Source: a virus. From it: a DNA stretch of 63,323 bases. A model generated the notes under the pieces. It was not told the origin of the DNA and did not search any database. It saw nothing but the letters and a program-made list of their open reading frames with translations. The position numbers and the translations under genes were made by a program. How positions within the stretch are numbered: the first letter of the stretch is position 1; each line of letters starts with the position of its first letter. The stretch lies in IMG/VR virus record IMGVR_UViG_3300023284_000199, positions 1 through 63,323 of that record, one strand, 5' to 3'. Shown here one piece after another: positions 1 through 63,323 of the stretch.

Positions 1-28
1 CGTGGATTAGTATACTTGTAATGATCAT
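1..28 (-). CDS. Partial small ORF cut by the window edge
   Basis: An ATG at 28-26 overlaps the TGA of the next gene upstream on this strand (TGATG arrangement). The frame stays open for nine codons to the edge, which suggests a translationally coupled gene continuing outside the window. Too little is visible to name it. Confidence 0.35.
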
Positions 29-369
29 CAACCATCGTCTTCTTCATCCGAGGGATCAAAATCGACAATCAGTTTAATGACCCTGCCATCTTTATTACGC
101 TCGATATAAACCGGATATGAACCGTCTCCGTAGCCTGTTTGAACTATGGCAGCAGCAGGCATGTTAGAACCTTCAGCTTGATACGTTGTCGTACCCTTGT
201 TAGGTCCAACTTCCATTTTTCTCAATACCTGATCACAGAATTCATACCAAGTACCTTTGAAATGATCGGTGTTATCCGCAGTCATGAAATAGCAGGGATC
301 ACCTACAATCATACAGCCTGCATCAACAGGTAACTCTGCTATCTTTTCCAAAACTGGAACCCGCCACAT
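28..369 (-). CDS. Conserved small phage protein with GYGDGSYPVY motif
   Basis: A 113-residue soluble protein of unknown function. The middle holds the motifs CMIVGDPCYF and, further on, GYGDGSYPVY, a pattern I recognise from many small uncharacterised phage proteins. The C terminus is very acidic. An AAGGAG ribosome site lies about 10 bases before the ATG. It follows the 371-781 gene by one base in the same leftward unit. No catalytic motif was recognised. Confidence 0.7.
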   Translation of the reverse strand: MWRVPVLEKIAELPVDAGCMIVGDPCYFMTADNTDHFKGTWYEFCDQVLRKMEVGPNKGTTTYQAEGSNMPAAAIVQTGYGDGSYPVYIERNKDGRVIKLIVDFDPSDEEDDG

Positions 370-370
370 A

Positions 371-781
371 TCAGTTACTCCTTATCCAATACATTTCACC
401 ATCATAAGCAATCGAGCAATAGTCCTGCTTTAACTGTTCGGCAGCTTGACACCAATCGATAGCCGTGTAAGGCCAATGTTCCTCGATTACATAAATATCT
501 TTTGCCATATCTTCGGCGTATTCAGTGAAATAATCTTCGGAGATAACTGACTCTCCATGATGAAAATCAGAACTGTAAGACTCAGCTTCTTCGACAAACT
601 CATTCAGAGCTTCTAACTCTTCGTATTCCTCGAAAAGATCGGTTTCGGTTCCATCATCATCATCAACCCAAAATTCGATTTCACCATCTGTACGAAAAGG
701 CGTATGATCAGCAAATAAATCCTTTAAATCCTCAACTCGCTCAAGGATATCTCGACTGTCAATCATATCTCCGAATTCCAT
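371..781 (-). CDS. Acidic phage protein, ArdA-like C-terminal pattern
   Basis: A 136-residue, strongly acidic protein. The C-terminal half, with EDYFTEYAEDMAKDI followed by a WPYTAIDW segment and an ending like YDGEMYWIR, matches a widespread small phage protein sometimes annotated as antirestriction (ArdA-like), although that function is not shown for this short form. A GGGAG site precedes the ATG. Its acidity would suit a DNA mimic, which is inference only. Confidence 0.65.
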   Translation of the reverse strand: MEFGDMIDSRDILERVEDLKDLFADHTPFRTDGEIEFWVDDDDGTETDLFEEYEELEALNEFVEEAESYSSDFHHGESVISEDYFTEYAEDMAKDIYVIEEHWPYTAIDWCQAAEQLKQDYCSIAYDGEMYWIRSN

Positions 782-782
782 C

Positions 783-992
783 TTATATCTCCCTGACCTT
801 TACTTTGCCACTCCAACCATATTTTTCAAGCCTTACATGCTTAACCGTATCAAACATAATCACCACCACTGCATCATGAATAACTTCAAAACCGAATTTC
901 TCATAATGAGCAATAGCTTTTTTCATACTTTTGAATTCGGTAAGCATGTTAGCTACAATCCTTTTATCTCTAGTTGGCCGCGATTTTTCCAT
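783..992 (-). CDS. Hypothetical small protein
   Basis: A 69-residue basic protein starting MEKSRPTRDKR. A longer form would start at a TTG at 1082, but that TTG is the first three bases of a TTGACA promoter element, so I chose the internal ATG at 992. No family was recognised. It ends one base before the 371-781 gene's leader. Confidence 0.5.
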   Translation of the reverse strand: MEKSRPTRDKRIVANMLTEFKSMKKAIAHYEKFGFEVIHDAVVVIMFDTVKHVRLEKYGWSGKVKVREI

Positions 993-1053
993 TGTTCCAC
1001 AGCTAAGTAAACTCCGCCAACTCCTATGTTTTCCCGCCGCCACGTTAGCTTTA

Positions 1054-1082
1054 CAAATAGGGGGTATTACCTCTAATGTCAA
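1054..1082 (-). promoter_or_regulatory. Sigma70-like promoter
   Basis: TTGACA (rc of 1077-1082), a 17-base spacer, then TATTTG (rc of 1054-1059). It lies just before the 69-residue gene. The 13-base block AATGTCAAGAACT on the plus strand recurs at the next promoter (1358-1370). Confidence 0.55.
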
Positions 1083-1085
1083 GAA

Positions 1086-1313
1086 CTAATTTTGAAAATG
1101 ACTCATCCGAGTCTGATATCGCAAAAAGTTCTGTACCTGACCGAGAAAAATTACCGCGTTAGCATCTCTCACATAATGCTTCTTTCGCTCAATCATCTTA
1201 TCGGCTTCACGCATGGCTTGCCTTTTGCTAACCGTTGAATCCGATACCAAACTATCAACTAAACCAAACAAATCGAAAGCTTGATTCGTCGTAGTCTCTT
1301 TGGCACTATACAT
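1086..1313 (-). CDS. Hypothetical small protein
   Basis: A 75-residue protein with a charged middle (READKMIERKKHYVRDA) and a GGAAGGTG ribosome site just before ATG. A sigma70-like promoter sits 24 bases upstream. No family was recognised. Confidence 0.6.
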   Translation of the reverse strand: MYSAKETTTNQAFDLFGLVDSLVSDSTVSKRQAMREADKMIERKKHYVRDANAVIFLGQVQNFLRYQTRMSHFQN

Positions 1314-1336
1314 AGTTCACCTTCCTTTCTAAAAAC

Positions 1337-1365
1337 AATATGAACTAGATTGCCTTCAATGTCAA
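1337..1365 (-). promoter_or_regulatory. Sigma70-like promoter
   Basis: TTGACA (rc of 1360-1365), 17-base spacer, CATATT (rc of 1337-1342), placed directly upstream of the 1086-1313 gene and just after the stop of the preceding small ORF. Confidence 0.55.
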
Positions 1366-1368
1366 GAA

Positions 1369-1521
1369 CTAATCTCTCTTGGTTCTATCATATTTACTAG
1401 TGTCATCCAATTTCGTCGGATAATCCCTGCCATCATCTTTAAATGTGACCACCCAAGCATATATCAGCATACAAATACCACCACCAATAAAACCACTTAT
1501 GAATCCGAGAAAGAATAGCAT
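1369..1521 (-). CDS. Small single-pass membrane protein
   Basis: A 50-residue ORF. The N-terminal 25 residues (MLFFLGFISGFIGGGICMLI onward) form one glycine-rich hydrophobic helix, followed by a charged tail. The ATG is two bases past the TGA of the 1523-1687 ORF, so translation is probably coupled. No homologue was recognised; an inner-membrane protein is the natural reading. Confidence 0.55.
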   Translation of the reverse strand: MLFFLGFISGFIGGGICMLIYAWVVTFKDDGRDYPTKLDDTSKYDRTKRD

Positions 1522-1522
1522 C

Positions 1523-1687
1523 TCAATTCCCTTTGAAGCGCCAGTGATCCGGCCCGATGGTTATGAACAAGGTATCCTCGCTCTTGTCACGAACCACCCT
1601 AGCTTGACCTTTGGTGTAGAAGTACCCGAGGTCTTTACGCACTGTGCCATCGTCTGTACGCAGCGTAAACAGCTTCAAACCCTTCAT
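1523..1687 (-). CDS. Hypothetical 54-residue protein
   Basis: Begins MKGLKLFTLRTDDGTVRKDL and ends in a short beta-like WRFKGN. It lies three bases after the neighbouring 122-residue gene in the same direction, which supports it as a real operon member. Function unknown. Confidence 0.5.
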   Translation of the reverse strand: MKGLKLFTLRTDDGTVRKDLGYFYTKGQARVVRDKSEDTLFITIGPDHWRFKGN

Positions 1688-1690
1688 GGT

Positions 1691-2059
1691 CTAATCCTTC
1701 CATCGCTTGTACTGATTTTCAATACGCTTTGCAATCTGTTCGAAGGTCTTCCCGCTATCGTTCATGTTAGCTAACGTGTTTTGATCGAACATAGGCTGAT
1801 TCTTACGGTGGTTCTTACTAGTGTGAAGCAATCCATGTTTTTCGAAAAACTTCTGAGTCAACATGTCACTTTTTGCCACCGACCTAATTGCATTATCACC
1901 GACGATTTCACGAAGAACACCCAAGCAACAATGCCTGACAGAGTTCGTCTTTCGATTGTCAACTTTACGAAGCTTTGCCTTACCTTGAACAAACTTGCCC
2001 GACCTCAAAGCTTCCACCCAATCGATTAGCAACGCCTTACCTGTTTTGTTCGTCTTCAT
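1691..2059 (-). CDS. Conserved phage protein of the WVEALRSGK type
   Basis: A 122-residue protein. The N terminus (WVEALRSGKFVQGKAKL) and the CCLGVLREIVG segment match a small family common in phages, in which a WxxALRSG segment precedes a CCLGVL core; the function is not known. I start at ATG 2059 because AAGGAG lies nine bases before it; the upstream TTG at 2077 lacks a site. The C terminus is lysine-rich. Confidence 0.65.
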   Translation of the reverse strand: MKTNKTGKALLIDWVEALRSGKFVQGKAKLRKVDNRKTNSVRHCCLGVLREIVGDNAIRSVAKSDMLTQKFFEKHGLLHTSKNHRKNQPMFDQNTLANMNDSGKTFEQIAKRIENQYKRWKD

Positions 2060-2123
2060 AGTCCTGACTCCTTTCAAAAGTCTGTCGTCTGTAATTTATT
2101 ATCGTAGGAATTAAATGGTAGCA

Positions 2124-2402
2124 TCACACCCCATACCTTTCATTTTCAAGCATGTATTCAGCTTCAGTTTGTAAAGTACATGCGACAAATATAGGATCAA
2201 TAACACCATTGTCAACAAGTTCTTTGATAAAATTACCAAAAGCTTGGTCAACAACATCCATTTTTCTTCGGATTTCATCTATCTCAGGTCTGCTATTTTC
2301 TACAGTCTCATGTACAAAATCAGCAAATTCTGATTTAGTAAAACCCGATATTTTAGACTCGGTGTTATCTACCACCAACTTTATCTTATTATTTGGATTC
2401 AT
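2124..2402 (-). CDS. Hypothetical helical protein
   Basis: A 92-residue, mostly helical, acidic protein. Its ATG overlaps the stop of the upstream coiled-coil gene by four bases, so the two are probably co-translated. No family recognised. Confidence 0.6.
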   Translation of the reverse strand: MNPNNKIKLVVDNTESKISGFTKSEFADFVHETVENSRPEIDEIRRKMDVVDQAFGNFIKELVDNGVIDPIFVACTLQTEAEYMLENERYGV

Positions 2403-2734
2403 ACCCCGCCCTCCTTTGGATTCATACCCCGGTTCTCTTTTTCAGCCTCTAACTCTGTGATTCGTTCCTCTAACTTTTCGTTTTCCCTATTTAATTCCTT
2501 TATGTATTGTTCTTTTTCTTTCATCTCTTCTTCCATCGAATCAACATCATCAACCATACTACCCATTTCTTGCTCATGATCTTCTTTGGACACATATTCA
2601 CCATTATCTATGTCAGTTTCCAATGCCAAAAGTTTACGCGCCATATCACACAGGACCGAGACAACATCACTCACACAAACCCAATCATATGTCCGCTCAA
2701 AATCATCAATCTCGTAATCTCTCAAATCATCCAT
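2399..2734 (-). CDS. Coiled-coil phage protein
   Basis: A 111-residue acidic protein. Residues about 45-105 form a continuous heptad-rich coiled coil of Glu, Lys and Leu. An AAAGGATAA ribosome site precedes the ATG. The next gene starts inside its stop region. Function unknown; a dimerising or scaffold role is inference. Confidence 0.6.
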   Translation of the reverse strand: MDDLRDYEIDDFERTYDWVCVSDVVSVLCDMARKLLALETDIDNGEYVSKEDHEQEMGSMVDDVDSMEEEMKEKEQYIKELNRENEKLEERITELEAEKENRGMNPKEGGV

Positions 2735-2748
2735 GTTGAGTTATCCTT

Positions 2749-2925
2749 TCAATGAGCCTTAGTGATATTCACGGTGGCTCCATCATCAATAAGAATTTGA
2801 ACCTCTTCTGCGGATAAATACGCCCCAATATAGGGGTCTAAAGAGTTTTGTACTTTCGTCACACTAAATGGATGTCTCGACCGGGATGTTTGGTTCAACC
2901 ATACTATAATCTTTGGGCTTGTCAT
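2749..2925 (-). CDS. Hypothetical 58-residue protein, first gene of left operon
   Basis: The frame begins MTSPKIIVWLNQTSRSRHPF and contains SAEEVQILIDDGATVNI. A GGGAG site lies nine bases before the ATG, and a promoter ends 27 bases upstream, so this is probably the first gene of the leftmost operon. No family recognised. Confidence 0.55.
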   Translation of the reverse strand: MTSPKIIVWLNQTSRSRHPFSVTKVQNSLDPYIGAYLSAEEVQILIDDGATVNITKAH

Positions 2926-2951
2926 CAGTCTGTCTCCCTTTCGCTTTCCAA

Positions 2952-2980
2952 TACATAGGGCAGCTTACATACACTGTCAA
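2952..2980 (-). promoter_or_regulatory. Promoter with operator-like box in its spacer
   Basis: TTGACA (rc of 2975-2980), exactly 17 bases, then TATGTA (rc of 2952-2957). The spacer is a complete copy of the GGGCAGCTTACATACAC repeat (2958-2974), a typical place for a repressor or activator site. It points at the 2925 start. Confidence 0.55.
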
Positions 2981-3145
2981 GGAAAAAATCGCTAAACGAA
3001 AATAAAAAAAAATTCGGGGCAGCTTACTTACAAGGCGGGGCAGCTTCATTACACGCTTCCCAAATATATTGGGGCAGCTTACCTACACGCTTCCCAAATA
3101 TATTGGGGCAGCTTACCTACACGCTCGGGCAGCTTGCCTACACGC
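2958..3145. repeat. Array of six GCAGCTTnnnTACA boxes
   Basis: Copies start at 2958, 3016, 3037, 3071, 3105 and 3127. Copies three to five lie in a 34-base tandem unit whose second half is TTCCCAAATATATT. The conserved core is GCAGCTT, three variable bases, then TACA. Related copies occur at 7388, 7411, 7983 (weaker), 8512 and 46984. The array occupies non-coding DNA; a binding-site cluster for a regulator or initiator is inferred. Confidence 0.8.
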
Positions 3146-3147
3146 AT

Positions 3148-3207
3148 GTTCCCGTTCTGTTCTTCGTTCCCGATTTGTTCCCGTTTCGTTCTGTTCACGT
3201 TCTGTTC
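3148..3207. repeat. Phased GTTC repeat cluster
   Basis: GTTC occurs at 3148, 3154, 3159, 3166, 3177, 3188, 3193, 3199 and 3204. Steps are near 5-7 or 11 bases, half and full helical turns. It is the opposite orientation of the GAAC cluster at 8129-8229. The rest of 3208-3510 shows no gene I can support. Confidence 0.65.
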
Positions 3208-3516
3208 TTTTGAGATGATACAGTTAAGACTCATGACTATTTTCGATGTGTGACATTTTTGCCGAAAGAACAAAACGAGACCTCCCGGCAATTTTGGTTG
3301 TGCCAATCGCCAGAAAATACCCGCAAAAATCGTAGTCAATAGAATCAATAGGTTAGCGGATTCCAGATCTGAGATTCCGAATAGCTGGCGACTTTTACAA
3401 CTTATTGAATCGTTGACAATTTTAGCCTCGCTTGTCCCTGCTGATGCCTGCCAGCTATGCCGACACCTAGCGCAACCGGAATCGCCTTGTGCAGCCTTCC
3501 TAGCGCGTCCTAGAAA

Positions 3517-3553
3517 CAGAAAAAGGACTCTTGCCATTGCTGGCGTGAGTCCT
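3517..3553 (-). terminator. Rho-independent terminator of the ATPase operon
   Basis: Read leftward, AGGACTC (rc of 3547-3553) pairs with GAGTCCT (rc of 3524-3530), with an inner GCCA/TGGC stem capped by GCAA, then TTTTTC. It lies about 85 bases past the last gene of the 6736-3637 unit. Confidence 0.75.
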
Positions 3554-3636
3554 GTTCCTTGTCCTATTACTGTTGGCGCGATCATGCTGGCTTGTGTTGG
3601 TTCTCCTTCCTTCGGCTGTTGGTCTGTTGGCCGTTT

Positions 3637-3969
3637 CTATGCCCGACTCATATCCATCGCAACGGCGCGCATTTCAGACGCCATCGCATAGACCGACTCT
3701 GCCGGTTCAATGGTGCCAGTTTCAAAGGCGATGAATCCAGACTTACCGACAATGCCTGCCGCGATAATCTGATTCAAGCCTGCGTCTTTCCAGACTTCAT
3801 GCCCGACTTCGAATCTGTCTTGACCGGTTGTTTCATCGTGCCAGAGTCGGACTCGGATTCCACCTTCCCATGAAGCTACAACGGCTCCGATATTGGTTGC
3901 CTTATGCCCGCGTGCTGTTGCATTGGTTTGTCGGGCAGATTCGTCAATTTGAGCGTAAAAGTGACTCAT
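3637..3969 (-). CDS. Conserved phage protein, FYAQIDE...NATARGHK type
   Basis: A 110-residue protein. The N terminus HFYAQIDESARQTNATARGH matches a small phage family of unknown function in which an FYAQ start precedes an ATARG motif and a short beta-rich domain. The last gene of its operon, followed by a terminator. Part of the GANTC-dense segment. Confidence 0.65.
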   Translation of the reverse strand: MSHFYAQIDESARQTNATARGHKATNIGAVVASWEGGIRVRLWHDETTGQDRFEVGHEVWKDAGLNQIIAAGIVGKSGFIAFETGTIEPAESVYAMASEMRAVAMDMSRA

Positions 3970-3984
3970 GATATTAGTCCTTCC

Positions 3985-4176
3985 TTATAGGTTGATTTTC
4001 GCAACTCGCATAGATTCACAAGTCGCCTGAATCACATTCGAGATATTGCGGTAGGATTCCATTTTCGCTATGCAATCCTCGACACCATAGAAATCGGATT
4101 GATAGGATTCGACAACTGGACTCGCATCAGAGTCATACGAGAGAATCCAGACTGTTAGAATTATCAATTTTAGCAT
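3985..4176 (-). CDS. Small exported protein with two cysteines
   Basis: A 63-residue protein with a short hydrophobic N terminus (MLKLIILTVWILS) resembling a signal sequence, a possible cleavage near DASP, and two cysteines in the mature part (EDCIAK and ATCES) that could form a disulphide in the periplasm. No named family. The weak charge of the leader makes export an inference. Confidence 0.55.
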   Translation of the reverse strand: MLKLIILTVWILSYDSDASPVVESYQSDFYGVEDCIAKMESYRNISNVIQATCESMRVAKINL

Positions 4177-4260
4177 GTTCTAATCTCCCGATTTAGCTTG
4201 CCAGGATTAACAAGCTAGGAAGGCGAGTCAGACCGGAGTCCGACTCGCTAACCTAGATAG

Positions 4261-4545
4261 TCAAGCCGCTATCGTTCTGCCGCGTGCTGGCTTCCTAGCC
4301 CTCCGTGGATCGGTTGCAGGATCGATGAAAACATAAACCGCGCCATCGAATTCGACTCGGCCTTCTTTTGCGCGCCGCTCATAATTCGGAAAATAGTGAT
4401 CACAAAACATTGAATCAGGTAATTGATTCTCCTTCTCCCATCGCCCGCACATTTGACGGCCACGGATTGAATCAACCACAAAAGCGCAAGTTTCACAATT
4501 CGGATTCGCGACTGGCTTGGTTTTCAATTTTGATAGGTCAGACAT
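4261..4545 (-). CDS. Small cysteine-rich protein, possible zinc binder
   Basis: A 94-residue protein. CETCAF near residue 18 and later CGRW and FCDHYFP give a C-x2-C...C...C-x-H pattern able to bind zinc or an iron-sulphur site. The C terminus is arginine-rich (RRARKPARGR), which would suit nucleic-acid contact. Follows the DUF7192-like gene by 11 bases. Function unknown. Confidence 0.6.
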   Translation of the reverse strand: MSDLSKLKTKPVANPNCETCAFVVDSIRGRQMCGRWEKENQLPDSMFCDHYFPNYERRAKEGRVEFDGAVYVFIDPATDPRRARKPARGRTIAA

Positions 4546-4556
4546 AACAGACTCCT

Positions 4557-5402
4557 CTAATTTAGATAATTGGTGAAAACTTTACGCATATTATCTAGCG
4601 ATGATTCAATGGTTTTGAATCCCTTGTATCGAATCATAGGGACATGAATCACAGATTCATTATCCGGTTCGCTAGGGGTATCGCGGCAATCGCCGTAACC
4701 CGGATACCATCGAGTCGCGTGCTTTGCGTCCTGCTCCAATAATCTGAAATGAAGCATGCGCAAAACCGAGGGATGCGCCAGAATATAAGAGAACCGATCT
4801 AGTTCAAGAAACATACCAGGACTCTTGATAGGAAACTCTTGGCGGATATGTGTACCATCGTTTCCAGCCGTATCGATGTATCCGACTAACTCTATTTGGT
4901 ATCCCGCAGTTTCTAGGGCATCGATCATAGAAACTAGAGCGATGCCACGGTTAACGATGGTGTTATGTTTCACCATTCCCGCAACAGTTAGATTCGCCTC
5001 GATTTTCAAGATAGGCAAAACTGGAGAATTTACTTCTGAAAATGCGAGCATGGATTCTGGATTGCCGATTAGAAAATCAGGGACAGAAGGGACGAATCCA
5101 ACAATCGCATTTTCTAAGACTCGGATAGGTTTCGAATCTGTCAAATGCTTGGCTATATCTAAGCCTTGTCTAATCTTTGCCGTTCCTTCTGGCCAACCAT
5201 AGCGCGCAAGCTTCATAGCATCAGCAAACGAACGAATCCCTTCACCGAACCATTCCGGCGGATGACCTGAAATATTCAGAGTCGACATATGCTCATTAGC
5301 CGATTTTGACGGTTGCTCGCATTGATCAAGAAAAGCATCGAAACTTGGCCACGTTTCCATTTTAGGTTTACCGTTCACTTTCCTTTTCCTACGTCTTGCC
5401 AT
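4557..5402 (-). CDS. DUF7192-like protein paired with the AAA ATPase
   Basis: A 281-residue protein with a basic N terminus (MARRRKRKVNGK). The segment around RGIALVSMIDALETAGYQIE resembles the core strand-helix of von Willebrand A-like folds, and phage proteins of this type sit beside MoxR-type ATPases as here. MoxR ATPases commonly act with VWA partners, so a chaperone or remodelling pair is likely. The family name is from memory; the substrate is unknown. Its start overlaps the ATPase stop by one base. Confidence 0.6.
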   Translation of the reverse strand: MARRRKRKVNGKPKMETWPSFDAFLDQCEQPSKSANEHMSTLNISGHPPEWFGEGIRSFADAMKLARYGWPEGTAKIRQGLDIAKHLTDSKPIRVLENAIVGFVPSVPDFLIGNPESMLAFSEVNSPVLPILKIEANLTVAGMVKHNTIVNRGIALVSMIDALETAGYQIELVGYIDTAGNDGTHIRQEFPIKSPGMFLELDRFSYILAHPSVLRMLHFRLLEQDAKHATRWYPGYGDCRDTPSEPDNESVIHVPMIRYKGFKTIESSLDNMRKVFTNYLN

Positions 5403-6736
5403 TACATCGCCGCCTTGATTTTGCTTATCGTGGCCGAGTCAAGGTTGCGCCAGATTATCAGGTTCTCGACTTCCTTGAATCCCATGCCTTGAACATCGAT
5501 CAGACGCGAACCTTTTTCAGATGCCCTAGGACTCACAAGATGCTTGAGTCCAATGCTGGCGACTGCCTTGCGAGCCGACTGGACATAATCCACCCATTGC
5601 ATGTTCGTTGAAATCGCACGCTCTAACGACTCGTCAATATCGATAGGCAATTGAATAAAGCGGTCTAGAGTCGTTGCGTCCAATTGAACACGACCTACAT
5701 ATTCACGATCTTGGCCGAGTCCCCACGTGTTCGCGCAAGCTATGCACTTGAAGTCTGGGTGTTGCTTCGCCATGCCATTTGCAAAAGCACAATAACCGTT
5801 CGCGAGTGCCGCATTGACAGCTAACAAAGCATTGGGCGAACAGCCGTCCATTTCATCGAACACGAATCCGCCGCCTTGCGTGAAAGCACGGTAGAAATCG
5901 GTTTCAATATAGTTCCCGTTCGCGTCCATGTATCCAAAAATAGTAAACTTGGTATCAAAAGCACCTTGTAGATAAAACGGAATCCCTAACGCTTCGAAAG
6001 CTTGGACGGCCATATGTGACTTGCCCGTTCCAGAAGTGCCGACTAGATAAACGTGACTCTCCTGTAGAAGCTTAATCAATCGCGGCAATTCATGGTGAGT
6101 GAATCCTTCGACTGCCCGAGTCTCGCCATCACTTTCGACATGGACAACAGTAGGGGTCGGCGCGGAATGTTCCAGAATAAGGCGAACCGCTTGTGATTCC
6201 GTAAGTCCATGTTCTCCGATTAATTCGACAACTCGCGACTCGTCTAGATCAGCCGTTGTGTTTGCCGCTTCTGCTATTGCCCGGATTGCATCTTCCAAAA
6301 CGCTACCGTTGCCACCTGTAGGCTTCACTGGCGCGGATTCCGCAAGTTCTGATGCGTCCCTATCATCTAATACGGTAGCCAGCGTATCACCTTCCCTGAT
6401 GCTTTGATCAAATTCAGTACTTGTGACAACTTCATCGTTAATTGTTGCGATTGCAGAGTCATTACCGAAAGCAGACTCGCCAGTTTGCGCGGATTCTGTC
6501 CATTGGTAATTCTCAATAGTGAATCCCTGATCTACAAAATTCTTCCTAACTTTGACAAAATATCGACGATGATTCCACATTTTCGAAAGAGTCGTATGTC
6601 TCATTTTCTCGACTCGGTCGTCCGGGAATCCCAATTCTTTAGCCCATAACCTCGCTATATCAATGTTGTCATAATCGATGACCGTCTGACCATGTTCGCC
6701 TAGTAGGTCTTGATAATCTCTCGATAAAGTAAGCAT
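5402..6736 (-). CDS. MoxR/CobS-type AAA+ ATPase
   Basis: A 444-residue protein. The first 200 residues are a phage-specific region. The AAA+ core follows, with Walker A GTSGTGKS at 233-240 and Walker B FVFDE at 291-295, then an Asn-containing sensor stretch (CANTWG) and an arginine region (LDRFIQLP). The family couples ATP hydrolysis to remodelling of protein complexes. It is the first gene of a leftward operon with the DUF7192-like partner. The promoter is unclear; TTGACT...TCTATG at 6792-6820 is only weak. Confidence 0.85.
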   Translation of the reverse strand: MLTLSRDYQDLLGEHGQTVIDYDNIDIARLWAKELGFPDDRVEKMRHTTLSKMWNHRRYFVKVRKNFVDQGFTIENYQWTESAQTGESAFGNDSAIATINDEVVTSTEFDQSIREGDTLATVLDDRDASELAESAPVKPTGGNGSVLEDAIRAIAEAANTTADLDESRVVELIGEHGLTESQAVRLILEHSAPTPTVVHVESDGETRAVEGFTHHELPRLIKLLQESHVYLVGTSGTGKSHMAVQAFEALGIPFYLQGAFDTKFTIFGYMDANGNYIETDFYRAFTQGGGFVFDEMDGCSPNALLAVNAALANGYCAFANGMAKQHPDFKCIACANTWGLGQDREYVGRVQLDATTLDRFIQLPIDIDESLERAISTNMQWVDYVQSARKAVASIGLKHLVSPRASEKGSRLIDVQGMGFKEVENLIIWRNLDSATISKIKAAM

Positions 6737-6885
6737 TTTCTAATGTCCTTTGATAGGGGTTGTAAGGCGTCTTATAGATGACGCAATAGGACATAGACCA
6801 TAGATAGGAAAATGAGTCAATAGAAGAAAAGACTCTTATTGCATGAATCGTGCCAAGTGAGGCAATCTAGGGATTCTGTAGTGAT

Positions 6886-7071
6886 ACCTATATTACCTAT
6901 ATACTGGCGCATTATATAGGTATATAGGTAGGCTAAGCGGTTGATTCTAAAGAGATAATCGCTGCTCCTATATGCCTATATGGGATTGTGAAAATGTTGA
7001 AATATAGGAAGGGTGATTTATTGTTTAGAATCAATTACTTAGATTATCCTATATGCCTATATTACCTATAC
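6886..7071. repeat. CCTATAT iteron-like repeats with a large inverted repeat
   Basis: ACCTATATTACCTATATA at 6886-6903 faces its near-exact inverse at 6913-6929 across nine bases. CCTATAT pairs recur at 6967-6983 and 7048-7071. The stretch is AT-rich and lies between divergent transcription units. It could be an origin, an operator or an RNA hairpin. Outside these repeats, 6737-7387 holds no gene I can support. Confidence 0.65.
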
Positions 7072-7387
7072 TAAAGAAGAGTCTTTCGCTTAGACTACAG
7101 ACTCATAGTGACTCGTTTCAGGATAATAGGTTGGATCTTGGACAGTGAATCGGGGTGATGTTAGGGGCAAAATTGACCACATCTGCCAAGCCTGAAATGG
7201 ACAGAAAATCACAAGACCCTTGCAATTGGGTTAAATATCCCCACATAATAAGACACTTGGACACAAAAACCCTTAAAAGGGGATAGAAAATAGCTAATTT
7301 GGTGGGTTTCTTGCTTCCCGTTGGATTTGGTATCCTTAGAATGTACCTAATAGTTAGCGAAATTCTTGAAAAAATCTCAATTTAATT

Positions 7388-7428
7388 GCAGCTTCAATAC
7401 AAGAGTTAGAGCAGCTTCAATACAAGAG
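7388..7428. repeat. Two 18-bp direct repeats
   Basis: GCAGCTTCAATACAAGAG occurs at 7388-7405 and again at 7411-7428. The core belongs to the GCAGCTTnnnTACA family found at 2958-3145. Confidence 0.75.
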
Positions 7429-7536
7429 GTCTGTTCTCCGTTCTCGGTCTGTTCTCCGTTCTCGGTCTGTTCTCCGTTCTCGGTCTGTTCTCCGTTCTCG
7501 GTCTGTTCTCCGTTCTCGGTCTGTTCTCCGTTCTCG
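7429..7536. repeat. Six perfect 18-bp tandem repeats
   Basis: The unit GTCTGTTCTCCGTTCTCG is repeated six times without change. Each unit holds two GTTC boxes spaced 7 and 11 bases, echoing the phased GTTC/GAAC clusters elsewhere. There are no spacers, so it is not a CRISPR. Confidence 0.9.
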
Positions 7537-7626
7537 GTCGGCCTCTGGCCTCGTGGGCTGTCGCTGGTCGGCCTCTGGCCTCGTGGGCTGTCGCTGGTCG
7601 GCCTCTGGCCTCGTGGGCTGTCGCTG
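7537..7626. repeat. Three perfect 30-bp tandem repeats
   Basis: A GC-rich 30-base unit beginning GTCGGCCTCTGG repeats three times directly after the 18-bp array. Both arrays have unit lengths divisible by three and are open on both strands. On the minus strand they would encode RPRTEN and PATAHEARGR peptide repeats from a TTG at 7636 that overlaps the stop of the next gene; coding is uncertain. Confidence 0.9.
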
Positions 7627-7632
7627 GTTGAT

Positions 7633-7815
7633 TCAATAGCCTAGATAATTCATCACGGCCTTCGAGGTGGCGGGAATAAATTCGAACTCATAAAAAGATT
7701 CGACTTTTCCGTCTTCGCGCCTTTTGGTGAACCACGTTTTGACTAAAATGTTGTTATGCTGACCTATGCAGCATTTTACTCCGTGGCGTTCCAAGCAGTT
7801 GATAAGTGCGTTCAT
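7633..7815 (-). CDS. Hypothetical 60-residue protein
   Basis: Begins MNALINCLERHGVKC and contains KTWFTKRREDGKVESFYEFE. An AAGGAAAC ribosome site precedes the ATG. It lies alone between repeat blocks. A TTGAAA-N17-CATATC sequence upstream could be its promoter. No family recognised. Confidence 0.55.
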   Translation of the reverse strand: MNALINCLERHGVKCCIGQHNNILVKTWFTKRREDGKVESFYEFEFIPATSKAVMNYLGY

Positions 7816-7919
7816 TGGTCTGTTTCCTTGTGTTGCTCTATGACTTAGATATGGGCCACGTCTGTTGCGTTTTCAATAGTCCTGGCAGAAAAAGCTCAGA
7901 ACGTGATAAATGTGTCACA

Positions 7920-7968
7920 GTTCACCTTTTGTTCCCCTAAGCCGGTCCCGCGAGAACAAAAGGTGAAC
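7920..7968. repeat. Perfect 15-bp inverted repeat
   Basis: GTTCACCTTTTGTTC (7920-7934) and its exact inverse (7954-7968) flank 19 bases. The right arm occurs again at 8193-8207 inside the GAAC array. A further GAAC lies 11 bases on at 7976. It could be an operator or a transcript hairpin. Confidence 0.8.
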
Positions 7969-8013
7969 AAACCATGAACATTGGGCAGCTTGCTAATATA
8001 CTGTTGATATATC

Positions 8014-8125
8014 AGTGTGACATAAATACAATGCATAAATATCACTGTGATATAAATGTCACACTCTTGATATCTAGCTGAAATCTGACTGATATATCAC
8101 TAGTGTATCGTTGCATAAATGTCAC
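8014..8125. promoter_or_regulatory. Cluster of TGTGA/TCACA motifs in AT-rich DNA
   Basis: TGTGACATAAATA near 8016, TGTGATATAAATGTCACA at 8046-8063 and ATAAATGTCACAT near 8116 form direct and inverted half-sites. The best dyad has TGTGA and TCACA eight bases apart, two more than a CRP site. Regulatory function is inference. Confidence 0.35.
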
Positions 8126-8128
8126 ATA

Positions 8129-8229
8129 GAACAGAACAGGAACAAAGCATGAACAGATGAGAACGAATGAGAACAAACCATGAACAAAACGGGAACAAAA
8201 GGTGAACATAAGGAGAACAAACCCAGAAC
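8129..8229. repeat. Helically phased GAAC array
   Basis: GAAC starts at 8129, 8134, 8140, 8151, 8161, 8171, 8182, 8193, 8204, 8215 and 8226, so most steps are 10 or 11 bases. Several units read GAACAAA plus four variable bases. All boxes lie on one face of the helix, as expected for cooperative protein binding. Between 8230 and 8511 I see only AT-rich DNA and a weak T-rich hairpin near 8250-8280. Confidence 0.75.
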
Positions 8230-8511
8230 ACGACGATGGGGGGCCTATGGCTTTCTGAAACTAGAGCTTTTTTATTTTTTATAACCTTTTTGACAGCGGC
8301 GGCATGTGTGATTTTTATAACACAAAACACAGCTTTTTTCATGTTTTGAAACTATTTTCGCAATGGGAAATAAAAGCGAAATTTTTTATAGTTAATTCCC
8401 ATAGTAGAAAGAATCGTTTCATATTTTTTGAAATGATTCAAACAGGCTATAACCTTTATATTATAATTTTAAAACAGGCGATAACCTTCATGTTATTTTT
8501 AAGGGACAGTA

Positions 8512-8532
8512 GGGGCAGCTTGCCTGCACGCA
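8512..8532. repeat. GCAGCTTnnnTACA-family box before rightward promoter
   Basis: GGGGCAGCTTGCCTGCACGC lies immediately before the rightward promoter. It matches the copy at 3127 at 23 of 24 bases when the following ATGTT is included. Confidence 0.75.
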
Positions 8533-8542
8533 TGTTTTGACA

Positions 8543-8571
8543 TTGACGCCAATCACTTTTTAATGTATAGT
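8543..8571 (+). promoter_or_regulatory. Rightward sigma70-like promoter
   Basis: TTGACG (8543-8548), 17 bases, TATAGT (8566-8571). An alternative TTGACA begins at 8537. It leads the rightward early genes from 8601. Confidence 0.65.
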
Positions 8572-8600
8572 AAATGTTTTTCGAAATGTGAGGTGACAAT

Positions 8601-8906
8601 ATGAAATTACTGGAATTGTGTATAAGGCGTGAAGATAATATCGGTATCAAAGATGCTCCTATTCGGGTTAAGGCTAAATTAAGTGTCAATGACATGGATG
8701 AAGTCAATATAATTATGGAGAATATTTTAGAAGATCGGAAAAAAGCGGTAATACATTTAATGTTGCAAACTGTACCAGAATTGGGAGGTTTATTACCTTT
8801 ACATGTGATTCGAAGTCCAGACACGCCTATAGTTTTGGAATTGATTACACCCGATCCTACCAAAGGTTTTGATCTTGTGGTAAGTTTTTGGATGACTCAC
8901 CTATAA
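8601..8906 (+). CDS. Hypothetical protein, first rightward early gene
   Basis: A 101-residue protein with a GAGGTG site before ATG and a promoter 30 bases upstream. It alternates strands and helices with no recognised motif. Its position just past the divergent control region suggests early expression. Confidence 0.65.
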   Translation: MKLLELCIRREDNIGIKDAPIRVKAKLSVNDMDEVNIIMENILEDRKKAVIHLMLQTVPELGGLLPLHVIRSPDTPIVLELITPDPTKGFDLVVSFWMTHL

Positions 8907-8912
8907 TTTTCC

Positions 8913-8941
8913 TTGACAAACGAGTCCGAAGTCTCTATATA
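8913..8941 (+). promoter_or_regulatory. Strong sigma70-like promoter
   Basis: TTGACA (8913-8918), 17-base spacer, TATATA (8936-8941), followed by a GAGAGA ribosome site and the ATG at 8965. Confidence 0.75.
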
Positions 8942-8964
8942 AGGGGAGAATATAGAGAGAACAG

Positions 8965-9204
8965 ATGATGGAAGTTGAATACACGCTCGAAACAAAAGAC
9001 GGAAATAAGTGGTCCTGCTATATTTCAGTGGATATCTGTAAGTTGAAATCTCGTAGAAAAGCTATGGATATGGTTGTGGAAGCTAAGAAACGAATAGATG
9101 AAGTACCAGAACTTAGAGAAAAAATAGCAAAACTGGAATTTCAAGTTGCATATTTGGAAAGTGAGTTAATAGGTTATGGTGCATGGACAGGGGATGACGA
9201 ATGA
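8965..9204 (+). CDS. Hypothetical protein with C-terminal coiled coil
   Basis: A 79-residue protein: a beta-rich first half (YTLETKDGNKWSCYISVD), then a helical heptad region (residues about 45-70). It starts right after a strong promoter and overlaps the next gene by four bases. Function unknown. Confidence 0.6.
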   Translation: MMEVEYTLETKDGNKWSCYISVDICKLKSRRKAMDMVVEAKKRIDEVPELREKIAKLEFQVAYLESELIGYGAWTGDDE

Positions 9205-9476
9205 AACGTAATTATATCTATGTGGACACGAATTATTGGGATTGGTTGGCTTTCGATCCTACTCTGCACGTCACTTTCAATGGAGTTCTTATTTGTGAAG
9301 GCGAAATATCGGCCCCGAATAATGATCTTCCATTTTCATACGTGACTGCGGCTTCTCAAGCTATGGGGTGGGTAGATGCATATGTGGAGACTGATGGACC
9401 ACCAGTGTTAAGAACAGAACGATACTACGGAAAAGTGGAAATTTGGACCGAAGGTGAAACCTTGGAGGATTTATAA
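9201..9476 (+). CDS. Hypothetical tryptophan-rich protein
   Basis: A 91-residue acidic protein with the start MKRNYIYVDTNYWDWLAF. ATGA overlap with the previous gene and a one-base overlap with the next indicate co-translation. No family recognised. Confidence 0.6.
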   Translation: MKRNYIYVDTNYWDWLAFDPTLHVTFNGVLICEGEISAPNNDLPFSYVTAASQAMGWVDAYVETDGPPVLRTERYYGKVEIWTEGETLEDL

Positions 9477-9850
9477 TGAATACTAGTGGATTTCATAAAC
9501 TTTTACCTGATGGGTGGTTTGAATATAAGGATTATGATGATCGAAAGCAGGAAACTGTTTTAGAGTTAGTTGCGCAAGTCAAGAATGAGCGTGCCCAAAG
9601 TACCAGAATTCAACAAAATTTGCAGGCAGCTTGGGGGCAAATTCTTATATATTGCAATGAGATACGTAAGCTAAATAAAGCTATCTTGCGCAAGAACAAG
9701 AAAATTGCGCGAATGAGCTACAAGATGAATACTATGGAGGAAAGTAGAGACACTGCTATTGACCTTCTTACTGATCTACAGACTGAAAACCAAATATTAA
9801 GAGACAATGTACCTGGGCCACGAAGAACAGTAAATTGGTATCGATATTGA
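9476..9850 (+). CDS. Hypothetical coiled-coil protein
   Basis: A 124-residue protein. Residues about 25-105 are helical with heptad pattern and a basic centre (RKNKKIARMSYK). Co-translated with the gene before it. Function unknown. Confidence 0.6.
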   Translation: MNTSGFHKLLPDGWFEYKDYDDRKQETVLELVAQVKNERAQSTRIQQNLQAAWGQILIYCNEIRKLNKAILRKNKKIARMSYKMNTMEESRDTAIDLLTDLQTENQILRDNVPGPRRTVNWYRY

Positions 9851-9863
9851 AAGGAGAACCACA

Positions 9864-10217
9864 ATGAAGGAAGTTAAAGTAAAACGACACGAGCTTTTAA
9901 AAACTCTGGTTACGAATCGAGATTGTCACGCAGTCGAATACACCGAAGCTATGATGGGGTATCGCAGGGCTGTTGAGAAAATCCTTAAAACCACCTTGGA
10001 AGCTTGGGCACGAGGGCATAATCCTGATCTATATAAGGCTCGTGCATTGACGGAACCTGTTAGCCATCAGCAAGAATATGAAACAGTTATTCAAATGATG
10101 GAAATGGCGGTTGATTCTGTAGTTGTTTTGGATTTTAAGGATTTCCAACAGTATGTGATGGATGAATGGGAATGGACTGATAGCTTTAAATTGAGTAGCA
10201 GCACATACAAACGGTAA
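9864..10217 (+). CDS. Hypothetical helical protein
   Basis: A 117-residue protein beginning MKEVKVKRHELLKTLVTNRD, with AAAGGAG before the ATG. No motif recognised. Overlaps the next start by one base. Confidence 0.6.
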   Translation: MKEVKVKRHELLKTLVTNRDCHAVEYTEAMMGYRRAVEKILKTTLEAWARGHNPDLYKARALTEPVSHQQEYETVIQMMEMAVDSVVVLDFKDFQQYVMDEWEWTDSFKLSSSTYKR

Positions 10218-10576
10218 TGCCAACAAAAGCTGATTTAGAAGCAACTATTGCGACGTTAGAATGGGAGGTTGGGTATCTCAAAGAGGAATTTTATGAATTA
10301 GAACAGAAGGTTCGTCATAGAGTTGCTTTCCCACCACCACAAAATCCTATCATTACATCTTGGCGTAATGATGAAAGTATGATACAAGAATTTCGCATGG
10401 AATCTGTAGGTTTTCATTTTCGTGTGGCTGATGTGATGTCTATGCAATTAGCTATGGATTTTCCTCAGTTTGTTATCGAACAGGCGGGTGATAGTTGGAG
10501 ACAAACAGGAAGAGTGGTTGCACGGAAATTTGTTGAAGATGTTATGGAACGCTGTAATGGGGAATTTAAGATTTGA
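10217..10576 (+). CDS. Hypothetical protein with N-terminal coiled coil
   Basis: A 119-residue protein. The first 40 residues (ADLEATIATLEWEVGYLKEE) form a coiled coil; the rest is mixed. Last gene of the first rightward cluster, followed by a short promoter-terminator unit. Confidence 0.6.
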   Translation: MPTKADLEATIATLEWEVGYLKEEFYELEQKVRHRVAFPPPQNPIITSWRNDESMIQEFRMESVGFHFRVADVMSMQLAMDFPQFVIEQAGDSWRQTGRVVARKFVEDVMERCNGEFKI

Positions 10577-10582
10577 TAAGGG

Positions 10583-10610
10583 TTGACGCTCTCGTGTCTA
10601 TGTGTAACAT
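10583..10610 (+). promoter_or_regulatory. Possible sigma70-like promoter
   Basis: TTGACG (10583-10588), 16 bases, TAACAT (10605-10610). The region TCTATG...CATAGA around the -10 is also palindromic. Confidence 0.45.
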
Positions 10611-10634
10611 AGATATTGTCATCGTCTACTCCTT

Positions 10635-10680
10635 AGACCGGTCCCAACAGCGAGATACTGTAAGGTCGGTCTTTTTCTTT
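10635..10680 (+). terminator. Rho-independent terminator or attenuator
   Basis: AGACCGGTC (10635-10643) pairs with GGTCGGTCT (10664-10672) including two wobble pairs, then a long T-rich run. It sits only about 20 bases past the likely start of the promoter at 10583, so the transcript may be a small RNA or an attenuated leader. Confidence 0.7.
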
Positions 10681-10688
10681 TTTCGGAC

Positions 10689-10915
10689 ATGAAAAAATTG
10701 ATAGATTACAAGAACTTGCGTCTCAGCTTAGAGAAACAGCTAGAGCTATAGAACACGTTTCTAATATCATATATACTGGTCAAGGTATTGATTCTACCGT
10801 TTTAGAAATGTTGAATGCAGAGCTAGAAGGTCATTTCAATGGAGCCATATTAGAAACTGATTGTATGTACCTAAAAGTCAAATCATGGATGGTGGGGGAA
10901 GATGGTACGTATTGA
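10689..10915 (+). pseudogene. Frameshifted coiled-coil ORF
   Basis: From ATG 10689 the frame stops after 20 codons. In the neighbouring frame, from 10691, a 74-codon helical ORF (EKIDRLQELASQLRETARAI onward) runs to TGA at 10913-10915 without its own ATG near the start. The two frames meet at a run of six A residues; one extra A would restore a normal gene. This may be a real mutation, a slippage site or a homopolymer sequencing error. Confidence 0.45.
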
Positions 10916-11069
10916 ATATCCTGAAGCCAAATTGATTCAAGCAAACGATATTTCTTTAGAGAAGCCTTATTACATAGAATGTAGCTGTGAAGGGGCTGAC
11001 GTGTGTCCGCAAGGGCATATAGGTATGATGATGCACTGTTTTATCTTGGTGAAATCTAAAAATGAATAG
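10902..11069 (+). CDS. Small Cys/His-rich protein
   Basis: A 55-residue protein. The middle reads ECSCEGADVCPQGH and later MHCF, giving C-x-C-x5-C-x3-H that could bind zinc. A GGGGGAAG site directly precedes the ATG. It overlaps both neighbours. Function unknown. Confidence 0.55.
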   Translation: MVRIEYPEAKLIQANDISLEKPYYIECSCEGADVCPQGHIGMMMHCFILVKSKNE

Positions 11070-11349
11070 AGAAAACATACATGACGTTCCTATAAAAACG
11101 TGGAATCGGTGGTCAGTACTTTCTAAAGAATTATTCAATGCTGTATACGAAGATATACTACAATTGGGACCGGAATTATTTTTTGGTTCTGAATTTGACT
11201 ATGCTCCCTATACTGAATATCAGTTTAATATTATTGCCTGGAATGCTGCTTTTATAGCTGCTGAGCGAAGGGCTAGACCTAACGAGAGAACTGATGTAAG
11301 ATTAATTGATGAATTGGAAGAAGATTGGCGAAATGAGAGGGTTCAGTGA
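11062..11349 (+). CDS. Hypothetical protein
   Basis: A 95-residue protein with an aromatic middle and an acidic-basic C terminus (RLIDELEEDWRNERVQ). Overlaps the gene before by eight bases and the micro-ORF after by one. No family recognised. Its place before the terminase is where a small terminase gene is often found, but no DNA-binding motif is visible. Confidence 0.55.
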   Translation: MNRENIHDVPIKTWNRWSVLSKELFNAVYEDILQLGPELFFGSEFDYAPYTEYQFNIIAWNAAFIAAERRARPNERTDVRLIDELEEDWRNERVQ

Positions 11350-11423
11350 TGAAATATGAATTGGGATTTATAATTAGTGGTCCTATAGTGCCGTTTAGTG
11401 GCGATGGTGGGAGTGCAACATGA
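11349..11423 (+). CDS. Micro-ORF, 24 residues
   Basis: Begins MKYELGFIISGPIVPF and starts on the last base of the previous stop. Its TGA overlaps the next ATG (TGATG). Tight overlap on both sides is the main support. Confidence 0.35.
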   Translation: MKYELGFIISGPIVPFSGDGGSAT

Positions 11424-11518
11424 TGGATAAATCTAAAGAACCCGGTGGCGGTGGTACAGGTCCATACAATGCCAGAGATTTACCTCCTTTCGATTGGTAT
11501 GAAGGTTACGGAAGATAA
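11423..11518 (+). CDS. Micro-ORF, 31 residues, glycine-rich start
   Basis: Begins MDKSKEPGGGGTGPYNARDL and ends in an aromatic stretch with WYEGYGR. Coupled to the ORF before it and separated by one base from the next. Function unknown. Confidence 0.4.
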   Translation: MDKSKEPGGGGTGPYNARDLPPFDWYEGYGR

Positions 11519-11519
11519 T

Positions 11520-11585
11520 ATGCCGAATCATGTAAAACCCGTAAAAGGTAAGAAAAAAGGTTCAAAGAAAGTAAAAGCCAAGTAG
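11520..11585 (+). CDS. Micro-ORF, 21 residues, lysine-rich
   Basis: A very basic peptide (KPVKGKKKGSKKVKAK) with GGAAG seven bases before the ATG. Such a peptide could bind nucleic acid. It ends 12 bases before the terminase start. Confidence 0.4.
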   Translation: MPNHVKPVKGKKKGSKKVKAK

Positions 11586-11597
11586 TTTAGGAAAACG

Positions 11598-13169
11598 ATG
11601 AATGAGAGTAGACAACCGGGAGACATTCTTGAGCGTAAGCTTGTAGCTGAAAGTGAAGAAGGTCGTGCTGAGTGGTTGTTAACCGTTGAAGAAGACGGTA
11701 CTACAATGTGGCACCCATATTATTTTGACAGTAATGGTGATGTAATTTACGAGCCTGTATGGATGCCACTTCCGGGTTCGCAGTTTCTATTCCTAGAGTG
11801 CCCTGTCTTCGAAGCCATATATGAAGGTACTCGTGGTCCCGGTAAAACCCTTACACTACTCATGGACTTTGCTAGAGAGGTAGGCAAGGGTTACGGCTCT
11901 GCATGGCGTGGAATTATGTTTAGACGCCAATTCGGTGATCTTGATGATGTTGTCAGAAAAATTGAAGAGTGGTTTCCTGTTTTATTCCCTGGATTCCGGT
12001 TTCTGAAATCGAAATCCGAGTACATGGCTATTTGGCCAACGGGAGAAGCCCTTTTATTACGTCACTTAGACAAACCTGAAGATTACGACGAATATCACGG
12101 TCACGAATACCCTTGGATCGGCTTTGAGGAACTTACACAGTGGGAAGACGATGTTGCCTATAAGCTGATGTTCTCTTGCTGTCGTCCTCCTAGACAAGGT
12201 ATCCCTACTAGAATTAGGTCCACTACAAATCCATATGGTGTTGGACATAATTGGGTAAAGCGTCGTTTCAAACTTCCATATCATCGCGGAAAAGTTATTG
12301 ATATTCCTGGCGAAATGCCTAGAGTAGCTATTCATGGTACGCTCGCTGAGAATTTTCTGTTATTGCACGCTCAACCTGAATATCCTACAATCATTCATAA
12401 TGCTGCACGAAATGTTGCTCAAGCATTAGCTTGGTTGGAAGGTGATTGGGAAGTTACAGCGGGAGGTATGTTTGACGACATTTGGAACAGTGATGTTCAT
12501 ATTATTGATAACATTGATTTGGCTGATGTACCTTTCGGATGGACATTGACTAGAGCTTATGATCATGGACAAAGCCATCCTTTCTCTGTGGGATGGTTTC
12601 TTGAATCTAACGGTGAACCTTTAAAACTACCTAATGGGAGGATCATTGGGAATGTTAGGGGTGATTTGATTATGTTTATGGAATGGTATGGCACAACGGG
12701 AAATACCAATGAAGGTTTACGTATGTCTTCTAAACGTATTGCCCAAGGTATACTTGATAGAGAGTTAGATGAAGGTGTGGGGGCTTTGAAATTGATTATA
12801 CCCGGTCCCGCCGATACTGAAATATTCAATAAAATGTCTGATAGACAGAATAAATCCCCGGCAGACGACATGGAAGATGTTGGTGTGCTGTGGGAGCGTG
12901 CGGATAAGTCTGCGGGAAGTAGACACAGAGGATGGGAAATAGTGCGAGAATACTTAAATGGGGCTATCCCTAATCCTGATGGAACTCGTGAACATGCCGG
13001 ATTATTTATATGTCAAAGATGTAAATGGTGGCTCGATTTAGTGCCACAATCACCAAGAGCAGATGATGATCCTGATGACATTCCGAAGAAGTCTGAAGAC
13101 CACGCAGCGGATATGACTCGATATAGATGCTCTTGGGATATACCTGGGATGTTTCGCAGAAGTTTTTAA
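11598..13169 (+). CDS. terL: Terminase large subunit
   Basis: A 523-residue packaging motor. Walker A GTRGPGKT at 77-84, Walker B WIGFEE at 173-178, then a C-terminal nuclease region with the first acidic motif YDHGQSHPF near residue 316. The ATPase pumps DNA into the prohead through the portal and the nuclease cuts the concatemer. An AGGA site precedes the ATG. No clear small subunit lies directly upstream. Confidence 0.92.
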   Translation: MNESRQPGDILERKLVAESEEGRAEWLLTVEEDGTTMWHPYYFDSNGDVIYEPVWMPLPGSQFLFLECPVFEAIYEGTRGPGKTLTLLMDFAREVGKGYGSAWRGIMFRRQFGDLDDVVRKIEEWFPVLFPGFRFLKSKSEYMAIWPTGEALLLRHLDKPEDYDEYHGHEYPWIGFEELTQWEDDVAYKLMFSCCRPPRQGIPTRIRSTTNPYGVGHNWVKRRFKLPYHRGKVIDIPGEMPRVAIHGTLAENFLLLHAQPEYPTIIHNAARNVAQALAWLEGDWEVTAGGMFDDIWNSDVHIIDNIDLADVPFGWTLTRAYDHGQSHPFSVGWFLESNGEPLKLPNGRIIGNVRGDLIMFMEWYGTTGNTNEGLRMSSKRIAQGILDRELDEGVGALKLIIPGPADTEIFNKMSDRQNKSPADDMEDVGVLWERADKSAGSRHRGWEIVREYLNGAIPNPDGTREHAGLFICQRCKWWLDLVPQSPRADDDPDDIPKKSEDHAADMTRYRCSWDIPGMFRRSF

Positions 13170-13212
13170 TGTGTTAGATTATAGTTTAGCTGTGTTATCG
13201 GGAGATTGACAA

Positions 13213-15156
13213 TTGGTACACGAAAAAGACCCTAAAAGTCCTGAAACAACTTCTGTAGCATATGATGCTATGGTTGATAAGTGGGATATGATTGAAAAAC
13301 TATTAGGTGGTACTGCCGCACTTCGTAAGTCGGGCCAAGCGTATTTGCCTAGACACGAAGAAGAATCCAGTTCGGGTTATGAAGAACGTTTGAATAAAGC
13401 TACTTTGTTTAATATGTTGGAACTAACATTGAATTCTTTGGTAGGTAAACCGTTTTCAGAACCGTTAAAACTCAATGAAGACATTCCAGAACCTATCATG
13501 AACCTTACAAACGATATTGATCTTCAAGGTAATGAAATAAGTATATTTTGTCGTAACTGGTTTAAAACTGGTATAGCTAAAGCCTTTGCTCATGTATTGA
13601 TAGATTTTCCTACCCTTACTGATGAAGAGAAGTCTACAAGAAGCAAGGCAGATGACTTACAAGAGAATAGACGCCCTTATTGGGTATTGGTAAATCCTGA
13701 AAATGTTATTTTTGCTTATTCAGAGATAGAAAACGGTGCAGAAGTTCTAAAACATATAAGAATCAGGGAAATTGTCACTATTAAAGAAGGATTCGCTGAA
13801 ATATTCGTTGAACGTATCAGAGTCTTGGAACCTGGGACTTTTGAAATTTTTGAGAAGAGAAAAGACAAGAAAACCGGTAAAATCAAGTGGGTTAGTATCG
13901 AAGAAGGTACAACTGGCTTAGATATTATACCTTTGGTCACTTTTTATGCGGATCGTCAAGATTTGATGTTTGGTAAACCTCCTTTGGAAGATTTAGCCTT
14001 TTTAAACATACGTCATTGGCAGAGTACGTCTGATTTGATCAATATCTTGACTGTTGCCAGTTTTCCAATGCTTGCTGTTGCGGGAGCCACGGATGTAACC
14101 GGAAACACTATGGCTATCGGTCCAAGGCAGCTTCTAGGCACGAAAGACCCGAATGGTAGGTTCTATTACGTGGAACACACTGGTAGAGCTATTTCAGCCC
14201 TCAGAGAGGATTTAAAAGACGTTGAACAGATGATGGCTAGTTATGGAGCCGAATTCCTTAGACGTAAGCCCGGTGCCCAAACTGCTACGGAAAGAGCCTT
14301 GGATTCTTCGGAATCTATGAGTGATTTGAAAGATGCGACTCTTAGATTTGAAGATGTTATCAATAATGCTCTAGCCATCACTGCTATGTGGATGAAACTT
14401 GAAAGTGGCGGAACTGTTGAAATAAACACTGATTTTGATAATAGTAACGTGGATGAAGCCACTTTACGCAGTTTGTTGGAATCTCGTGCTAACGGTGATC
14501 TTTCTAGAGAAGATTTCTTGGCAGAATTGCAAAGATACGGAATTTTGTCTGATGACTTCGATTCTAAAACAAATCTTATGAGATTGTTGATGGAAGTCGC
14601 AACAATGGGATTAGACGTAAAGACAAAACATTCTGGAGTCATGATAAGCGACCGAAAAAAGGACATTTTTCTTGAAACGCTCGCTTCAACTGGTCAAGTC
14701 CAAATATCTGCCAATGTTGCGGGATATGCAGATACAAGTCACCTTCAACGTGTCAGAAGAACAGATGACAAGTTTGCAGAGCGTTGGGAACAAGCTTTGG
14801 AAGCTGCTGCTGATATACTTGAAGATGAAGCGCAAAGACGTGCGGTAGCCGGTGTTTATGAAGATATTTACTACAAAGGTGAAGTTGTAGGTTCTCAGAT
14901 TAAATACAGTGACCAACTGTTAATGTTTCTATTAAGAGGTGCTAAGCCCGGTAAGTACCGTGAAAGTATTAGAATTGATGCGACGCTCAAAGGTAAAGTT
15001 GGTGTGGCTGTTTTGCCTATGACTGCTATTAATACAGACCTTTGGGAACAATCAGCAGCAGCAGTGCATGAAGCACAAAAGAAAACACCCCCACTTATAG
15101 ATTTAGAGCCGGGACAGTATGAAGATGTAACTCCTACTGAGATAGTGAGAAAATAA
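13213..15156 (+). CDS. Portal protein, DUF4055 type
   Basis: A 647-residue protein. The start region (WDMIEKLLGGTAALRKSGQA, then YLPRHEEES) and a SLVGKPF motif match the DUF4055 portal family, which forms the dodecameric DNA channel at one capsid vertex. The start is a TTG with GGGAG nine bases before it; the first ATG in frame would remove the conserved start. It follows terL and overlaps the next gene by one base. Confidence 0.85.
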   Translation: MVHEKDPKSPETTSVAYDAMVDKWDMIEKLLGGTAALRKSGQAYLPRHEEESSSGYEERLNKATLFNMLELTLNSLVGKPFSEPLKLNEDIPEPIMNLTNDIDLQGNEISIFCRNWFKTGIAKAFAHVLIDFPTLTDEEKSTRSKADDLQENRRPYWVLVNPENVIFAYSEIENGAEVLKHIRIREIVTIKEGFAEIFVERIRVLEPGTFEIFEKRKDKKTGKIKWVSIEEGTTGLDIIPLVTFYADRQDLMFGKPPLEDLAFLNIRHWQSTSDLINILTVASFPMLAVAGATDVTGNTMAIGPRQLLGTKDPNGRFYYVEHTGRAISALREDLKDVEQMMASYGAEFLRRKPGAQTATERALDSSESMSDLKDATLRFEDVINNALAITAMWMKLESGGTVEINTDFDNSNVDEATLRSLLESRANGDLSREDFLAELQRYGILSDDFDSKTNLMRLLMEVATMGLDVKTKHSGVMISDRKKDIFLETLASTGQVQISANVAGYADTSHLQRVRRTDDKFAERWEQALEAAADILEDEAQRRAVAGVYEDIYYKGEVVGSQIKYSDQLLMFLLRGAKPGKYRESIRIDATLKGKVGVAVLPMTAINTDLWEQSAAAVHEAQKKTPPLIDLEPGQYEDVTPTEIVRK

Positions 15157-15365
15157 TGGCTCATATAAAAGTAATTTCAGCTTGGCAGACTAATTTTCTA
15201 CGTCAAGTGCAGCAAGGGCATCATGTGACTATCGCGGCAAAGAAAGCTGGAGTCGGACTTGAAAAACTATATCATACAAGAACCATTGATATAGAATTTG
15301 CAAGAAAGTGGGAAGATACTAAAAAAGAAGCGAATGAAAGAATAGGGAAAACAGTTGCGTGGTAA
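15156..15365 (+). CDS. Small HTH protein, terminase-small-subunit-like
   Basis: A 69-residue protein. FLRQVQQGHHVTIAAKKAGV followed by a tyrosine-His and DIEFARKWEDTKKEA fits the helix-turn-helix pattern of phBC6A51-type terminase small subunits, which bind the packaging site. It lacks the usual oligomerisation domain and lies after the portal, not before terL. It may be a minimal small subunit or a separate DNA-binding protein. Confidence 0.55.
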   Translation: MAHIKVISAWQTNFLRQVQQGHHVTIAAKKAGVGLEKLYHTRTIDIEFARKWEDTKKEANERIGKTVAW

Positions 15366-15374
15366 ACGTTTAGG

Positions 15375-15403
15375 TTGACATATCACACATTTTAGTCAAT
15401 ACT
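15375..15403 (+). promoter_or_regulatory. Sigma70-like promoter before scaffold gene
   Basis: TTGACA (15375-15380), 17 bases, AATACT (15398-15403). Confidence 0.6.
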
Positions 15404-15456
15404 TATGTTTACTCGCTAGTGGGATACTAGTTTAAAAGGTGACAAGGAGAAGACAG

Positions 15457-16272
15457 ATGGAATTCGATTTTAGTAAACACATGACTGGTGTTGCGTCTTT
15501 GGATGTGATACCCGACGCTTATAAAGGTCTGTACGAAGAACAAGCAGACAACACTTTCTCTGTTGCAGATTCGGCAAAAGGTATTGTTGACGCATACGTG
15601 GGTCAAACAGGTGCTTTAACTACAGTACGTGGTGATCTTACCAAATCTAACGATGAAAGTGCCGGAAGACGTATCAAACTTTCAGATTATTCAACTCTGC
15701 TTACTGAGTTGGGAGTTAATGTTCCTGACGGTGAAGAAGCTACTGCTGTTTTAAAAGCTTTCATTACTGAATTGACCACACAAGTTGCAGGCGGAAAAGA
15801 AATTCAGATTAATCTGGATAAAATTAAAGCTGACGCAGACAAGCGTGTTCAAGAAGCTGTAACTAAAGGCAACGAAAAAGAACAGTTTATGCAATCAGCT
15901 TTGAGCAGACACATGGTTGGTGAAGTGGCTACAGCTGCTTTGGCTAAACTAGAAGGTAGTGTTGATCTTCTAATGCCTCATGTGAAAGAACACTGTAAAG
16001 TTATTCAGGATGGTGAAACATTTGTAGTCCGTGTTGTAGATACAGCCGGGGATGCGCGTAGTAACGGTTCTGGTGGTTGGATGACTGTTGCTGATCTAGT
16101 TACGGAAATGAAAACAGATACGAAATTTGCTCTCGCTTTTAAGAGTGAAGAACTGTCTGGTAGCGGTACAGTACCGGGTTCTACAACTAAGCCTGTAGTT
16201 AAAAAACAGTCTGAAATGTCTGCTACAGATAAGATTTCAGACGGACTTAAAAAAGGTCAACACAAAACATAA
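15457..16272 (+). CDS. Capsid scaffolding protein
   Basis: A 271-residue acidic, helical protein just before the capsid gene, where scaffolds lie. The middle has a charged helical stretch (NLDKIKADADKRVQEA) and the C terminus a conserved-looking part with EELSGSGT and a short basic tail. It would guide capsid assembly and leave the prohead. I start at ATG 15457 with AAGGAGA seven bases before it; the GTG at 15439 lacks a site. No protease motif seen. Confidence 0.7.
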   Translation: MEFDFSKHMTGVASLDVIPDAYKGLYEEQADNTFSVADSAKGIVDAYVGQTGALTTVRGDLTKSNDESAGRRIKLSDYSTLLTELGVNVPDGEEATAVLKAFITELTTQVAGGKEIQINLDKIKADADKRVQEAVTKGNEKEQFMQSALSRHMVGEVATAALAKLEGSVDLLMPHVKEHCKVIQDGETFVVRVVDTAGDARSNGSGGWMTVADLVTEMKTDTKFALAFKSEELSGSGTVPGSTTKPVVKKQSEMSATDKISDGLKKGQHKT

Positions 16273-16283
16273 TTGAAAAAAGG

Positions 16284-16312
16284 TTGACAGTTATTAATTT
16301 TTGTTTCAAAAT
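16284..16312 (+). promoter_or_regulatory. Sigma70-like promoter for the capsid leader
   Basis: TTGACA (16284-16289), 17 bases, CAAAAT (16307-16312). Its transcript would begin with the structured region at 16325-16480. Confidence 0.55.
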
Positions 16313-16324
16313 ATGTATTGTAAA

Positions 16325-16480
16325 GGTATATCGAAATTTTGACGTGATGTTGCAATATTCGATTTGAGGAAATTCCGCTCTCTAAGGGTGATCCAGTGAG
16401 AGGCTACTGCAAAGATAACGTGAAGTTATGCCTCGTTGCCAACTTTGGATTAACTTATTTACCCTATTGAGGGAGAGGAT
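16325..16480 (+). ncRNA. Structured leader RNA of the capsid gene (candidate)
   Basis: Several stems can be drawn: ATCGAA (16330) with TTCGAT (16358), CTCTC (16378) with GAGAG (16398), and GGC (16402) with GCC (16430) enclosing ATAAC/GTTAT (16415/16425). CAAAG (16410) could also pair with CTTTG (16443). The opening GAGGAAATTCCG recalls the start of bacterial RNase P RNA, but the element is far too short for that. It may stabilise or regulate the capsid message, or be processed. Confidence 0.5.
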
Positions 16481-16483
16481 ATA

Positions 16484-17455
16484 ATGGCTACAGTAACATT
16501 AGCGGAATCAGCAAAACTAGCTCAAGATACATTGGTTGCGGGTGTTATCGAAAACATCGTAACGGTTAACCATTTCTTTGAAGTTTTGCCTTTCGACGGA
16601 ATTGACGGTAACGCTCTAGCGTATAACCGTGAAAACGCTCTAGGTCCAGTTGCTACTACTGGTGTTGGTATTACGGACGGTACAATCGGTCCTGATGCAT
16701 CCGGTGGTGATAACCTTGCAGAACGTCAAGCTGCTAAAGACGCTGCTACGTTCACTCAGGTTACAAGCACACTGACGACAATCATGGGTGACGCGGAAGT
16801 TAACGGCTTGATTCAAGCTACACGTTCTAGTCACGGAAATGATCAAACGGCGGTTCAAATCGGTTCAAAAGCTAAGTCTGCTGGACGTAAGTACCAGGAT
16901 TTGCTTCTGAATGGTGACGGAGCTAACTTTGAGTTTACAGGTTTGCTTACGCTGTGCCCTGCCAGCCAAACGGTTGATACAGGTGTTAACGGTGGTCCTC
17001 TAACATTCGAAATGTTGGATGAACTTATGGATTTGGTTGTGGATAAAGATGGTCAAGTTGACTACTTCCTTATGCACGCTCGTACAATCCGTTCATACTT
17101 CAGTCTGCTTCGTGCATTGGGTGGAGCTTCAATCGGGGATGTTGTAGAACTTCCTAGTGGAACTCAGGTGCCGGGTTATCGTGGTGTTCCTCTGTTCCGT
17201 AATGACTACAATCCTATTAACCAAACTAAGGGTTCGGGATCGGCTCAAACTACAATCTTCGCCGGTACTCTGGATGACGGTTCACGTCACGTAGGTATAG
17301 CTGGTTTGACAGCCGAAAAAGCATCAGGTATTGCGGTGGTTGATGTTGGTGAGTCAGAGAAGAAAGACGAACGTATCTGGCGTGTAAAATGGTACTCAGG
17401 ACTGGCTCTATTCTCAGAACTTGGTATCGCTTGCGCTGACGGAGTAACTAACTAA
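16484..17455 (+). CDS. Major capsid protein, HK97-type
   Basis: A 323-residue protein following scaffold. The YNRENALGPV segment, the AGRKYQDLLLNGD helix, and the GYRGVPLFRNDY loop fit HK97-fold capsid proteins of siphophages. Strong GGGAGAGGA ribosome site, a dedicated promoter upstream and a terminator downstream suggest high expression. The shell forms from hexamers and pentamers of this protein. Confidence 0.85.
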   Translation: MATVTLAESAKLAQDTLVAGVIENIVTVNHFFEVLPFDGIDGNALAYNRENALGPVATTGVGITDGTIGPDASGGDNLAERQAAKDAATFTQVTSTLTTIMGDAEVNGLIQATRSSHGNDQTAVQIGSKAKSAGRKYQDLLLNGDGANFEFTGLLTLCPASQTVDTGVNGGPLTFEMLDELMDLVVDKDGQVDYFLMHARTIRSYFSLLRALGGASIGDVVELPSGTQVPGYRGVPLFRNDYNPINQTKGSGSAQTTIFAGTLDDGSRHVGIAGLTAEKASGIAVVDVGESEKKDERIWRVKWYSGLALFSELGIACADGVTN

Positions 17456-17463
17456 TTGAGTTT

Positions 17464-17494
17464 GGGGAGCTAGTCTCCCCTTTCTCTGCTTTTT
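17464..17494 (+). terminator. Rho-independent terminator after capsid gene
   Basis: GGGGAG (17464-17469) pairs with CTCCCC (17475-17480) around CTAGT, then a T-rich run to 17494. Confidence 0.8.
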
Positions 17495-17515
17495 CTAACG
17501 AGAGGAAATGAAAAC

Positions 17516-18364
17516 ATGCCAGCCTATCTAGTCGAACTCCCAAGTCGCCCCGGTTTGAATAACATTGTACAAGGTCGTTCAATGGTTGTTTTTGCCGCTT
17601 CTTCTGCTGAAGCCTTAGCTGCTGCCGATGGTAAATTCGGACAAGACAGTAATGGTCTTTTTGCGAAAATTGCAACTGCTACTGAAATTGTTGCGGAAAC
17701 AGATTATGTGGACTATGTTCTTAAAGTTCAACTTTCTGATCCGGCTACACCTTTTACTATTGCTGCTGATATTCGTGCAAATGGTATTGTAGCTCTTGGT
17801 GCAGAAATTCAATGCTTGAAAACTCCTGCCATTAATGCCGGTGGTACTGGTTACACTGCTGCTGATGTACTTTTCCTTGATGAAGATGTTGCGGGCGACG
17901 CAAATCGTAAAACTTCTCTAACAGTTACCTCAGTTTCAGGTGGTGTTATTGATGGTATTGCGGCTCTTGATCCCGGTGATTGGAAAACACTTCCTGCTTC
18001 ACTAACTGGTGTTTCCCTAACGGGAGGTTCAGGTGGTGATGATGCTACTATGGATATGGTTGCTACAGTTAAAGGTGACATTGAACATCAAGCGGCTCAT
18101 GCGGTATCACTTCTTCTAGCCCTTGTCGCTACAGCCGGTGCAGCAATTGATATGGGTGCTTCGCCTCCCGTTCTAACAGTTTCAAGTGTTGCTGATGCTA
18201 TCGGTGATTACAAACTGATTGCAGAACTTGGTAGAAATAATGTACCTATTCCGTTGCTTCTAGGAACTGTAATTGATGAAGGTATTGCTGCTGCTGTTAC
18301 ATCAGTTGAAATTCCTGTAGCTCCGGTTATTCCGAATGTACTGCGTGTTGTTGGCCAAACTTAA
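17516..18364 (+). CDS. Virion structural protein, possible head decoration
   Basis: A 282-residue, alanine- and glycine-rich protein directly after the capsid gene. The central part holds a beta-rich INAGGTGYTAADVL motif followed by a VTSVSGGVIDGI turn, a module seen in phage particle proteins. It has its own ribosome site and terminator. Position and composition suggest a head-surface or minor head protein; family unrecognised. Confidence 0.55.
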   Translation: MPAYLVELPSRPGLNNIVQGRSMVVFAASSAEALAAADGKFGQDSNGLFAKIATATEIVAETDYVDYVLKVQLSDPATPFTIAADIRANGIVALGAEIQCLKTPAINAGGTGYTAADVLFLDEDVAGDANRKTSLTVTSVSGGVIDGIAALDPGDWKTLPASLTGVSLTGGSGGDDATMDMVATVKGDIEHQAAHAVSLLLALVATAGAAIDMGASPPVLTVSSVADAIGDYKLIAELGRNNVPIPLLLGTVIDEGIAAAVTSVEIPVAPVIPNVLRVVGQT

Positions 18365-18387
18365 AAGATTGTGCGTCCTGGCCAATT

Positions 18388-18428
18388 GGGGATTGATTGC
18401 CGAATGGGTGGCGGTCATCCCCTTTTTT
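18388..18428 (+). terminator. Rho-independent terminator
   Basis: GGGGAT (18388-18393) pairs with ATCCCC (18417-18422), with TGCC/GGCG further in, followed by six T residues. Confidence 0.75.
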
Positions 18429-18459
18429 ATGTAAAATATAACTACAAAGGAGAGATGAC

Positions 18460-19092
18460 ATGTCCAATTCGATGACAATTACATTGGTACTAGCCGGTCA
18501 TTATGCCGGTGAGACTATGAAGATTAAGCGTCACCAGTTCGTTAATGGTGAAATGACGTTTACAGGTACGGGAGAACAAATCTTTGGAGTTGCCTTATAT
18601 TTGAAACGTTACAATGCGCATATGCAAGGTTCTCCTGAATTAGCAGATGCACAACGAGTTTATGCCGAAGAGATGGAGAAGAAACATGGCAAGCGTGATA
18701 CTGCGGGGAGTGATAAATCCGGGGAACAGCCTGTTGAAAGCAACGTTCAGTCGAGCGGGAGTGGGCCTACCGAAGTTCAAGCAAGTGCCAGGGACGGAGC
18801 AGTTGATCCCGAGGCCGGGAGTGAGGGGGTTCTTCCCAACGGGAGTGGACTTCAGGACTCCGGGGATGACGACGGATCGAATCAGGAGAGGCTAAGCAAT
18901 AATCTTCGTTTGGAGAAAATTATTCATAGTCTAAATCCTGATAATGATGATCACTGGACACAAGCGGGGAAACCTAGACTTACTGTCATAGAAGATGCGT
19001 TGGATGGAGATACGGGAATCACTAGAGCGGATATCGATAATGCGGCTCCTGGGTTTGATAGGGAAGCAGCTATAGTTAAAACGCTTGAATAG
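18460..19092 (+). CDS. Virion-associated protein with disordered middle
   Basis: A 210-residue protein in three parts: a basic N-terminal domain (residues 1-75), a glycine/serine/glutamate-rich linker (about 80-145) and a C-terminal module with DDHWTQAGKPRL and TGITRADIDNAAPGFDR. I recognise that module at the end of small phage structural proteins; its role is not known. It lies between head and connector genes. Confidence 0.6.
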   Translation: MSNSMTITLVLAGHYAGETMKIKRHQFVNGEMTFTGTGEQIFGVALYLKRYNAHMQGSPELADAQRVYAEEMEKKHGKRDTAGSDKSGEQPVESNVQSSGSGPTEVQASARDGAVDPEAGSEGVLPNGSGLQDSGDDDGSNQERLSNNLRLEKIIHSLNPDNDDHWTQAGKPRLTVIEDALDGDTGITRADIDNAAPGFDREAAIVKTLE

Positions 19093-19105
19093 GGAAGGGT
19101 GTTAA

Positions 19106-19729
19106 ATGGCGTTTGATAGTACAATTGGAGATGCGGCACAAAACGCTTATGTACCTGAAGCTACGGTTGATACACATCACATTGATCGTAATAATACGGC
19201 TTGGTTTGATTTCACGTCTCCTGAAAAACAAGCTGCTATTATTAGGGCTTCTGATTACGTTGATAAAAGATTTGGACGTAGGTTTAGAGGTGTACGTAGA
19301 TCATTCGATCAAGGTTTAGAATGGCCACGTATAGATGCGGTTGATGAAGATGGATACTCTTTTCCTGAATCTCCTAAACAATTGGAAAAAGCTATAGCTG
19401 AATATGCTCTTAGAGCGGCTTTATGTGGTACATTAGCTCCTGATCCACTATTACCTGTGCCTAAACAGAATTTGGAAAGTGGACAAACCGATAGAACACA
19501 AGAGCCTTCTGGTGAAATTACTAGAAAGCTTGAAAAAGTTGGTCCTATTCAAGAGGAAACATATTATCGCGCTCCATCACAAGCAGCTACGTCTAATCCT
19601 AGTGCAGGAGCTAGATCGGTACAATCTGGTTTAGTTAATGATTATGTTATACCTGAATATCCTGAAGCAGATATGTGGCTTGAAGAATTAATTGAATCTA
19701 GTAGTTCTATTAGGCTTGCAAGAGCTTAA
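19106..19729 (+). CDS. Head-tail connector, DnaT-like family
   Basis: A 207-residue protein. The pattern AAIIRASDYVDKRFGRRFRG then LEWPR and a helix KQLEKAIAEYALRAAL is typical of phage proteins annotated DnaT-like and placed at the neck. It would sit under the portal as an adaptor. The C terminus is acidic and variable. Confidence 0.65.
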   Translation: MAFDSTIGDAAQNAYVPEATVDTHHIDRNNTAWFDFTSPEKQAAIIRASDYVDKRFGRRFRGVRRSFDQGLEWPRIDAVDEDGYSFPESPKQLEKAIAEYALRAALCGTLAPDPLLPVPKQNLESGQTDRTQEPSGEITRKLEKVGPIQEETYYRAPSQAATSNPSAGARSVQSGLVNDYVIPEYPEADMWLEELIESSSSIRLARA

Positions 19730-19781
19730 TAGGGAATGTATGATAAAGTTGTATACAGTTTTGAACCGGGAGAAAAAATAA

Positions 19782-22460
19782 ATGCCATTAGTTACAAGTC
19801 GTACACAACTAAACCAAGGTCTTGAATCAGTTGAATCTGTTACTTTTGGTGCCGGAACCGGTGCAGATATTAACATTACCGGTACGGGATTACCTTCTGT
19901 TGCAGTAGGTGAATTCTTTGAAATTCGCGGGCACCCCCTTGCCACAAATAACGGACTATACTCAGTTGTTACCGTAACTTCCGATACGGCTGACTATGAG
20001 TGTGATAAAGTTTCTGGTGCTGCTCCTGTTATTGATGCTGTTGAAGTTGCCACATGGCTTGGTGCTACCGGTACTGCCACTGAAAAAAGTGTTTTCTTCG
20101 ATACTGCTGCTCTACACATTTATCTTCTTGAACAAGGAAATGTGGATTCCGCTGGTGTTCTTGGACAAGCTATGTATTCATTCGCCATGCAGGAATGGAA
20201 AGATGACAGCTTTATCATAGCTAATGCTCCTTTCCCAATTCTTACAATTGATTCTGACGCTGGTAAGTACATTGTTGGTCAAGACTCTTCAGGTAACAAT
20301 AATGGTTGGAATTGGCAAGATGATACCGGGTTTAGTATTCGTACACGTAAACTTCTTAGAAATTCAGGTTGGGATGAAGTCGATTCTGCTGGTATTACTC
20401 TAAATCGTTATGTAGGTGTACAAACTTTGGGATTGTTTGAAGATGCCGTTAACGACACAGCTTATTTCCAATTTGGTGACGATACAACCGTTGACGATAC
20501 TATCGATTTTGATTTTTCTGGTCCTGTTAATGAAGCTGTACGTTTCTTTGAAAGACAAGCTGACGGATCAATTAATGGTGGAACAGGTATCGCTATTTCT
20601 ACTGATGGAAGAACTTTAACCCGTTCTGACGGTGGAAATTGGCGTACTGACGGTTACATTGTTGGTGGTACAATCGTTCTCCGTGATTCAGAAGATTCTA
20701 CAATGGATGGAAAGTGGAGACTTACTACTGTTGGGGCTGGTGTTGATGGTGTTGTAACAGGCGGTATTGCTGCTCAAGCTACTGTTACAGAAGGTTTTGA
20801 TTTTAATGATAACGGCGGTTCTGAAGATGTTCTAGATCGTAATGATGGAGGGTCGTTTATTGCTGATGGATGGGTTGTTGGTTCTAAAATTATTGTTACC
20901 GGTGCGGAAACTGCTGGAAATAACGGAACATATACGGTTCTTTCCCTAACAGCTACTACAATGAATGTGGTTACGGGTTCATTTGACGTTGCTGACACTC
21001 AAGATGATAATACAGCCGTTATAGGAATGTTTGATGATGCTCTTACTCCTGATATTACAGTTAATGGTGCTATTGACAACGATAACGCTTTCACTTTGAA
21101 AATTCGTGTTCGTGATGCTGATCCTAAAGGTAAAACGTTTGCACAAGCTAACATATCTTCAGCCGGTCGTACTGTTTTAAGTAACTTTTTGTACGCTTTC
21201 CCTCTTGCTAACAGTGCAGATATTAATATTGATGAAACTGATGCTAATATTGATACAAACACTCCTTATACAGGAATGACTATAACGTATTTCAGTACTG
21301 CCCAAGCTAGAGCAGGATTGGTTGGTGGTTCATTTAATTTTGGAATTATCATTGAAGGAAACGATGGTACAAACCAAGAAGTTTATGAATTCGTTCAACG
21401 TCAGTTGAGAAAAACTACTGATATTGATAATGATGGTGATGTTGCCATTGGTCGTGCTATGGATGGTATGATGCGTTTTGTTGGTGCCACTCTTGAAGTA
21501 GGATCACCTGATGGTGGATTGTCTTTCCCTCGTAATCCTGATGGTGGTGGCTCTGGTACATTTATTGATTCTTTGAATGCTACTTCTACTAATGATGTTG
21601 TATTTTATGATAATACAGGGGCAACTAGAACTTTCCCTGAAACTATTGCTGTAACATTGGATTTTAACCAAATTTTGATTGATGATGCGGCTGCTGAATT
21701 TGATCTTTTCTATGATCGTACAATTCGCACAAATCTTACAGATTTTGTTATTCAAACTGGTCCTGATAGAATTACTAGCGCGGGTACTAATCTTCCGAAC
21801 AATGCAGAATCAGGTGTTGGAAGTTACATGCGTGTAAGTGGTCTAACTGGTGGTGATGCTGCTATGAATGGTGTATACCAAATCACTGTTGAAACTACAC
21901 CAGGGGCAGATTGGACTGTTGTAAGATATGATGGTGCTGCTATTGTTGCTGTTTCTGCTTCTACGGTAGATATAGATCAAAATGTTGTGGATACTCCTGA
22001 CGCAATTATTGTTCATACTAATGTTAGTTTAACTGAAACTACAATTTCATTCACTGCACCAGACCTTATAGATGATTCAGGTAGCGGGTTCGGTATTTTT
22101 GCTGTGGGTGACTTTATTGAGGTCGAGGGTACAGCTTCTAATGATGGTATATTTGAAATTGATACGGTTGCTGCTGGTCAAATACAAACTATTGAACAAA
22201 CTATTGTAAACGAATCTGCTGGTGCTTCTATGACAATTACGAAAATTGTTTCTGGATTGGCTGATGTTGATGAAGTGTTCTCATATGATTTTGATGGTAA
22301 TGTTCAAGGTGGAAGAACAATTTCAACCACTACTTTTGTAAAAGCTAAAGCTGTTGGGTTCTCAAGTGCCCAATACATTCAAAGCGATATAGCTTCAATT
22401 GTTACTGGTACGCCTCTGACAATTCCTCTACAAGCACAAACCGAACGTAATACGGCTTAG
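19782..22460 (+). CDS. Large repeat-containing virion protein
   Basis: An 892-residue protein rich in Asp, Gly, Thr and Val. Several beta modules share a pattern of DGG, a Trp or Phe, DG, VG and a late GxYxV, for example around residues 280-330 and 350-400 and near the N terminus. There are no cysteine or catalytic motifs. Repeated beta domains suggest a surface fibre, appendage or tail structural protein; the family was not recognised. Confidence 0.55.
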   Translation: MPLVTSRTQLNQGLESVESVTFGAGTGADINITGTGLPSVAVGEFFEIRGHPLATNNGLYSVVTVTSDTADYECDKVSGAAPVIDAVEVATWLGATGTATEKSVFFDTAALHIYLLEQGNVDSAGVLGQAMYSFAMQEWKDDSFIIANAPFPILTIDSDAGKYIVGQDSSGNNNGWNWQDDTGFSIRTRKLLRNSGWDEVDSAGITLNRYVGVQTLGLFEDAVNDTAYFQFGDDTTVDDTIDFDFSGPVNEAVRFFERQADGSINGGTGIAISTDGRTLTRSDGGNWRTDGYIVGGTIVLRDSEDSTMDGKWRLTTVGAGVDGVVTGGIAAQATVTEGFDFNDNGGSEDVLDRNDGGSFIADGWVVGSKIIVTGAETAGNNGTYTVLSLTATTMNVVTGSFDVADTQDDNTAVIGMFDDALTPDITVNGAIDNDNAFTLKIRVRDADPKGKTFAQANISSAGRTVLSNFLYAFPLANSADINIDETDANIDTNTPYTGMTITYFSTAQARAGLVGGSFNFGIIIEGNDGTNQEVYEFVQRQLRKTTDIDNDGDVAIGRAMDGMMRFVGATLEVGSPDGGLSFPRNPDGGGSGTFIDSLNATSTNDVVFYDNTGATRTFPETIAVTLDFNQILIDDAAAEFDLFYDRTIRTNLTDFVIQTGPDRITSAGTNLPNNAESGVGSYMRVSGLTGGDAAMNGVYQITVETTPGADWTVVRYDGAAIVAVSASTVDIDQNVVDTPDAIIVHTNVSLTETTISFTAPDLIDDSGSGFGIFAVGDFIEVEGTASNDGIFEIDTVAAGQIQTIEQTIVNESAGASMTITKIVSGLADVDEVFSYDFDGNVQGGRTISTTTFVKAKAVGFSSAQYIQSDIASIVTGTPLTIPLQAQTERNTA

Positions 22461-22484
22461 GAGTAGAACAAGGATGACATTAAT

Positions 22485-22901
22485 ATGTGGGGTGTGTGTT
22501 TAGAATATGATAGTAGAGAGCAATTTAGACGTGCTTGGGGATATATAGTACAAGAGTGTTACATACCTAATGCTTGGGAACGAAACACTGCTGAAGGAAT
22601 GGATTATTATTTATGGGAAGACTGGCATTTTAATGCTAGTGTACACAATCTTCCTGATCCTATAATAGTTCTTTCACCTGAAGACGGTTCGAAAATTCAA
22701 GGAAAAGAATCTCTTTATACATTTGAGCATCCTGAAGATGCTGTGTATTTTTTTGGCTCTGATACACGAGATTTACATCACGAACATTTAGAAGGTAGAG
22801 AATATAAGACGGTGTATATCCCGAATAGTGGGTTTATGCATAGTTTTACCGCTGCTGCTATGGTAATCTATGATCGTAAATTAAAGATGGGAATTAACTA
22901 A
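22485..22901 (+). CDS. Unknown protein with weak SPOUT-like pattern
   Basis: A 138-residue protein inside the structural cluster, different in composition from its neighbours. PEDAVYFFGSDTRDL, then VYIPNSGFMHSFTAAAMVIY recalls the motifs of SpoU/TrmH RNA methyltransferases (glycine-containing loop, then a final SxxxAxxxxxY helix). The similarity is by eye and some key residues are not met, so this may be coincidental. Confidence 0.4.
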   Translation: MWGVCLEYDSREQFRRAWGYIVQECYIPNAWERNTAEGMDYYLWEDWHFNASVHNLPDPIIVLSPEDGSKIQGKESLYTFEHPEDAVYFFGSDTRDLHHEHLEGREYKTVYIPNSGFMHSFTAAAMVIYDRKLKMGIN

Positions 22902-25231
22902 TGGCTATAGTTGACGGTCGTACACTTTTAGATAATGCCAACGCCATTACAAATTGGGGGTCTTATCCTGCCGATGCCACTAATCCTAACTCTGATAGTG
23001 ATACACTTAAATTTGGTACAGCGTCAGTAGCTTTTACTGCTGATAACACTTCAGGTGGTGAAGGTATTTTCTTTGATGATGGTGCAGATAGAGACTGGAC
23101 TGATGACATTGTTTATATGTGGGTTAACATCGCTAATCCGGGGTTGATGGAAACTAAAGCTAATGGAGGTATTCGTATACGAGTTGCTAATAATGCAGGG
23201 TTAACTAATTTTGTTGAAAGAAATTTTGAAGGTTCGGATACATATTCCGGTGGTTGGAAAATGTTTGTCATTGATATGAATGATGTATTTAACCAAGCAG
23301 ATGCTACAGGAGGTACACCACCGGTTATTACTGCGGCTAGGTATATTGGCGTTGTTTGTGATCTTATTACCGGTGCCATGCCTAAGATGCAGGATAATAT
23401 ATTCATCGATTCTTTATGGAGATTGCAAAAAGGTGTTCCCGGTATTCGTGTTGAATCTGATAATGGAGGTTCACCTTGGACTTGGGATGATATACGTGAT
23501 GCTGGTGACGAGTTTGATACTACAAAAGCTTGGGGTCACGTAATAGAAAATCAAGGACAAATTATTTTGTTTTCATCCATAGAATTTGGTGACGCAGCAG
23601 GAACTACCAGTACTGATTTTGATGATTTTACAGGAGCTAAGATTGTATTTGGAGAAGGATCAAACCCATTACCTAATGATATATATGAAATTACCGTGGT
23701 AGGAAATGCTACAGGGACTTGTGACATTAAATTCGGCTCTGTTGTGGGTTCTGGTGCAGATAGACAAGGATTGTTGGGGGGTTCTATATCAACAACAGGA
23801 CCATTATTTACTATTGATGCTGAAACTGATATTGCTGATGTAGATACTGTAAATCTTTATGGAATTAGTATTACAGGAGCAGGAATATGTCAGTTTAGTG
23901 GGTCAACAAAAACAGATTTAATTAGTGTTGTGTTTACTGATTGTGGAGAAATTCAACCAAACGATTCTGAGTGCATAAATTGTTTCCTTATCGCTCCTAA
24001 AGATCGTGGAATGGAAATGTTAGCTACTAATAATATACAAGGGCTTACTTGTATTGCTGGTAGTGATGATGTAAATATTACTCTACTAGGTTCAAGAACA
24101 GATTACACTAATGCGGCACCGGGAGCTAGTACAGATACTTTTACTCATACTGTTACAGCAGGTACAGATGCTTTAGTTGTTGTCTATGGGGGTGAAGGTA
24201 CTGTTAACGTTTCTATAGATTTAGATGGAAATCCTTTTCAAGAAATAATTCAAGGTCAAATTGGTGGAGTGATTACCACAGGAATGTTTGTTCTATTTAA
24301 TCCACCAGTGGTTACGAGTGGTACTATTACAATCTCCTATGGTTCCACACCTTTAAATTTAGGTGCCAGTGCATTCAATCTTGATAATGTTTCTAACATA
24401 GTGCCTGTTAACGATTCAGCGAGAGTTGGAACTGATGTTGGCACAAATCCTGCAAGCGGTACAACAATAAGTCATGAAGTACCTATGGCTGATGCTAATT
24501 CTTATGTTATAGGATTTATCTATGATAACGATTCAACAGTTACTTATGCAGTAACGGGAGGGGCTGATCAAACTGAGGTAGTTGAAACAGCAATCGGTTC
24601 TGAAGCGAAAATTGTTGTGGGAACACTTGAGGTTGGAGTATCAGGAGATATATCTTGGGATACTACCGGAGCAATGACAGGAAGTTTTGGGTTAATAGCT
24701 GTAGAATTTCTTCCATCTTCTGCTGAACATCATATTCATCATAATAATGTAGGAGACGCTTCTATAACTTACACAAATATGGAATTCTTCGGATTTGGTG
24801 CTGCTGGTGGACCTAAATGGCATGGTGAAAACAGTCAATCTGGTGCAGATATAGATATTAGTGCTACAGGTACATCTGATCCGACTGCTAACGAATTTGA
24901 AAACACTGGTGAACCTATATTTGGAACGGTCGTAGTTACTAACAATACTCAAGTTACTTTTGATAAAATGAAAGATAATTCAGAAGTTAGAGTATTCAAT
25001 AATTCAACAGGTGTAGAGATAGCTGGAATTGAAAATGCTACTGCCGGTTCTCCTGAAGATCGTAATTTTGCTTGGACGGCTGCTGCGGCTCTAACTGTTG
25101 ATTATGTTATTCATAATTTCTTAGGTACTGATGATGAAAACTTTGAAACTATTAGAGTCAATGGATTTATTGTACCTAATGATGATGTTACAATTGACAT
25201 TCAGCAAAGACTTGATCGGAATGTCGAATAA
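22901..25231 (+). CDS. Virion structural protein, beta-rich
   Basis: A 776-residue protein with strongly beta-forming, Asp/Thr/Gly-rich sequence, no cysteine pattern and no enzyme motif. It overlaps the previous gene by one base and the next gene's ATG by one base, so it is co-translated with a run of tail genes. A decoration or fibre role is likely. Confidence 0.55.
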   Translation: MAIVDGRTLLDNANAITNWGSYPADATNPNSDSDTLKFGTASVAFTADNTSGGEGIFFDDGADRDWTDDIVYMWVNIANPGLMETKANGGIRIRVANNAGLTNFVERNFEGSDTYSGGWKMFVIDMNDVFNQADATGGTPPVITAARYIGVVCDLITGAMPKMQDNIFIDSLWRLQKGVPGIRVESDNGGSPWTWDDIRDAGDEFDTTKAWGHVIENQGQIILFSSIEFGDAAGTTSTDFDDFTGAKIVFGEGSNPLPNDIYEITVVGNATGTCDIKFGSVVGSGADRQGLLGGSISTTGPLFTIDAETDIADVDTVNLYGISITGAGICQFSGSTKTDLISVVFTDCGEIQPNDSECINCFLIAPKDRGMEMLATNNIQGLTCIAGSDDVNITLLGSRTDYTNAAPGASTDTFTHTVTAGTDALVVVYGGEGTVNVSIDLDGNPFQEIIQGQIGGVITTGMFVLFNPPVVTSGTITISYGSTPLNLGASAFNLDNVSNIVPVNDSARVGTDVGTNPASGTTISHEVPMADANSYVIGFIYDNDSTVTYAVTGGADQTEVVETAIGSEAKIVVGTLEVGVSGDISWDTTGAMTGSFGLIAVEFLPSSAEHHIHHNNVGDASITYTNMEFFGFGAAGGPKWHGENSQSGADIDISATGTSDPTANEFENTGEPIFGTVVVTNNTQVTFDKMKDNSEVRVFNNSTGVEIAGIENATAGSPEDRNFAWTAAAALTVDYVIHNFLGTDDENFETIRVNGFIVPNDDVTIDIQQRLDRNVE

Positions 25232-25764
25232 TGGCTACTTTTGATGGTGTGAATCTTGTTATAACTTTAGACTCTGGTGTAACGAATGTAGACGTTGGGG
25301 CAGATATATACACGCCTTGGAAAACGTTTTTATTGGCAGACCCTTTAAACAGACGATTTCCTCCTGCGTTTAGGTCTATTGCTGGTGATGATTTAACTCC
25401 TGGATTGGTTGCTGCACCATACTATTTTCTTCGTAATGATTTAGGTTGGCGTATACGTCCACCAGAAGAAGATATAACTATAAACTTGACTGATAATTTA
25501 CTAGGAGAAGATTCTACGCTTCCTGTAGCGATTCCTACTGTTGGTGGCTTTACTGCATTAATTTTAGGGATTCAACCGGTTACGCAAGGACTAGGCCCAA
25601 TTAATGCTAAGTTGGCTATTATTGAACAAGCTTTGGTGGGAGATACTGTAATTACAGGAACAGACCCTTTTACAATTACTATATATACTGACGCTACAAG
25701 AACAGTTATTTCATCACAGATAACTGTTACACAAGACGGACTAGACAAGATAAGGGTGGTATAA
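25231..25764 (+). CDS. Siphophage structural protein, YFLRNDLGWRI type
   Basis: A 177-residue protein. AAPYYFLRNDLGWRIRPPEE and the following TDNLLGED match a conserved phage particle protein family often found beside collar or fibre genes. No enzymatic motif. Confidence 0.6.
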   Translation: MATFDGVNLVITLDSGVTNVDVGADIYTPWKTFLLADPLNRRFPPAFRSIAGDDLTPGLVAAPYYFLRNDLGWRIRPPEEDITINLTDNLLGEDSTLPVAIPTVGGFTALILGIQPVTQGLGPINAKLAIIEQALVGDTVITGTDPFTITIYTDATRTVISSQITVTQDGLDKIRVV

Positions 25765-25949
25765 TGGGTGTACCTAGTTTATTTCCACTTTTTATGAAAG
25801 GTGGCGGAAGTAATATATTTGTGCAAGAATTAGTATTGGAGCTTGATGCAATGCCGGATATTGAAGTAGACACAACACCTGTAGAGGTTACAGTAGATTT
25901 AACTGTGGAGGTTACAACAGAGCCAACAGTAGAGGTAGAGGTAAGTTAA
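25764..25949 (+). CDS. Small hydrophobic and acidic protein
   Basis: A 61-residue protein: a hydrophobic N terminus (GVPSLFPLFMKGG) and a C-terminal run of Val-Glu-Thr repeats (VEVTVDLTVEVTTEPTVEVE). Overlapping starts and stops tie it to its neighbours. Function unknown. Confidence 0.5.
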   Translation: MGVPSLFPLFMKGGGSNIFVQELVLELDAMPDIEVDTTPVEVTVDLTVEVTTEPTVEVEVS

Positions 25950-26308
25950 TGGCAGCTATAGATCAAACAAATGACACAACTAAAGATATCTGTTGGGCTA
26001 GAGGTGATTCTGGTGCCCGAGGATTTCAGCTTAAAGATTCTGCTGGCGTGGTTATAGACATAACAGGATTTGGATTTATTTTAACTGTTAACTCAGAAAA
26101 AGACCCCACAACCAACCCTCCTGAGTTTACTATTACAGGTGTGATTACGGATGCTTTAAATGGTAGAGTAAGTTTTTCACCCACAACAGGTGATACGGAT
26201 ATAGTTGCAACCGGTTATTTTTATGATATTCAACAAACAGACGGCGGGGGAGCAATTGATACTCTAATCAAGGGCAAATGTAAAATCATAATGGATATCA
26301 CAAAATAA
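25949..26308 (+). CDS. BppU-N-like structural protein
   Basis: A 119-residue beta-rich protein. A GDSGARGFQLKD start, a TVNSEKDPTT strand pair and the ending YDIQQTDGGGAIDTLIKGK fit the small domain seen at the N terminus of baseplate or fibre proteins of the BppU type. It may attach a fibre to the particle. Confidence 0.6.
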   Translation: MAAIDQTNDTTKDICWARGDSGARGFQLKDSAGVVIDITGFGFILTVNSEKDPTTNPPEFTITGVITDALNGRVSFSPTTGDTDIVATGYFYDIQQTDGGGAIDTLIKGKCKIIMDITK

Positions 26309-26676
26309 TGGTAGATTATGTTAAACTAGCTGCAACTGCTGAAAGGCTTATAACTAAGAATGGTAGAGCTGTTACGCTTACTAAATTGGATCGTGTTGCG
26401 GCTGATCCGACTAAACCTTGGCTTGGTGGAGGTACAGCAACGGATACTGTCACGGCTACTGCTGTGGTATTTCCTATTGCGTTTGAAGACACAGATGGAA
26501 ACAACATTAGACGCGGAGACGCTGAAGCTTTTATATCGCATACGGAAAATCCCACAAAAAACCTAGACGATTATGATAAATTGACTACAAATGAAAGAGT
26601 ATGGGAAATAGTTAACCTAAATTTGTTGAATCCTGGCGGAACTAGGTTAATGTACCATGCCCATCTAAGGAGATAA
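26308..26676 (+). CDS. Head closure or neck protein
   Basis: A 122-residue protein starting with a helix then AERLITKNGRAVTLTKLDR, and later an NPTKNLDDYDKL segment, as in siphophage head-closure proteins that seal the portal channel. It precedes the tail-terminator-like gene, the usual order. Confidence 0.6.
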   Translation: MVDYVKLAATAERLITKNGRAVTLTKLDRVAADPTKPWLGGGTATDTVTATAVVFPIAFEDTDGNNIRRGDAEAFISHTENPTKNLDDYDKLTTNERVWEIVNLNLLNPGGTRLMYHAHLRR

Positions 26677-26677
26677 C

Positions 26678-27133
26678 ATGCCTCTAGCTAGTATTGTGGT
26701 GGGAACTAACGAGATTTTTGAACATTTCAAAACCGCTTGGGATGCACAAACCCCACCTATACCTCAAATCGTTTATCAAGATTCTTCTGTAACTGAAGAC
26801 CCTCCAACAACAGAATTAGCTTTTGTACATGCTTTTGTTCAACATAATATCATGGGACAATCTACTCTTTCCGGCGAAGTAGGTAATAAACGATTTCAAA
26901 GACTAGGGTTTTTTACTGTAGAGATAAGAACTCCCGCTGCTAATGACGTAGCTGCTGCCACTTTAAGTAACCGTGAATACGGAGATATTCTACTTACGGC
27001 TTTCGAAGGTCAGAACGGTGGTCCTAATGACGAGATAACATTTACAAATGCGGTGTATAATGAAATTGGAAAAGATGGTTTATGGTTTCAAGGTGTATTT
27101 AGCGTAGAATTCGAATACACCACAATAAGGTAG
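26678..27133 (+). CDS. Tail terminator, DUF4128-like
   Basis: A 151-residue protein. The FEHFKTAWDAQTPPIP start, the RLGFFTVEIRTP strand and an end in FSVEFEYTTIR fit the tail-terminator family, which caps the tail tube and joins it to the head. It lies between head closure and tail tube genes. Confidence 0.65.
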   Translation: MPLASIVVGTNEIFEHFKTAWDAQTPPIPQIVYQDSSVTEDPPTTELAFVHAFVQHNIMGQSTLSGEVGNKRFQRLGFFTVEIRTPAANDVAAATLSNREYGDILLTAFEGQNGGPNDEITFTNAVYNEIGKDGLWFQGVFSVEFEYTTIR

Positions 27134-27197
27134 ACAGCTATTCTTTTTTCCTATAATATACTTCATATCGATATGCGCGTAGAGGAAACGGAAAAAC

Positions 27198-28724
27198 ATG
27201 GCCCAAGTTAATAAAATTGACTCCAATTCAACAGGATTAAGATATGCTGAAGAAGTTTCTATAGGTGTTCTTCCCGGTTCTCCTGTTTGGAATCCACTAG
27301 AACCTAACAGTTACGATGATTTTGGTGGAGATATTACCACGGTTGCTCGTAACCCAATTAATGAATCTAGACAGCGCCAAAAGGGTGTTGTGGTTGATTT
27401 GGATGCTGCTGGTGGATTTAATAACGATCTTACCCAAACTAATTTTGAAGACATTATGCAAGGATTCTTCTTTGCTGATCTTCGTCCTAAAGGTGAAGAA
27501 TTACCTACAGGCGCTAACTCTGTTGGTGATCTTTATGAAGTAGCTTTAACAGCCGGTTTCTTGGTTGGGGATATTATTGAATCTTCTAATTGGCCGGATG
27601 CTGTAAATAACGGAATTAAAGACGTTACTGCAATTGTTGCGGATACTTCTGTAGCAGTTTCACAAACTCTTGTTACTGATGCAGCACCTCCTGCTGATGC
27701 TGAAATTGTTGTGGTTGGATTCACTTTTGTCGCTGGTGATCTTGATGTGACTGCCCCTGGCGGTGGTGTTCTTCCTACGCTTGATGCAACAGCTAAAGAT
27801 TTAACAGAGCTAGGGTTGATCCCTGGTGAATGGATTTTTGTTGGTGGTGATCTTGCTGCTGAAGCTTTCACAAACGCCACAAATAATGGCTTCATGCGTG
27901 TAAAAACTATTACAGCTACGAATATCACTATTGATAAAGCTAGTGGTGTTATGGTTACTGAGGCTTCTACTACGGAAACAATCAAACTGTACATCGGTCG
28001 TATTCTGAAAAACGAATCTGATGCTACTTTGATCAAAAGACGTAGCTACAACCTAGAACGTACTTTGGGTATGCCTGATGATGCTATGGCATCGGAAATT
28101 CAAGCTGAATATGTTGAAGGTGCTGTTGCTAATGAAATCGTTTTCAACTTCAACACTGCTGATAAGATTACTGCTGATTTGAATTTTGTCGCTACTGACC
28201 ACACAACTATCGATGGTCCTACAGCTTTGAAAACAGGTACTCGTCCAGTTTTGGTTGGTGAAGATGGTATCAACACTTCTAATGATATTTCTAGACTGAA
28301 AATAAATGTGGTTGATCTTACCGACGAGTTTCCGACAGCGTTGTTTGGATTCTTAACTGAATTCACAGTTACAATCAACAACAACGTGTCTCCTAACAAA
28401 GCCATTTCGGTTTTGGGAGCGTTCGATTTGACTGCTGGTCAGTTTAACGTTGATGGGACAGCCACAGCCTACTTCTCGAATGTTTCAGCTATTGCGGCTA
28501 TCAGAAGCAACAGTGACGTGACTATGGACTTTGCGATGGTGAAAAACAATTCAGGTATCTTGGTTGATATCCCATTGATTGCTCTTGGTGGTGGTCTATT
28601 GGATGTTGCTCAAGACGAACCTATTCTAATGCCTTTAGAACAGCCTGCCGCTGCTGACAGAGTGCTAAATCATACCCTGTTGATGCAGTGGTTTGATTTC
28701 CTACCGAATGCTGCTGACGTTTAA
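27198..28724 (+). CDS. Major tail tube protein
   Basis: A 508-residue protein. LRYAEEVSIGVLPGSPVW, then DDFGGD and VARNPINESRQRQKG match a siphophage tail-tube family, which is longer than the lambda type because of an inserted beta domain in residues about 120-240. It would polymerise around the tape measure. TATAAT lies near 27158 upstream, but the -35 spacing is poor. Confidence 0.75.
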   Translation: MAQVNKIDSNSTGLRYAEEVSIGVLPGSPVWNPLEPNSYDDFGGDITTVARNPINESRQRQKGVVVDLDAAGGFNNDLTQTNFEDIMQGFFFADLRPKGEELPTGANSVGDLYEVALTAGFLVGDIIESSNWPDAVNNGIKDVTAIVADTSVAVSQTLVTDAAPPADAEIVVVGFTFVAGDLDVTAPGGGVLPTLDATAKDLTELGLIPGEWIFVGGDLAAEAFTNATNNGFMRVKTITATNITIDKASGVMVTEASTTETIKLYIGRILKNESDATLIKRRSYNLERTLGMPDDAMASEIQAEYVEGAVANEIVFNFNTADKITADLNFVATDHTTIDGPTALKTGTRPVLVGEDGINTSNDISRLKINVVDLTDEFPTALFGFLTEFTVTINNNVSPNKAISVLGAFDLTAGQFNVDGTATAYFSNVSAIAAIRSNSDVTMDFAMVKNNSGILVDIPLIALGGGLLDVAQDEPILMPLEQPAAADRVLNHTLLMQWFDFLPNAADV

Positions 28725-28814
28725 AAAACGCGCACATGAGAGCTTGTGGGGATAGCTCTATAAACCCCTCACCACATTCCTTTTCAATGATGATACATAT
28801 GGGAGTATGATGCG

Positions 28815-29285
28815 ATGAGTCTGTATAAAACATTCAAGACTAATGAGGACATGGAACGTCAAGGTATCGAGCTAGATTTCGGTCCTAATGAAGATTTGCC
28901 TAAAGGCGAAGATGACAAGCATCCAAGTACTGTTTTAACTTGTGCTAGGGCTGGTGGAGCTAACGATAGGTTTGCTAAAGCCTTGGAACAAAAATATCGT
29001 CCGTATCGAACACAAATCGATAATGATACTATGGATGAAAAAGTGGCGAGTGATTTGCTTGCTGAAGCTTTTGCAGAAACTATTATTTTGGGTTGGAAAG
29101 GTGTTAGTTCTCTTGATATTGGTCTTACTGAAGAAGGTGAAGACGTTTATGAAGTTAATTTCAGCAAAGAATATTGCACTATGATGTTCATTAATTTGCC
29201 AGAACATTTCAAGGATGTTCGTACTCAAACTATGAAGTTTACAAATTTCCGTAAAGCCGAAATGGAACAAGACGTAAAAAACTAA
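28815..29285 (+). CDS. Tail assembly chaperone, short frame (gpG-like)
   Basis: A 156-residue protein between tube and tape measure genes, the invariant place of gpG-type chaperones. These bind the tape measure during tail assembly and are not in the virion. It ends in the codons GTA AAA AAC TAA, which contain a -1 slippery site, so a fraction of ribosomes should make the longer product ending at 29641. Confidence 0.75.
   Translation: MSLYKTFKTNEDMERQGIELDFGPNEDLPKGEDDKHPSTVLTCARAGGANDRFAKALEQKYRPYRTQIDNDTMDEKVASDLLAEAFAETIILGWKGVSSLDIGLTEEGEDVYEVNFSKEYCTMMFINLPEHFKDVRTQTMKFTNFRKAEMEQDVKN
29276..29282 (+). promoter_or_regulatory. Programmed -1 frameshift site A AAA AAC
   Basis: The heptamer A AAA AAC is in the zero frame of the chaperone gene and is followed at once by TAA. 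Slipping back one base moves ribosomes into a frame that is open from 29255 to the stop ending at 29641. This is the standard signal layout for tail-chaperone frameshifting. Confidence 0.8.
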
Positions 29286-29641
29286 CCGAATATCTGCTTT
29301 ACCAACTACAATACGGTGAAACAGATATACAAATAGTTCGATTAGCCAAAATCAATAGTATGCCACTTCCACCCCGGATTGTAAATCGGCCAAGGCTGTT
29401 ACCGGGGTTGGATTTCTATTATCATGTGTACTCCAAATTGACTACTGCTAGAGGGGGTATGGGTGATGGTTTCATACCTATTAATGTTATATGGGACTTT
29501 TGTGATAGAAATGATATAACGGGATATGAGCAAGAAAGATTGATTGAGATAGTCATGTCCATAGATTTAGCGTATATTAAGTATAAGCAAGAAGAATCAA
29601 AAATTAAAGCCAAGTCTTTACAGAAAGGTAAACAGAAGTAA
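29282..29641 (+). CDS. Tail assembly chaperone extension (gpT-like frame)
   Basis: The -1 frame adds 119 residues beginning LTEYLLYQLQYGETDIQIVR, giving a fusion of about 275 residues. An internal ATG at 29360 would give 93 residues, but the upstream part is open and reads as protein. The fusion is expected to recruit tail tube subunits to the tape measure. The end is lysine-rich and its stop overlaps the next ATG. Confidence 0.7.
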   Translation, partial: LTEYLLYQLQYGETDIQIVRLAKINSMPLPPRIVNRPRLLPGLDFYYHVYSKLTTARGGMGDGFIPINVIWDFCDRNDITGYEQERLIEIVMSIDLAYIKYKQEESKIKAKSLQKGKQK

Positions 29642-30114
29642 TGGCGCGTGCCAAACCTTTTTCTCAATTGCCGAAGTTCATTAATCAACGTAAGAAAAAC
29701 ATTGATCCTGCAATAAGTAGAATAATGAAAAAAGTGGCTAAAGTAGGTCATACGGCTCTTATTTTAGGAACTCCTGTAGACATTGGTACAGCACGTTCAA
29801 ATTGGGTGATGACAAAAGATACACCTAACAGAACTCCTATTCCAGCATATGCACCGGGAGAAAAATTAGGTATTGGAGAGAGAGCTAACGCTTCTGCTGC
29901 AATTGGTCAGGGTGAAACAGCATTATCTACATTTAGTTTAGGTGCTAATAGGAGTATATTCATAACAAACTTTATACGCTATATCAGTTTTTTAAATGGT
30001 CCACCCTTTCATTCTAAACAAACTCCCGGTAAATTCGTAGAGAAAGCTTTTCAATTGATGCGAAGCATAGTGAAATCAGAAAGATTAAATTTAGCTAAAA
30101 AACGAGGATTCTAA
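29641..30114 (+). CDS. HK97 gp10-like tail completion protein
   Basis: A 157-residue basic protein. The motif GTPVDIGTARSNW is typical of HK97 gp10-like proteins, which act in head-tail joining or tail completion, and later YISFLNGPPFHSKQTPGKFV matches the conserved end. Placement between chaperone and tape measure is slightly unusual. Confidence 0.7.
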   Translation: MARAKPFSQLPKFINQRKKNIDPAISRIMKKVAKVGHTALILGTPVDIGTARSNWVMTKDTPNRTPIPAYAPGEKLGIGERANASAAIGQGETALSTFSLGANRSIFITNFIRYISFLNGPPFHSKQTPGKFVEKAFQLMRSIVKSERLNLAKKRGF

Positions 30115-30117
30115 GTA

Positions 30118-33100
30118 ATGGCTACAGAACGATTTATCATTGAAATTAGAGCTAAAGGGACTCGCAGAGTTAAGCGTGATCTTGATAGTATTAATCGTTC
30201 GGCACAAGGCGCACGAAAAACTCTAGCCTTTTTACGTGCTGCTTTGGTTGTGGTTGCGTCGGCTAGAATTGCTAAACAGTTTCTTGATCTTGCTGATGTA
30301 TTTACGCTTATGAGGAACAGAATCAGATTGCTTACAAAAGATACTAGGCAACTGAATGCGGTTCAAAACACTCTATTTAAAATTTCACAAGAAACAAGAA
30401 CTTCATTCGAAGCCAACGCAACACTTTTTACACGTATGACTCGTGCAACAGGAAACCTTGGGTTAAACTTCGGTCGTCTTTTAGATATAACCAGAGGTCT
30501 ATCTCAAGCTGTGGCTATTGGTGGTTCTACGGTTCAAGAATCAACTAATGCCATGATCCAATTTTCACAAGCTTTAGCTGCGGGTGCGTTAACTGGTGAT
30601 GAACTACGATCAGTGACAGAACAATTACCTGTTTTAGCTCAAATCATAGCTAAAGAATTTGGTCTTGCTGCTGGACAATTAATAACGTTTGCTAAAACTA
30701 ATGATCGTGCTTTAAAGACAGAACGTATTATAAAAGCCATAGAAGATGCATTACCAGGTTTAGCTAAAGCCTTCGCTACTACTCAATCTACCATAGGTCA
30801 AGGTTTTGAGCGTGTTAATAATGCTTTGATTTTCTTTATTGGTAAAGTGGGTGCTGCTTCAGGTATAGGAGCTTTATTTGCTAATACCCTTAATGACATA
30901 GCTAATAATATAGGGCTTGTGTTAGCAGGTTTATTGGCTATAACTGGTATAATTGTATTTAATCTTTTGATATCTCAAGTTGGTAAATTTATTAAATTAT
31001 TAGTTTCAATACCTGTATTTATAACTAGTAAATTAATAGGTGTATTTCTACTATTAATAGTTCCTATTAAATTAATTGCTCTCGGGATTTTAGGAATAGG
31101 AAAAGCTTTATTAGCTATAAATGTAGTGGCTATATTGACTACCATAAGAGTTTCTTTTTTGAGTGCGGTAGTTTCTGTGAATATATTGTCGGCAGCAGTT
31201 AAACTTGTGTTTTTATCTTTTAAAAATTTAAGGTCCACTATTAAATTATTAACAACTGCTTTCATATCTTTGCAAATTGCTTTAGTGGCAGTGCGAGTAT
31301 CTATGTCTATTTTAGCCGGTTTTGTACTTGCTAGATTGATATCAGGTTTTATAAAAGCAAAAATAGCTGTTTTGGCCTTCGCGGCATCTCTTAGAACCCT
31401 AGCAGGTGTGTTTGCTTTAGTTAAAACTATAGGTAAATCATTATTAATTTTTGTAGTTCTTTTTAAGGGCGCTTTAATAGGTTTAGTCACAGTTTTAGGA
31501 ATATTAAAAGTGGCAGTACTAGCTAACCCGTTATTTTTATTGGGTGCCCTTCTGATTGGTGCTGTTGTTTTAGCTTTTGTTGTTTTTGAAGATGAAATAC
31601 AAAATACCATAAAAGCTATAAAAGATATGATTCCTACCTTTACTGAAATGGGTATAGGAGCGTTAGCTACATTAGATACTATAGTAGACAATTGGCGTAA
31701 TTTACCAATTATTATGAAAGAAATAGCCATAGATGCAGTTAATTTTCTAGTTAAAAGTTTTCAAATCGCAGGGAACAAAATTATTGACGTTTTTAATAGT
31801 CTTGGAGGTAATGTAAAACCTATTATTGTTGCTGATATTATAAAAACTCCTAGAGAAGAAGTGGCCGCAGTTGTAGAATCACAAAAAGGATTAACCCCAG
31901 AAACCGGACCTGATGATATTTTTGGGGGTAGAAATACACTCACTAAAGTTCAAAAATTCACCAAAGAATTTAATAAAAATCTTAAATCTATAGAAGAAAA
32001 AGGACTTTCTAAATCTTTACAAGACCGTTTAGAAACTCTTAAAGAACTTTTTAAGACTTTTACTCTTGGTGGCCTTGATGCAGACGAAATGGAAAAACTT
32101 ATTAAAGAATATGCGTCACTTCAAGATGCTATGAACGGAGTTTCCGGTGTTACTCAAACCCTTCAAACTAGATTTGATAAACTTGTGGACAAATTCAACC
32201 CTGTTGCATCAGCCGCTAGAAAAGTTAAAGAAGCCTTAGAAGCTATACGTGCTGTAGACCCCGGCAGAGCGCCTGATGAAATTGGACGGGAAACCGGAGT
32301 TAGACAAGGTATTAGTGATGCGGGTGCAAAACTCATAAAAGCTTTTAAACGTGATTTGGTTGGTGTTGGTAATGAGGCAGAAATCACAAAGCAAAAAATA
32401 GATGTTCTTAAAGATTTCCAACTTAATCCTAAAAATGGTATAACTGATGGAGAGCTTGATGAACAGTTGAGAATTCTTAATGAAGATTTAACTATTTTTA
32501 AAACAAATATTGATCAAATAAATTTAGCGGGTACTTTTGATCCTGCTATTGATCTTGCAGAACAACTCAGGGTTGGATTAGTTACCTTAAATTCAGCAGA
32601 ACGTGCGGGTAATGCAACTATAATAACTAGAGCAGAATTGGTTAAACGGTTAACCAGAGAATCACTCGGGTTAGATAACGAACAAGTTAGGATGGCGGGT
32701 ACTACCAAAAATATAGATGCCGCCTTGAAAACTAATAGCATATCTATGGCAGAAGCGGTGGTGTTGAGAAAAAATTTAGCAGAAAGTACTAGACTTTTCA
32801 ATGCGGAACAAACTGTAGATAATATATTAGCTCAAACAGATGCATTTAAAAAAGAATCAGCGGCTATTAAACAGGTTGTAGATGCTTTTGCAGAGTTGAG
32901 AGCCGCTAATGGTGATGCGAGTGGAGAACAAGCAGCTATCATAAGAGCAAGACGTGAAGCATCTGGTGTGGGTAATGAAGAGTTTGTTCGTTTAAAAAAT
33001 ATAGCTCAAATACGCCAACAGCTTTCAGAACAAATTATAACTCAATCTGAAGCTACGAAAAAATTGATAGCTATTCAAGAGTCTAGCTCTAAATTCAAAG

Positions 33101-34257
33101 CCGAACAGAAACTATTAAGTCAAGTTGGTGCTGTTAATAAATTGGTTGCTGCCAATAAGCAACTTGCCGATATAGAACGTGAATTTGATAAGTTACGTAC
33201 TGATGGTGTTGGTACTGAGAAAGAAAGAGAAGAAGTGTTACGCCGCACTATACGTGAGATTGTTGGTGTGGGCAATGCAACTACAGATTTAGCAGAGAAA
33301 CAAGAATTACTTGGGGCAGCTTTGAAGCAAGGTGCCATTGATTTTGACGAGTTTCGTAGAGCTATGCGTGATGCTCGAATTGATTTCTTAGAAACACAAA
33401 CCGATTTCTCTTCTGGTTTTGAACGTGGTGTTCTAAAAGCGCGTAGAGACTTAGAAGATTTTGCTTCAGCGGCAGAAAGTGCTGTTGTGGGTGCTTTTGA
33501 TTCTATGAAAGATGCTTTAGCTGACTTTATTGAAACAGGAGAATTCTCACTTGAAGGGTTCATTAACACCATTCGTAGAAGTTTTGCTGAATTAGCCGCT
33601 CAGTCGCTCCTTAACGAGGCCCTGAGTGGGTTCGAGGAACTTTTTGGCATCGCACTACCCGGTGGAAAGAATGAGGCTCAGGGGCAGGGTGCGGACCTTG
33701 GGGTAGGTTTTTTACAAGGTGGACTGACAGGTGCATCTCTAGCGGGAGATTTCTTAGCTGCTATGCAAGGTGCCAGTGCATTCCCAGGATTAAGCGGTGG
33801 GGGTGGATTAACAATAGGGGATAGTCCACCATTAACTGATGATACAATTATACCTAAGCTAGATGGAATTTCAGATGCATTAAGCAATTTGGGAGATTTA
33901 TTTAGTAGCGGTCTTAGTAGCCTTTTAAATCTCTTTAGCGGTAGTCTTGGTTCATTAGGTGGACTAGCAGGATTAATCGGTTTCAGACATGGAGGTAACT
34001 TCACAATACCGGGTCCAAATACAGGAATAGATGATAAATTAGTAGCCTTTAGAGGTAGTGGGGGTGAACAAGTTACAGTGACTCCGACTAATCAAGTTGC
34101 AGATAGGGCTCAAGGTCTTATTGCTGCACCTTCAAATATTAATATTTCAAGACTAGTTATAAACACCGAACAAAAAGACAATGCTAGAAAAACGAATGAT
34201 CAAATTGATAGAAAAGCTACTGTTGGTATTAGACGAACAGTGCAAAGAGGATTTTAA
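30118..34257 (+). CDS. Tape measure protein
   Basis: A 1379-residue protein, the longest helical protein here. The N terminus has the tape-measure domain (RNRIRLLTKDTRQLNAVQNT and a GALTGDELRSVTEQLP motif). Residues about 265-500 are a long run of hydrophobic segments encoded by very AT-rich DNA. Then come coiled coils and a C-terminal glycine-rich part. At about 1.5 angstrom per residue the tail would be roughly 200 nm. It sets tail length and may form a membrane channel on ejection. Confidence 0.9.
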   Translation: MATERFIIEIRAKGTRRVKRDLDSINRSAQGARKTLAFLRAALVVVASARIAKQFLDLADVFTLMRNRIRLLTKDTRQLNAVQNTLFKISQETRTSFEANATLFTRMTRATGNLGLNFGRLLDITRGLSQAVAIGGSTVQESTNAMIQFSQALAAGALTGDELRSVTEQLPVLAQIIAKEFGLAAGQLITFAKTNDRALKTERIIKAIEDALPGLAKAFATTQSTIGQGFERVNNALIFFIGKVGAASGIGALFANTLNDIANNIGLVLAGLLAITGIIVFNLLISQVGKFIKLLVSIPVFITSKLIGVFLLLIVPIKLIALGILGIGKALLAINVVAILTTIRVSFLSAVVSVNILSAAVKLVFLSFKNLRSTIKLLTTAFISLQIALVAVRVSMSILAGFVLARLISGFIKAKIAVLAFAASLRTLAGVFALVKTIGKSLLIFVVLFKGALIGLVTVLGILKVAVLANPLFLLGALLIGAVVLAFVVFEDEIQNTIKAIKDMIPTFTEMGIGALATLDTIVDNWRNLPIIMKEIAIDAVNFLVKSFQIAGNKIIDVFNSLGGNVKPIIVADIIKTPREEVAAVVESQKGLTPETGPDDIFGGRNTLTKVQKFTKEFNKNLKSIEEKGLSKSLQDRLETLKELFKTFTLGGLDADEMEKLIKEYASLQDAMNGVSGVTQTLQTRFDKLVDKFNPVASAARKVKEALEAIRAVDPGRAPDEIGRETGVRQGISDAGAKLIKAFKRDLVGVGNEAEITKQKIDVLKDFQLNPKNGITDGELDEQLRILNEDLTIFKTNIDQINLAGTFDPAIDLAEQLRVGLVTLNSAERAGNATIITRAELVKRLTRESLGLDNEQVRMAGTTKNIDAALKTNSISMAEAVVLRKNLAESTRLFNAEQTVDNILAQTDAFKKESAAIKQVVDAFAELRAANGDASGEQAAIIRARREASGVGNEEFVRLKNIAQIRQQLSEQIITQSEATKKLIAIQESSSKFKAEQKLLSQVGAVNKLVAANKQLADIEREFDKLRTDGVGTEKEREEVLRRTIREIVGVGNATTDLAEKQELLGAALKQGAIDFDEFRRAMRDARIDFLETQTDFSSGFERGVLKARRDLEDFASAAESAVVGAFDSMKDALADFIETGEFSLEGFINTIRRSFAELAAQSLLNEALSGFEELFGIALPGGKNEAQGQGADLGVGFLQGGLTGASLAGDFLAAMQGASAFPGLSGGGGLTIGDSPPLTDDTIIPKLDGISDALSNLGDLFSSGLSSLLNLFSGSLGSLGGLAGLIGFRHGGNFTIPGPNTGIDDKLVAFRGSGGEQVTVTPTNQVADRAQGLIAAPSNINISRLVINTEQKDNARKTNDQIDRKATVGIRRTVQRGF

Positions 34258-34914
34258 ATGGCGCATTATGATGATGTAGTATTACCAGAAGAAGTAGAAC
34301 GTGGTGTTACAGGAGGCCCCAGGTTTCTTACTGTTGTAGCAGAACTGCCTAGCGGTTTTCGTCAATCTTTAAGTTATTGGCCCCAAGTTAGAGGTGAGTG
34401 GGATATTGCTTATGGTATTGCCAAATTAGAAGATGCTGTAGCTGCTTTTCAAATAAATTCTGTATCAGATATTTTCTATGTATTAGAAGGTAGAGCACAT
34501 AGTGGTTTGTTTAAAGACTGGGCAGATTATCAAACACCTTATGACTATCCTAATCTTATAGGTGGAGCCGCGTTTCAAAGTATTGGCACTGGTGATGGTA
34601 TAGAAACAGATTTTCAACTTACAAAAACGTATATTGTGGGTTCTAGAACCTATATTAGAACAATACAAAAACCAGTTTCAGCAACTTTAGTTGTACGAAA
34701 AGGTGTTACACCTCAAAATGATCCGGCTGATTATACTATTACAGCTTTAGGACTAGTTCAATTTGTTGTAGCTCCCGCTGGTGCTGTTGATGTAAATTTT
34801 CAATCTGATTATTCTGTTCCTTTTGCTTTTCAAGATGATAAATTTGAAATAACTATGGCCACGTTTGAAGCGGGGCAGATACCTTCCACAATGATTGAAC
34901 AGGTTCTTTTATAA
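34258..34914 (+). CDS. DUF2460 distal tail protein
   Basis: A 218-residue protein. GPRFLTVVAELPSGFRQS near the start, the GLFKDWADYQTP stretch and GTGDGIETDFQLTKTY are hallmarks of DUF2460, the family of gene-transfer-agent gp12 and distal tail proteins, which link tube and tip. It abuts the tape measure and overlaps DUF2163. Confidence 0.85.
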   Translation: MAHYDDVVLPEEVERGVTGGPRFLTVVAELPSGFRQSLSYWPQVRGEWDIAYGIAKLEDAVAAFQINSVSDIFYVLEGRAHSGLFKDWADYQTPYDYPNLIGGAAFQSIGTGDGIETDFQLTKTYIVGSRTYIRTIQKPVSATLVVRKGVTPQNDPADYTITALGLVQFVVAPAGAVDVNFQSDYSVPFAFQDDKFEITMATFEAGQIPSTMIEQVLL

Positions 34915-36350
34915 TGCCAAGAAATTTTCCTGCTGCAATGGATGCTGCTATAGCTTTAGGGAATCTGAAGCCCGCATATCTATGGAAGCTTACCTACACA
35001 GATAATACTACTGTAAAAGTTTTCACCAGTCATCAAGCAAATCTTCCTTTTTCTGGTGATATATATCTTGCCAATGTAGGATTTGAACCTAAAGCTGTAG
35101 AATCTTCAGATGAACATAGTGCAAATCCATTAGAAGTTACAGGTTTCTTTTTGGATAGCACTACAGTTTTAAGAGATGATATCCGTAAAGGGCGCTTGGC
35201 TTCTGCTAAATATGAATATTATATTTGTATGTGGGATGATCCTGAAAATACTGCTCATTTAATGAGTGCGGGGCTTGTGAGTGAAATTGTACAGACACCT
35301 ATAGGTTTTCAAATAACTCTAAAAGATTACATGATAGGGTTTGATGTCGTAACCGGACACAAAGCTGTAGAATTTTGCCAAGTTGATTTAGGTAGTTTTG
35401 CATGTGGTATAAAGCTTCAAGCGGCGGCATGGATGGCTACAACGGCTATGACGGCGAGTAGAGTCAGGTTACAAAGAAACGGTATTGTAGTACGTGCTAC
35501 GCCTGCTCAATGGGTAATGTCAACAGTGTATGCAGATGGTACATTTGTTTTTGAGAATGGATTATTTTTTAGATCGGATGGAGGAACAAGCAGTGGATCA
35601 GAACCTACGTGGCCTAATAACCCTGGTGATACGATTGCAGATAATGACATTATTTGGACCGCTACTTCTGCTAACTATGCCCCTAATGAAGTGTGGTTCA
35701 TTTGCACTACAGCGGGTACAACAGGGGAAACGGAACCATCATGGGACTTAACATTGGGGAATACCACAACAGAAACTTTGACCACTGTTACGTGGGTAAC
35801 AGCTACATCCTATCCGGCAGGCTCTACTCTATTAGAGAATGGTTTGATATTTGTGTCAGACGGTGGAACAAGTGGCGGGGGAGAACCTTCATGGCCAAAC
35901 AATCCTGGTGATACTGTAGCAGACAATGATATTATATGGACTGCTTTCGCAAATGTAGCTGCTGTATGGACAACTCAAAAAGCTTTTGGTGTTTCAGGTA
36001 TTGTTACATCAGTTACAAATGAGTTAATATTCATAGACGTAGCTAGAACAGAAGCAGATGATATTATTGGTTTTTGGAGTTTAGGTAAAATTACATGGAC
36101 GGGCGGTGCTAATGTGAATGGTCCTTCTATAGAAGTTGAAGAATTTGTTGTGGGTACATCTGCTTTTACTCTAAAACTTCCTCAAGACGAGACAATGCTA
36201 GTGGGAGATACTTACGATCTTATAACTGGTTGTAATAAATTTACTACTATGTGTGACGGTAAATTTGATAACATGGATGCTTTTAGAGGACCAATGGTAA
36301 TATACCCTGGTAAGAGAGCTGTTGAACGGCTTATTGATGCTAAGGATTAA
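34914..36350 (+). CDS. DUF2163 tail tip protein with inserted repeats
   Basis: A 478-residue protein. The first 170 residues and the C terminus (CNKFTTMCDGKFDNMDAFRG) fit DUF2163, known from gene-transfer-agent tails. Residues about 195-360 are an insertion of two WxxxTxYxxG modules whose ends are nearly identical (EPTWPNNPGDT and EPSWPNNPGDTVADNDIIW). The family is usually near 300 residues, so the insert explains the extra length. Modules of this type often face outward and may bind sugar. Confidence 0.8.
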   Translation: MPRNFPAAMDAAIALGNLKPAYLWKLTYTDNTTVKVFTSHQANLPFSGDIYLANVGFEPKAVESSDEHSANPLEVTGFFLDSTTVLRDDIRKGRLASAKYEYYICMWDDPENTAHLMSAGLVSEIVQTPIGFQITLKDYMIGFDVVTGHKAVEFCQVDLGSFACGIKLQAAAWMATTAMTASRVRLQRNGIVVRATPAQWVMSTVYADGTFVFENGLFFRSDGGTSSGSEPTWPNNPGDTIADNDIIWTATSANYAPNEVWFICTTAGTTGETEPSWDLTLGNTTTETLTTVTWVTATSYPAGSTLLENGLIFVSDGGTSGGGEPSWPNNPGDTVADNDIIWTAFANVAAVWTTQKAFGVSGIVTSVTNELIFIDVARTEADDIIGFWSLGKITWTGGANVNGPSIEVEEFVVGTSAFTLKLPQDETMLVGDTYDLITGCNKFTTMCDGKFDNMDAFRGPMVIYPGKRAVERLIDAKD

Positions 36351-36352
36351 AC

Positions 36353-36634
36353 ATGACAGGATTAAGAAAGATAGCTTGTAAGCTTCATATAGATTACAGA
36401 CACGGGAATCGTATAGATTTTACTTTGTCTATTCCTTTAAGGGTGGAGGGAAAACCTTATAAAGTTCATTCTGTAAATCTTACTAATGGTGATCCTATAG
36501 CCACATTTGATCCACCATTTATGAAAAAATCTGATAGAGATTGGATTTTTAAACGTAAAGTGTTTAAAAGTAAACATAGTCCCACAGGTATGCCTGAAGT
36601 AGTACCTTTAACAGTTTATATAATGGTTGAATAA
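36353..36634 (+). CDS. Small tail-tip gene product
   Basis: A 93-residue basic protein of mostly beta character, placed where gene-transfer-agent-like tail clusters carry an NlpC/P60 peptidase. It has no Cys-His-His peptidase motif, so it is not that enzyme. Function unknown. Confidence 0.55.
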   Translation: MTGLRKIACKLHIDYRHGNRIDFTLSIPLRVEGKPYKVHSVNLTNGDPIATFDPPFMKKSDRDWIFKRKVFKSKHSPTGMPEVVPLTVYIMVE

Positions 36635-39600
36635 TGTCTGATTTTCTTGGTTTTATAGCACAAATAGGAATTACTATAGGTCTAAATTTTCTAGGCGTGC
36701 CATTTGGTATCGCTGCACTTCTTGGTACTTTTGCCATGAATGCTCTAACTCCTGCTGCATCTGTAGAAGGACCAAGAAAAGACGATCTTGAAGTTCAAAA
36801 ATCTGAAGTGGGTGGAGACATACCTATTATTCACGGTAGATATCCATTAATGGGTCACATAGCTTGGGTTGAAAATGATGAAATTAAAGAAATAGCTATA
36901 AAATCAGGTGGAGATGATGTTGGTCCTTTTGGTATTTTTGGTAAAACGCCAGAAGTTACTGAGTTTAAATATACAGGTACTTATTTAACAGTGTTAGCTG
37001 AATCGCCTCAAGATGGAACCGGTTTAGGTGGATTTCATACTGTTTGGATGCAAAATAAACTAGTTTCAGATAAAAGTCCCGAAGCTGTTATTGATACTTC
37101 TTTTACCGGTTTGATAGTTTTAGCTTTACGTCTTAGCCTTGGTGAAGGTTTTCCAACTCCTAAACTAACTTTCTTAGATGGAAACAAAAATCAAAAAGCA
37201 CCACAAAGAATTATAGATGATAAAACTTCAGCTTTAACCCCTGGTTTTCAAGGTTATGGTTCATTATTAGTGGAAGATTGGCCTCTAGAAGATTACGGAA
37301 ACGTTATTCCAGCTACAGAAGTTGAAATTTTTGAAAAAGGTAACACTGCTTATCCATATAAAACAGCACCATTATTTAGAAATTTAGAATCTAGTGGTAA
37401 CAATGGGATATTTCAAAGAAAATTAAATTCTCTATCAATGACTTCAGGTTCAAGTGGCGGACAATATAATATTATGGACCCTGGAAGAATGATTCACACC
37501 CGATCAGGTGGCCCGGTAACTGACCCTGGCAATATATCAAATGCTGGTGGACTTAATATGGTTACTGATGTTTGGGTAGATGAATCTTTATTACAGCCTG
37601 ATATAGGGTATTACATGGGCACAGTTAATAACGCTGGTAGGCTTAACCAAATCGATTTAGATTCAGGAATTTTAGTAGGACAGTACGGGGCGGCTCAACT
37701 ATTTCCTGACGCTGGTGATTATGATGCTTTTATGCGTCCACGTTTAATGTCTTCTGATATTTTATTAGGATTTGGTATTCCGTTTCTTGGTGGTGGTGGA
37801 GAGCCTTTTGCATATCGTAAACAACTGCATATGGCTCACAATACATCTAAAATTATACTTGTTGACCCCGGTCCTATTCAGGCGATGGGTCTCATAGGTG
37901 AATATCATAAACTTGACATACCAACATCTACAGGTATTGAAGGAAATAATATAGACATTGCAGATAAAATCTTTCATAACAACGGGCATATGTATGTTTT
38001 ACATGTAGAAGGGGGCACTATTGTTATTAACAGTATATTTGCTCCTTTTGTAAACATATCATTTGAGGGTGTTCCTACATTGGGAAGCCCTATATCTGGT
38101 TTAACCATATTACCACAAGATAGTTTTGATATATCATCTAACTTTACTAATCCAAGTCAATACACTGCCGGGAGTTGTGCTATGACTTACTGGCCTGATA
38201 CTGATGAATTAATTATATTTTTAATAAATGGTAGTGATGTTGTAGCTTTGAAATGGGATACAAAAACTAATACAGTAACAGGTAAAGAAATAGGGGGCAC
38301 TTTTGCATCGGGGCTAACTATAACATCTGGTGGTCCTGCAACACACATTATTGAATCGGGAGTAGCTTTAGATGGTCAAATGATGTTTGAAGGACCGGGC
38401 ACTACTATCAATAGATTAGATGTTAGAAATTGGGAAATTGAATACGGAATAATGAATGGTGCAGATTTTACTGATGTGAGTACTTGGAATGCCACACAAA
38501 TGCAAAGTGTACAGTTTTGGTATTCCGAAGATGAATCATATGTTGGTGCTGCAACAGATAATCTAGAAAAGCTTTACTTATTCAGAAATGATACTAATAA
38601 AATTCCATTACCTGACGTTATAACTGATATAATGACTAGAGACAGTTTCATAACGGCGGCTGAATTAGATGTTAGTGACCCTGCGTTAGCTGCAACATCT
38701 GAGGACGTAGATGGGTATCCAGAATCTAGAACAGATAGTAAACGAAATAAAATAGGTAAACTGCTTATTGCTCATAGAGTCGATGTAGTTTTTGTTAATG
38801 GGAAAATTACTTTCTTAAAACGTGGTGGTGCTATAACTAGAACATTGTTTGAAAATGAATTAGGGGCGGGAGAAAATATTGGTGTTCCATTAACTGTGGT
38901 TGAAACACAAACAGATGCTACAGATTTATCAAATCATATGGATGTAACGTTTGTATCTCCTGTTAGAGAAGATGAATTTGCTACCAGAACTATGCACGAT
39001 AAAAGACATGATGACATAGTTATAGCTAGACATAGAGACACATTTGATACTCCTGAATTACTTACTGAAAACCAAGCTTCGGCATTAGCTTACTCATTAT
39101 TAACTGAAATATATTTGGCTGCACAAAGACTTGCGTTTCCTCTTATGCCTAAAAATTCAGATTTAGTTGCTACAGATAGACTGAATGTAACTATTAATAA
39201 CAAAGCTAGAACATGGAGAGTTTTAGAATCTGTATTAGGGGCCGGAACTCTTATAAATGAATTGGAATTGGCTAGAGATGATACTAGTATTTATGCCCCT
39301 GGTGTGTCTGGTATACCTTCTAATCTGACAAGACAAGCGCCTGATTTTAGTGGACCAACTGAAATTATTCTTTTAAATCTTCCTATGTTAACTCAAAATG
39401 ATAACTTAGGACCAATAATTAAAATAGCTTTAAATCCGAATTTACTGAACTTAGATAATTATCCTGGTGCTAGTGTTTGGTTAAGTGATGATGCAGGAAC
39501 AACGTGGGATCGTATATTAGATATAACCACAGCCCCACGAATAGGTCATGTAATAGATGGTTTCTTAGATGACTATCCTAGATGGTGGACTATGGATAGA

Positions 39601-40926
39601 ACAAGTACAGTTGAAGTATTTTGGGATTCAGGTGACGTACCAACATCTATAACAGAAGCACAATTGTTAGAAGGAAAGAACTTAGCTTCTATCGGTGAAG
39701 AAATTATTAATTTCCAAACTGTAGTTGATAATGGTGACGGTACATACGCACTAAGCAATTTCTTGAGAGGACGTTTTGGAACTAATGATTTAGTAGCAGG
39801 ACATAAACCCGGTGATAATGTAGTATTATTAGACAGTGGAGTACTATCTTCATTTTTATTCGAGTTACCTAATGTAGATGTACTCAGATATTATTCAGCA
39901 CAAACTTTAGGAAGCAATGTAACAAATACGGCGGTTACAACTTTCACGGGTACGGGCAGAAATATTACACCTATCTCTCCATATCATTTTCAAAGACTTC
40001 GTAATGCTACTACACAAGATTTAAATCTTACATGGCTTCGTCGTGATAGAGACTGTCAAACTTGGGACGCACAAGGATACACCGTGTTACCTAATTCTGA
40101 ATCTGCCGAGGCTTATGAAATAGATATATATGATCCTAATGATCTTACCGGAGTTACTGTGTTGCGAACAGTTACAGGATTGATTACTCCTGCGTATACT
40201 TATCTCCGTACAAACCAAATAACTGATGGTGGAAGCAGAAGAATTAAAGACTTATCACAGGTATTAACAATAACAAATGGTGGTGCTGAAGATGATACAG
40301 ATGGTACTTCTCCACCTTCAGGATGGACTCTACCTACAGGTGCATGGACTTCAGTTACAGATACTTCAGGTAGACCTGATCCTATTGAAGGTTCTTTGAT
40401 ATTTGAATCAGGTATAGGTACGACAATTAGTGATGTAATGGAACAAGAAGTAGATTTAGTTGCAGGAGGAATTTCAGGGGCGACAATTGATGCAGAAGAT
40501 GTTAATATGGCTATGTTCTTCTATTTAGATGGTCCTACTGGAAATTGGCAAGAACCTGATCCAGATAGATTTCAAGCTTCATTTAGATTTAAAGATGTAA
40601 GCAAGATAGAAATACAAACAGTGACCGGGCCTCTATTAAGACCTAGTGATCTAAATCCTGATACGTTTCCTGCCGGTCAAGGTGCGTGGTCTACAATGCT
40701 AGAAGATATAAATATACAGGTTGTAGCAGGAGTACCAGTTAATACAAGATTTGTAGATATAATATTCACTAGAATTCCTAATGGTGGAAACAATAGATTA
40801 TATGTTGATAATGTGAGATTGTTTTGGGAATTGCCTGCAACTGCATCAAGGTTATCGGCAGACATATATCAAATTAGTGGAGTAACGCAAATTGATAGAG
40901 GAATACCTTTACGGGTAACATTTTAA
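36634..40926 (+). CDS. Tail tip host-specificity protein, gpJ/GTA-TIM type
   Basis: A 1430-residue protein. The N terminus (DFLGFIAQIGITIGLNFLGV with AALLGTFAMNALTP) is the hydrophobic start typical of tip proteins, and GGDIPIIHGRYPLMGHIAWV marks the hub domain. A later segment with FLRGRFGTNDLVAGHKPGD is also conserved in gpJ-like proteins. The C-terminal 350 residues are beta-rich. It forms the central tip and probably contacts the host receptor. Confidence 0.8.
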   Translation: MSDFLGFIAQIGITIGLNFLGVPFGIAALLGTFAMNALTPAASVEGPRKDDLEVQKSEVGGDIPIIHGRYPLMGHIAWVENDEIKEIAIKSGGDDVGPFGIFGKTPEVTEFKYTGTYLTVLAESPQDGTGLGGFHTVWMQNKLVSDKSPEAVIDTSFTGLIVLALRLSLGEGFPTPKLTFLDGNKNQKAPQRIIDDKTSALTPGFQGYGSLLVEDWPLEDYGNVIPATEVEIFEKGNTAYPYKTAPLFRNLESSGNNGIFQRKLNSLSMTSGSSGGQYNIMDPGRMIHTRSGGPVTDPGNISNAGGLNMVTDVWVDESLLQPDIGYYMGTVNNAGRLNQIDLDSGILVGQYGAAQLFPDAGDYDAFMRPRLMSSDILLGFGIPFLGGGGEPFAYRKQLHMAHNTSKIILVDPGPIQAMGLIGEYHKLDIPTSTGIEGNNIDIADKIFHNNGHMYVLHVEGGTIVINSIFAPFVNISFEGVPTLGSPISGLTILPQDSFDISSNFTNPSQYTAGSCAMTYWPDTDELIIFLINGSDVVALKWDTKTNTVTGKEIGGTFASGLTITSGGPATHIIESGVALDGQMMFEGPGTTINRLDVRNWEIEYGIMNGADFTDVSTWNATQMQSVQFWYSEDESYVGAATDNLEKLYLFRNDTNKIPLPDVITDIMTRDSFITAAELDVSDPALAATSEDVDGYPESRTDSKRNKIGKLLIAHRVDVVFVNGKITFLKRGGAITRTLFENELGAGENIGVPLTVVETQTDATDLSNHMDVTFVSPVREDEFATRTMHDKRHDDIVIARHRDTFDTPELLTENQASALAYSLLTEIYLAAQRLAFPLMPKNSDLVATDRLNVTINNKARTWRVLESVLGAGTLINELELARDDTSIYAPGVSGIPSNLTRQAPDFSGPTEIILLNLPMLTQNDNLGPIIKIALNPNLLNLDNYPGASVWLSDDAGTTWDRILDITTAPRIGHVIDGFLDDYPRWWTMDRTSTVEVFWDSGDVPTSITEAQLLEGKNLASIGEEIINFQTVVDNGDGTYALSNFLRGRFGTNDLVAGHKPGDNVVLLDSGVLSSFLFELPNVDVLRYYSAQTLGSNVTNTAVTTFTGTGRNITPISPYHFQRLRNATTQDLNLTWLRRDRDCQTWDAQGYTVLPNSESAEAYEIDIYDPNDLTGVTVLRTVTGLITPAYTYLRTNQITDGGSRRIKDLSQVLTITNGGAEDDTDGTSPPSGWTLPTGAWTSVTDTSGRPDPIEGSLIFESGIGTTISDVMEQEVDLVAGGISGATIDAEDVNMAMFFYLDGPTGNWQEPDPDRFQASFRFKDVSKIEIQTVTGPLLRPSDLNPDTFPAGQGAWSTMLEDINIQVVAGVPVNTRFVDIIFTRIPNGGNNRLYVDNVRLFWELPATASRLSADIYQISGVTQIDRGIPLRVTF

Positions 40927-40935
40927 GGAAACGAT

Positions 40936-43869
40936 ATGACTTCAATCCATTCAAAATATGCAAGCTTTGAAACAATCGGTGATACAACTGCTATTGACGA
41001 TGCTACAGACCAAGAAGACAAAAATACTAACAGGTCCGTCACCGTTAATTTAGATGATGCTAATCAAAGTCTTATCACTCTCACTGATCCTGATGATGGA
41101 TTTGAATTAGCTTTTAGAGCTAGAGTGTTTGTACTTGCGAACGGTACAGGGCCTCTTACAGCCGATAGAACGCTCACCTTACCGTCTGCCCAACAGGTGT
41201 ATGAATTTGTCAGTACATGGACATCTACGGGCGGTCCCTGGTCAGTTATATTGGATGCCGGGGGTACTACTTACACTATACCACAAGGACAAAAAGTAAG
41301 TGTCTATGTGGATGGTTCTAATAATGTTAATAAAGGTACAGGAAATCAAATCACTATTGAAAAAGATAACGTGGTTGTGTCACGAGATGTAGAAACTATA
41401 GATTTTACAGGTTCGGCTATTGTTGGAGTTACGGACCAAGGCAGCGGGGAAACTGAAGTTGAGATTGGTGCCGGTGGTGCTGCTAGTTCTGTATCTTTTA
41501 ATAACGAGCCATCTGCGATAGTGGGTACAGACGTTCAAGCTGCTCTTGATGAAGCAGATGCACTCCTTGATGGTTCTCTCGGCGGTGACATGGTTCCTAT
41601 TCCTATTGTTCAACCTACGGGATTACCAGCAGCGGGACCATTCACTTTAGATTACGGTTTCAATGATGAATATTCAAAAATTGTTATAGTTGGTAATGGA
41701 CAAGTCGATACTGATGATGCTTTCTTAGATATAGAAATGTTTGATGGAACTAATTGGACGGATGCCGTTATAGACTATGCAAATACTGCAAGAGATAAAG
41801 ATAACAACAATGACGATAACGAGGCAACAGGCGGCGCAGACTTACCTTTGAGTAGGGCAGGAATAGATACTACAGCCGCTACAGGTAATCAAAACTTTGT
41901 CATGACTATATTCAATCCTACTGATCCGACCAATTGGAAATATGGTCACGTAATAAGTTCTCGTGATGATGGTGATGGCGCACAAGAACATGATAGACGT
42001 TGGTTTGTGTGGAAAGATACACTTAGATTACAAGGAATTCGTTTCGGAATTAGTTCTGGCAACCTAGATGCTCTTGAATTTCACGCTTACGGAGTTAAAA
42101 AATCTCAAGCTATGAGGTTTCCTGGATTTGAAAAAATTGGTGAAGTAGTAGAAACAGCAGGAGCAATTGAGCTAGTTGTAGATTCATCTATTTGTGATTT
42201 AACTAATCCTGACTTCGTGGCTATTATATGTGTAGCAGAACTAGAAACCGACACAGCGAACACCACTATTTTCCACCAAGGTAGTGACGACGACGGTGTA
42301 GGTTGGTTGAATAGTGACTTCGCTAGACAGGGAAGAATATCTTCTGGAACTGCTATTGATGCTCAAGGAAATGCTACTGCTACCCCATATGTAACAGGTG
42401 ATGTGGCAGGAGAAGAACTGGATGAAACAGCGGGGCATAAATTTCATCATGAAGTCATGTGGTTAAACTTAGCTCGTGACGATTTCTATAAATATAGCAT
42501 GGACCTAAGTGTTTGGGGAGACGTTATGGGAACTATGGGCGGTCAAGTTATTGAAGACCTTGATCCTATTGACGCTCTAAGATGGAAAACCCTTACAGCT
42601 TCAGCTATGCTTACAGGACGTGTAGATGTTTATGCTCTTAGAAAAGGAGGTAGCCTTTCTCACGGAGTTGTAGATGTTATCGACTTTACAGAACTAACAG
42701 GTGCCGATGACGACAACATAACAGTAATGAACAGTAAGACTCAATCAGATGATTACTCGGCTATTTGGTGCATAGGTTTTGTGCAACCTGAAGTCACTAA
42801 TAAAACTGTTGAACTTGAAACCACAGATGATATTGGAGTTTCATGGGAAGAAGCTTTATGGGATAGATCAAGACGTGGTTTAGATAGTGGAGGCACAGAT
42901 CAAGGTGGAGGAAACGGCAGTCAAACGGGATATGCAACATCCTTTGGCGTTAGGAATACTTCTGGTGAAGGTGCAGTTTTCTCAGCTATGTTTCCTGATC
43001 ATAGAAATACTAGTACATTTAGATCATCTATATCTCAAACCTCTTTTACTATGGATACCGATGGTGATTTACAAACTCATTCAGGTGGAGGGCAAAGACA
43101 AGCATCTGATGCTCTTGATGGTTTTAGATTAAGACTTACTGATGCTACTGATTTTATAGGTTACATGATCACGTTAGGTATTCGTAAAACTACAACAGGA
43201 TTACCAGCTATCGTTAACCAAAAACCTATTACTCATGCTGATGAAGCACCTATAGACAGAACAGGTACTAATCTAGGTGATACCGCAACTACAGTACAGA
43301 CAGCTATTGTGGAGTTAGATAATCGCGGAGATTTCCTATTAGAGGAACAAAACCCTACTACTGGACAGAATGTCACGTTAAGTGTCGGGTTAGATCATAC
43401 AGACATTGATGAATTTGTTATATCTTTGGATTGGGAATTAGATGCCGATGATGACCTTATACTTGAAGTAGATTCAGGCGGCTTCCAAGCAACTAATTAT
43501 GAATACAGTGTAGAGTCTAAAGAAACTCAGTCTAACACACTAGACATAGACGATACGAACGGGGGTACTGCTACAGCTATACAGCTTACATCCACAACAG
43601 CTAATTGGGAAGTTGATTCAGCATCTACCGGTGGAGTACGTATTAAAGAACTACGTTTTCCTAACATGGCAGAAACAGCACAACATAAACATTTTGAATG
43701 GACTGCTATTTATTCTAAGGGAGATGATGGTGCCCCGGTTAGAGCAGAAGGTGTAGGTACTTGGGTAGGTGGAGCCGGTGCTATTACTCAAATTAGAATT
43801 GGTGCTGCTGGTGGTGCTACCAACATTTCAGGTAACATCAAACTTAAAGGAAAGGCTAAAGGAATTTAA
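40936..43869 (+). CDS. Tail fibre protein 1
   Basis: A 977-residue Asp/Gly/Thr-rich protein following the tip gene. Residues 1-210 form a beta-rich head with KDNVVVSRDVETIDFTGSAI, paralogous to the next gene. The C terminus contains KETQSNTLDIDDTNGG and ANWEVD, shared with the short protein at 46339. No peptidase motif seen. It is probably a receptor-binding fibre. Confidence 0.7.
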   Translation: MTSIHSKYASFETIGDTTAIDDATDQEDKNTNRSVTVNLDDANQSLITLTDPDDGFELAFRARVFVLANGTGPLTADRTLTLPSAQQVYEFVSTWTSTGGPWSVILDAGGTTYTIPQGQKVSVYVDGSNNVNKGTGNQITIEKDNVVVSRDVETIDFTGSAIVGVTDQGSGETEVEIGAGGAASSVSFNNEPSAIVGTDVQAALDEADALLDGSLGGDMVPIPIVQPTGLPAAGPFTLDYGFNDEYSKIVIVGNGQVDTDDAFLDIEMFDGTNWTDAVIDYANTARDKDNNNDDNEATGGADLPLSRAGIDTTAATGNQNFVMTIFNPTDPTNWKYGHVISSRDDGDGAQEHDRRWFVWKDTLRLQGIRFGISSGNLDALEFHAYGVKKSQAMRFPGFEKIGEVVETAGAIELVVDSSICDLTNPDFVAIICVAELETDTANTTIFHQGSDDDGVGWLNSDFARQGRISSGTAIDAQGNATATPYVTGDVAGEELDETAGHKFHHEVMWLNLARDDFYKYSMDLSVWGDVMGTMGGQVIEDLDPIDALRWKTLTASAMLTGRVDVYALRKGGSLSHGVVDVIDFTELTGADDDNITVMNSKTQSDDYSAIWCIGFVQPEVTNKTVELETTDDIGVSWEEALWDRSRRGLDSGGTDQGGGNGSQTGYATSFGVRNTSGEGAVFSAMFPDHRNTSTFRSSISQTSFTMDTDGDLQTHSGGGQRQASDALDGFRLRLTDATDFIGYMITLGIRKTTTGLPAIVNQKPITHADEAPIDRTGTNLGDTATTVQTAIVELDNRGDFLLEEQNPTTGQNVTLSVGLDHTDIDEFVISLDWELDADDDLILEVDSGGFQATNYEYSVESKETQSNTLDIDDTNGGTATAIQLTSTTANWEVDSASTGGVRIKELRFPNMAETAQHKHFEWTAIYSKGDDGAPVRAEGVGTWVGGAGAITQIRIGAAGGATNISGNIKLKGKAKGI

Positions 43870-46346
43870 TGCCAACAAGTCCACATGCAGATATAGAACA
43901 CGTAGCTGTAGAACCGAATAAAAATCCTGATATTGATCATAACAGAATGCAGGATTCTTCGGATGCGTATTCTAATGCATCTATGCAATTAGATTTGGAT
44001 GATACAAGTCAAAACATAACTGCTGCTCCTTTAAGTGATATTGATGGTAAGCTAGAATTTCGTAGAGTTAGAGTACTAGTTCTAAATGATGGTACTGGTT
44101 CTGTAACCGGACCATTAACTGTTACTGTTCCTACGGGTGAAAAAGTTTTTTGGGTAGATTGTAAATTCACTAATCCGGGTTCAGATGATGCCGTAACCAT
44201 TACTGCCGGGGGTACAACTGTTCTGGTATATGCCGGTCAACAAGTTAAATTGCGAATTAATGGAGCATCACAAGATGATATCACAGACATAACGGGTACA
44301 TTTACAATTAAGAAAGATAATATTGTAGTAGCGGAAGATGTTAGAACCCTAGACATAACTGGTGCTGCTGTAACGTCTGTTGTACTTGATGGTACTAATC
44401 CTAAAGAAGTTGACATTACAATAGCCGGAGCTACCGCTGGTGCTACTACATACGACAATGAACAAGCAGGTTTCGATGCTACCAATGTTCAAGATGCTAT
44501 AGATTATCAAGATGCTTTAAATCGTGGGTCTATAGCCCCGTTCATGGAAGTAGTACAACATCAAGAATTTAATTCACTACGGGTTGACCCTATAGAAACG
44601 GCATGGCCTCAAGATGATTTCTTAGAAGTATTACACTTTTTTTATGGTGATCCCGAGGATGATACTTTTGAAATGTTAATGGATTTTTGGAATGGTTCTG
44701 TTTGGGACGCTGCTATAGTGGACTATTGGCGTAATCATGCCAGTCATAATTCTACAGGCGGAAGTGATTCAGGTGGAGAAGCTTTAACAACAGTTAGATT
44801 TGTATCTACCGGACAATATGATGGATTGGCAAATAGACCAGTATCTTTAATGTTTCGAGGGCATCATCCAGGGGAAGCAAAACACCCATTTATGAGATGG
44901 ACAGGAGGCTTGGCCTTTAATGGGGGTGACCTATCCACCATGTTAAATGGTTTTTCCGCTATCAGAGCTTCAGGGCAAGATGTTACTAAAATACGTTTCC
45001 GACCAGAGAACAGTTTTGGTTTAAACACAGCACAAATAACTTCATTAGCAGTTCACGGTAGAAAACCTGATCAAGGTCAATATTCTTGGCCTTGGGTATG
45101 GGTAGATGATTTTGAATTACCACGTAATGAATCAGCGCCGGGAGTTTTCGATCATGAATATATCAATGAGGCTCTACGTGATCCGGCTTACAAGCTAGTG
45201 AGAATTGAAATAGAAGTAGAAAGTATTGGGAATGAAAACCCATTTGCTATGGATATTACACATGATGGTGGTAGTACTTGGAACGGTGCTATTTGGAGAG
45301 TCGCAGGAGATGCACGAAACACCGCGCCCGGTGGAGCTAACTTCCCTGCTAAAAATGATGTTACCAACATGCAACCAATGTTTACTTCTAGTGGTGAACA
45401 CGGGGTTGGTTCGGGTGCGATAGGTGATCCTTTGGTAAGAGGTTATTCTGCTACGATTTATTGTCATGACTTCGGTGCGACAGGATTTTGGCCTGGGATT
45501 ATGGGGCAAGAAGCTTTCAATAACTATTGGCAATCTGCATCTATACGTTCTCAAGCTATTGAATCATACGGAGCGCACGCTAGGGACACTACTTTTGCTG
45601 ATGAAGGAGTCAACGGTCTAAGATTTAGAGAAACAGAAGCAAAAGACTTCTCCTATTTACGTGTACGTATATGGGCACTACCTCACGCAGCTTTAGACGT
45701 ACCTGAAGGATATACTAGCGGCGCTTACACTTTTATAGGACACCAAGAATTTACAAATGTCGCACCAAATACAGTAGAATTTCTTCAACCTGAATTGGAG
45801 AATGATGAATTTATAGCATGGCATGGTTTCTTCTTAGGCCGACCTGTTACTGATAACCAAGATGATATCAGGTGTCATTTAACGGGAGACGGGGGGTCAA
45901 CATGGACTCATGGAACAGACGATATGCGTAATCATGGTCATGGGGATCGTTCTGATTCTGGCGGACAAGACTTTCGTAATGATGAATTATGGGGTTATAT
46001 AGCCCCTAATGCCCGTTCAAATCTAGGAAATACCCTATCAGAATTCTTCGTGCTTAATCCACGTCAGCAAGTGGTGAATGGAATGCCTTGTATAGTTCAT
46101 TACAGTGAAGGACCATTAGCCGAAGCGGGTGCGCAACCAGGAGAGGAATTTGCTGGAAAGGGAGTTACAAGATTTGAGAAATTTAGTAATTTCCCCCTTA
46201 ATGGTTTTAGGTTGGAAACTGGTACAGGTAATATTACAGGTGAGTTGTGGATGTTCGGTATTCGTCGCTCTAACGGTGAAGCCAAACCTTTAACTCACGC
46301 TAAGGAAATGCCTATAGATTTAACGGGAACAGATATCAATGTCTAG
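43869..46346 (+). CDS. Tail fibre protein 2, paralogue of fibre 1
   Basis: An 825-residue protein. Its N terminus (KDNIVVAEDVRTLDITGAAV) aligns with that of fibre 1, while the middle differs, as in fibres that vary at the receptor end. It stops just where fibre 1 continues into its last domain (PIDLTGTDINV versus PIDRTGTNLGD), and that missing domain is encoded by the overlapping ORF downstream. Confidence 0.7.
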   Translation: MPTSPHADIEHVAVEPNKNPDIDHNRMQDSSDAYSNASMQLDLDDTSQNITAAPLSDIDGKLEFRRVRVLVLNDGTGSVTGPLTVTVPTGEKVFWVDCKFTNPGSDDAVTITAGGTTVLVYAGQQVKLRINGASQDDITDITGTFTIKKDNIVVAEDVRTLDITGAAVTSVVLDGTNPKEVDITIAGATAGATTYDNEQAGFDATNVQDAIDYQDALNRGSIAPFMEVVQHQEFNSLRVDPIETAWPQDDFLEVLHFFYGDPEDDTFEMLMDFWNGSVWDAAIVDYWRNHASHNSTGGSDSGGEALTTVRFVSTGQYDGLANRPVSLMFRGHHPGEAKHPFMRWTGGLAFNGGDLSTMLNGFSAIRASGQDVTKIRFRPENSFGLNTAQITSLAVHGRKPDQGQYSWPWVWVDDFELPRNESAPGVFDHEYINEALRDPAYKLVRIEIEVESIGNENPFAMDITHDGGSTWNGAIWRVAGDARNTAPGGANFPAKNDVTNMQPMFTSSGEHGVGSGAIGDPLVRGYSATIYCHDFGATGFWPGIMGQEAFNNYWQSASIRSQAIESYGAHARDTTFADEGVNGLRFRETEAKDFSYLRVRIWALPHAALDVPEGYTSGAYTFIGHQEFTNVAPNTVEFLQPELENDEFIAWHGFFLGRPVTDNQDDIRCHLTGDGGSTWTHGTDDMRNHGHGDRSDSGGQDFRNDELWGYIAPNARSNLGNTLSEFFVLNPRQQVVNGMPCIVHYSEGPLAEAGAQPGEEFAGKGVTRFEKFSNFPLNGFRLETGTGNITGELWMFGIRRSNGEAKPLTHAKEMPIDLTGTDINV

Positions 46347-46902
46347 TGTACAGATTTCTCTAACAAATTTAGATTCACGATATCCTTATCGGTATGTCGA
46401 ATCAATATTATCGGCAGCTTCTAATGTTGTTTTCACGGACTTGATTGCCGGAAATATTAGGATAGAAATATCTGATATAACTATTAGTGCCGATAATGAT
46501 CTAACGTTAGAAGTATCATCAGATAATGGCGTGGGATATAAATCTACGCTTCATGAATACAGTGTTATTTCAAAAGAAACTCAATCAAATACTCGTGATA
46601 TAGATGATACAAACGCTGGAACAGCCGCACTTATACAGCTTACTTCCACAACTGCAAATTGGGAATTGGATGCAGCAGCTACAGGTTCAGCTTGGATTAC
46701 GCTTGAAGTAAATAACTTAGATAGTTCTGCCAGATATAAAAACTTTGATTGGAAAGGTAGGTATTCTAAAGGTGATGATGCCGCCCCGGTTAAAGTTAGC
46801 GGTCATGCTGCATGGATCGGTACAGATGTATTAAATGCTTTACGAATAGGGCCTCCGTCTGGTACAATAACCGGAATAGTTAGAATTTTCATTGATCCGT
46901 AG
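46339..46902 (+). CDS. Detached C-terminal fibre domain
   Basis: A 187-residue protein homologous to the end of fibre 1: KETQSNTRDIDDTNAGTAA and TSTTANWELD correspond to positions near the fibre 1 C terminus. It begins eight bases before the fibre 2 stop in the +1 frame, and SSVQISLTNLDSR aligns with the fibre 1 sequence that follows the break. It may act as a separate fibre-tip or trimerising subunit. Confidence 0.65.
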   Translation: MSSVQISLTNLDSRYPYRYVESILSAASNVVFTDLIAGNIRIEISDITISADNDLTLEVSSDNGVGYKSTLHEYSVISKETQSNTRDIDDTNAGTAALIQLTSTTANWELDAAATGSAWITLEVNNLDSSARYKNFDWKGRYSKGDDAAPVKVSGHAAWIGTDVLNALRIGPPSGTITGIVRIFIDP

Positions 46903-46913
46903 GAGGGTTTGTT

Positions 46914-47318
46914 ATGAGAGATGTTTTAGATAATTTTCTAACCGCGTGGGCTATTATACTTAGTGTATCGGGTTTACTTATATGGGGCAGCTTACCTACA
47001 CAAGTTGTTGCTCATGCGGGACACGGTAGTTCTACTATACAATTTTGCCCTTCACTAGAAGAAGTTTCAAAAAATTTGAAAGATAACTACAATGAAACCT
47101 TAAAGTTTGAACTTTGGAATAAAGATATACCGGAACGAGGCAAATTGTATGTATTTTTCAGTGAAAGATATGGCACTTCTACTCTTGCAACGGAACAAAT
47201 ACCCGGTCAAGTATGCATTACTGGTGCTGGAAAAGGTTACGCAGAATATATAAATGGTGAAAAGGTGGTTCATCCTTACATTAATAAAGATGAAGAAAAA
47301 GAGGCTAATGTACAGTGA
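46914..47318 (+). CDS. Exported or membrane-anchored protein
   Basis: A 134-residue protein with a hydrophobic N-terminal segment (residues about 10-32) and a signal-peptidase-like VVAHA-G site. Two cysteines in the mature part could pair. A GGAGGG site precedes the ATG. The segment after the membrane helix is encoded by a copy of the GCAGCTTACCTACA box. It lies at the start of the lysis group; a role in lysis or envelope exclusion is inference. Confidence 0.55.
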   Translation: MRDVLDNFLTAWAIILSVSGLLIWGSLPTQVVAHAGHGSSTIQFCPSLEEVSKNLKDNYNETLKFELWNKDIPERGKLYVFFSERYGTSTLATEQIPGQVCITGAGKGYAEYINGEKVVHPYINKDEEKEANVQ

Positions 47319-47632
47319 ACCATGAACATAGGGTATTAATAGAAGAGACAGCGGAATGTGCATCTAAAAAGGTATTGAAAGATACACTTACTGCTTTAGG
47401 TATAGATGCTTCAGAACCTTTTCAAGTTCAAAAAGATATGGCGGCATTGAGGGAATTGAGAGTATTACTAGAAGACCCTGAAATCCAAAAAGACCTGATG
47501 CATCTTCGTAAATGGCGAGTTAATATGGAAACTGTACAAAGCAGAGGATTGACAAAAGCGGTAGGGTTACTTATACTTGGAGCATTAGTAGCTATAGGCT
47601 ACGGAATTAAAATGCAATTCTTTGGAGGATGA
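47315..47632 (+). CDS. Small membrane protein, holin candidate
   Basis: A 105-residue protein: a soluble helical N terminus (EHRVLIEETAECASKKVLKD) and one C-terminal transmembrane helix (AVGLLILGALVAIGYGIKM). Similar proteins precede endolysins in other phages. GTG start in a GTGA overlap with the previous stop suggests coupling. Because holins usually have one to three helices, it is the best holin candidate here. Confidence 0.55.
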   Translation: MNHEHRVLIEETAECASKKVLKDTLTALGIDASEPFQVQKDMAALRELRVLLEDPEIQKDLMHLRKWRVNMETVQSRGLTKAVGLLILGALVAIGYGIKMQFFGG

Positions 47633-47633
47633 T

Positions 47634-48050
47634 ATGGGGCAACTGCTTAGTGATTTGAAAAGAGATGAAGGTTTTAGAGAATACGCATACCAAGACAGTG
47701 AAGGTTATTGGACCATAGGTTACGGTCGTTTAATTGACAAAGAGCTGGGTGGAAATATTTCTGAAACTGAAGGTTTTATTCTATTGGTCAATGACGTGGA
47801 TGAAGTTACCAATGAACTAGACCGAGTAACCCCTTGGTGGAGACAGCTACCTCCTGATGCCCAAAGAGGGTTTGCTAACATGGCTTTCAATTTAGGGTGG
47901 ACCCGCCTTTCAAAGTTTGTTAAAATGTTGGCCGCATTAGAAGATCATGATTTTGAACTAGCCGCAGACGAAGCATTAGATTCAAAATGGGCAGATCAAG
48001 TACACGAACGCGCTGACAGAATCGCTGATCTATATAGAGGATGTGCATGA
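47634..48050 (+). CDS. Endolysin, T4-lysozyme type (GH24)
   Basis: A 138-residue muramidase. Glu12 in DEGFREYAYQD, Asp21 and Thr27 in DSEGYWTIGYG have the same spacing as the Glu-Asp-Thr catalytic set of T4 lysozyme. No signal sequence, so it needs a holin to reach the peptidoglycan. I start at ATG 47634, five bases after GGAGG; the TTG at 47622 is less likely. Confidence 0.88.
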   Translation: MGQLLSDLKRDEGFREYAYQDSEGYWTIGYGRLIDKELGGNISETEGFILLVNDVDEVTNELDRVTPWWRQLPPDAQRGFANMAFNLGWTRLSKFVKMLAALEDHDFELAADEALDSKWADQVHERADRIADLYRGCA

Positions 48051-48484
48051 TGTTGCGAAAATTAGGTTATTGTGTTGTGCTATTACTAGGTTTAAGTGCT
48101 TGTGGTGGAGTATCAAACGTAGGTGCTTTCCTTAAAAGTCCCGTAACGGGTGTAGTTAGCTCGGAAGAAGATAAGACCAAGCGAGAAAATTTTCGTTTGG
48201 TCACTCGTGAAGGTGCCGTGAATGCTCTAAACTTAGCTAATGATCACGGAGATATAATCGGGGCACAATGTTATCAAGGTATTATAGACTACATAGATAG
48301 TAAACCGGGAGTTGTAATCATAGAAAAACAACATGCTTTGGTTATATTTGAAAGAGGCCGACTTGGATTGAAACGTCTAAATGAAGGTATACCAAAACCT
48401 TTACTAATAGCCTGTGGTCCATTGTATGCTGACGCAAAAGCAGATATATCTAAGTTAGGTTTATTGCTCGGAGTCGCATTTTAA
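48047..48484 (+). CDS. Lipoprotein of the lysis cluster, possible outer-membrane spanin
   Basis: A protein of about 145 residues with a signal and lipobox LGLSAC followed by GG, so it should be lipidated and placed in the envelope. It overlaps the endolysin stop. At this place phages of Gram-negative hosts often carry spanins, but this protein is longer than a typical Rz1 and lacks proline richness, so the role is uncertain. Confidence 0.6.
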   Translation: MMLRKLGYCVVLLLGLSACGGVSNVGAFLKSPVTGVVSSEEDKTKRENFRLVTREGAVNALNLANDHGDIIGAQCYQGIIDYIDSKPGVVIIEKQHALVIFERGRLGLKRLNEGIPKPLLIACGPLYADAKADISKLGLLLGVAF

Positions 48485-48492
48485 AAAAGTCC

Positions 48493-48521
48493 TTGACATA
48501 CTAGGCACCAATCATTATATT
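48493..48521 (+). promoter_or_regulatory. Promoter of the tRNA array
   Basis: TTGACA (48493-48498), 17 bases, TATATT (48516-48521), nine bases before the first tRNA. Confidence 0.75.
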
Positions 48522-48529
48522 ACAAATAT

Positions 48530-48605
48530 GGGAGTATAGCCCAACGGCAGAGGCGGCAAGCTTAGACCTTGTACAGTGTAGGTTCGAATCCTATTACTCC
48601 TACCA
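48530..48605 (+). tRNA. tRNA-Leu(UAG), class I shape
   Basis: Acceptor GGGAGTA pairs with TACTCCT; anticodon loop CTTAGAC gives UAG. The variable loop is only five bases, unlike normal bacterial tRNA-Leu, so the amino-acid identity is less sure. CCA is encoded. Confidence 0.7.
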
Positions 48606-48610
48606 ATTAT

Positions 48611-48686
48611 GGGGATATAGCCCAACGGCAGAGGCATCGGGTTTAAATTCCAATCAGTGTAGGTTCGACTCCTACTATCCCTACCA
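48611..48686 (+). tRNA. tRNA-Leu(UAA), class I shape
   Basis: Acceptor GGGGATA/TATCCCT; loop TTTAAAT gives UAA. The anticodon stem has a C-A mismatch and the variable loop is short. It shares D and T arms with the tRNA before it. Confidence 0.65.
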
Positions 48687-48701
48687 ATTAGAGTGTGTGA
48701 T

Positions 48702-48950
48702 ATGGCATACTGTAGACAAATTGAAAGCGAGTGTGACGTTTACTGTTATGAAATGCGTGTAGACGGTAAATCAAAATGGATCACTCATTGGGTTGGATTT
48801 ACTGAAACTTTTTCAGACCCTAGTTTATATGAGTTTCGCCATCGTTTAAAAACAATCCGTTCATATGGATATCTAGTACCTGACAGAGTATTTGAACGGA
48901 TAGAAAGAGAAATGGCGGGACAAAAAAGGGAAAGTGTGGTGACAGAATGA
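48702..48950 (+). CDS. Hypothetical protein between tRNA genes
   Basis: An 82-residue protein starting MAYCRQIESECDVYCYEMRV. Four cysteines or aromatic pairs lie in the first 25 residues. Overlaps the next ORF by four bases. Function unknown. Confidence 0.5.
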   Translation: MAYCRQIESECDVYCYEMRVDGKSKWITHWVGFTETFSDPSLYEFRHRLKTIRSYGYLVPDRVFERIEREMAGQKRESVVTE

Positions 48951-49138
48951 CTGCTATATGTCATGATTGTGCAATTGCGAAAGGAGCAAGAGAAATTAAA
49001 GGTCATGTATGTACTATGAGTATGGGCTTATGTACCTATTGCAAAGAAGAAAAAGTTATATCAGGTACAAATGATTATCAGTGGCCTTTATCTAATGGAA
49101 AAGGATTTCACCCTATATTTAAATGGGGTTGGGATTAA
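48947..49138 (+). CDS. Small zinc-finger-like protein
   Basis: A 63-residue protein with CHDC near the start and, after a His-Val-Cys, CTYC, a four-cysteine arrangement that could hold zinc. Coupled to the ORF before it. Function unknown. Confidence 0.5.
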   Translation: MTAICHDCAIAKGAREIKGHVCTMSMGLCTYCKEEKVISGTNDYQWPLSNGKGFHPIFKWGWD

Positions 49139-49143
49139 CTAAG

Positions 49144-49216
49144 AAGCGGTGGCCGATTGGCTAGGTGACAGATTGCAAATCTGTTTAAGTGGGTTCGATT
49201 CCCACCTGCTTTTCCA
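49144..49216 (+). tRNA. tRNA-Cys(GCA)
   Basis: Stem ACAGA/TCTGT around TTGCAAA; acceptor GAAGCGG/CTGCTTT with G-U pairs; T73 and CCA encoded. Confidence 0.85.
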
Positions 49217-49217
49217 A

Positions 49218-49293
49218 GGATCGGTAGCTCAGAGGCCAGAGCAGAGGACTTTTAATCCTCGTGCCGTGAGTTCAAATCTCACTCGATCCTCCA
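49218..49293 (+). tRNA. tRNA-Lys(UUU)
   Basis: Acceptor GGATCGG/TCGATCC; stem GAGGA/TCCTC around CTTTTAA; CCA encoded. Confidence 0.9.
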
Positions 49294-49298
49294 ATTAT

Positions 49299-49373
49299 CG
49301 ACGGTGTGGTGTAATGGCAGCACAAAAGACTGTGACTCTTTTAGTGTGGGTTCGAATCCCATCATCGCGACCA
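49299..49373 (+). tRNA. tRNA-His(GUG) with bulged acceptor
   Basis: Stem AAAGA/TCTTT around CTGTGAC. The acceptor CGaCGGTG pairs with CATCGCG only if one A is bulged on the 5' side. CCA encoded. Confidence 0.8.
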
Positions 49374-49410
49374 AAAATACTATGCAGTGAATAACAGGAA
49401 AGGAATGAAT

Positions 49411-49692
49411 ATGGAAGCGCATGAAATAGATAAATATTTTCCTGACTGTGAAAGTCTAGAAAGTGTTGTAAACGAAATGTACACTAGGCTGTTGAAATAT
49501 ATATATATATGTCATGTGGTAAACTGTGAAGGAATTGATTTTCTAGAAATGCATATACATGATAGCGATCCTTTATTTACAGATTTAGAAAAAGAATTCA
49601 TGGAAATGGCTGGAAAAAATGCAGATTTATTAGCTAATAGATCATGGAAAAGAAAGAAGGCAAAGTTAAAAGTTAATCTTGGTGTAGCTTAA
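49411..49692 (+). CDS. Hypothetical protein ending inside tRNA-Pro
   Basis: A 93-residue acidic helical protein beginning MEAHEIDKYFPDCESLESVV, with AAAGGA seven bases before the ATG.  Its TAA lies in the D arm of the following tRNA, an overlap of 15 bases. Function unknown. Confidence 0.5.
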   Translation: MEAHEIDKYFPDCESLESVVNEMYTRLLKYIYICHVVNCEGIDFLEMHIHDSDPLFTDLEKEFMEMAGKNADLLANRSWKRKKAKLKVNLGVA

Positions 49693-49751
49693 CGGCAAAG
49701 TGATGGACTTGGAATCCATAGACGAAGGTTCGACTCCTTCCACCTTGACCA
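49678..49751 (+). tRNA. tRNA-Pro(UGG), imperfect acceptor
   Basis: Stem ATGGA/TCCAT around CTTGGAA. Acceptor CTTGGTG against CACCTTG has two T-T mismatches at positions 2 and 3. CCA encoded. Confidence 0.75.
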
Positions 49752-49771
49752 ATTTTTTTTTAATAAAGTGG

Positions 49772-49800
49772 TTGACAACGAAAGGCAGGATCACTATATT
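49772..49800 (+). promoter_or_regulatory. Second promoter in the tRNA array
   Basis: TTGACA (49772-49777), 17 bases, TATATT (49795-49800), after a run of T residues at 49753-49760. Confidence 0.75.
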
Positions 49801-49805
49801 AAAGT

Positions 49806-49887
49806 TTCGGATGGGCGGTTGACCGTATCGCACTGGTCGGATAGTAAGGCCAGAATAAAATGGGTTTGATTCCCATATCCGTGACCA
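49806..49887 (+). tRNA. tRNA-like gene, isotype undetermined
   Basis: A T arm ATGGG-TTTGATT-CCCAT and near-complete acceptor TTCGGAT/ATCCGTG with A and CCA are clear. The anticodon stem TGGTC/GGCCA encloses nine bases (GGATAGTAA), not seven, so the anticodon cannot be fixed. Confidence 0.5.
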
Positions 49888-49896
49888 AGTTTTATG

Positions 49897-49970
49897 GGAC
49901 GATTATGCATTTGCTAATGCAGCGCCATATTGGGGCGTGAAAGTCGGTTGAATTCCGGCATTGTCCGACA
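49897..49970 (+). tRNA. tRNA-like gene, apparent anticodon AUU, no CCA
   Basis: Acceptor GGACGAT/ATTGTCC, D arm TGCA/TGCA, anticodon stem GCGCC/GGCGT around ATATTGG, T arm GTCGG/CCGGC. The end is G-ACA, not CCA. An A at position 34 would be very unusual for Asn, so it may be a decayed gene. Confidence 0.45.
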
Positions 49971-49975
49971 ATTTT

Positions 49976-50049
49976 GTGGGTGTAGTTCAAAGGCAGAGCA
50001 AGAGGTTTCCACCCTCTAAACGCGGGTTCGAATCCTGTCACCCATACCA
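49976..50049 (+). tRNA. tRNA-Gly(UCC)
   Basis: Acceptor GTGGGTG/CACCCAT; stem AGAGG/CCTCT around TTTCCAC; CCA encoded. Confidence 0.9.
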
Positions 50050-50050
50050 A

Positions 50051-50156
50051 TACGTGTAGTTGTTAGAATCTATGGGCCGTCACATTAGATGATGGATTAG
50101 GCCGAAGTGGTTAGCGATTCACTATAGATTTGGGCAAAGCAGTACCACATACACGT
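50051..50156 (+). ncRNA. Structured RNA candidate, not a tRNA
   Basis: ACGTGTA (50052) pairs with TACACGT (50150). Inside, AATCTAT (50067) pairs with ATAGATT (50124) and encloses GGCC/GGCC and AGTG/CACT stems. No T-loop motif is present. It lies between tRNA-Gly and tRNA-Asp. Confidence 0.4.
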
Positions 50157-50158
50157 TT

Positions 50159-50235
50159 GCTGTAGGGGCCATAGCGGCAGAGGCACTGGATTGTCGATCC
50201 AGAGATAGCGGGTTCAAATCCTGTCTACAGCGCCA
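50159..50235 (+). tRNA. tRNA-Asp(GUC)
   Basis: Perfect acceptor GCTGTAG/CTACAGC; stem CTGGA/TCCAG around TTGTCGA; G73 and CCA encoded. Confidence 0.92.
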
Positions 50236-50241
50236 ATTTTG

Positions 50242-50286
50242 AAGCCTGTTATCATGGTACTTAGTGCGGTTAACAGGTTTCTTTTT
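50242..50286 (+). terminator. Terminator inside the tRNA array
   Basis: CCTGTTA (50245-50251) pairs with TAACAGG (50271-50277), followed by TTTCTTTTT. Confidence 0.65.
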
Positions 50287-50289
50287 AGT

Positions 50290-50396
50290 GGAGGGTTTCT
50301 AGGCTGGTAGGAAGTCTATATAGGAAGACGGTTTTCGGAGGTGTCCTATGTCCTTGATAATCGTTTAGACTTTGGGTTCAATCCCCTAACTTTTCC
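50290..50396 (+). tRNA. Oversized tRNA-like element
   Basis: Acceptor GGAGGGT pairs fully with ACTTTTC (many G-U pairs) and a T loop GGGTTCAATCCCC is present, but the total of 107 bases is too long. A hairpin CGGTTTTC...GATAATCG sits where the variable arm should be. The 3' end is C-GCA. It may be a pseudo-tRNA or carry an insertion. Confidence 0.35.
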
Positions 50397-50410
50397 GCAT
50401 AAACTTTTAT

Positions 50411-50486
50411 TTCTAGGTAGCTAATTCGGCAAAGCGACTGGCTGTTAACCAGGGATATGTAGGTTCAAGTCCTACCCTAGAAGCCA
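50411..50486 (+). tRNA. tRNA-Asn(GUU)
   Basis: Perfect acceptor TTCTAGG/CCTAGAA; stem ACTGG/CCAGG around CTGTTAA; CCA encoded. Confidence 0.9.
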
Positions 50487-50492
50487 ATTATG

Positions 50493-50542
50493 GGGCGTAA
50501 ACTGGTAATTCTAGATTGTAGGTTCGATTCCTACTGCGCTCC
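50493..50542 (+). tRNA. Truncated tRNA-like element of 50 bases
   Basis: Acceptor GGGCGTA/TGCGCTC and T arm GTAGG/CCTAC are intact, but only one short arm (CTGG/CTAG) lies between. The anticodon arm is missing and the end is C-CT. Probably a deletion product. Confidence 0.45.
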
Positions 50543-50551
50543 CTACGTTAC

Positions 50552-50642
50552 GGATAGACAAGCCAATGGGCGGTGGTCGTGGTTTTGAAAACCATTAGGA
50601 GTAATCAGTCTCGTGGGGGTTCGACTCCCTCTCTATCCGCCA
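50552..50642 (+). tRNA. tRNA-Ser(UGA)
   Basis: Acceptor GGATAGA/TCTATCC; stem GTGGT/ACCAT around TTTGAAA; long variable arm of the Ser class; CCA encoded. Confidence 0.9.
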
Positions 50643-50659
50643 ATTCGAAAGGAACTGAA

Positions 50660-50755
50660 ATGGAATATCTATTTGGTATGTTATGCGTATTGGTTCTTTT
50701 AGGTTTAGGACCACCCATTTTACACAAACTCAATGTGTGGATTTGGAATGATTAA
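50660..50755 (+). CDS. 31-residue membrane peptide
   Basis: MEYLFGMLCVLVLLGLGPPI then a short basic-aromatic tail. One hydrophobic helix. AAAGGAAC lies before the ATG. Its stop is the last codon before tRNA-Ile. Function unknown. Confidence 0.45.
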   Translation: MEYLFGMLCVLVLLGLGPPILHKLNVWIWND

Positions 50756-50829
50756 TCTGGTGTAGCTCAATGGCAGAGCAAGTGGCTGATGACCGCTGTA
50801 CGAGGGTTCGATTCCTTCTACCAGTACCA
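50756..50829 (+). tRNA. tRNA-Ile(GAU)
   Basis: Stem AGTGG/CCGCT around CTGATGA; acceptor TCTGGTG/TACCAGT has a T-T mismatch at the first pair; CCA encoded. Confidence 0.85.
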
Positions 50830-50833
50830 AAAT

Positions 50834-50904
50834 GCCTGGGCGTGGTCGGGCGGAAGTCTCATAAGCTTCCTAGCTGAGTGGTTCAATTCCCTCTCTTGGC
50901 ACCA
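50834..50904 (+). tRNA. tRNA-Met or Ile2 (CAU), shortened D arm
   Basis: Stem GAAGT/GCTTC around CTCATAA; T loop TTCAATT; CCA encoded. The D arm is unusually short and the T stem needs a bulged T. Met or lysidine-modified Ile2 cannot be told apart. Confidence 0.7.
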
Positions 50905-50908
50905 ATTC

Positions 50909-50998
50909 GGATAGGCAAACCAATAGGCGGTGGTCGCTGTTTGCTAGACAGTTAGGAGTGTAAGTCTCGTGGGGGTTCGACTCCCTCTCTATCCGCCA
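50909..50998 (+). tRNA. tRNA-Ser(GCU)
   Basis: Acceptor GGATAGG/TCTATCC; stem GCTGT/ACAGT around TTGCTAG; long variable arm; T arm identical to tRNA-Ser(UGA), so the two are paralogues. Confidence 0.9.
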
Positions 50999-51066
50999 AG
51001 TTTTAATGTCCCATATGTGGGATAATGTTGCATTAAAGCATCATAAGGAGGTTAAATGTTGCTTTT

Positions 51067-51258
51067 ATGGTACATATAAGTAATGCAATGATTGACCGAA
51101 TCTATGAAATGTGGCATAGTATGTTACGATATTGTCACAGTGAAGAATTTGACCAGAAAATGTTTGGAACAATGGTCAGTAATTTTAACCATACCTACAA
51201 AAGATGCAGTGTAGGGGAACAAGGAGAATACCATAGGAGAATATCTTTGGGACTGTAG
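51067..51258 (+). CDS. Hypothetical protein ending in tRNA-Ala
   Basis: A 63-residue protein with several His and Met (MVHISNAMIDRIYEMWHSML). The stop TAG is bases 8-10 of the following tRNA. A strong AAGGAGG site upstream fits better a seven-codon ORF at 51056-51079 that overlaps its start, so translation may be leader-coupled. Confidence 0.4.
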   Translation: MVHISNAMIDRIYEMWHSMLRYCHSEEFDQKMFGTMVSNFNHTYKRCSVGEQGEYHRRISLGL

Positions 51259-51326
51259 CTCAATTTGGGAGAGCGTCTGCCTTGCAAGCAGAGGGTTGTG
51301 AGTTCGAGTCTCACCAGTATCCACCA
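51249..51326 (+). tRNA. tRNA-Ala(UGC) with bulged acceptor
   Basis: Stem TCTGC/GCAGA around CTTGCAA. Acceptor GGGACTG pairs with CAGTaTCC only with one A bulged on the 3' side. CCA encoded. Confidence 0.82.
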
Positions 51327-51331
51327 ATTAA

Positions 51332-51406
51332 CGACTCGTAGCTTAATGGGAAAGCCTGCCGCTCATAACGGTAAAGATGGGGGTTCAAGTCCCTTCGGGT
51401 CAACCA
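51332..51406 (+). tRNA. tRNA-fMet-like (CAU)
   Basis: Acceptor CGACTCG/CGGGTCA leaves C1 opposite A72, the hallmark of bacterial initiator tRNA, with A73. Stem TGCCG/CGGTA around CTCATAA gives three strong pairs next to the loop. CCA encoded. Confidence 0.78.
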
Positions 51407-51413
51407 AACATAT

Positions 51414-51488
51414 TCCGAGGTAGCTCAATGGTAGAGCGGCATGTTGAAGCCTTGCGCGTCGGTGGTTCGATTCCATCTCTCGGGACCA
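51414..51488 (+). tRNA. tRNA-Phe(GAA)
   Basis: Acceptor TCCGAGG/TCTCGGG; loop TTGAAGC gives GAA; stem GCATG/CTTGC has one T-T mismatch; CCA encoded. Confidence 0.8.
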
Positions 51489-51495
51489 ATTTAAT

Positions 51496-51572
51496 GCCTC
51501 ACGTAACTCAAATGGCAGAGTAGCTGTTTTGTAATCAGCAAGTTGTGGGTTCAAGTCCTACCGGGGGCACCA
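51496..51572 (+). tRNA. tRNA-Thr(UGU) with bulged acceptor
   Basis: Loop TTTGTAA gives UGU; T arm GTGGG-like with TTCAAGT. Acceptor GCCTCaCG pairs with CGGGGGC if one A is bulged. The anticodon stem has one T-T mismatch. CCA encoded. Confidence 0.78.
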
Positions 51573-51590
51573 ATAGAAAGGGATTAAATC

Positions 51591-51767
51591 GTGATTGAAG
51601 AATCATTAACAAGAAATTGTCCCTTTTGTGGCAGTAGTAATATAGGGAAAAGTTCAGTATTTAACGAATTCCGTTTTGTATGTCGTGTTTGTGACACACA
51701 CGGTCCCTTAATAGTAGGAGAACAAACGTGGGGAAAAGCAATTGATGCATGGAATAGTGGGGATTAG
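51591..51767 (+). CDS. Lar-like zinc-ribbon protein
   Basis: A 58-residue protein with a GTG start and an AAAGG site. CPFCGSSNIG, then CRVCDTHGPL and a final AIDAWNSGD follow the pattern of the Lar restriction-alleviation family (CPFCGS, CxxC, GP, AxxxWN). Lar of the Rac prophage eases host type I restriction; activity here is inferred. Its stop TAG is bases 8-10 of the following tRNA. Confidence 0.7.
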   Translation: MIEESLTRNCPFCGSSNIGKSSVFNEFRFVCRVCDTHGPLIVGEQTWGKAIDAWNSGD

Positions 51768-51832
51768 CTCAGCGGTAGAGCCTCGGTGTTACATACCGGG
51801 TGTCATAGGTTCGAATCCTATATCTCCAACCA
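51758..51832 (+). tRNA. tRNA-Val(UAC)
   Basis: Acceptor TGGGGAT/ATCTCCA; stem TCGGT/ACCGG around GTTACAT; CCA encoded. Confidence 0.88.
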
Positions 51833-51835
51833 TTA

Positions 51836-51916
51836 CCGTAAGCTGAGTATTGGCGAACTCAGGAGGCTGTAACCCTCTGCAAAGCTGTGGTGGTTCGACT
51901 CCATCCTTACGGACCA
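51836..51916 (+). tRNA. tRNA-Tyr(GUA)
   Basis: Perfect acceptor CCGTAAG/CTTACGG; stem GGAGG/CCTCT around CTGTAAC; extended variable arm as expected for bacterial Tyr; CCA encoded. Confidence 0.9.
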
Positions 51917-51965
51917 AGTTACTTGAAAGCATGTTAAAGGAGTTAACTCGCTCTTAAAAGCATAT

Positions 51966-52043
51966 GTCACCGTCTTCTAATCGGTCTAGGAACCTTGATT
52001 TTCAATCAGGACAATGTGGGTTCGAATCCCATCGGTGATACCA
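51966..52043 (+). tRNA. tRNA-Glu(UUC)
   Basis: Acceptor GTCACCG/CGGTGAT; stem CTTGA/TCAGG around TTTTCAA; CCA encoded. Confidence 0.9.
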
Positions 52044-52049
52044 ATACAT

Positions 52050-52126
52050 ACCTCTGTGGCTCAAATGGACAGAGCGCGGGCCTACGAAGCCTGAGACTGT
52101 GGGTTCGATTCCTACCAGGGGTGCCA
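52050..52126 (+). tRNA. tRNA-Arg(ACG)
   Basis: Acceptor ACCTCTG/CAGGGGT; stem CGGGC/GCCTG around CTACGAA; G73 and CCA encoded. A34 would need host TadA editing to inosine, as normal in bacteria. Confidence 0.9.
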
Positions 52127-52131
52127 ATTCA

Positions 52132-52156
52132 ATACTAACTCTGCTATAGTTAGTAT
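52132..52156. repeat. Nine-bp perfect hairpin between tRNA genes
   Basis: ATACTAACT and AGTTAGTAT flank seven bases. No T run follows, so it is more likely a processing or folding element than a terminator. Confidence 0.5.
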
Positions 52157-52166
52157 GCAATCTAAT

Positions 52167-52243
52167 GTGGGAGTGGTATAATCTGGCTATTACGTCAGTC
52201 TCCAAAACTGAAAATCTGGGTTCAAATCCTAGCTCCTGTGCCA
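52167..52243 (+). tRNA. tRNA-Trp(CCA anticodon)
   Basis: Stem TCAGT/ACTGA around CTCCAAA; acceptor GTGGGAG/CTCCTGT relies on three wobble pairs; G73 and CCA encoded. Last gene of the array, one base from the opposing gene. Confidence 0.85.
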
Positions 52244-52244
52244 A

Positions 52245-52424
52245 TTATCTTAAACCCGGAAGTTTCCCATCGTCTTCCCACTCTACATCTACGCTATTGT
52301 GATGTATTTTAATCACTCTAAACACTCTTCCTTTGTTCGGACCTTCATCAGTTTGTCTATATCTTTGACCAACTTGAAAGCTATCGGTCCATAATTTACC
52401 ATCACTTAATGTCATAAAGTTCAT
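52245..52424 (-). CDS. Hypothetical 59-residue protein
   Basis: Begins MNFMTLSDGKLWTDSFQVGQ and has a small beta-barrel-like pattern (RVFRVIKIHHNSVDVEWE). Its ATG overlaps the reductase stop (TAATG), so it is translated with it. It ends one base from tRNA-Trp on the other strand. Function unknown. Confidence 0.55.
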   Translation of the reverse strand: MNFMTLSDGKLWTDSFQVGQRYRQTDEGPNKGRVFRVIKIHHNSVDVEWEDDGKLPGLR

Positions 52425-54349
52425 TATCCATCTCCCACTAATTCACATGCGTTGGCTGTACAACTTAATTCTCTTAAACTTGTAGTGTTATCCTCACACT
52501 CATATTCAGCAAGAAAACTCCAATTTACATCTGTTGGCATTTCGTTCTGCATTTGTTCATACTTTGTTCTATCTATTTCTTGATATGGAGCCTGTTTATA
52601 AACATGATTTGTATGTGGTAAAAAAGCAACACCACTCATATTATCAAAATTATCCCACACCCAAGCACCCACACTTGGCCATTCATTTTCTCTCACAGTT
52701 ATAGTTACTGAAGGTTTATGCTCACACCAATGATCTTGAACTAATTTCCAATGTTCAAGTTCTTGTATAGCTGTGCGATCATCTCTACACACTGCACCTT
52801 TGGGAGCCTTGATAGGGAAACTAAATATCGTAGTTTCATCAGGTTTAGTTACATCAGGTTGCCACGGAAAACCACTATCTTTCATAAATTGAGTAACCGG
52901 GTCTTTGTTATCTTGTCTCACACCACGAAGATAGTATTCAGCAAACCATGCGTGCATACCAGAACCGGATAGGACTAGCTGACTTGCTGTACCACTAGGC
53001 TTAACACATGTAGCAGCAGTAGACACATTAATCTTCAAACGATCAGCCCACTCTTTATTAGTTTCCACAACTACATTTCGTAGTTCACAAAAAATATCTG
53101 CTGTGAATCCTTTATCACTAGAATCACTGGTTAAAGAATTGTCCATGATGCCAGTTAGTGACACTCCTAATAGTCTTTCCTCTTCACAATTATTTTGCCA
53201 TTTCTTCGGAAGGTATCTAAAATTAGTTAGTGTAGATTGCATAGTTCCAAGTATAGTAGCAATCCTAACCTTCTCTTTCAACGTATAAATAGAATCACTT
53301 GGACGGATAACTGCTTCAGATAAATTACAAAGCTGCCTTGGTCTAAGAATAATTTCAGAGCATGGATTAGTACCAAAATCATATTCAGTATCTCTACGAC
53401 CAGAAGTACCGGCTTGCATACGAGCAGCGTTTCTATTAAAGATACCTCGCTCACCTGACTGAGACTCATAGATCGAACCCCACTCTTTCATAAAATGACC
53501 AACTTCAGGAGTCTCCGTAAACGCGATAGAGTTATTAGCTAATGCCCGTTGTGGGTTTAACTCCCACCATTGACCGGTCTTAGCATCACGCATCCTTTGG
53601 TCGGATAGATTTGAAAGACTAATCAATGCGGCTCTACGAACACCACCAACCACCACGATATCCCCTAACTTGCACATAATATCGTGACACTCTAACGAAT
53701 TAAGTTTTCTACCCACGGCATGTTCGAAGATCATTATGACGAATCGAAATAGCTCTACAAGAGGCTCCGGTCCTGATGATCTACCGCCCATAGTTTTTAA
53801 CTTAGCTCCTGCTGGTCTTAATCCTGATACATCCCATTCAGGAATTACACCCGCGTACAAGAGAGCTATCAACTGTCTAAGTGCTTCAGCCCAACCTATC
53901 TTTGAATCCCTAACTTTGATAACCGTGTGAGACTTGACTAATTGATCCGGTATGGACGGCATCTGACCTATATATTGACGCTCCACAGAGAAGCCTACCC
54001 CTGTTCCACACATGAGTATATACATAGCCTCGTCAAAGGCTCTAGGAGTGTCTATAGGGAGATATGAACAGTTGTAACCCGCTACGTTGTCTCTAGCTAA
54101 AGCCTTACCAGCGGTCATTAGACACCGCATAGAGGGCATCACATCTAGATTGAGTATGGCACTTTCCAATTCATCATATTCAGGCTCAGTTAGGCAATAC
54201 TCTGATGAACCCTGGTCTAAATGGTTGTAGAAGAATTGCATGTATCTTCGAACCGTTTCATCCCAACTCTCCCTTCTGTTTTCTTCTTCTATCCATCGGG
54301 CATATCTACTTTTGTGGATAAATTCTTGGTATTGAGTTGGTAGAATCAT
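52424..54349 (-). CDS. nrdJ: Class II (B12-dependent) ribonucleotide reductase
   Basis: A 641-residue monomeric-type ribonucleoside-triphosphate reductase. Key motifs are C94 in GYNCSYLPID, NPCSEIIL at 328-335 with the following CNLSE at 341-345 (the Cys-Glu-Cys active-site set), and CTANAC near the C terminus, probably the redox pair. It makes deoxynucleotides with adenosylcobalamin as radical source and works with or without oxygen. At 641 residues it is shorter than the roughly 740-residue Lactobacillus enzyme. It has a promoter of its own. Confidence 0.88.
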   Translation of the reverse strand: MILPTQYQEFIHKSRYARWIEEENRRESWDETVRRYMQFFYNHLDQGSSEYCLTEPEYDELESAILNLDVMPSMRCLMTAGKALARDNVAGYNCSYLPIDTPRAFDEAMYILMCGTGVGFSVERQYIGQMPSIPDQLVKSHTVIKVRDSKIGWAEALRQLIALLYAGVIPEWDVSGLRPAGAKLKTMGGRSSGPEPLVELFRFVIMIFEHAVGRKLNSLECHDIMCKLGDIVVVGGVRRAALISLSNLSDQRMRDAKTGQWWELNPQRALANNSIAFTETPEVGHFMKEWGSIYESQSGERGIFNRNAARMQAGTSGRRDTEYDFGTNPCSEIILRPRQLCNLSEAVIRPSDSIYTLKEKVRIATILGTMQSTLTNFRYLPKKWQNNCEEERLLGVSLTGIMDNSLTSDSSDKGFTADIFCELRNVVVETNKEWADRLKINVSTAATCVKPSGTASQLVLSGSGMHAWFAEYYLRGVRQDNKDPVTQFMKDSGFPWQPDVTKPDETTIFSFPIKAPKGAVCRDDRTAIQELEHWKLVQDHWCEHKPSVTITVRENEWPSVGAWVWDNFDNMSGVAFLPHTNHVYKQAPYQEIDRTKYEQMQNEMPTDVNWSFLAEYECEDNTTSLRELSCTANACELVGDG

Positions 54350-54385
54350 TTATATTTCCCTCGTACTCTTCAGGTTAAAGAAACC

Positions 54386-54414
54386 ATTATAGCGGTATGG
54401 AGACTGCCTATCAA
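54386..54414 (-). promoter_or_regulatory. Promoter of the reductase gene
   Basis: TTGATA (rc of 54409-54414), 17 bases, TATAAT (rc of 54386-54391). The -35 overlaps the stop of the upstream gene. Confidence 0.75.
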
Positions 54415-55112
54415 TCGTTTTTTGTCAGTTCTTGCATTATTTTTGAAGCCGCGCCTTCCGGTGGTCTATCATCAATTAAATTACCCGTAGCAAAAGCATC
54501 TAACAGTATGGCCATACAAGCTGCGACATGTGCTTCATGTTTAATTCCACTATCCGGTGCTTCATTTTCACCATCAAGAAGGGCATCTAAATGTCTCATA
54601 GCAGCTTCAATATACACCGTATGTCTAACAGCATTTTTCCGCCAATTGTAAGGACCATATTTTTTAGCACCGTCTTCCATTGCTTGACTTGTATATATTC
54701 CTAAGACAGGAGGAACCAAAGCTAGAGGTGGTTTCTTTCTGCCGAGTCTATCTTTAGGATTTTCACCTAACAAAGTTCCTTCCTCTAATTCTCTACCTAA
54801 CGATTCCATAAATGATTCCCCCGGCTTCCCTTCTATCCTTGGTGTAACGTAATCGTGAGGAAGTGGACTAGTATCTGCCAAAACATCAGGAAATGGTGCC
54901 CCGTTAAAAACTATACTGCCAACTTCAGCCACAGTATATTCTTCTTGAAACACTTCTTTAGTTTCTACATCTTTAATCACACTGTCACCTAACAACTTAG
55001 GTTCAAGTCTGTAGTTATACGCTTCAGCATTAGGATCAGGGATAAAATTCTCACTCATTTGAATCCAATCACCTTCTCTATCTTTGTATTTTATTTGCCA
55101 TCGTCTTTCCAT
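54411..55112 (-). CDS. DUF5664-like dATP/dGTP diphosphohydrolase
   Basis: A 233-residue protein. The C-terminal domain (about 125-225) has KKPPLALVPPVLGIYTSQAM, then GAKKYGPYNWRKN, an EAAMRHLDALLDGE helix and HEAHVAACMAILLDA, the all-alpha MazG-like pattern of DUF5664. Members remove pyrophosphate from purine dNTPs and include MazZ of Z-DNA phages. The N-terminal half is unrecognised. Followed by the reductase gene. Confidence 0.75.
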   Translation of the reverse strand: MERRWQIKYKDREGDWIQMSENFIPDPNAEAYNYRLEPKLLGDSVIKDVETKEVFQEEYTVAEVGSIVFNGAPFPDVLADTSPLPHDYVTPRIEGKPGESFMESLGRELEEGTLLGENPKDRLGRKKPPLALVPPVLGIYTSQAMEDGAKKYGPYNWRKNAVRHTVYIEAAMRHLDALLDGENEAPDSGIKHEAHVAACMAILLDAFATGNLIDDRPPEGAASKIMQELTKND

Positions 55113-55113
55113 A

Positions 55114-55581
55114 TTAAACCCCCGGAGTCAAAATTCTAGCAATCGCATCGACTGCATCATCCAAATTGGTAACACGAAAATCAATCATCTCATTGACCAT
55201 CGCATGTTCATGTACGTTTCCTTCCGGCTCCATGATACACACAAGCGGTATGCGCATACTGTCACACCATCCAAATTCAATCATGCTGCCGATAGACACT
55301 CGCTTAGCACCCAAAAGATTACTGACTACAAGATCAGCCCTTTGAGTATCAAACCTGTCTCTGGCTACGATACCTCTAGCACTGGCAAAGATATTGTCTT
55401 CATATCCCACAGCTTTCAAAGTTGTTTCTGTTGCTAGTTCTTCTTCAAACCGCATAGGACTTAAACAATCTATATCTAAATCTGTCAACATTTCAGCCAT
55501 GTAATGTCTCCATCCAAAACGAGCGTTATCATAAGTCATACCAGTAATGGGACCGCAAAGATATACCAACCGTTTAGTCAT
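55114..55581 (-). CDS. Nucleoside 2-deoxyribosyltransferase-like protein (DUF4406)
   Basis: A 155-residue protein. It starts LVYLCGPITGM, then has ARDRFDTQRADLVVSNLLGA and GSMIEFGWCDSMRIPLVCIM, the G-P-I, D-x-x-D and E motifs of the family, which moves deoxyribose between bases or hydrolyses deoxynucleotides. It belongs to a nucleotide-metabolism operon. Confidence 0.8.
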   Translation of the reverse strand: MTKRLVYLCGPITGMTYDNARFGWRHYMAEMLTDLDIDCLSPMRFEEELATETTLKAVGYEDNIFASARGIVARDRFDTQRADLVVSNLLGAKRVSIGSMIEFGWCDSMRIPLVCIMEPEGNVHEHAMVNEMIDFRVTNLDDAVDAIARILTPGV

Positions 55582-55717
55582 TTGCTTTCTCCTTTTCCAA
55601 TTTCTCCACCCGTTCCAACAAACTTTCTATTAATTGTCGTTGTAAATTGAGAGATGTTTCCATACTTCTCATAGTTAAGCAAAACTGTTTAAACATTTCT
55701 TTTGTATCAGGACTCAT
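55574..55717 (-). CDS. 47-residue coiled-coil protein
   Basis: MSPDTKEMFKQFCLTMRSME then a heptad region rich in Leu, Glu and Lys. It overlaps both neighbours (ATGA before, eight bases after). Probably a real co-translated gene; function unknown. Confidence 0.5.
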   Translation of the reverse strand: MSPDTKEMFKQFCLTMRSMETSLNLQRQLIESLLERVEKLEKEKAND

Positions 55718-55830
55718 AATATTACACCCATTAAACTATACAATACTGTGATACCCCAAATCCCGAAAGTTCCTCCAACTAAAAATATTACAAGTAATTG
55801 CCACCCATTTAAAACTATCTTATATGTCAT
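55714..55830 (-). CDS. 38-residue membrane protein
   Basis: MTYKIVLNGWQLLVIFLVGG and onward, a single transmembrane helix with few charges. ATGA overlaps on both sides. Function unknown. Confidence 0.5.
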   Translation of the reverse strand: MTYKIVLNGWQLLVIFLVGGTFGIWGITVLYSLMGVIL

Positions 55831-56441
55831 CGATTATCTCCACTTCCTTTAATTACTCCCCTAGCCTGTCTGTCTGCTAGTTTTTCAATATTCATTTGAG
55901 CAACATCTTCAAGTGTTAAACTGAGTATCTTAGCAGTTCTGGCCAGATACCAAAGAACATCTCCTAATTCTAAAGCCAACAAAGTTCTGAAATGTTCTTT
56001 CGGTTCATTCTCATAATCACCACGCATGAGTTTACCAAGTTTACCAGCAGCTTCACCCGCCTCTTCATTTAGTTTCAAAAGATAATAATCCAAAGACAAA
56101 GGAGAAATATCTGTAAACTCTGTAAAGTCTTGGTAATCATTTAGAGTCATGAATTGTGGTGCATCCTCATTCAAGACATAAGTAACAGGAGTTATGTTAG
56201 CCCACGTATTATCATCAAGACTAACTACTTTAATAGCATTAGTTAGTGACAGATTTCTCATGATAATACTAGCTGCCCGATTGTATACCAAGTCTTCATT
56301 GAAAGCTAACATAGGTGGTCTTTCTACATTGTTATCTCTCATGGCATCTTCAAGGTCTTTTTGGGTGAAGCAAGTACCGTTCACCACATCTATGACCGCA
56401 TTGAGTTGCTGGTCTACAATTTCATACCCTAAAACTTTCAT
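55827..56441 (-). CDS. MazG-type nucleotide pyrophosphohydrolase
   Basis: A 204-residue protein. The C-terminal half carries LNEEAGEAAGKLGKLMRGD and LALELGDVLWYLARTA, the EExxE...ExxD metal-binding pattern of MazG, then LADRQARGVIKGSGDNR typical of phage forms. The first 115 residues are unrecognised. I start at ATG 56441 (TAATG overlap) with GGAGGG before it. It may clean up dNTPs or lower ppGpp. Confidence 0.82.
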   Translation of the reverse strand: MKVLGYEIVDQQLNAVIDVVNGTCFTQKDLEDAMRDNNVERPPMLAFNEDLVYNRAASIIMRNLSLTNAIKVVSLDDNTWANITPVTYVLNEDAPQFMTLNDYQDFTEFTDISPLSLDYYLLKLNEEAGEAAGKLGKLMRGDYENEPKEHFRTLLALELGDVLWYLARTAKILSLTLEDVAQMNIEKLADRQARGVIKGSGDNR

Positions 56442-58069
56442 TATGCCCTCCACTTACCATTGAATAAAGTTACCAAGGTACGCATGCCATTTTGATATGT
56501 TACTGTCTCTGTATGCGACCATGAACTAGGCCCGCTGGTCCAATCAGGATTAAGCTTTCCGGTCGTTCCACAAACATATACTCCATCGATAACTTGTGCT
56601 TTATGCGTATGACCGGTGTTAGCTTTCTTACCCATCTTAGCAAAGGCAGCAGGACTACCGCGAGCACCGTTAGGACCAATATCTCCATGCATACCTCCTT
56701 CTATGTCTCCACAGATAACAAAGCTTTCATCTTCTCCAAGAAACTTCACTCTATGAATGTCAAGGAAATCAAACCCCACTAATTTAAAAGCTTCCTTCAA
56801 AATTATAGGTTCTTTCTCTATCTGCATTTCTCTTAGAATTTTAGCGTTTAACTCTAACCAGAAAATAGCATTAGTAGGGTCTTTCAAACCTTCCTGTTCT
56901 CTTAACCATCTGCCTAAATGATTGTGATGATTACTATCTACTATAATAATTTGAGAATCATCTTTACAATTATAGACTCTATTCACAAATTCCGCAGTTA
57001 ACCTAACTTCTTCTTCTACATTCACCCATCCTTGTGTATGTCTCTTAAACATCATGTGAGGATTTTTAATTTCGTGGTGTGACTTGCAACGGAAATCTAA
57101 AACATCATGAAGAAACTGATACTTAGGTCGCAACGTGTGTGCCATACCACCATCACCCCAACATAGTTGCACTGTTGGTAAGTCTATTTCAGCAACGTGA
57201 ATGTCTCCCCAAGTGATAGCTTCAACTCTATGACCGAAACTATATTTACCATCTTTAACGAACATATCAAGATCATAGAAACTACCATCATCCGTAGCAT
57301 TAATCTCACGGCAATACCAATTACCATTCGAGTCTACTTCAACTAGTAAAGCACCGTAACAATGAAATAACTCAGATTTCAATCCAGCTTTCCTTTGAAT
57401 GTAATTACGCATAGTTACTGTTCCCGTAGTGTAGTTGAATTTAGTATATCCAACATGATTAGTAGCTACAGACTCTATTGCTCGTTTACTGTGAGGATAG
57501 ATACCAGATTGAGAACCGTTATGAGATTCCAACTGAGATAATGGACGCACAGCGGTAGGAAGAATATTCCACTCACCACACCATATCAATCCCGGCGCAA
57601 CTTGAAATTTATTATCAGATAAATACGGATCAATTCTTTCATCCCACCACATAGGTTGTTTCTTACCGCTAGGTGCTTCATCTATTGTGGCTTTATCCCC
57701 TTTAGCACCTAGACCACTCTTAACATAAGTGATCCTAGCTACATGAATTTCCGCATCATGAAATTCTGCAAAAGCTTCCAAGTTATCGAAGAAAGCTTTA
57801 TGTACTTTAGTATTATTTTGCGCTGAAGTAAACAAATACCGTTTAACCTCACCTTCTTCAGGAATTGGCATTGAAGGAATTTTTGTAACCTTAACTTGAC
57901 CTTCCATGACAGGTTTATTTTTAGGATCAGGTATCAATTTATCTTCTACTGCTAACCAAAACAATTTTCTAGAACCGTGATAAGTTAATGAAGTGTTTCT
58001 GGACACGGCTTTAATACTACCATGTTCTTTATACACTTTTACATAATCTTCTAAAGTCCATACATTCAT
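56441..58069 (-). CDS. T5 A1-like metallophosphoesterase
   Basis: A 542-residue protein. An N-terminal HTH-like part is followed by a calcineurin-type phosphoesterase signature: VDSNHHNHLGRWL, HGDIGPNGARGS and ANTGHTHKA with a conserved end. I recognise the pattern from the A1 protein of phage T5, needed for host DNA degradation and full DNA entry, though similar proteins occur near replication genes in other phages. Start at ATG 58069 with GGAGGAAT; the upstream TTG is unlikely. Confidence 0.65.
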   Translation of the reverse strand: MNVWTLEDYVKVYKEHGSIKAVSRNTSLTYHGSRKLFWLAVEDKLIPDPKNKPVMEGQVKVTKIPSMPIPEEGEVKRYLFTSAQNNTKVHKAFFDNLEAFAEFHDAEIHVARITYVKSGLGAKGDKATIDEAPSGKKQPMWWDERIDPYLSDNKFQVAPGLIWCGEWNILPTAVRPLSQLESHNGSQSGIYPHSKRAIESVATNHVGYTKFNYTTGTVTMRNYIQRKAGLKSELFHCYGALLVEVDSNGNWYCREINATDDGSFYDLDMFVKDGKYSFGHRVEAITWGDIHVAEIDLPTVQLCWGDGGMAHTLRPKYQFLHDVLDFRCKSHHEIKNPHMMFKRHTQGWVNVEEEVRLTAEFVNRVYNCKDDSQIIIVDSNHHNHLGRWLREQEGLKDPTNAIFWLELNAKILREMQIEKEPIILKEAFKLVGFDFLDIHRVKFLGEDESFVICGDIEGGMHGDIGPNGARGSPAAFAKMGKKANTGHTHKAQVIDGVYVCGTTGKLNPDWTSGPSSWSHTETVTYQNGMRTLVTLFNGKWRA

Positions 58070-58545
58070 GCTATTCCTCCGTTCGTTAAGATACAATACC
58101 CATACAAAGCGATTAGGGCAGCTTCAGCTACACCTTCATCTTTCTTACGTGCAAACAACTGAGCCTGTTTAGGGAACACCTCACTAGCTCTAGCTCTGGC
58201 AACATCCTTGGAGCTAGTTACATGCATAACACGTTTCCATACAGCAGGCGTTACCATAGTGACTGGTATTTTATATGCCGATATAAGTCCTCTAACACCA
58301 CCCGCACAGTAACCAAACTTAAACATGCTCGATACTCCTTGCCCCGGCATAGCTCCTACCTGTTCAATAAAGAAATGATCCATGTCGCTCATTAGTAGAT
58401 CAAAATCTGAAGCCAACAGTGCCCAATTAATATCTCTACCCCTAGTTTTGGATTTGAGAGTGGGCATCTTGATAGGACATATAATGTCTCCATCGTAAGA
58501 TACAATAGCCCCGCCTAAACCCGGATCAACACCACCAACTTTCAT
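58066..58545 (-). CDS. RuvC-like Holliday junction resolvase
   Basis: A 159-residue nuclease. D7 in GGVDPGL, E61 in FFIEQ and the DEGVAEA segment at 136-142 supply the acidic set of the RuvC/RNase H fold. It would resolve branched DNA before packaging. I start at ATG 58545, one base after the polymerase stop; the longer frame to 58602 lies inside the polymerase gene. Confidence 0.82.
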   Translation of the reverse strand: MKVGGVDPGLGGAIVSYDGDIICPIKMPTLKSKTRGRDINWALLASDFDLLMSDMDHFFIEQVGAMPGQGVSSMFKFGYCAGGVRGLISAYKIPVTMVTPAVWKRVMHVTSSKDVARARASEVFPKQAQLFARKKDEGVAEAALIALYGYCILTNGGIA

Positions 58546-58546
58546 A

Positions 58547-60568
58547 TCAAGCCTTTCTATACCTGTCACCTTCCCAACCCTCAACTTCAATCGGGCACCC
58601 ATCAGCCCATTCAGGATTCGGTCCAGTCATTAATTCTAAAAACTCTTCCAACGTACCAAAACTATCAAGAGTCTCACAACCTATTTCATCATGAACAGTT
58701 AAGATAATACCATACCCTTTCTGTTCTATTCTAAACATGGCTGCTACCATTAAATCTCTAGAAATAGCCTGTACTATATTTTCAACAAGCATTCCTCCGT
58801 ATGTAGGTACTCGTGTCCAAGCCGGTCCTGCTTTGTTATTGCGACCTTGATAAGTCAACTGATATATCAACTTATCTTGATCCCAAGGTGCAGGAACTAT
58901 TTCAATTTTAGGATCGTAATACCAGAGATTTCTTCCACTAGGTAATTTACATGCAAGCCATCTACCCGCCGCATCATCAACTATTTCGAATCCAATACGA
59001 CCATAGGTATGTGGGTTCCCCGTATGTACAGTATTTTTAGCCGCCGTTTCTATCCCTCGCCATAAATCAGGAACCATACTATAATCACCTCGATAGGTGT
59101 CCACTAATTCTCGTGCTTCTGTCTCTGTTAAGTCTACTCCATAATCTTTAGAAGCTTGGAACTGTAATTTTGACCAAGACATTTGATATCCGCATCCCAG
59201 GATCGTAATCTTTCCAAGTTGCCTTTCGTATGGATCATCTTCTTTGTTTATTGAGCGTTTGAAAAGCTTCTCAGCCATGACACAATAAATATCTGGACCT
59301 TCACCCTTGTCATACACTCTAAAGGCTTCTAGTGCATCCTCCTGCTCTGCTAACCACATGACTACCCTAGCTTCAATAGCTGAGAAATCACCTACATATA
59401 GTTTGTTACCCGGCTTAACTATGAACATACCTCTTAGAGATGAAGCTATAGCCTCGACAACACCTCCACCTAGACCGTCTCCTAACCAGAAAGAAATAGC
59501 TTCAATAGCATCTTCTCCACCTAATTTTATCAGGTCTATCAGCAAGTCCATCAATTTAACATTACCTCTAGGAAAGTTATGTGGTTGTACTAAACGACCA
59601 GCCCATCTACCAGTACCGGCACCATGATATTGAAACATTCCTCTAATACGACCGTCAGAATTCACACAATCCAAGAATTTATACAGCTTCTTTGTACTTG
59701 ATTTACTTAATGCTTGACGAATTTCTAACACCCTCTTAACATTTAAAGGTATATCTTGGTCTGTTAATGCATTCTCTACAGCTTCTTTAGTTAAGTTATT
59801 CATAGTGAATTTTTGTTTACCACACCAAGCACGTATCTTAGCTATTTGACCGGCTGTATTTATTTCACCATCAGTTATACTATTAAGTTCTATAGTTAAT
59901 TTGGCTTCAATGATTTCAATTATACCAATAGCTTTTTGAACAGCTTCTAAATCTACTTGAATACCTCTAAAGTTAATAATCCAATCCAACGTCCATACAA
60001 GCTGTTCATCATCGGGCAACTTACCTACCATGTCAGATAGAAGAACCTCCACATCTCTATCTTGATCACAGTAATCATACAACTCCATCAACAAATCCCA
60101 ATCTTCAAGCCACTTGCTATCATCTTTAATGGTGGCTTTACGAGGCTTGCAGAGTTTTTGAATTAGATATTTACCACGTTTATCTTTCTTCAATGGTAGG
60201 TCTAGAACCTCCCCAACGTTGTCTAGTCCTAAAGGTAATGATCTATACGCACATACGGCTAACGTATCTCTCCATCGGGTAGGCATTTTTATATCAAGCT
60301 TAGCTTGAAGTTGATGAAACCACATAGAAGTTTCCATTATCACATAATGGGCTTCAAAAAATCCTCCACAATCTCTATGATCTAACAGCTTTTGAGGGAA
60401 CGGTAATCCTGGCACCCATAAACCTTTATACAAGTCACCAACATTCCAAGACATGCATAATATTTCGGTAGTTGGATGTTCTGAATATGCCCAGGCACCC
60501 ACAACCTTAATATCCACCTCAGAGCGGGACTCGAAGTCTATGGTTGCTGTCAAATGTCTTGTGTTCAT
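58547..60568 (-). CDS. Family A DNA polymerase with 3'-5' exonuclease
   Basis: A 673-residue replicative polymerase. Exonuclease motif I is TIDFESRS (9-16). Polymerase motif A is GDFSAIEAR (393-401), motif B lies at about 449-463 (RQLGKITILGCGYQ), and motif C is VHDE (625-628). Residues 100-180 hold the remaining exonuclease motifs, including CDQDRDVEVL. A ribosome site AGGAACAGG precedes ATG. No primase or helicase is found in the window. Confidence 0.9.
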   Translation of the reverse strand: MNTRHLTATIDFESRSEVDIKVVGAWAYSEHPTTEILCMSWNVGDLYKGLWVPGLPFPQKLLDHRDCGGFFEAHYVIMETSMWFHQLQAKLDIKMPTRWRDTLAVCAYRSLPLGLDNVGEVLDLPLKKDKRGKYLIQKLCKPRKATIKDDSKWLEDWDLLMELYDYCDQDRDVEVLLSDMVGKLPDDEQLVWTLDWIINFRGIQVDLEAVQKAIGIIEIIEAKLTIELNSITDGEINTAGQIAKIRAWCGKQKFTMNNLTKEAVENALTDQDIPLNVKRVLEIRQALSKSSTKKLYKFLDCVNSDGRIRGMFQYHGAGTGRWAGRLVQPHNFPRGNVKLMDLLIDLIKLGGEDAIEAISFWLGDGLGGGVVEAIASSLRGMFIVKPGNKLYVGDFSAIEARVVMWLAEQEDALEAFRVYDKGEGPDIYCVMAEKLFKRSINKEDDPYERQLGKITILGCGYQMSWSKLQFQASKDYGVDLTETEARELVDTYRGDYSMVPDLWRGIETAAKNTVHTGNPHTYGRIGFEIVDDAAGRWLACKLPSGRNLWYYDPKIEIVPAPWDQDKLIYQLTYQGRNNKAGPAWTRVPTYGGMLVENIVQAISRDLMVAAMFRIEQKGYGIILTVHDEIGCETLDSFGTLEEFLELMTGPNPEWADGCPIEVEGWEGDRYRKA

Positions 60569-60576
60569 CCTGTTCC

Positions 60577-60699
60577 TTATACGATGGGGTAGAACGGGAC
60601 AACCTGACTTAACTTTGTCTGTTGCCCAGGTTCTACCCCTATCGCCGCCGCACCAGCATGGATAATGATCTTAATGTCACGCGAGACTATCATCTCCAT
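60577..60699 (-). CDS. 40-residue protein before the polymerase
   Basis: MEMIVSRDIKIIIHAGAAAI, then a polar stretch. It ends nine bases before the polymerase start, whose ribosome site follows its stop directly. Function unknown. Confidence 0.45.
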   Translation of the reverse strand: MEMIVSRDIKIIIHAGAAAIGVEPGQQTKLSQVVPFYPIV

Positions 60700-60747
60700 A
60701 CAATTACTCGCTCCATTAGAAAGGAAGTAAAAGAGTGGAACGAGGAA

Positions 60748-61440
60748 TTAGTCAGGTAAATCTGCACCCCCGGTAGGATCGATTTCAGAAGTGCCACCTT
60801 CGACACCTCCAAATCTTTCTTCACCGGACATACCACCAATACGCGGACCTTCTTTAGCATACAGAACTGCGTTTGCATAAAGAACGATAAACTTACCTTG
60901 TGGAGTCTCAACACCCTTTACATTAGCGTTAGCTCGGGCATATGATCCAGCACGGAAAAGACCTTCCGCACGTTTAAAATCATCTTCATCCCCACGGTCT
61001 AGTTCAAGAATTTTACCCTTGTCCAAAACGTATAGAAGAGGCGGGTAGTCTGGACTTGACTTTATATTGACTACCTTCATACCTCTATATACGTCACCTT
61101 TTTTCTTAGCTTCTTCCCGCTTGTCAGCAAGAGCATCACCATCTTTGAGAGGCCAAGCAATGCCTCCATGCTTAACAGCTTCACGAATGTCAGTATCCGG
61201 CCACTTGTGTTCTGCAACAGACATAAAGACACGTCGAACGTCAACAGGTTCCCATGAACCACCCTCCGGTTTGATTTCAAAACCAGCTTCGACGGTACTA
61301 GGATCAATCAACATTTGACAATTGAAAGAAGGTGGTGCCCCTTTCTTGAAAACGTTTGGCTTCACCAAATTTGGAAAAGACATACGGAAGATAGGAGTAC
61401 GGACTAAGATTTGTTCTGTCGGTGCAATAACTTCGCTCAT
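60748..61440 (-). CDS. DUF2815 single-strand DNA-binding-like protein
   Basis: A 230-residue protein. TPIFRMSFPNLVKPNVFKKG at the start, YPPLLYVLDKG and FRAGSYARANANVKG in the middle, and an acidic C terminus ending in GGADLPD fit DUF2815, found in phage replication cassettes beside DUF2800 and family A polymerase. An acidic tail is usual for single-strand binding proteins. A consensus promoter lies upstream. Confidence 0.75.
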   Translation of the reverse strand: MSEVIAPTEQILVRTPIFRMSFPNLVKPNVFKKGAPPSFNCQMLIDPSTVEAGFEIKPEGGSWEPVDVRRVFMSVAEHKWPDTDIREAVKHGGIAWPLKDGDALADKREEAKKKGDVYRGMKVVNIKSSPDYPPLLYVLDKGKILELDRGDEDDFKRAEGLFRAGSYARANANVKGVETPQGKFIVLYANAVLYAKEGPRIGGMSGEERFGGVEGGTSEIDPTGGADLPD

Positions 61441-61498
61441 ATTTTGGCTCCTTTGCTTGCCGTGTTTACCAATGTTTAAAGCTCCTTAGCTTTCTTGC

Positions 61499-61527
61499 AT
61501 TATAGAGATGTTTACCCCTGTTGTCAA
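61499..61527 (-). promoter_or_regulatory. Near-consensus sigma70 promoter
   Basis: TTGACA (rc of 61522-61527), 17 bases, TATAAT (rc of 61499-61504). Both hexamers match consensus fully. It drives the DUF2815 gene. Confidence 0.88.
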
Positions 61528-61531
61528 GTGT

Positions 61532-62701
61532 TTATTCAACATCTCCAAAAAACTCTTCACCACTTACCACCACTTCTTTTCTAGCATCTGATTCAGGAGC
61601 TAGAGTCAGTCCAACATCGGAAGGTTTATCAGCCCACTTATCAGTAAACTTTTTACCGCCCGACAACTTCTCTATTTGTGCTGGCGATTTCAAAACTGGT
61701 GTAGTGAAAGCATGTTTTTTACCAAATTTAGTAACGGCTTTAGCTTCTGCACCCTCCAAGAAAATACGATTAGCTTTCTTACGAACTAATTTCAATCCTG
61801 TAACTTTATCTCCCATACGCGCACGTTTGAATGCTTCATCACGTAAAGCAGACTCAAATTTCTTTATGCGATCAATCTGCATAATCATTTCACCTAACTC
61901 AATAGATGTCATATGCATAGGCTCTAACTCGGGGTTAAAGTCCATCGTCTCACCCTTCAAAGCAGGGCATTCTTTTCGTACCGGGCAAAACTGACACCAA
62001 CTACCCGTATTTAAAATGGCTTTAGGATTTTCTGTTTCTTCCATAGCTGGGAGAACCGTATTCATAAACCATTCGTTCACTTCATTAGAGTTGGTTTTAT
62101 AATCACGATTAGTTCCTCGACTGTGAGGAATTCTTGGTTGAGAAATCCAAAGTTGTACTTCAAATTCATCGTCTACACCTTGAGTTTCCCAAGCAAGATA
62201 TCCGTAATATTTATTTTGTATGCTGTCAGCTTCAATAATCATTCGACCATATTTAAAATCAATGATTATGATTCTCTTACTGGTTTTGATAAAAACATCT
62301 GCCGTTCCAAAAGCATCTTCATGAAGCATACTATCCATAGGATATTCAATATGCAATACAGCATCATCAGCCGCGTGATCAATCATCAATTCATTTACAA
62401 GATCGATACAGGTTTGAACACCGTTAGCCATCTCTTCGTTAACTTCAAATTCAAACTCACCAACCTCAACTATGAATCCTATATATTCCCACGCATCTTG
62501 ACTCTCTTCCAAACATATAGACAGGATCATGTGGGCAGCAGTACCTTCAGCAGCAGCATAGCTAGGAGCGGAATAGAAATCCCCATCTCCATAAACTTTC
62601 TTAGTAAGTCCAATAGAACCGGGGCATGGAATCCAACGGTATGCACCAGAGGCCCCAAGTATACTGTGCTTTGAAGGCTTAACTTCAATTCGCTGTGTCA
62701 T
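61532..62701 (-). CDS. DUF2800 PD-(D/E)XK nuclease, Cas4-like
   Basis: A 389-residue protein. GASGAYRWIPCPGSIGL at the start, a IIIIDFKYG catalytic strand (D-x-K) and the cysteine cluster SWCQFCPVRKECPAL in the second half fit the RecB/Cas4-type DUF2800 family, probably with an iron-sulphur cluster. It would act on DNA ends in recombination-dependent replication. Neighbours DUF2815 and polymerase support this. Confidence 0.8.
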   Translation of the reverse strand: MTQRIEVKPSKHSILGASGAYRWIPCPGSIGLTKKVYGDGDFYSAPSYAAAEGTAAHMILSICLEESQDAWEYIGFIVEVGEFEFEVNEEMANGVQTCIDLVNELMIDHAADDAVLHIEYPMDSMLHEDAFGTADVFIKTSKRIIIIDFKYGRMIIEADSIQNKYYGYLAWETQGVDDEFEVQLWISQPRIPHSRGTNRDYKTNSNEVNEWFMNTVLPAMEETENPKAILNTGSWCQFCPVRKECPALKGETMDFNPELEPMHMTSIELGEMIMQIDRIKKFESALRDEAFKRARMGDKVTGLKLVRKKANRIFLEGAEAKAVTKFGKKHAFTTPVLKSPAQIEKLSGGKKFTDKWADKPSDVGLTLAPESDARKEVVVSGEEFFGDVE

Positions 62702-62704
62702 AAA

Positions 62705-63319
62705 TCAGTCCTTAGCTTCAGCGTTCAATTGATCCAAGAAATCCTGATAGTTATCTTCAGTTAATTCAGGAGTCCGTGCAGCTTTAAACTCAGCTAGAAG
62801 TGCTTTGACTTTAGCCGTGGTGATTTTCTTATCTGCCACCAATCGAGCTATGTCCGTTTGAATTTCTTTAGGATTGAATCCTGTTTTTTCACCTTCAGGT
62901 AAATCCCCATCACTATCATCAGGCAGATCATCTACAACGTCTTCTGTCTTTTTTTCAGCAGGCTTATCATCAGGCAGATCATCTACAACCTGTCCAGCAG
63001 CAGCCGCTATCTCTGTTTCTGTAGCTTCTCTATTCAAACGATCATCATCTGTTTCAGGATCACCGGGCAGATCGTCTACAACCTTAGACTTCTTTTCGAC
63101 CTTGGCTTCTGCTTCTACTTTTTCAGCAACAGCATTAGCCTTGGTTCTCAAACCGGTTAAAACTCCTTCACGAACCTGATTTACAAGTCGATCCATTTCA
63201 GCCACATGATCATCACTTTCATCAAGCGTAGCTTTCAATTTGACTTCAATTTCCAACGGCTCATAATCCCGAACTTGGACTCGCCGCATGTACTTAACTT
63301 GTGCATCATATACTTGCAT
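62705..63319 (-). CDS. Protein with VVDDLP repeats at the window edge
   Basis: A 204-residue acidic protein that may extend past the edge, though an ATG is present at 63319. The motif VVDDLP occurs four times (for example VVDDLPGD, VVDDLPDD), separated by charged linkers and written by near-identical DNA. The C terminus is helical (KVKALLAEFKAARTPELTED). Position beside the DUF2800 and DUF2815 genes suggests a replication accessory role. No family recognised. Confidence 0.55.
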   Translation of the reverse strand: MQVYDAQVKYMRRVQVRDYEPLEIEVKLKATLDESDDHVAEMDRLVNQVREGVLTGLRTKANAVAEKVEAEAKVEKKSKVVDDLPGDPETDDDRLNREATETEIAAAAGQVVDDLPDDKPAEKKTEDVVDDLPDDSDGDLPEGEKTGFNPKEIQTDIARLVADKKITTAKVKALLAEFKAARTPELTEDNYQDFLDQLNAEAKD

Positions 63320-63323
63320 CAGA

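What the first reader, a model, noticed from the sequence alone, without database searches (positions are those of the whole stretch)
48530..52243. Near-complete tRNA set in 3.7 kb
About 23 credible tRNAs cover 19 amino acids plus initiation; only Gln was not found. This is exceptional for a phage of this size and suggests near independence from the host pool, for example under tRNA cleavage defence or a codon-usage mismatch.
Basis: seen in the sequence. Interest (0 to 1): 0.75.

Follow-up and report, generated by a model that had tools for sequence, protein, structure and literature searches.

The report
Near-complete phage tRNA gene array
This tailed phage carries 22 closely packed transfer-RNA genes, one for almost every codon box and 19 of the 20 amino acids; it is a good example of a phage gene cluster already known from other phages, probably a spare tRNA pool for when the host's own tRNAs run out.

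Summary
ARAGORN finds exactly 22 tRNA genes at 48530-52243, all on the + strand, with 21 anticodons for 19 amino acids and no Gln. Eighteen are strong by Rfam, Met 50826 is weak, and tRNA-like relics lie between them. Two TTGACA-N17-TATATT promoters sit directly upstream of the array and of a later unit in it.

The set is non-redundant: one tRNA per codon box. It is not autonomous. Gln (CAA/CAG), Arg (AGA/AGG, CGG) and probably Ile AUA are unread: 8.2% of codons, and every one of 54 genes needs at least one. AGA, the commonest Arg codon, has no tRNA, which argues against simple codon compensation.

"This size" is misleading. Synteny with the closest relative (93 kb) shows that about 24 kb of genome is missing from the window. 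That relative carries a larger array at the same site covering all 20 amino acids, plus RNA ligase and polynucleotide kinase genes. Published precedents match (Shigella phage Sf14: 26 tRNAs, 19 amino acids, 87.6 kb).

Best reading: a replacement/supplement tRNA pool for infections in which host tRNAs are cleaved or decay. New member of a known kind.

The parts
48493..48521 (+). sigma-70-like promoter TTGACA-N17-TATATT upstream of the array
   Evidence: 3 matches in the window, 0.04 expected by chance; the -10 hexamer ends 8 nt before the first tRNA.
48530..48605 (+). tRNA-Leu(UAG), short variable arm
   Evidence: ARAGORN; Rfam 55.8 bits.
48611..48686 (+). tRNA-Leu(UAA), short variable arm
   Evidence: 49.4 bits; 82% identical to Leu(UAA) of Acinetobacter phage Herod.
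48693..49138 (+). two small ORFs (85 and 63 aa, 48693-48950 and 48947-49138) between tRNAs, no family match
49143..49216 (+). tRNA-Cys(GCA)
   Evidence: 54.4 bits.
49218..49293 (+). tRNA-Lys(UUU)
   Evidence: 65.5 bits.
49300..49373 (+). tRNA-His(GUG), no G-1 and A73 (alphaproteobacterial type)
   Evidence: trait defined in PMC3937112.
49387..49692 (+). small ORF (101 aa), no family match
49678..49751 (+). tRNA-Pro(UGG)
   Evidence: 60.8 bits.
49772..49800 (+). second TTGACA-N17-TATATT promoter, inside the array
49806..49887 (+). tRNA-like cloverleaf with 9-nt anticodon loop and T-loop TTTGATT, encoded CCA; starts where transcription from the second promoter would start
   Evidence: no Rfam match; fold not better than shuffles (z -0.64).
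49897..49971 (+). tRNA-like cloverleaf, T-loop TTGAATT, no CCA
   Evidence: z -2.3.
49976..50049 (+). tRNA-Gly(UCC)
   Evidence: 61.1 bits.
50052..50158 (+). structured spacer of unknown role
   Evidence: Fold z -2.0.
50159..50235 (+). tRNA-Asp(GUC)
   Evidence: 48.9 bits.
50241..50286 (+). possible terminator: 11-bp stem GAAGCCTGTTA/TAACAGGTTTC with 19-nt loop, then T-run
   Evidence: Sequence, fold; not among the consensus hits (loop too long).
50411..50486 (+). tRNA-Asn(GUU)
   Evidence: 60 bits.
50492..50544 (+). truncated tRNA relic: acceptor and T-arm intact, no anticodon arm, no CCA
   Evidence: Rfam 21.9 bits (below cut-off); fold z -2.4.
50552..50642 (+). tRNA-Ser(UGA)
   Evidence: 30.9 bits.
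50756..50829 (+). tRNA-Ile(GAU), G37 in place of A37
   Evidence: 54 bits.
50826..50904 (+). weak tRNA-Met(CAU) (elongator Met or Ile2 not resolvable); true 5' end probably 50834
   Evidence: 21.4 bits, below cut-off.
50909..50998 (+). tRNA-Ser(GCU), 85% identical to Ser(UGA) nearby
   Evidence: not reported by Rfam.
51249..51326 (+). tRNA-Ala(UGC), G3:U70 kept, one bulged base in the acceptor stem
   Evidence: and sequence.
51332..51406 (+). tRNA-Met(CAU), C1:A72 mismatch, probable initiator
   Evidence: 54.7 bits.
51414..51488 (+). tRNA-Phe(GAA), G37
51497..51572 (+). tRNA-Thr(UGU)
   Evidence: 47.8 bits.
51591..51767 (+). small zinc-ribbon ORF (58 aa), weakly Lar-like (restriction alleviation)
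   Evidence: PHROG 599 E 7e-6; Pfam Lar below cut-off.
51758..51832 (+). tRNA-Val(UAC)
   Evidence: 58.6 bits.
51836..51916 (+). tRNA-Tyr(GUA)
51966..52043 (+). tRNA-Glu(UUC)
   Evidence: 53.1 bits.
52050..52126 (+). tRNA-Arg(ACG)
   Evidence: 60.2 bits.
52167..52243 (+). tRNA-Trp(CCA)
   Evidence: 52.4 bits.

Best explanation
A functional phage tRNA array. It is transcribed rightwards from at least two strong sigma-70-type promoters by host RNA polymerase, cut into single tRNAs by host enzymes, and charged by host synthetases. It supplies one tRNA per codon box and so acts as a broad replacement/supplement pool that keeps phage translation going when host tRNAs fall, through anticodon-nuclease defence or decay of the host machinery. 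It lowers the dependence on host tRNAs but does not remove it: Gln, Arg AGR and probably Ile AUA must still come from the host or from the unsequenced part of the genome. Shown: the genes, their non-redundancy, promoter-like sites, encoded CCA ends, the conserved site in the sister phage. Inferred: transcription, processing, charging and the benefit under tRNA depletion.
For: 22 tRNAs with 21 distinct anticodons, only CAU twice. ARAGORN of 22 with CCA, and Ala too ends in CCA if one acceptor base is bulged. Two near-consensus promoters, 0.04 expected in the window. Array at the same syntenic site in the closest relative G014, with 33 ARAGORN tRNAs plus Tyr, Lys(UUU) and Ser(UGA) by relaxed scan or reading: all 20 amino acids. 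Single-codon or rarely limiting amino acids (Trp, Met, His, Cys) are included, as a replacement pool predicts. G014 encodes a T4 Rnl1-like RNA ligase (E 2e-67) and, about 0.5 kb away, a polynucleotide kinase, in the segment missing from the window. Phage tRNAs are shown to rescue phages from tRNA-depleting defences, from a strong promoter (PMC11555353).
Against: 8.2% of codons and all 54 genes need tRNAs that the visible set lacks. No tRNA-repair, synthetase or modification gene was recognised in the window proteins scanned. RNA ligase is found in 4 of 11 tRNA-rich relatives and 0 of 38 tRNA-poor ones, but three of the four are above 150 kb, so genome size confounds this; six tRNA-rich relatives of 98-112 kb lack this ligase family. 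Some members look degenerate (Met 50826, acceptor bulges in His and Ala). No expression data.
Confidence: 0.6

Rival explanations
1. Codon compensation: the phage (40% GC, GC3 26%) has a codon bias unlike its host's and carries tRNAs for codons that are common in it and rare in the host.
For: Strong A/T-ending bias; U34 anticodons in seven of eight four-codon boxes suit A-ending codons; a tRNA-His trait suggests a host in an alphaproteobacterial clade that includes high-GC groups. XacN1 tRNAs favour phage-preferred codons (PMC5852040).
Against: AGA, the commonest Arg codon and typically rare in high-GC hosts, has no tRNA while CGN has one; CAA and AUA are likewise unserved; Trp, Met and Cys tRNAs gain nothing from compensation. 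A one-per-box set is predicted by replacement, not by compensation. The host is unknown, so the direct comparison could not be run.
Confidence: 0.22
2. Largely selfish or neutral accumulation: tRNA genes gained by recombination with other phages, duplicated and decaying, with only a few under selection.
For: Duplicated Ser pair (85%), short-arm Leu pair shared with unrelated phages, tRNA relics and degenerate members, small ORFs between tRNAs, a probable homing endonuclease in the sister array (read), reshuffled order between sisters.
Against: No duplicated anticodon except CAU; coverage of 19 amino acids is far beyond random draws; promoters; the site holds an array in both genomes despite strong protein divergence.
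Confidence: 0.13
3. The array mainly serves one or two tRNAs that counter a specific defence (as T5 tRNA-Tyr against retron Eco7); the rest ride along.
For: Established cases for tRNA-Tyr and tRNA-Lys (PMC11555353); both types are present here.
Against: Would not explain the one-per-box coverage or the complete sets in relatives.
Confidence: 0.05

Closest known systems
Shigella phage Sf14 and other Moogle-like phages (PMC12482277)
   Same: 26 tRNAs for 19 amino acids, two Met, clustered in 4.6 kb of an 87.6-kb genome; many isotype-inconsistent tRNAs.
   Different: Myovirus of enterobacteria; a different phage lineage; redundancy not compared in detail.
tRNA gene clusters / tRNA array units in phages (PMC6409571, PMC5966550)
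   Same: 15-37 tRNAs at 2-10 per kb, most with 16 of 20 isotypes and eight with all 20; array unit defined as at least 20 tRNAs at 2 per kb or more.
   Different: This phage lineage (relatives of PaMx11-like siphoviruses) was not seen among the examples I read; published clusters are in genomes of 72 kb and more, the window is a 63-kb fragment.
[quoted passage not shown] the original paper was not readable here)
   Same: Phages with unusually large tRNA isotype repertoires.
   Different: Actinobacterial hosts, no shown relationship.
Uncultivated sister G014 (IMGVR_UViG_3300037722_000380, 93 kb)
   Same: Syntenic genome, array at the same site, shared Phe G37 and Val loop features.
   Different: About 36 tRNAs, all 20 amino acids including Gln and all Arg boxes; canonical tRNA-His (G-1, C73); carries RNA ligase and polynucleotide kinase.
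Mesyanzhinovviridae-like siphoviruses (PaMx11, Lydia)
   Same: Terminase about 53% identical for PaMx11.
   Different: Genomes near 60 kb with no or few tRNAs (Lydia has none, PMC11946847; relatives have 0-2).

Membership tests
Phage tRNA gene cluster / tRNA array unit | At least 15 (cluster) or 20 (array unit) tRNA genes at 2 or more per kb | tested here: met
   22 tRNAs in 3714 bases, 5.9 per kb; definitions.
Phage tRNA gene cluster / tRNA array unit | Lies in a viral genome, not a host island | tested here: met
   Virus record with terminase, portal, tape measure, DNA polymerase on either side; same site in sister phage.
Complete, self-sufficient tRNA set | Reads all 61 sense codons / 20 amino acids | tested here: not met
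   No Gln, no Arg AGR or CGG reader, AUA unless one CAU is Ile2; 55 of 61 codons with family-box wobble. The genome is incomplete, so this holds for the visible part.
Codon-compensation tRNA set | Anticodons match codons that are common in the phage and rare in the host | tested here: inconclusive
   Phage side tested: AGA, CAA and AUA unserved. Host unknown.
Anticodon-nuclease-evading tRNAs (van den Berg et al., PMC10264068) | Anticodon-loop changes relative to host tRNAs that are nuclease targets | tested here: inconclusive
   Unusual loops in Ile (G37), Phe (G37), Asp (G37, A38), Val (T38); no host tRNAs to compare.
T4-type tRNA repair (Rnl1 and Pnkp) | RNA ligase and polynucleotide kinase genes | tested here: not met
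   Absent from the window but present in sister G014 in the segment that the window lacks.
Mesyanzhinovviridae | Family-level whole-genome relationship | not tested
   Only single-protein similarity seen; no genome-wide phylogeny made.

The most novel reading that the evidence does not exclude
This lineage and its relatives have converged on complete, non-redundant tRNA sets (all 20 amino acids in G014, G059, G060 and G067, genomes of 93-112 kb) that take over decoding while host tRNAs are destroyed, and the tRNA-like cloverleafs with abnormal anticodon loops inside the arrays act as decoys or inhibitors of tRNA-cutting enzymes.
Probability: 0.07. Interest if true: 0.7.

Novelty: new member of a known kind. 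Interest (0 to 1): 0.36.

Why it matters
Why phages carry many tRNAs has been open for more than 50 years. A pair of syntenic phages with arrays at one site, one missing only Gln and the other complete and carrying tRNA-repair genes, beside close relatives with no array (G020, G018), is a natural comparison for testing replacement against codon compensation. The one-per-box make-up and the lack of a tRNA for the commonest Arg codon are specific points against simple codon compensation.

Tried and rejected
A hidden tRNA-Gln: no forward candidate in ARAGORN, relaxed ARAGORN or Rfam; only the antisense of tRNA-Lys/His mimics one at low threshold. Stop-codon reassignment as the reason for missing Gln: all three stops are used normally and CAA/CAG occur 557 times. 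Gln-like backbone of the short-arm Leu tRNAs as a sign of miscoding: the same short-arm Leu tRNAs occur in many unrelated phages and none matched E. coli genomes, so it is a general phage feature. Tyr C7/R8, further RRCH traits in PMC3937112, are not met by the window's Tyr, so the host call rests mainly on tRNA-His. Host search in bacterial genomes with the CobS-like ATPase gave only distant MAG hits. Tail-protein, helicase and exonuclease queries found no further relatives or the missing genome part. RNR-based relatives had no arrays. Comparison with Alphaproteobacteria tRNAs was not possible: no such genome could be reached.
Full report
Observation. ARAGORN finds 22 tRNA genes, all on the + strand, from 48530 to 52243 and none elsewhere in the window. 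They carry 21 anticodons and cover 19 amino acids; only Gln is missing. Rfam's tRNA model supports 18 strongly (47.8-65.5 bits) and Ser-UGA at 30.9; Met 50826 falls below the cut-off (21.4), and Ser-GCU and Tyr were not reported although their stems are good. The density is 5.9 per kb.

Anatomy. The set is non-redundant: Phe, two Leu boxes, Ile, two CAU tRNAs, Val, two Ser boxes, Pro, Thr, Ala, Tyr, His, Asn, Lys, Asp, Glu, Cys, Trp, Arg-CGN and Gly, one each. Twenty-one of the 22 ARAGORN calls end in an encoded CCA; in the other, Ala, the CCA follows once one acceptor base is allowed to bulge, and Ala keeps the G3:U70 pair. Met 51332 has the C1:A72 mismatch of initiators but not the GGG:CCC stem. 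Two promoter-like sites TTGACA-N17-TATATT lie at 48493-48521 and 49772-49800, where 0.04 are expected in the whole window; the first tRNA starts 9 nt, and a tRNA-like cloverleaf 6 nt, after the -10 hexamer. A possible terminator follows tRNA-Asp. Between the tRNAs lie small ORFs and tRNA-like relics (49806-49887, 49897-49971, 50492-50544) that fold as cloverleafs or truncated cloverleafs but have abnormal loops. The sister array has one too (L187:8381-8452, z -4.3).

Codon coverage. With wobble reading of whole family boxes by U34, the visible set reads 55 of 61 codons; 8.2% of codon use is not covered (CAA 439, AUA 409, AGA 337, CAG 118, AGG 86, CGG 37), and none of 54 genes is free of such codons. 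AUA would be covered if one CAU tRNA is Ile2, but then still no gene is free. Late and early genes do not differ in this (8.3% and 8.0%). So the phrase "near independence" is too strong for what is visible.

The genome is incomplete. The window is an IMG/VR record classed as linear. Its nearest relatives by terminase (58-65% identity) include records of 78-93 kb. Gene by gene, window 11.6-62.7 kb is collinear with G014 14.4-59.6 kb, and the left end of the window matches G014 84-90.6 kb. About 24 kb is therefore missing, including homologues of the G014 helicase, primase and thymidylate synthase.

Relatives. G014 carries its array at the same site, the meeting point of rightward late genes and leftward early genes. 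ARAGORN finds 30 genes there (one without a clear anticodon) and three (Cys, Gly, Gly) upstream of terminase; a relaxed scan adds Tyr and Lys-UUU, and Ser-UGA can be read. Together all 20 amino acids are covered, including Gln and four Arg tRNAs. G020 has no tRNA at this site and G018 has none at all; more distant PaMx11-like records have 0-2. Records that share the DNA-transfer protein include six of 98-112 kb with 23-30 Rfam tRNAs; three of them cover all 20 amino acids by ARAGORN. tRNA content is thus gained and lost often. Same-isotype identities between window and G014 are modest (Ile 0.78, Ala 0.78, Glu 0.76) and the order differs, so the site is shared but the content has turned over.

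Host. The window's tRNA-His lacks G-1 and has A73, while the five comparators with a tRNA-His all have G-1 and C73. A73 without G-1 defines the Rhodobacteraceae-Rhizobiales-Caulobacterales-Hyphomonadaceae clade and most SAR11 (PMC3937112). Supporting hints are an RcGTA-type tail domain and closest Ala and Lys tRNAs in an Erythrobacter phage. The Tyr traits of that clade are not met, so this remains an inference.

Function. Three readings compete. A replacement/supplement pool explains the one-per-box design, the inclusion of Trp, Met, His and Cys, the strong promoters and the complete sets in relatives. The sister phage's Rnl1-like ligase and polynucleotide kinase, the T4 answer to anticodon nuclease, support tRNA cleavage as the pressure in this lineage. 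Across 49 records the ligase is found in 4 of 11 tRNA-rich and 0 of 38 tRNA-poor ones, but three of the four are above 150 kb and six tRNA-rich records of about 100 kb lack it, so this is weak. Codon compensation fits the A/T-rich bias but not the absence of an AGA reader. Neutral accumulation fits the relics and duplications but not the coverage.

Novelty. Phage tRNA clusters of 15-37 genes, with eight of 228 having all 20 isotypes, are published (PMC6409571), and Shigella phage Sf14 is a near twin in numbers (26 tRNAs, 19 amino acids, 4.6 kb, 87.6-kb genome). XacN1 covers all 20 in a jumbo genome. This is a new member of a known kind, in an uncultivated lineage of siphoviruses whose better-known relatives carry few or no tRNAs.

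Noticed in passing
48530-48686: Both Leu tRNAs have a short (type I) variable arm, unlike bacterial Leu tRNAs. The region matches 103 phage records of unrelated hosts, where one or both Leu tRNAs are often annotated, with no match in E. coli genomes.
   Followed up: partly
49806-49971 and L187:8381-8452: tRNA-like cloverleafs with abnormal anticodon or T-loops sit inside both sister arrays; one lies directly at the second promoter's expected start site.
   Followed up: partly
49300-49373: tRNA-His without G-1 and with A73, the trait of one alphaproteobacterial clade, while the five comparators with a tRNA-His have the ordinary G-1 and C73. Phage tRNA-His may serve as a host marker.
   Followed up: partly
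L198:10858-13407 (sister G014): RNA ligase (Rnl1-like) and polynucleotide kinase genes close together in the sister phage that has the complete tRNA set.
   Followed up: partly
L284, L285, L286 (G059, G060, G067): Uncultivated phages of 100-112 kb with 31-32 tRNAs of different anticodons covering all 20 amino acids.
   Followed up: partly
L187:7568-7930: Probable LAGLIDADG-type homing endonuclease gene between two Pro tRNAs in the sister array, read from the sequence only.
   Followed up: no
52424-54349 and 5402-6736: B12-type ribonucleotide reductase and a CobS-like AAA ATPase (porphyrin biosynthesis PHROG) in the same phage.
   Followed up: no
50756-50829, 51414-51488: Ile and Phe tRNAs have G37 where A37 is the rule; Phe G37 is shared with G014 and G067. 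Possible nuclease evasion or altered modification.
   Followed up: partly
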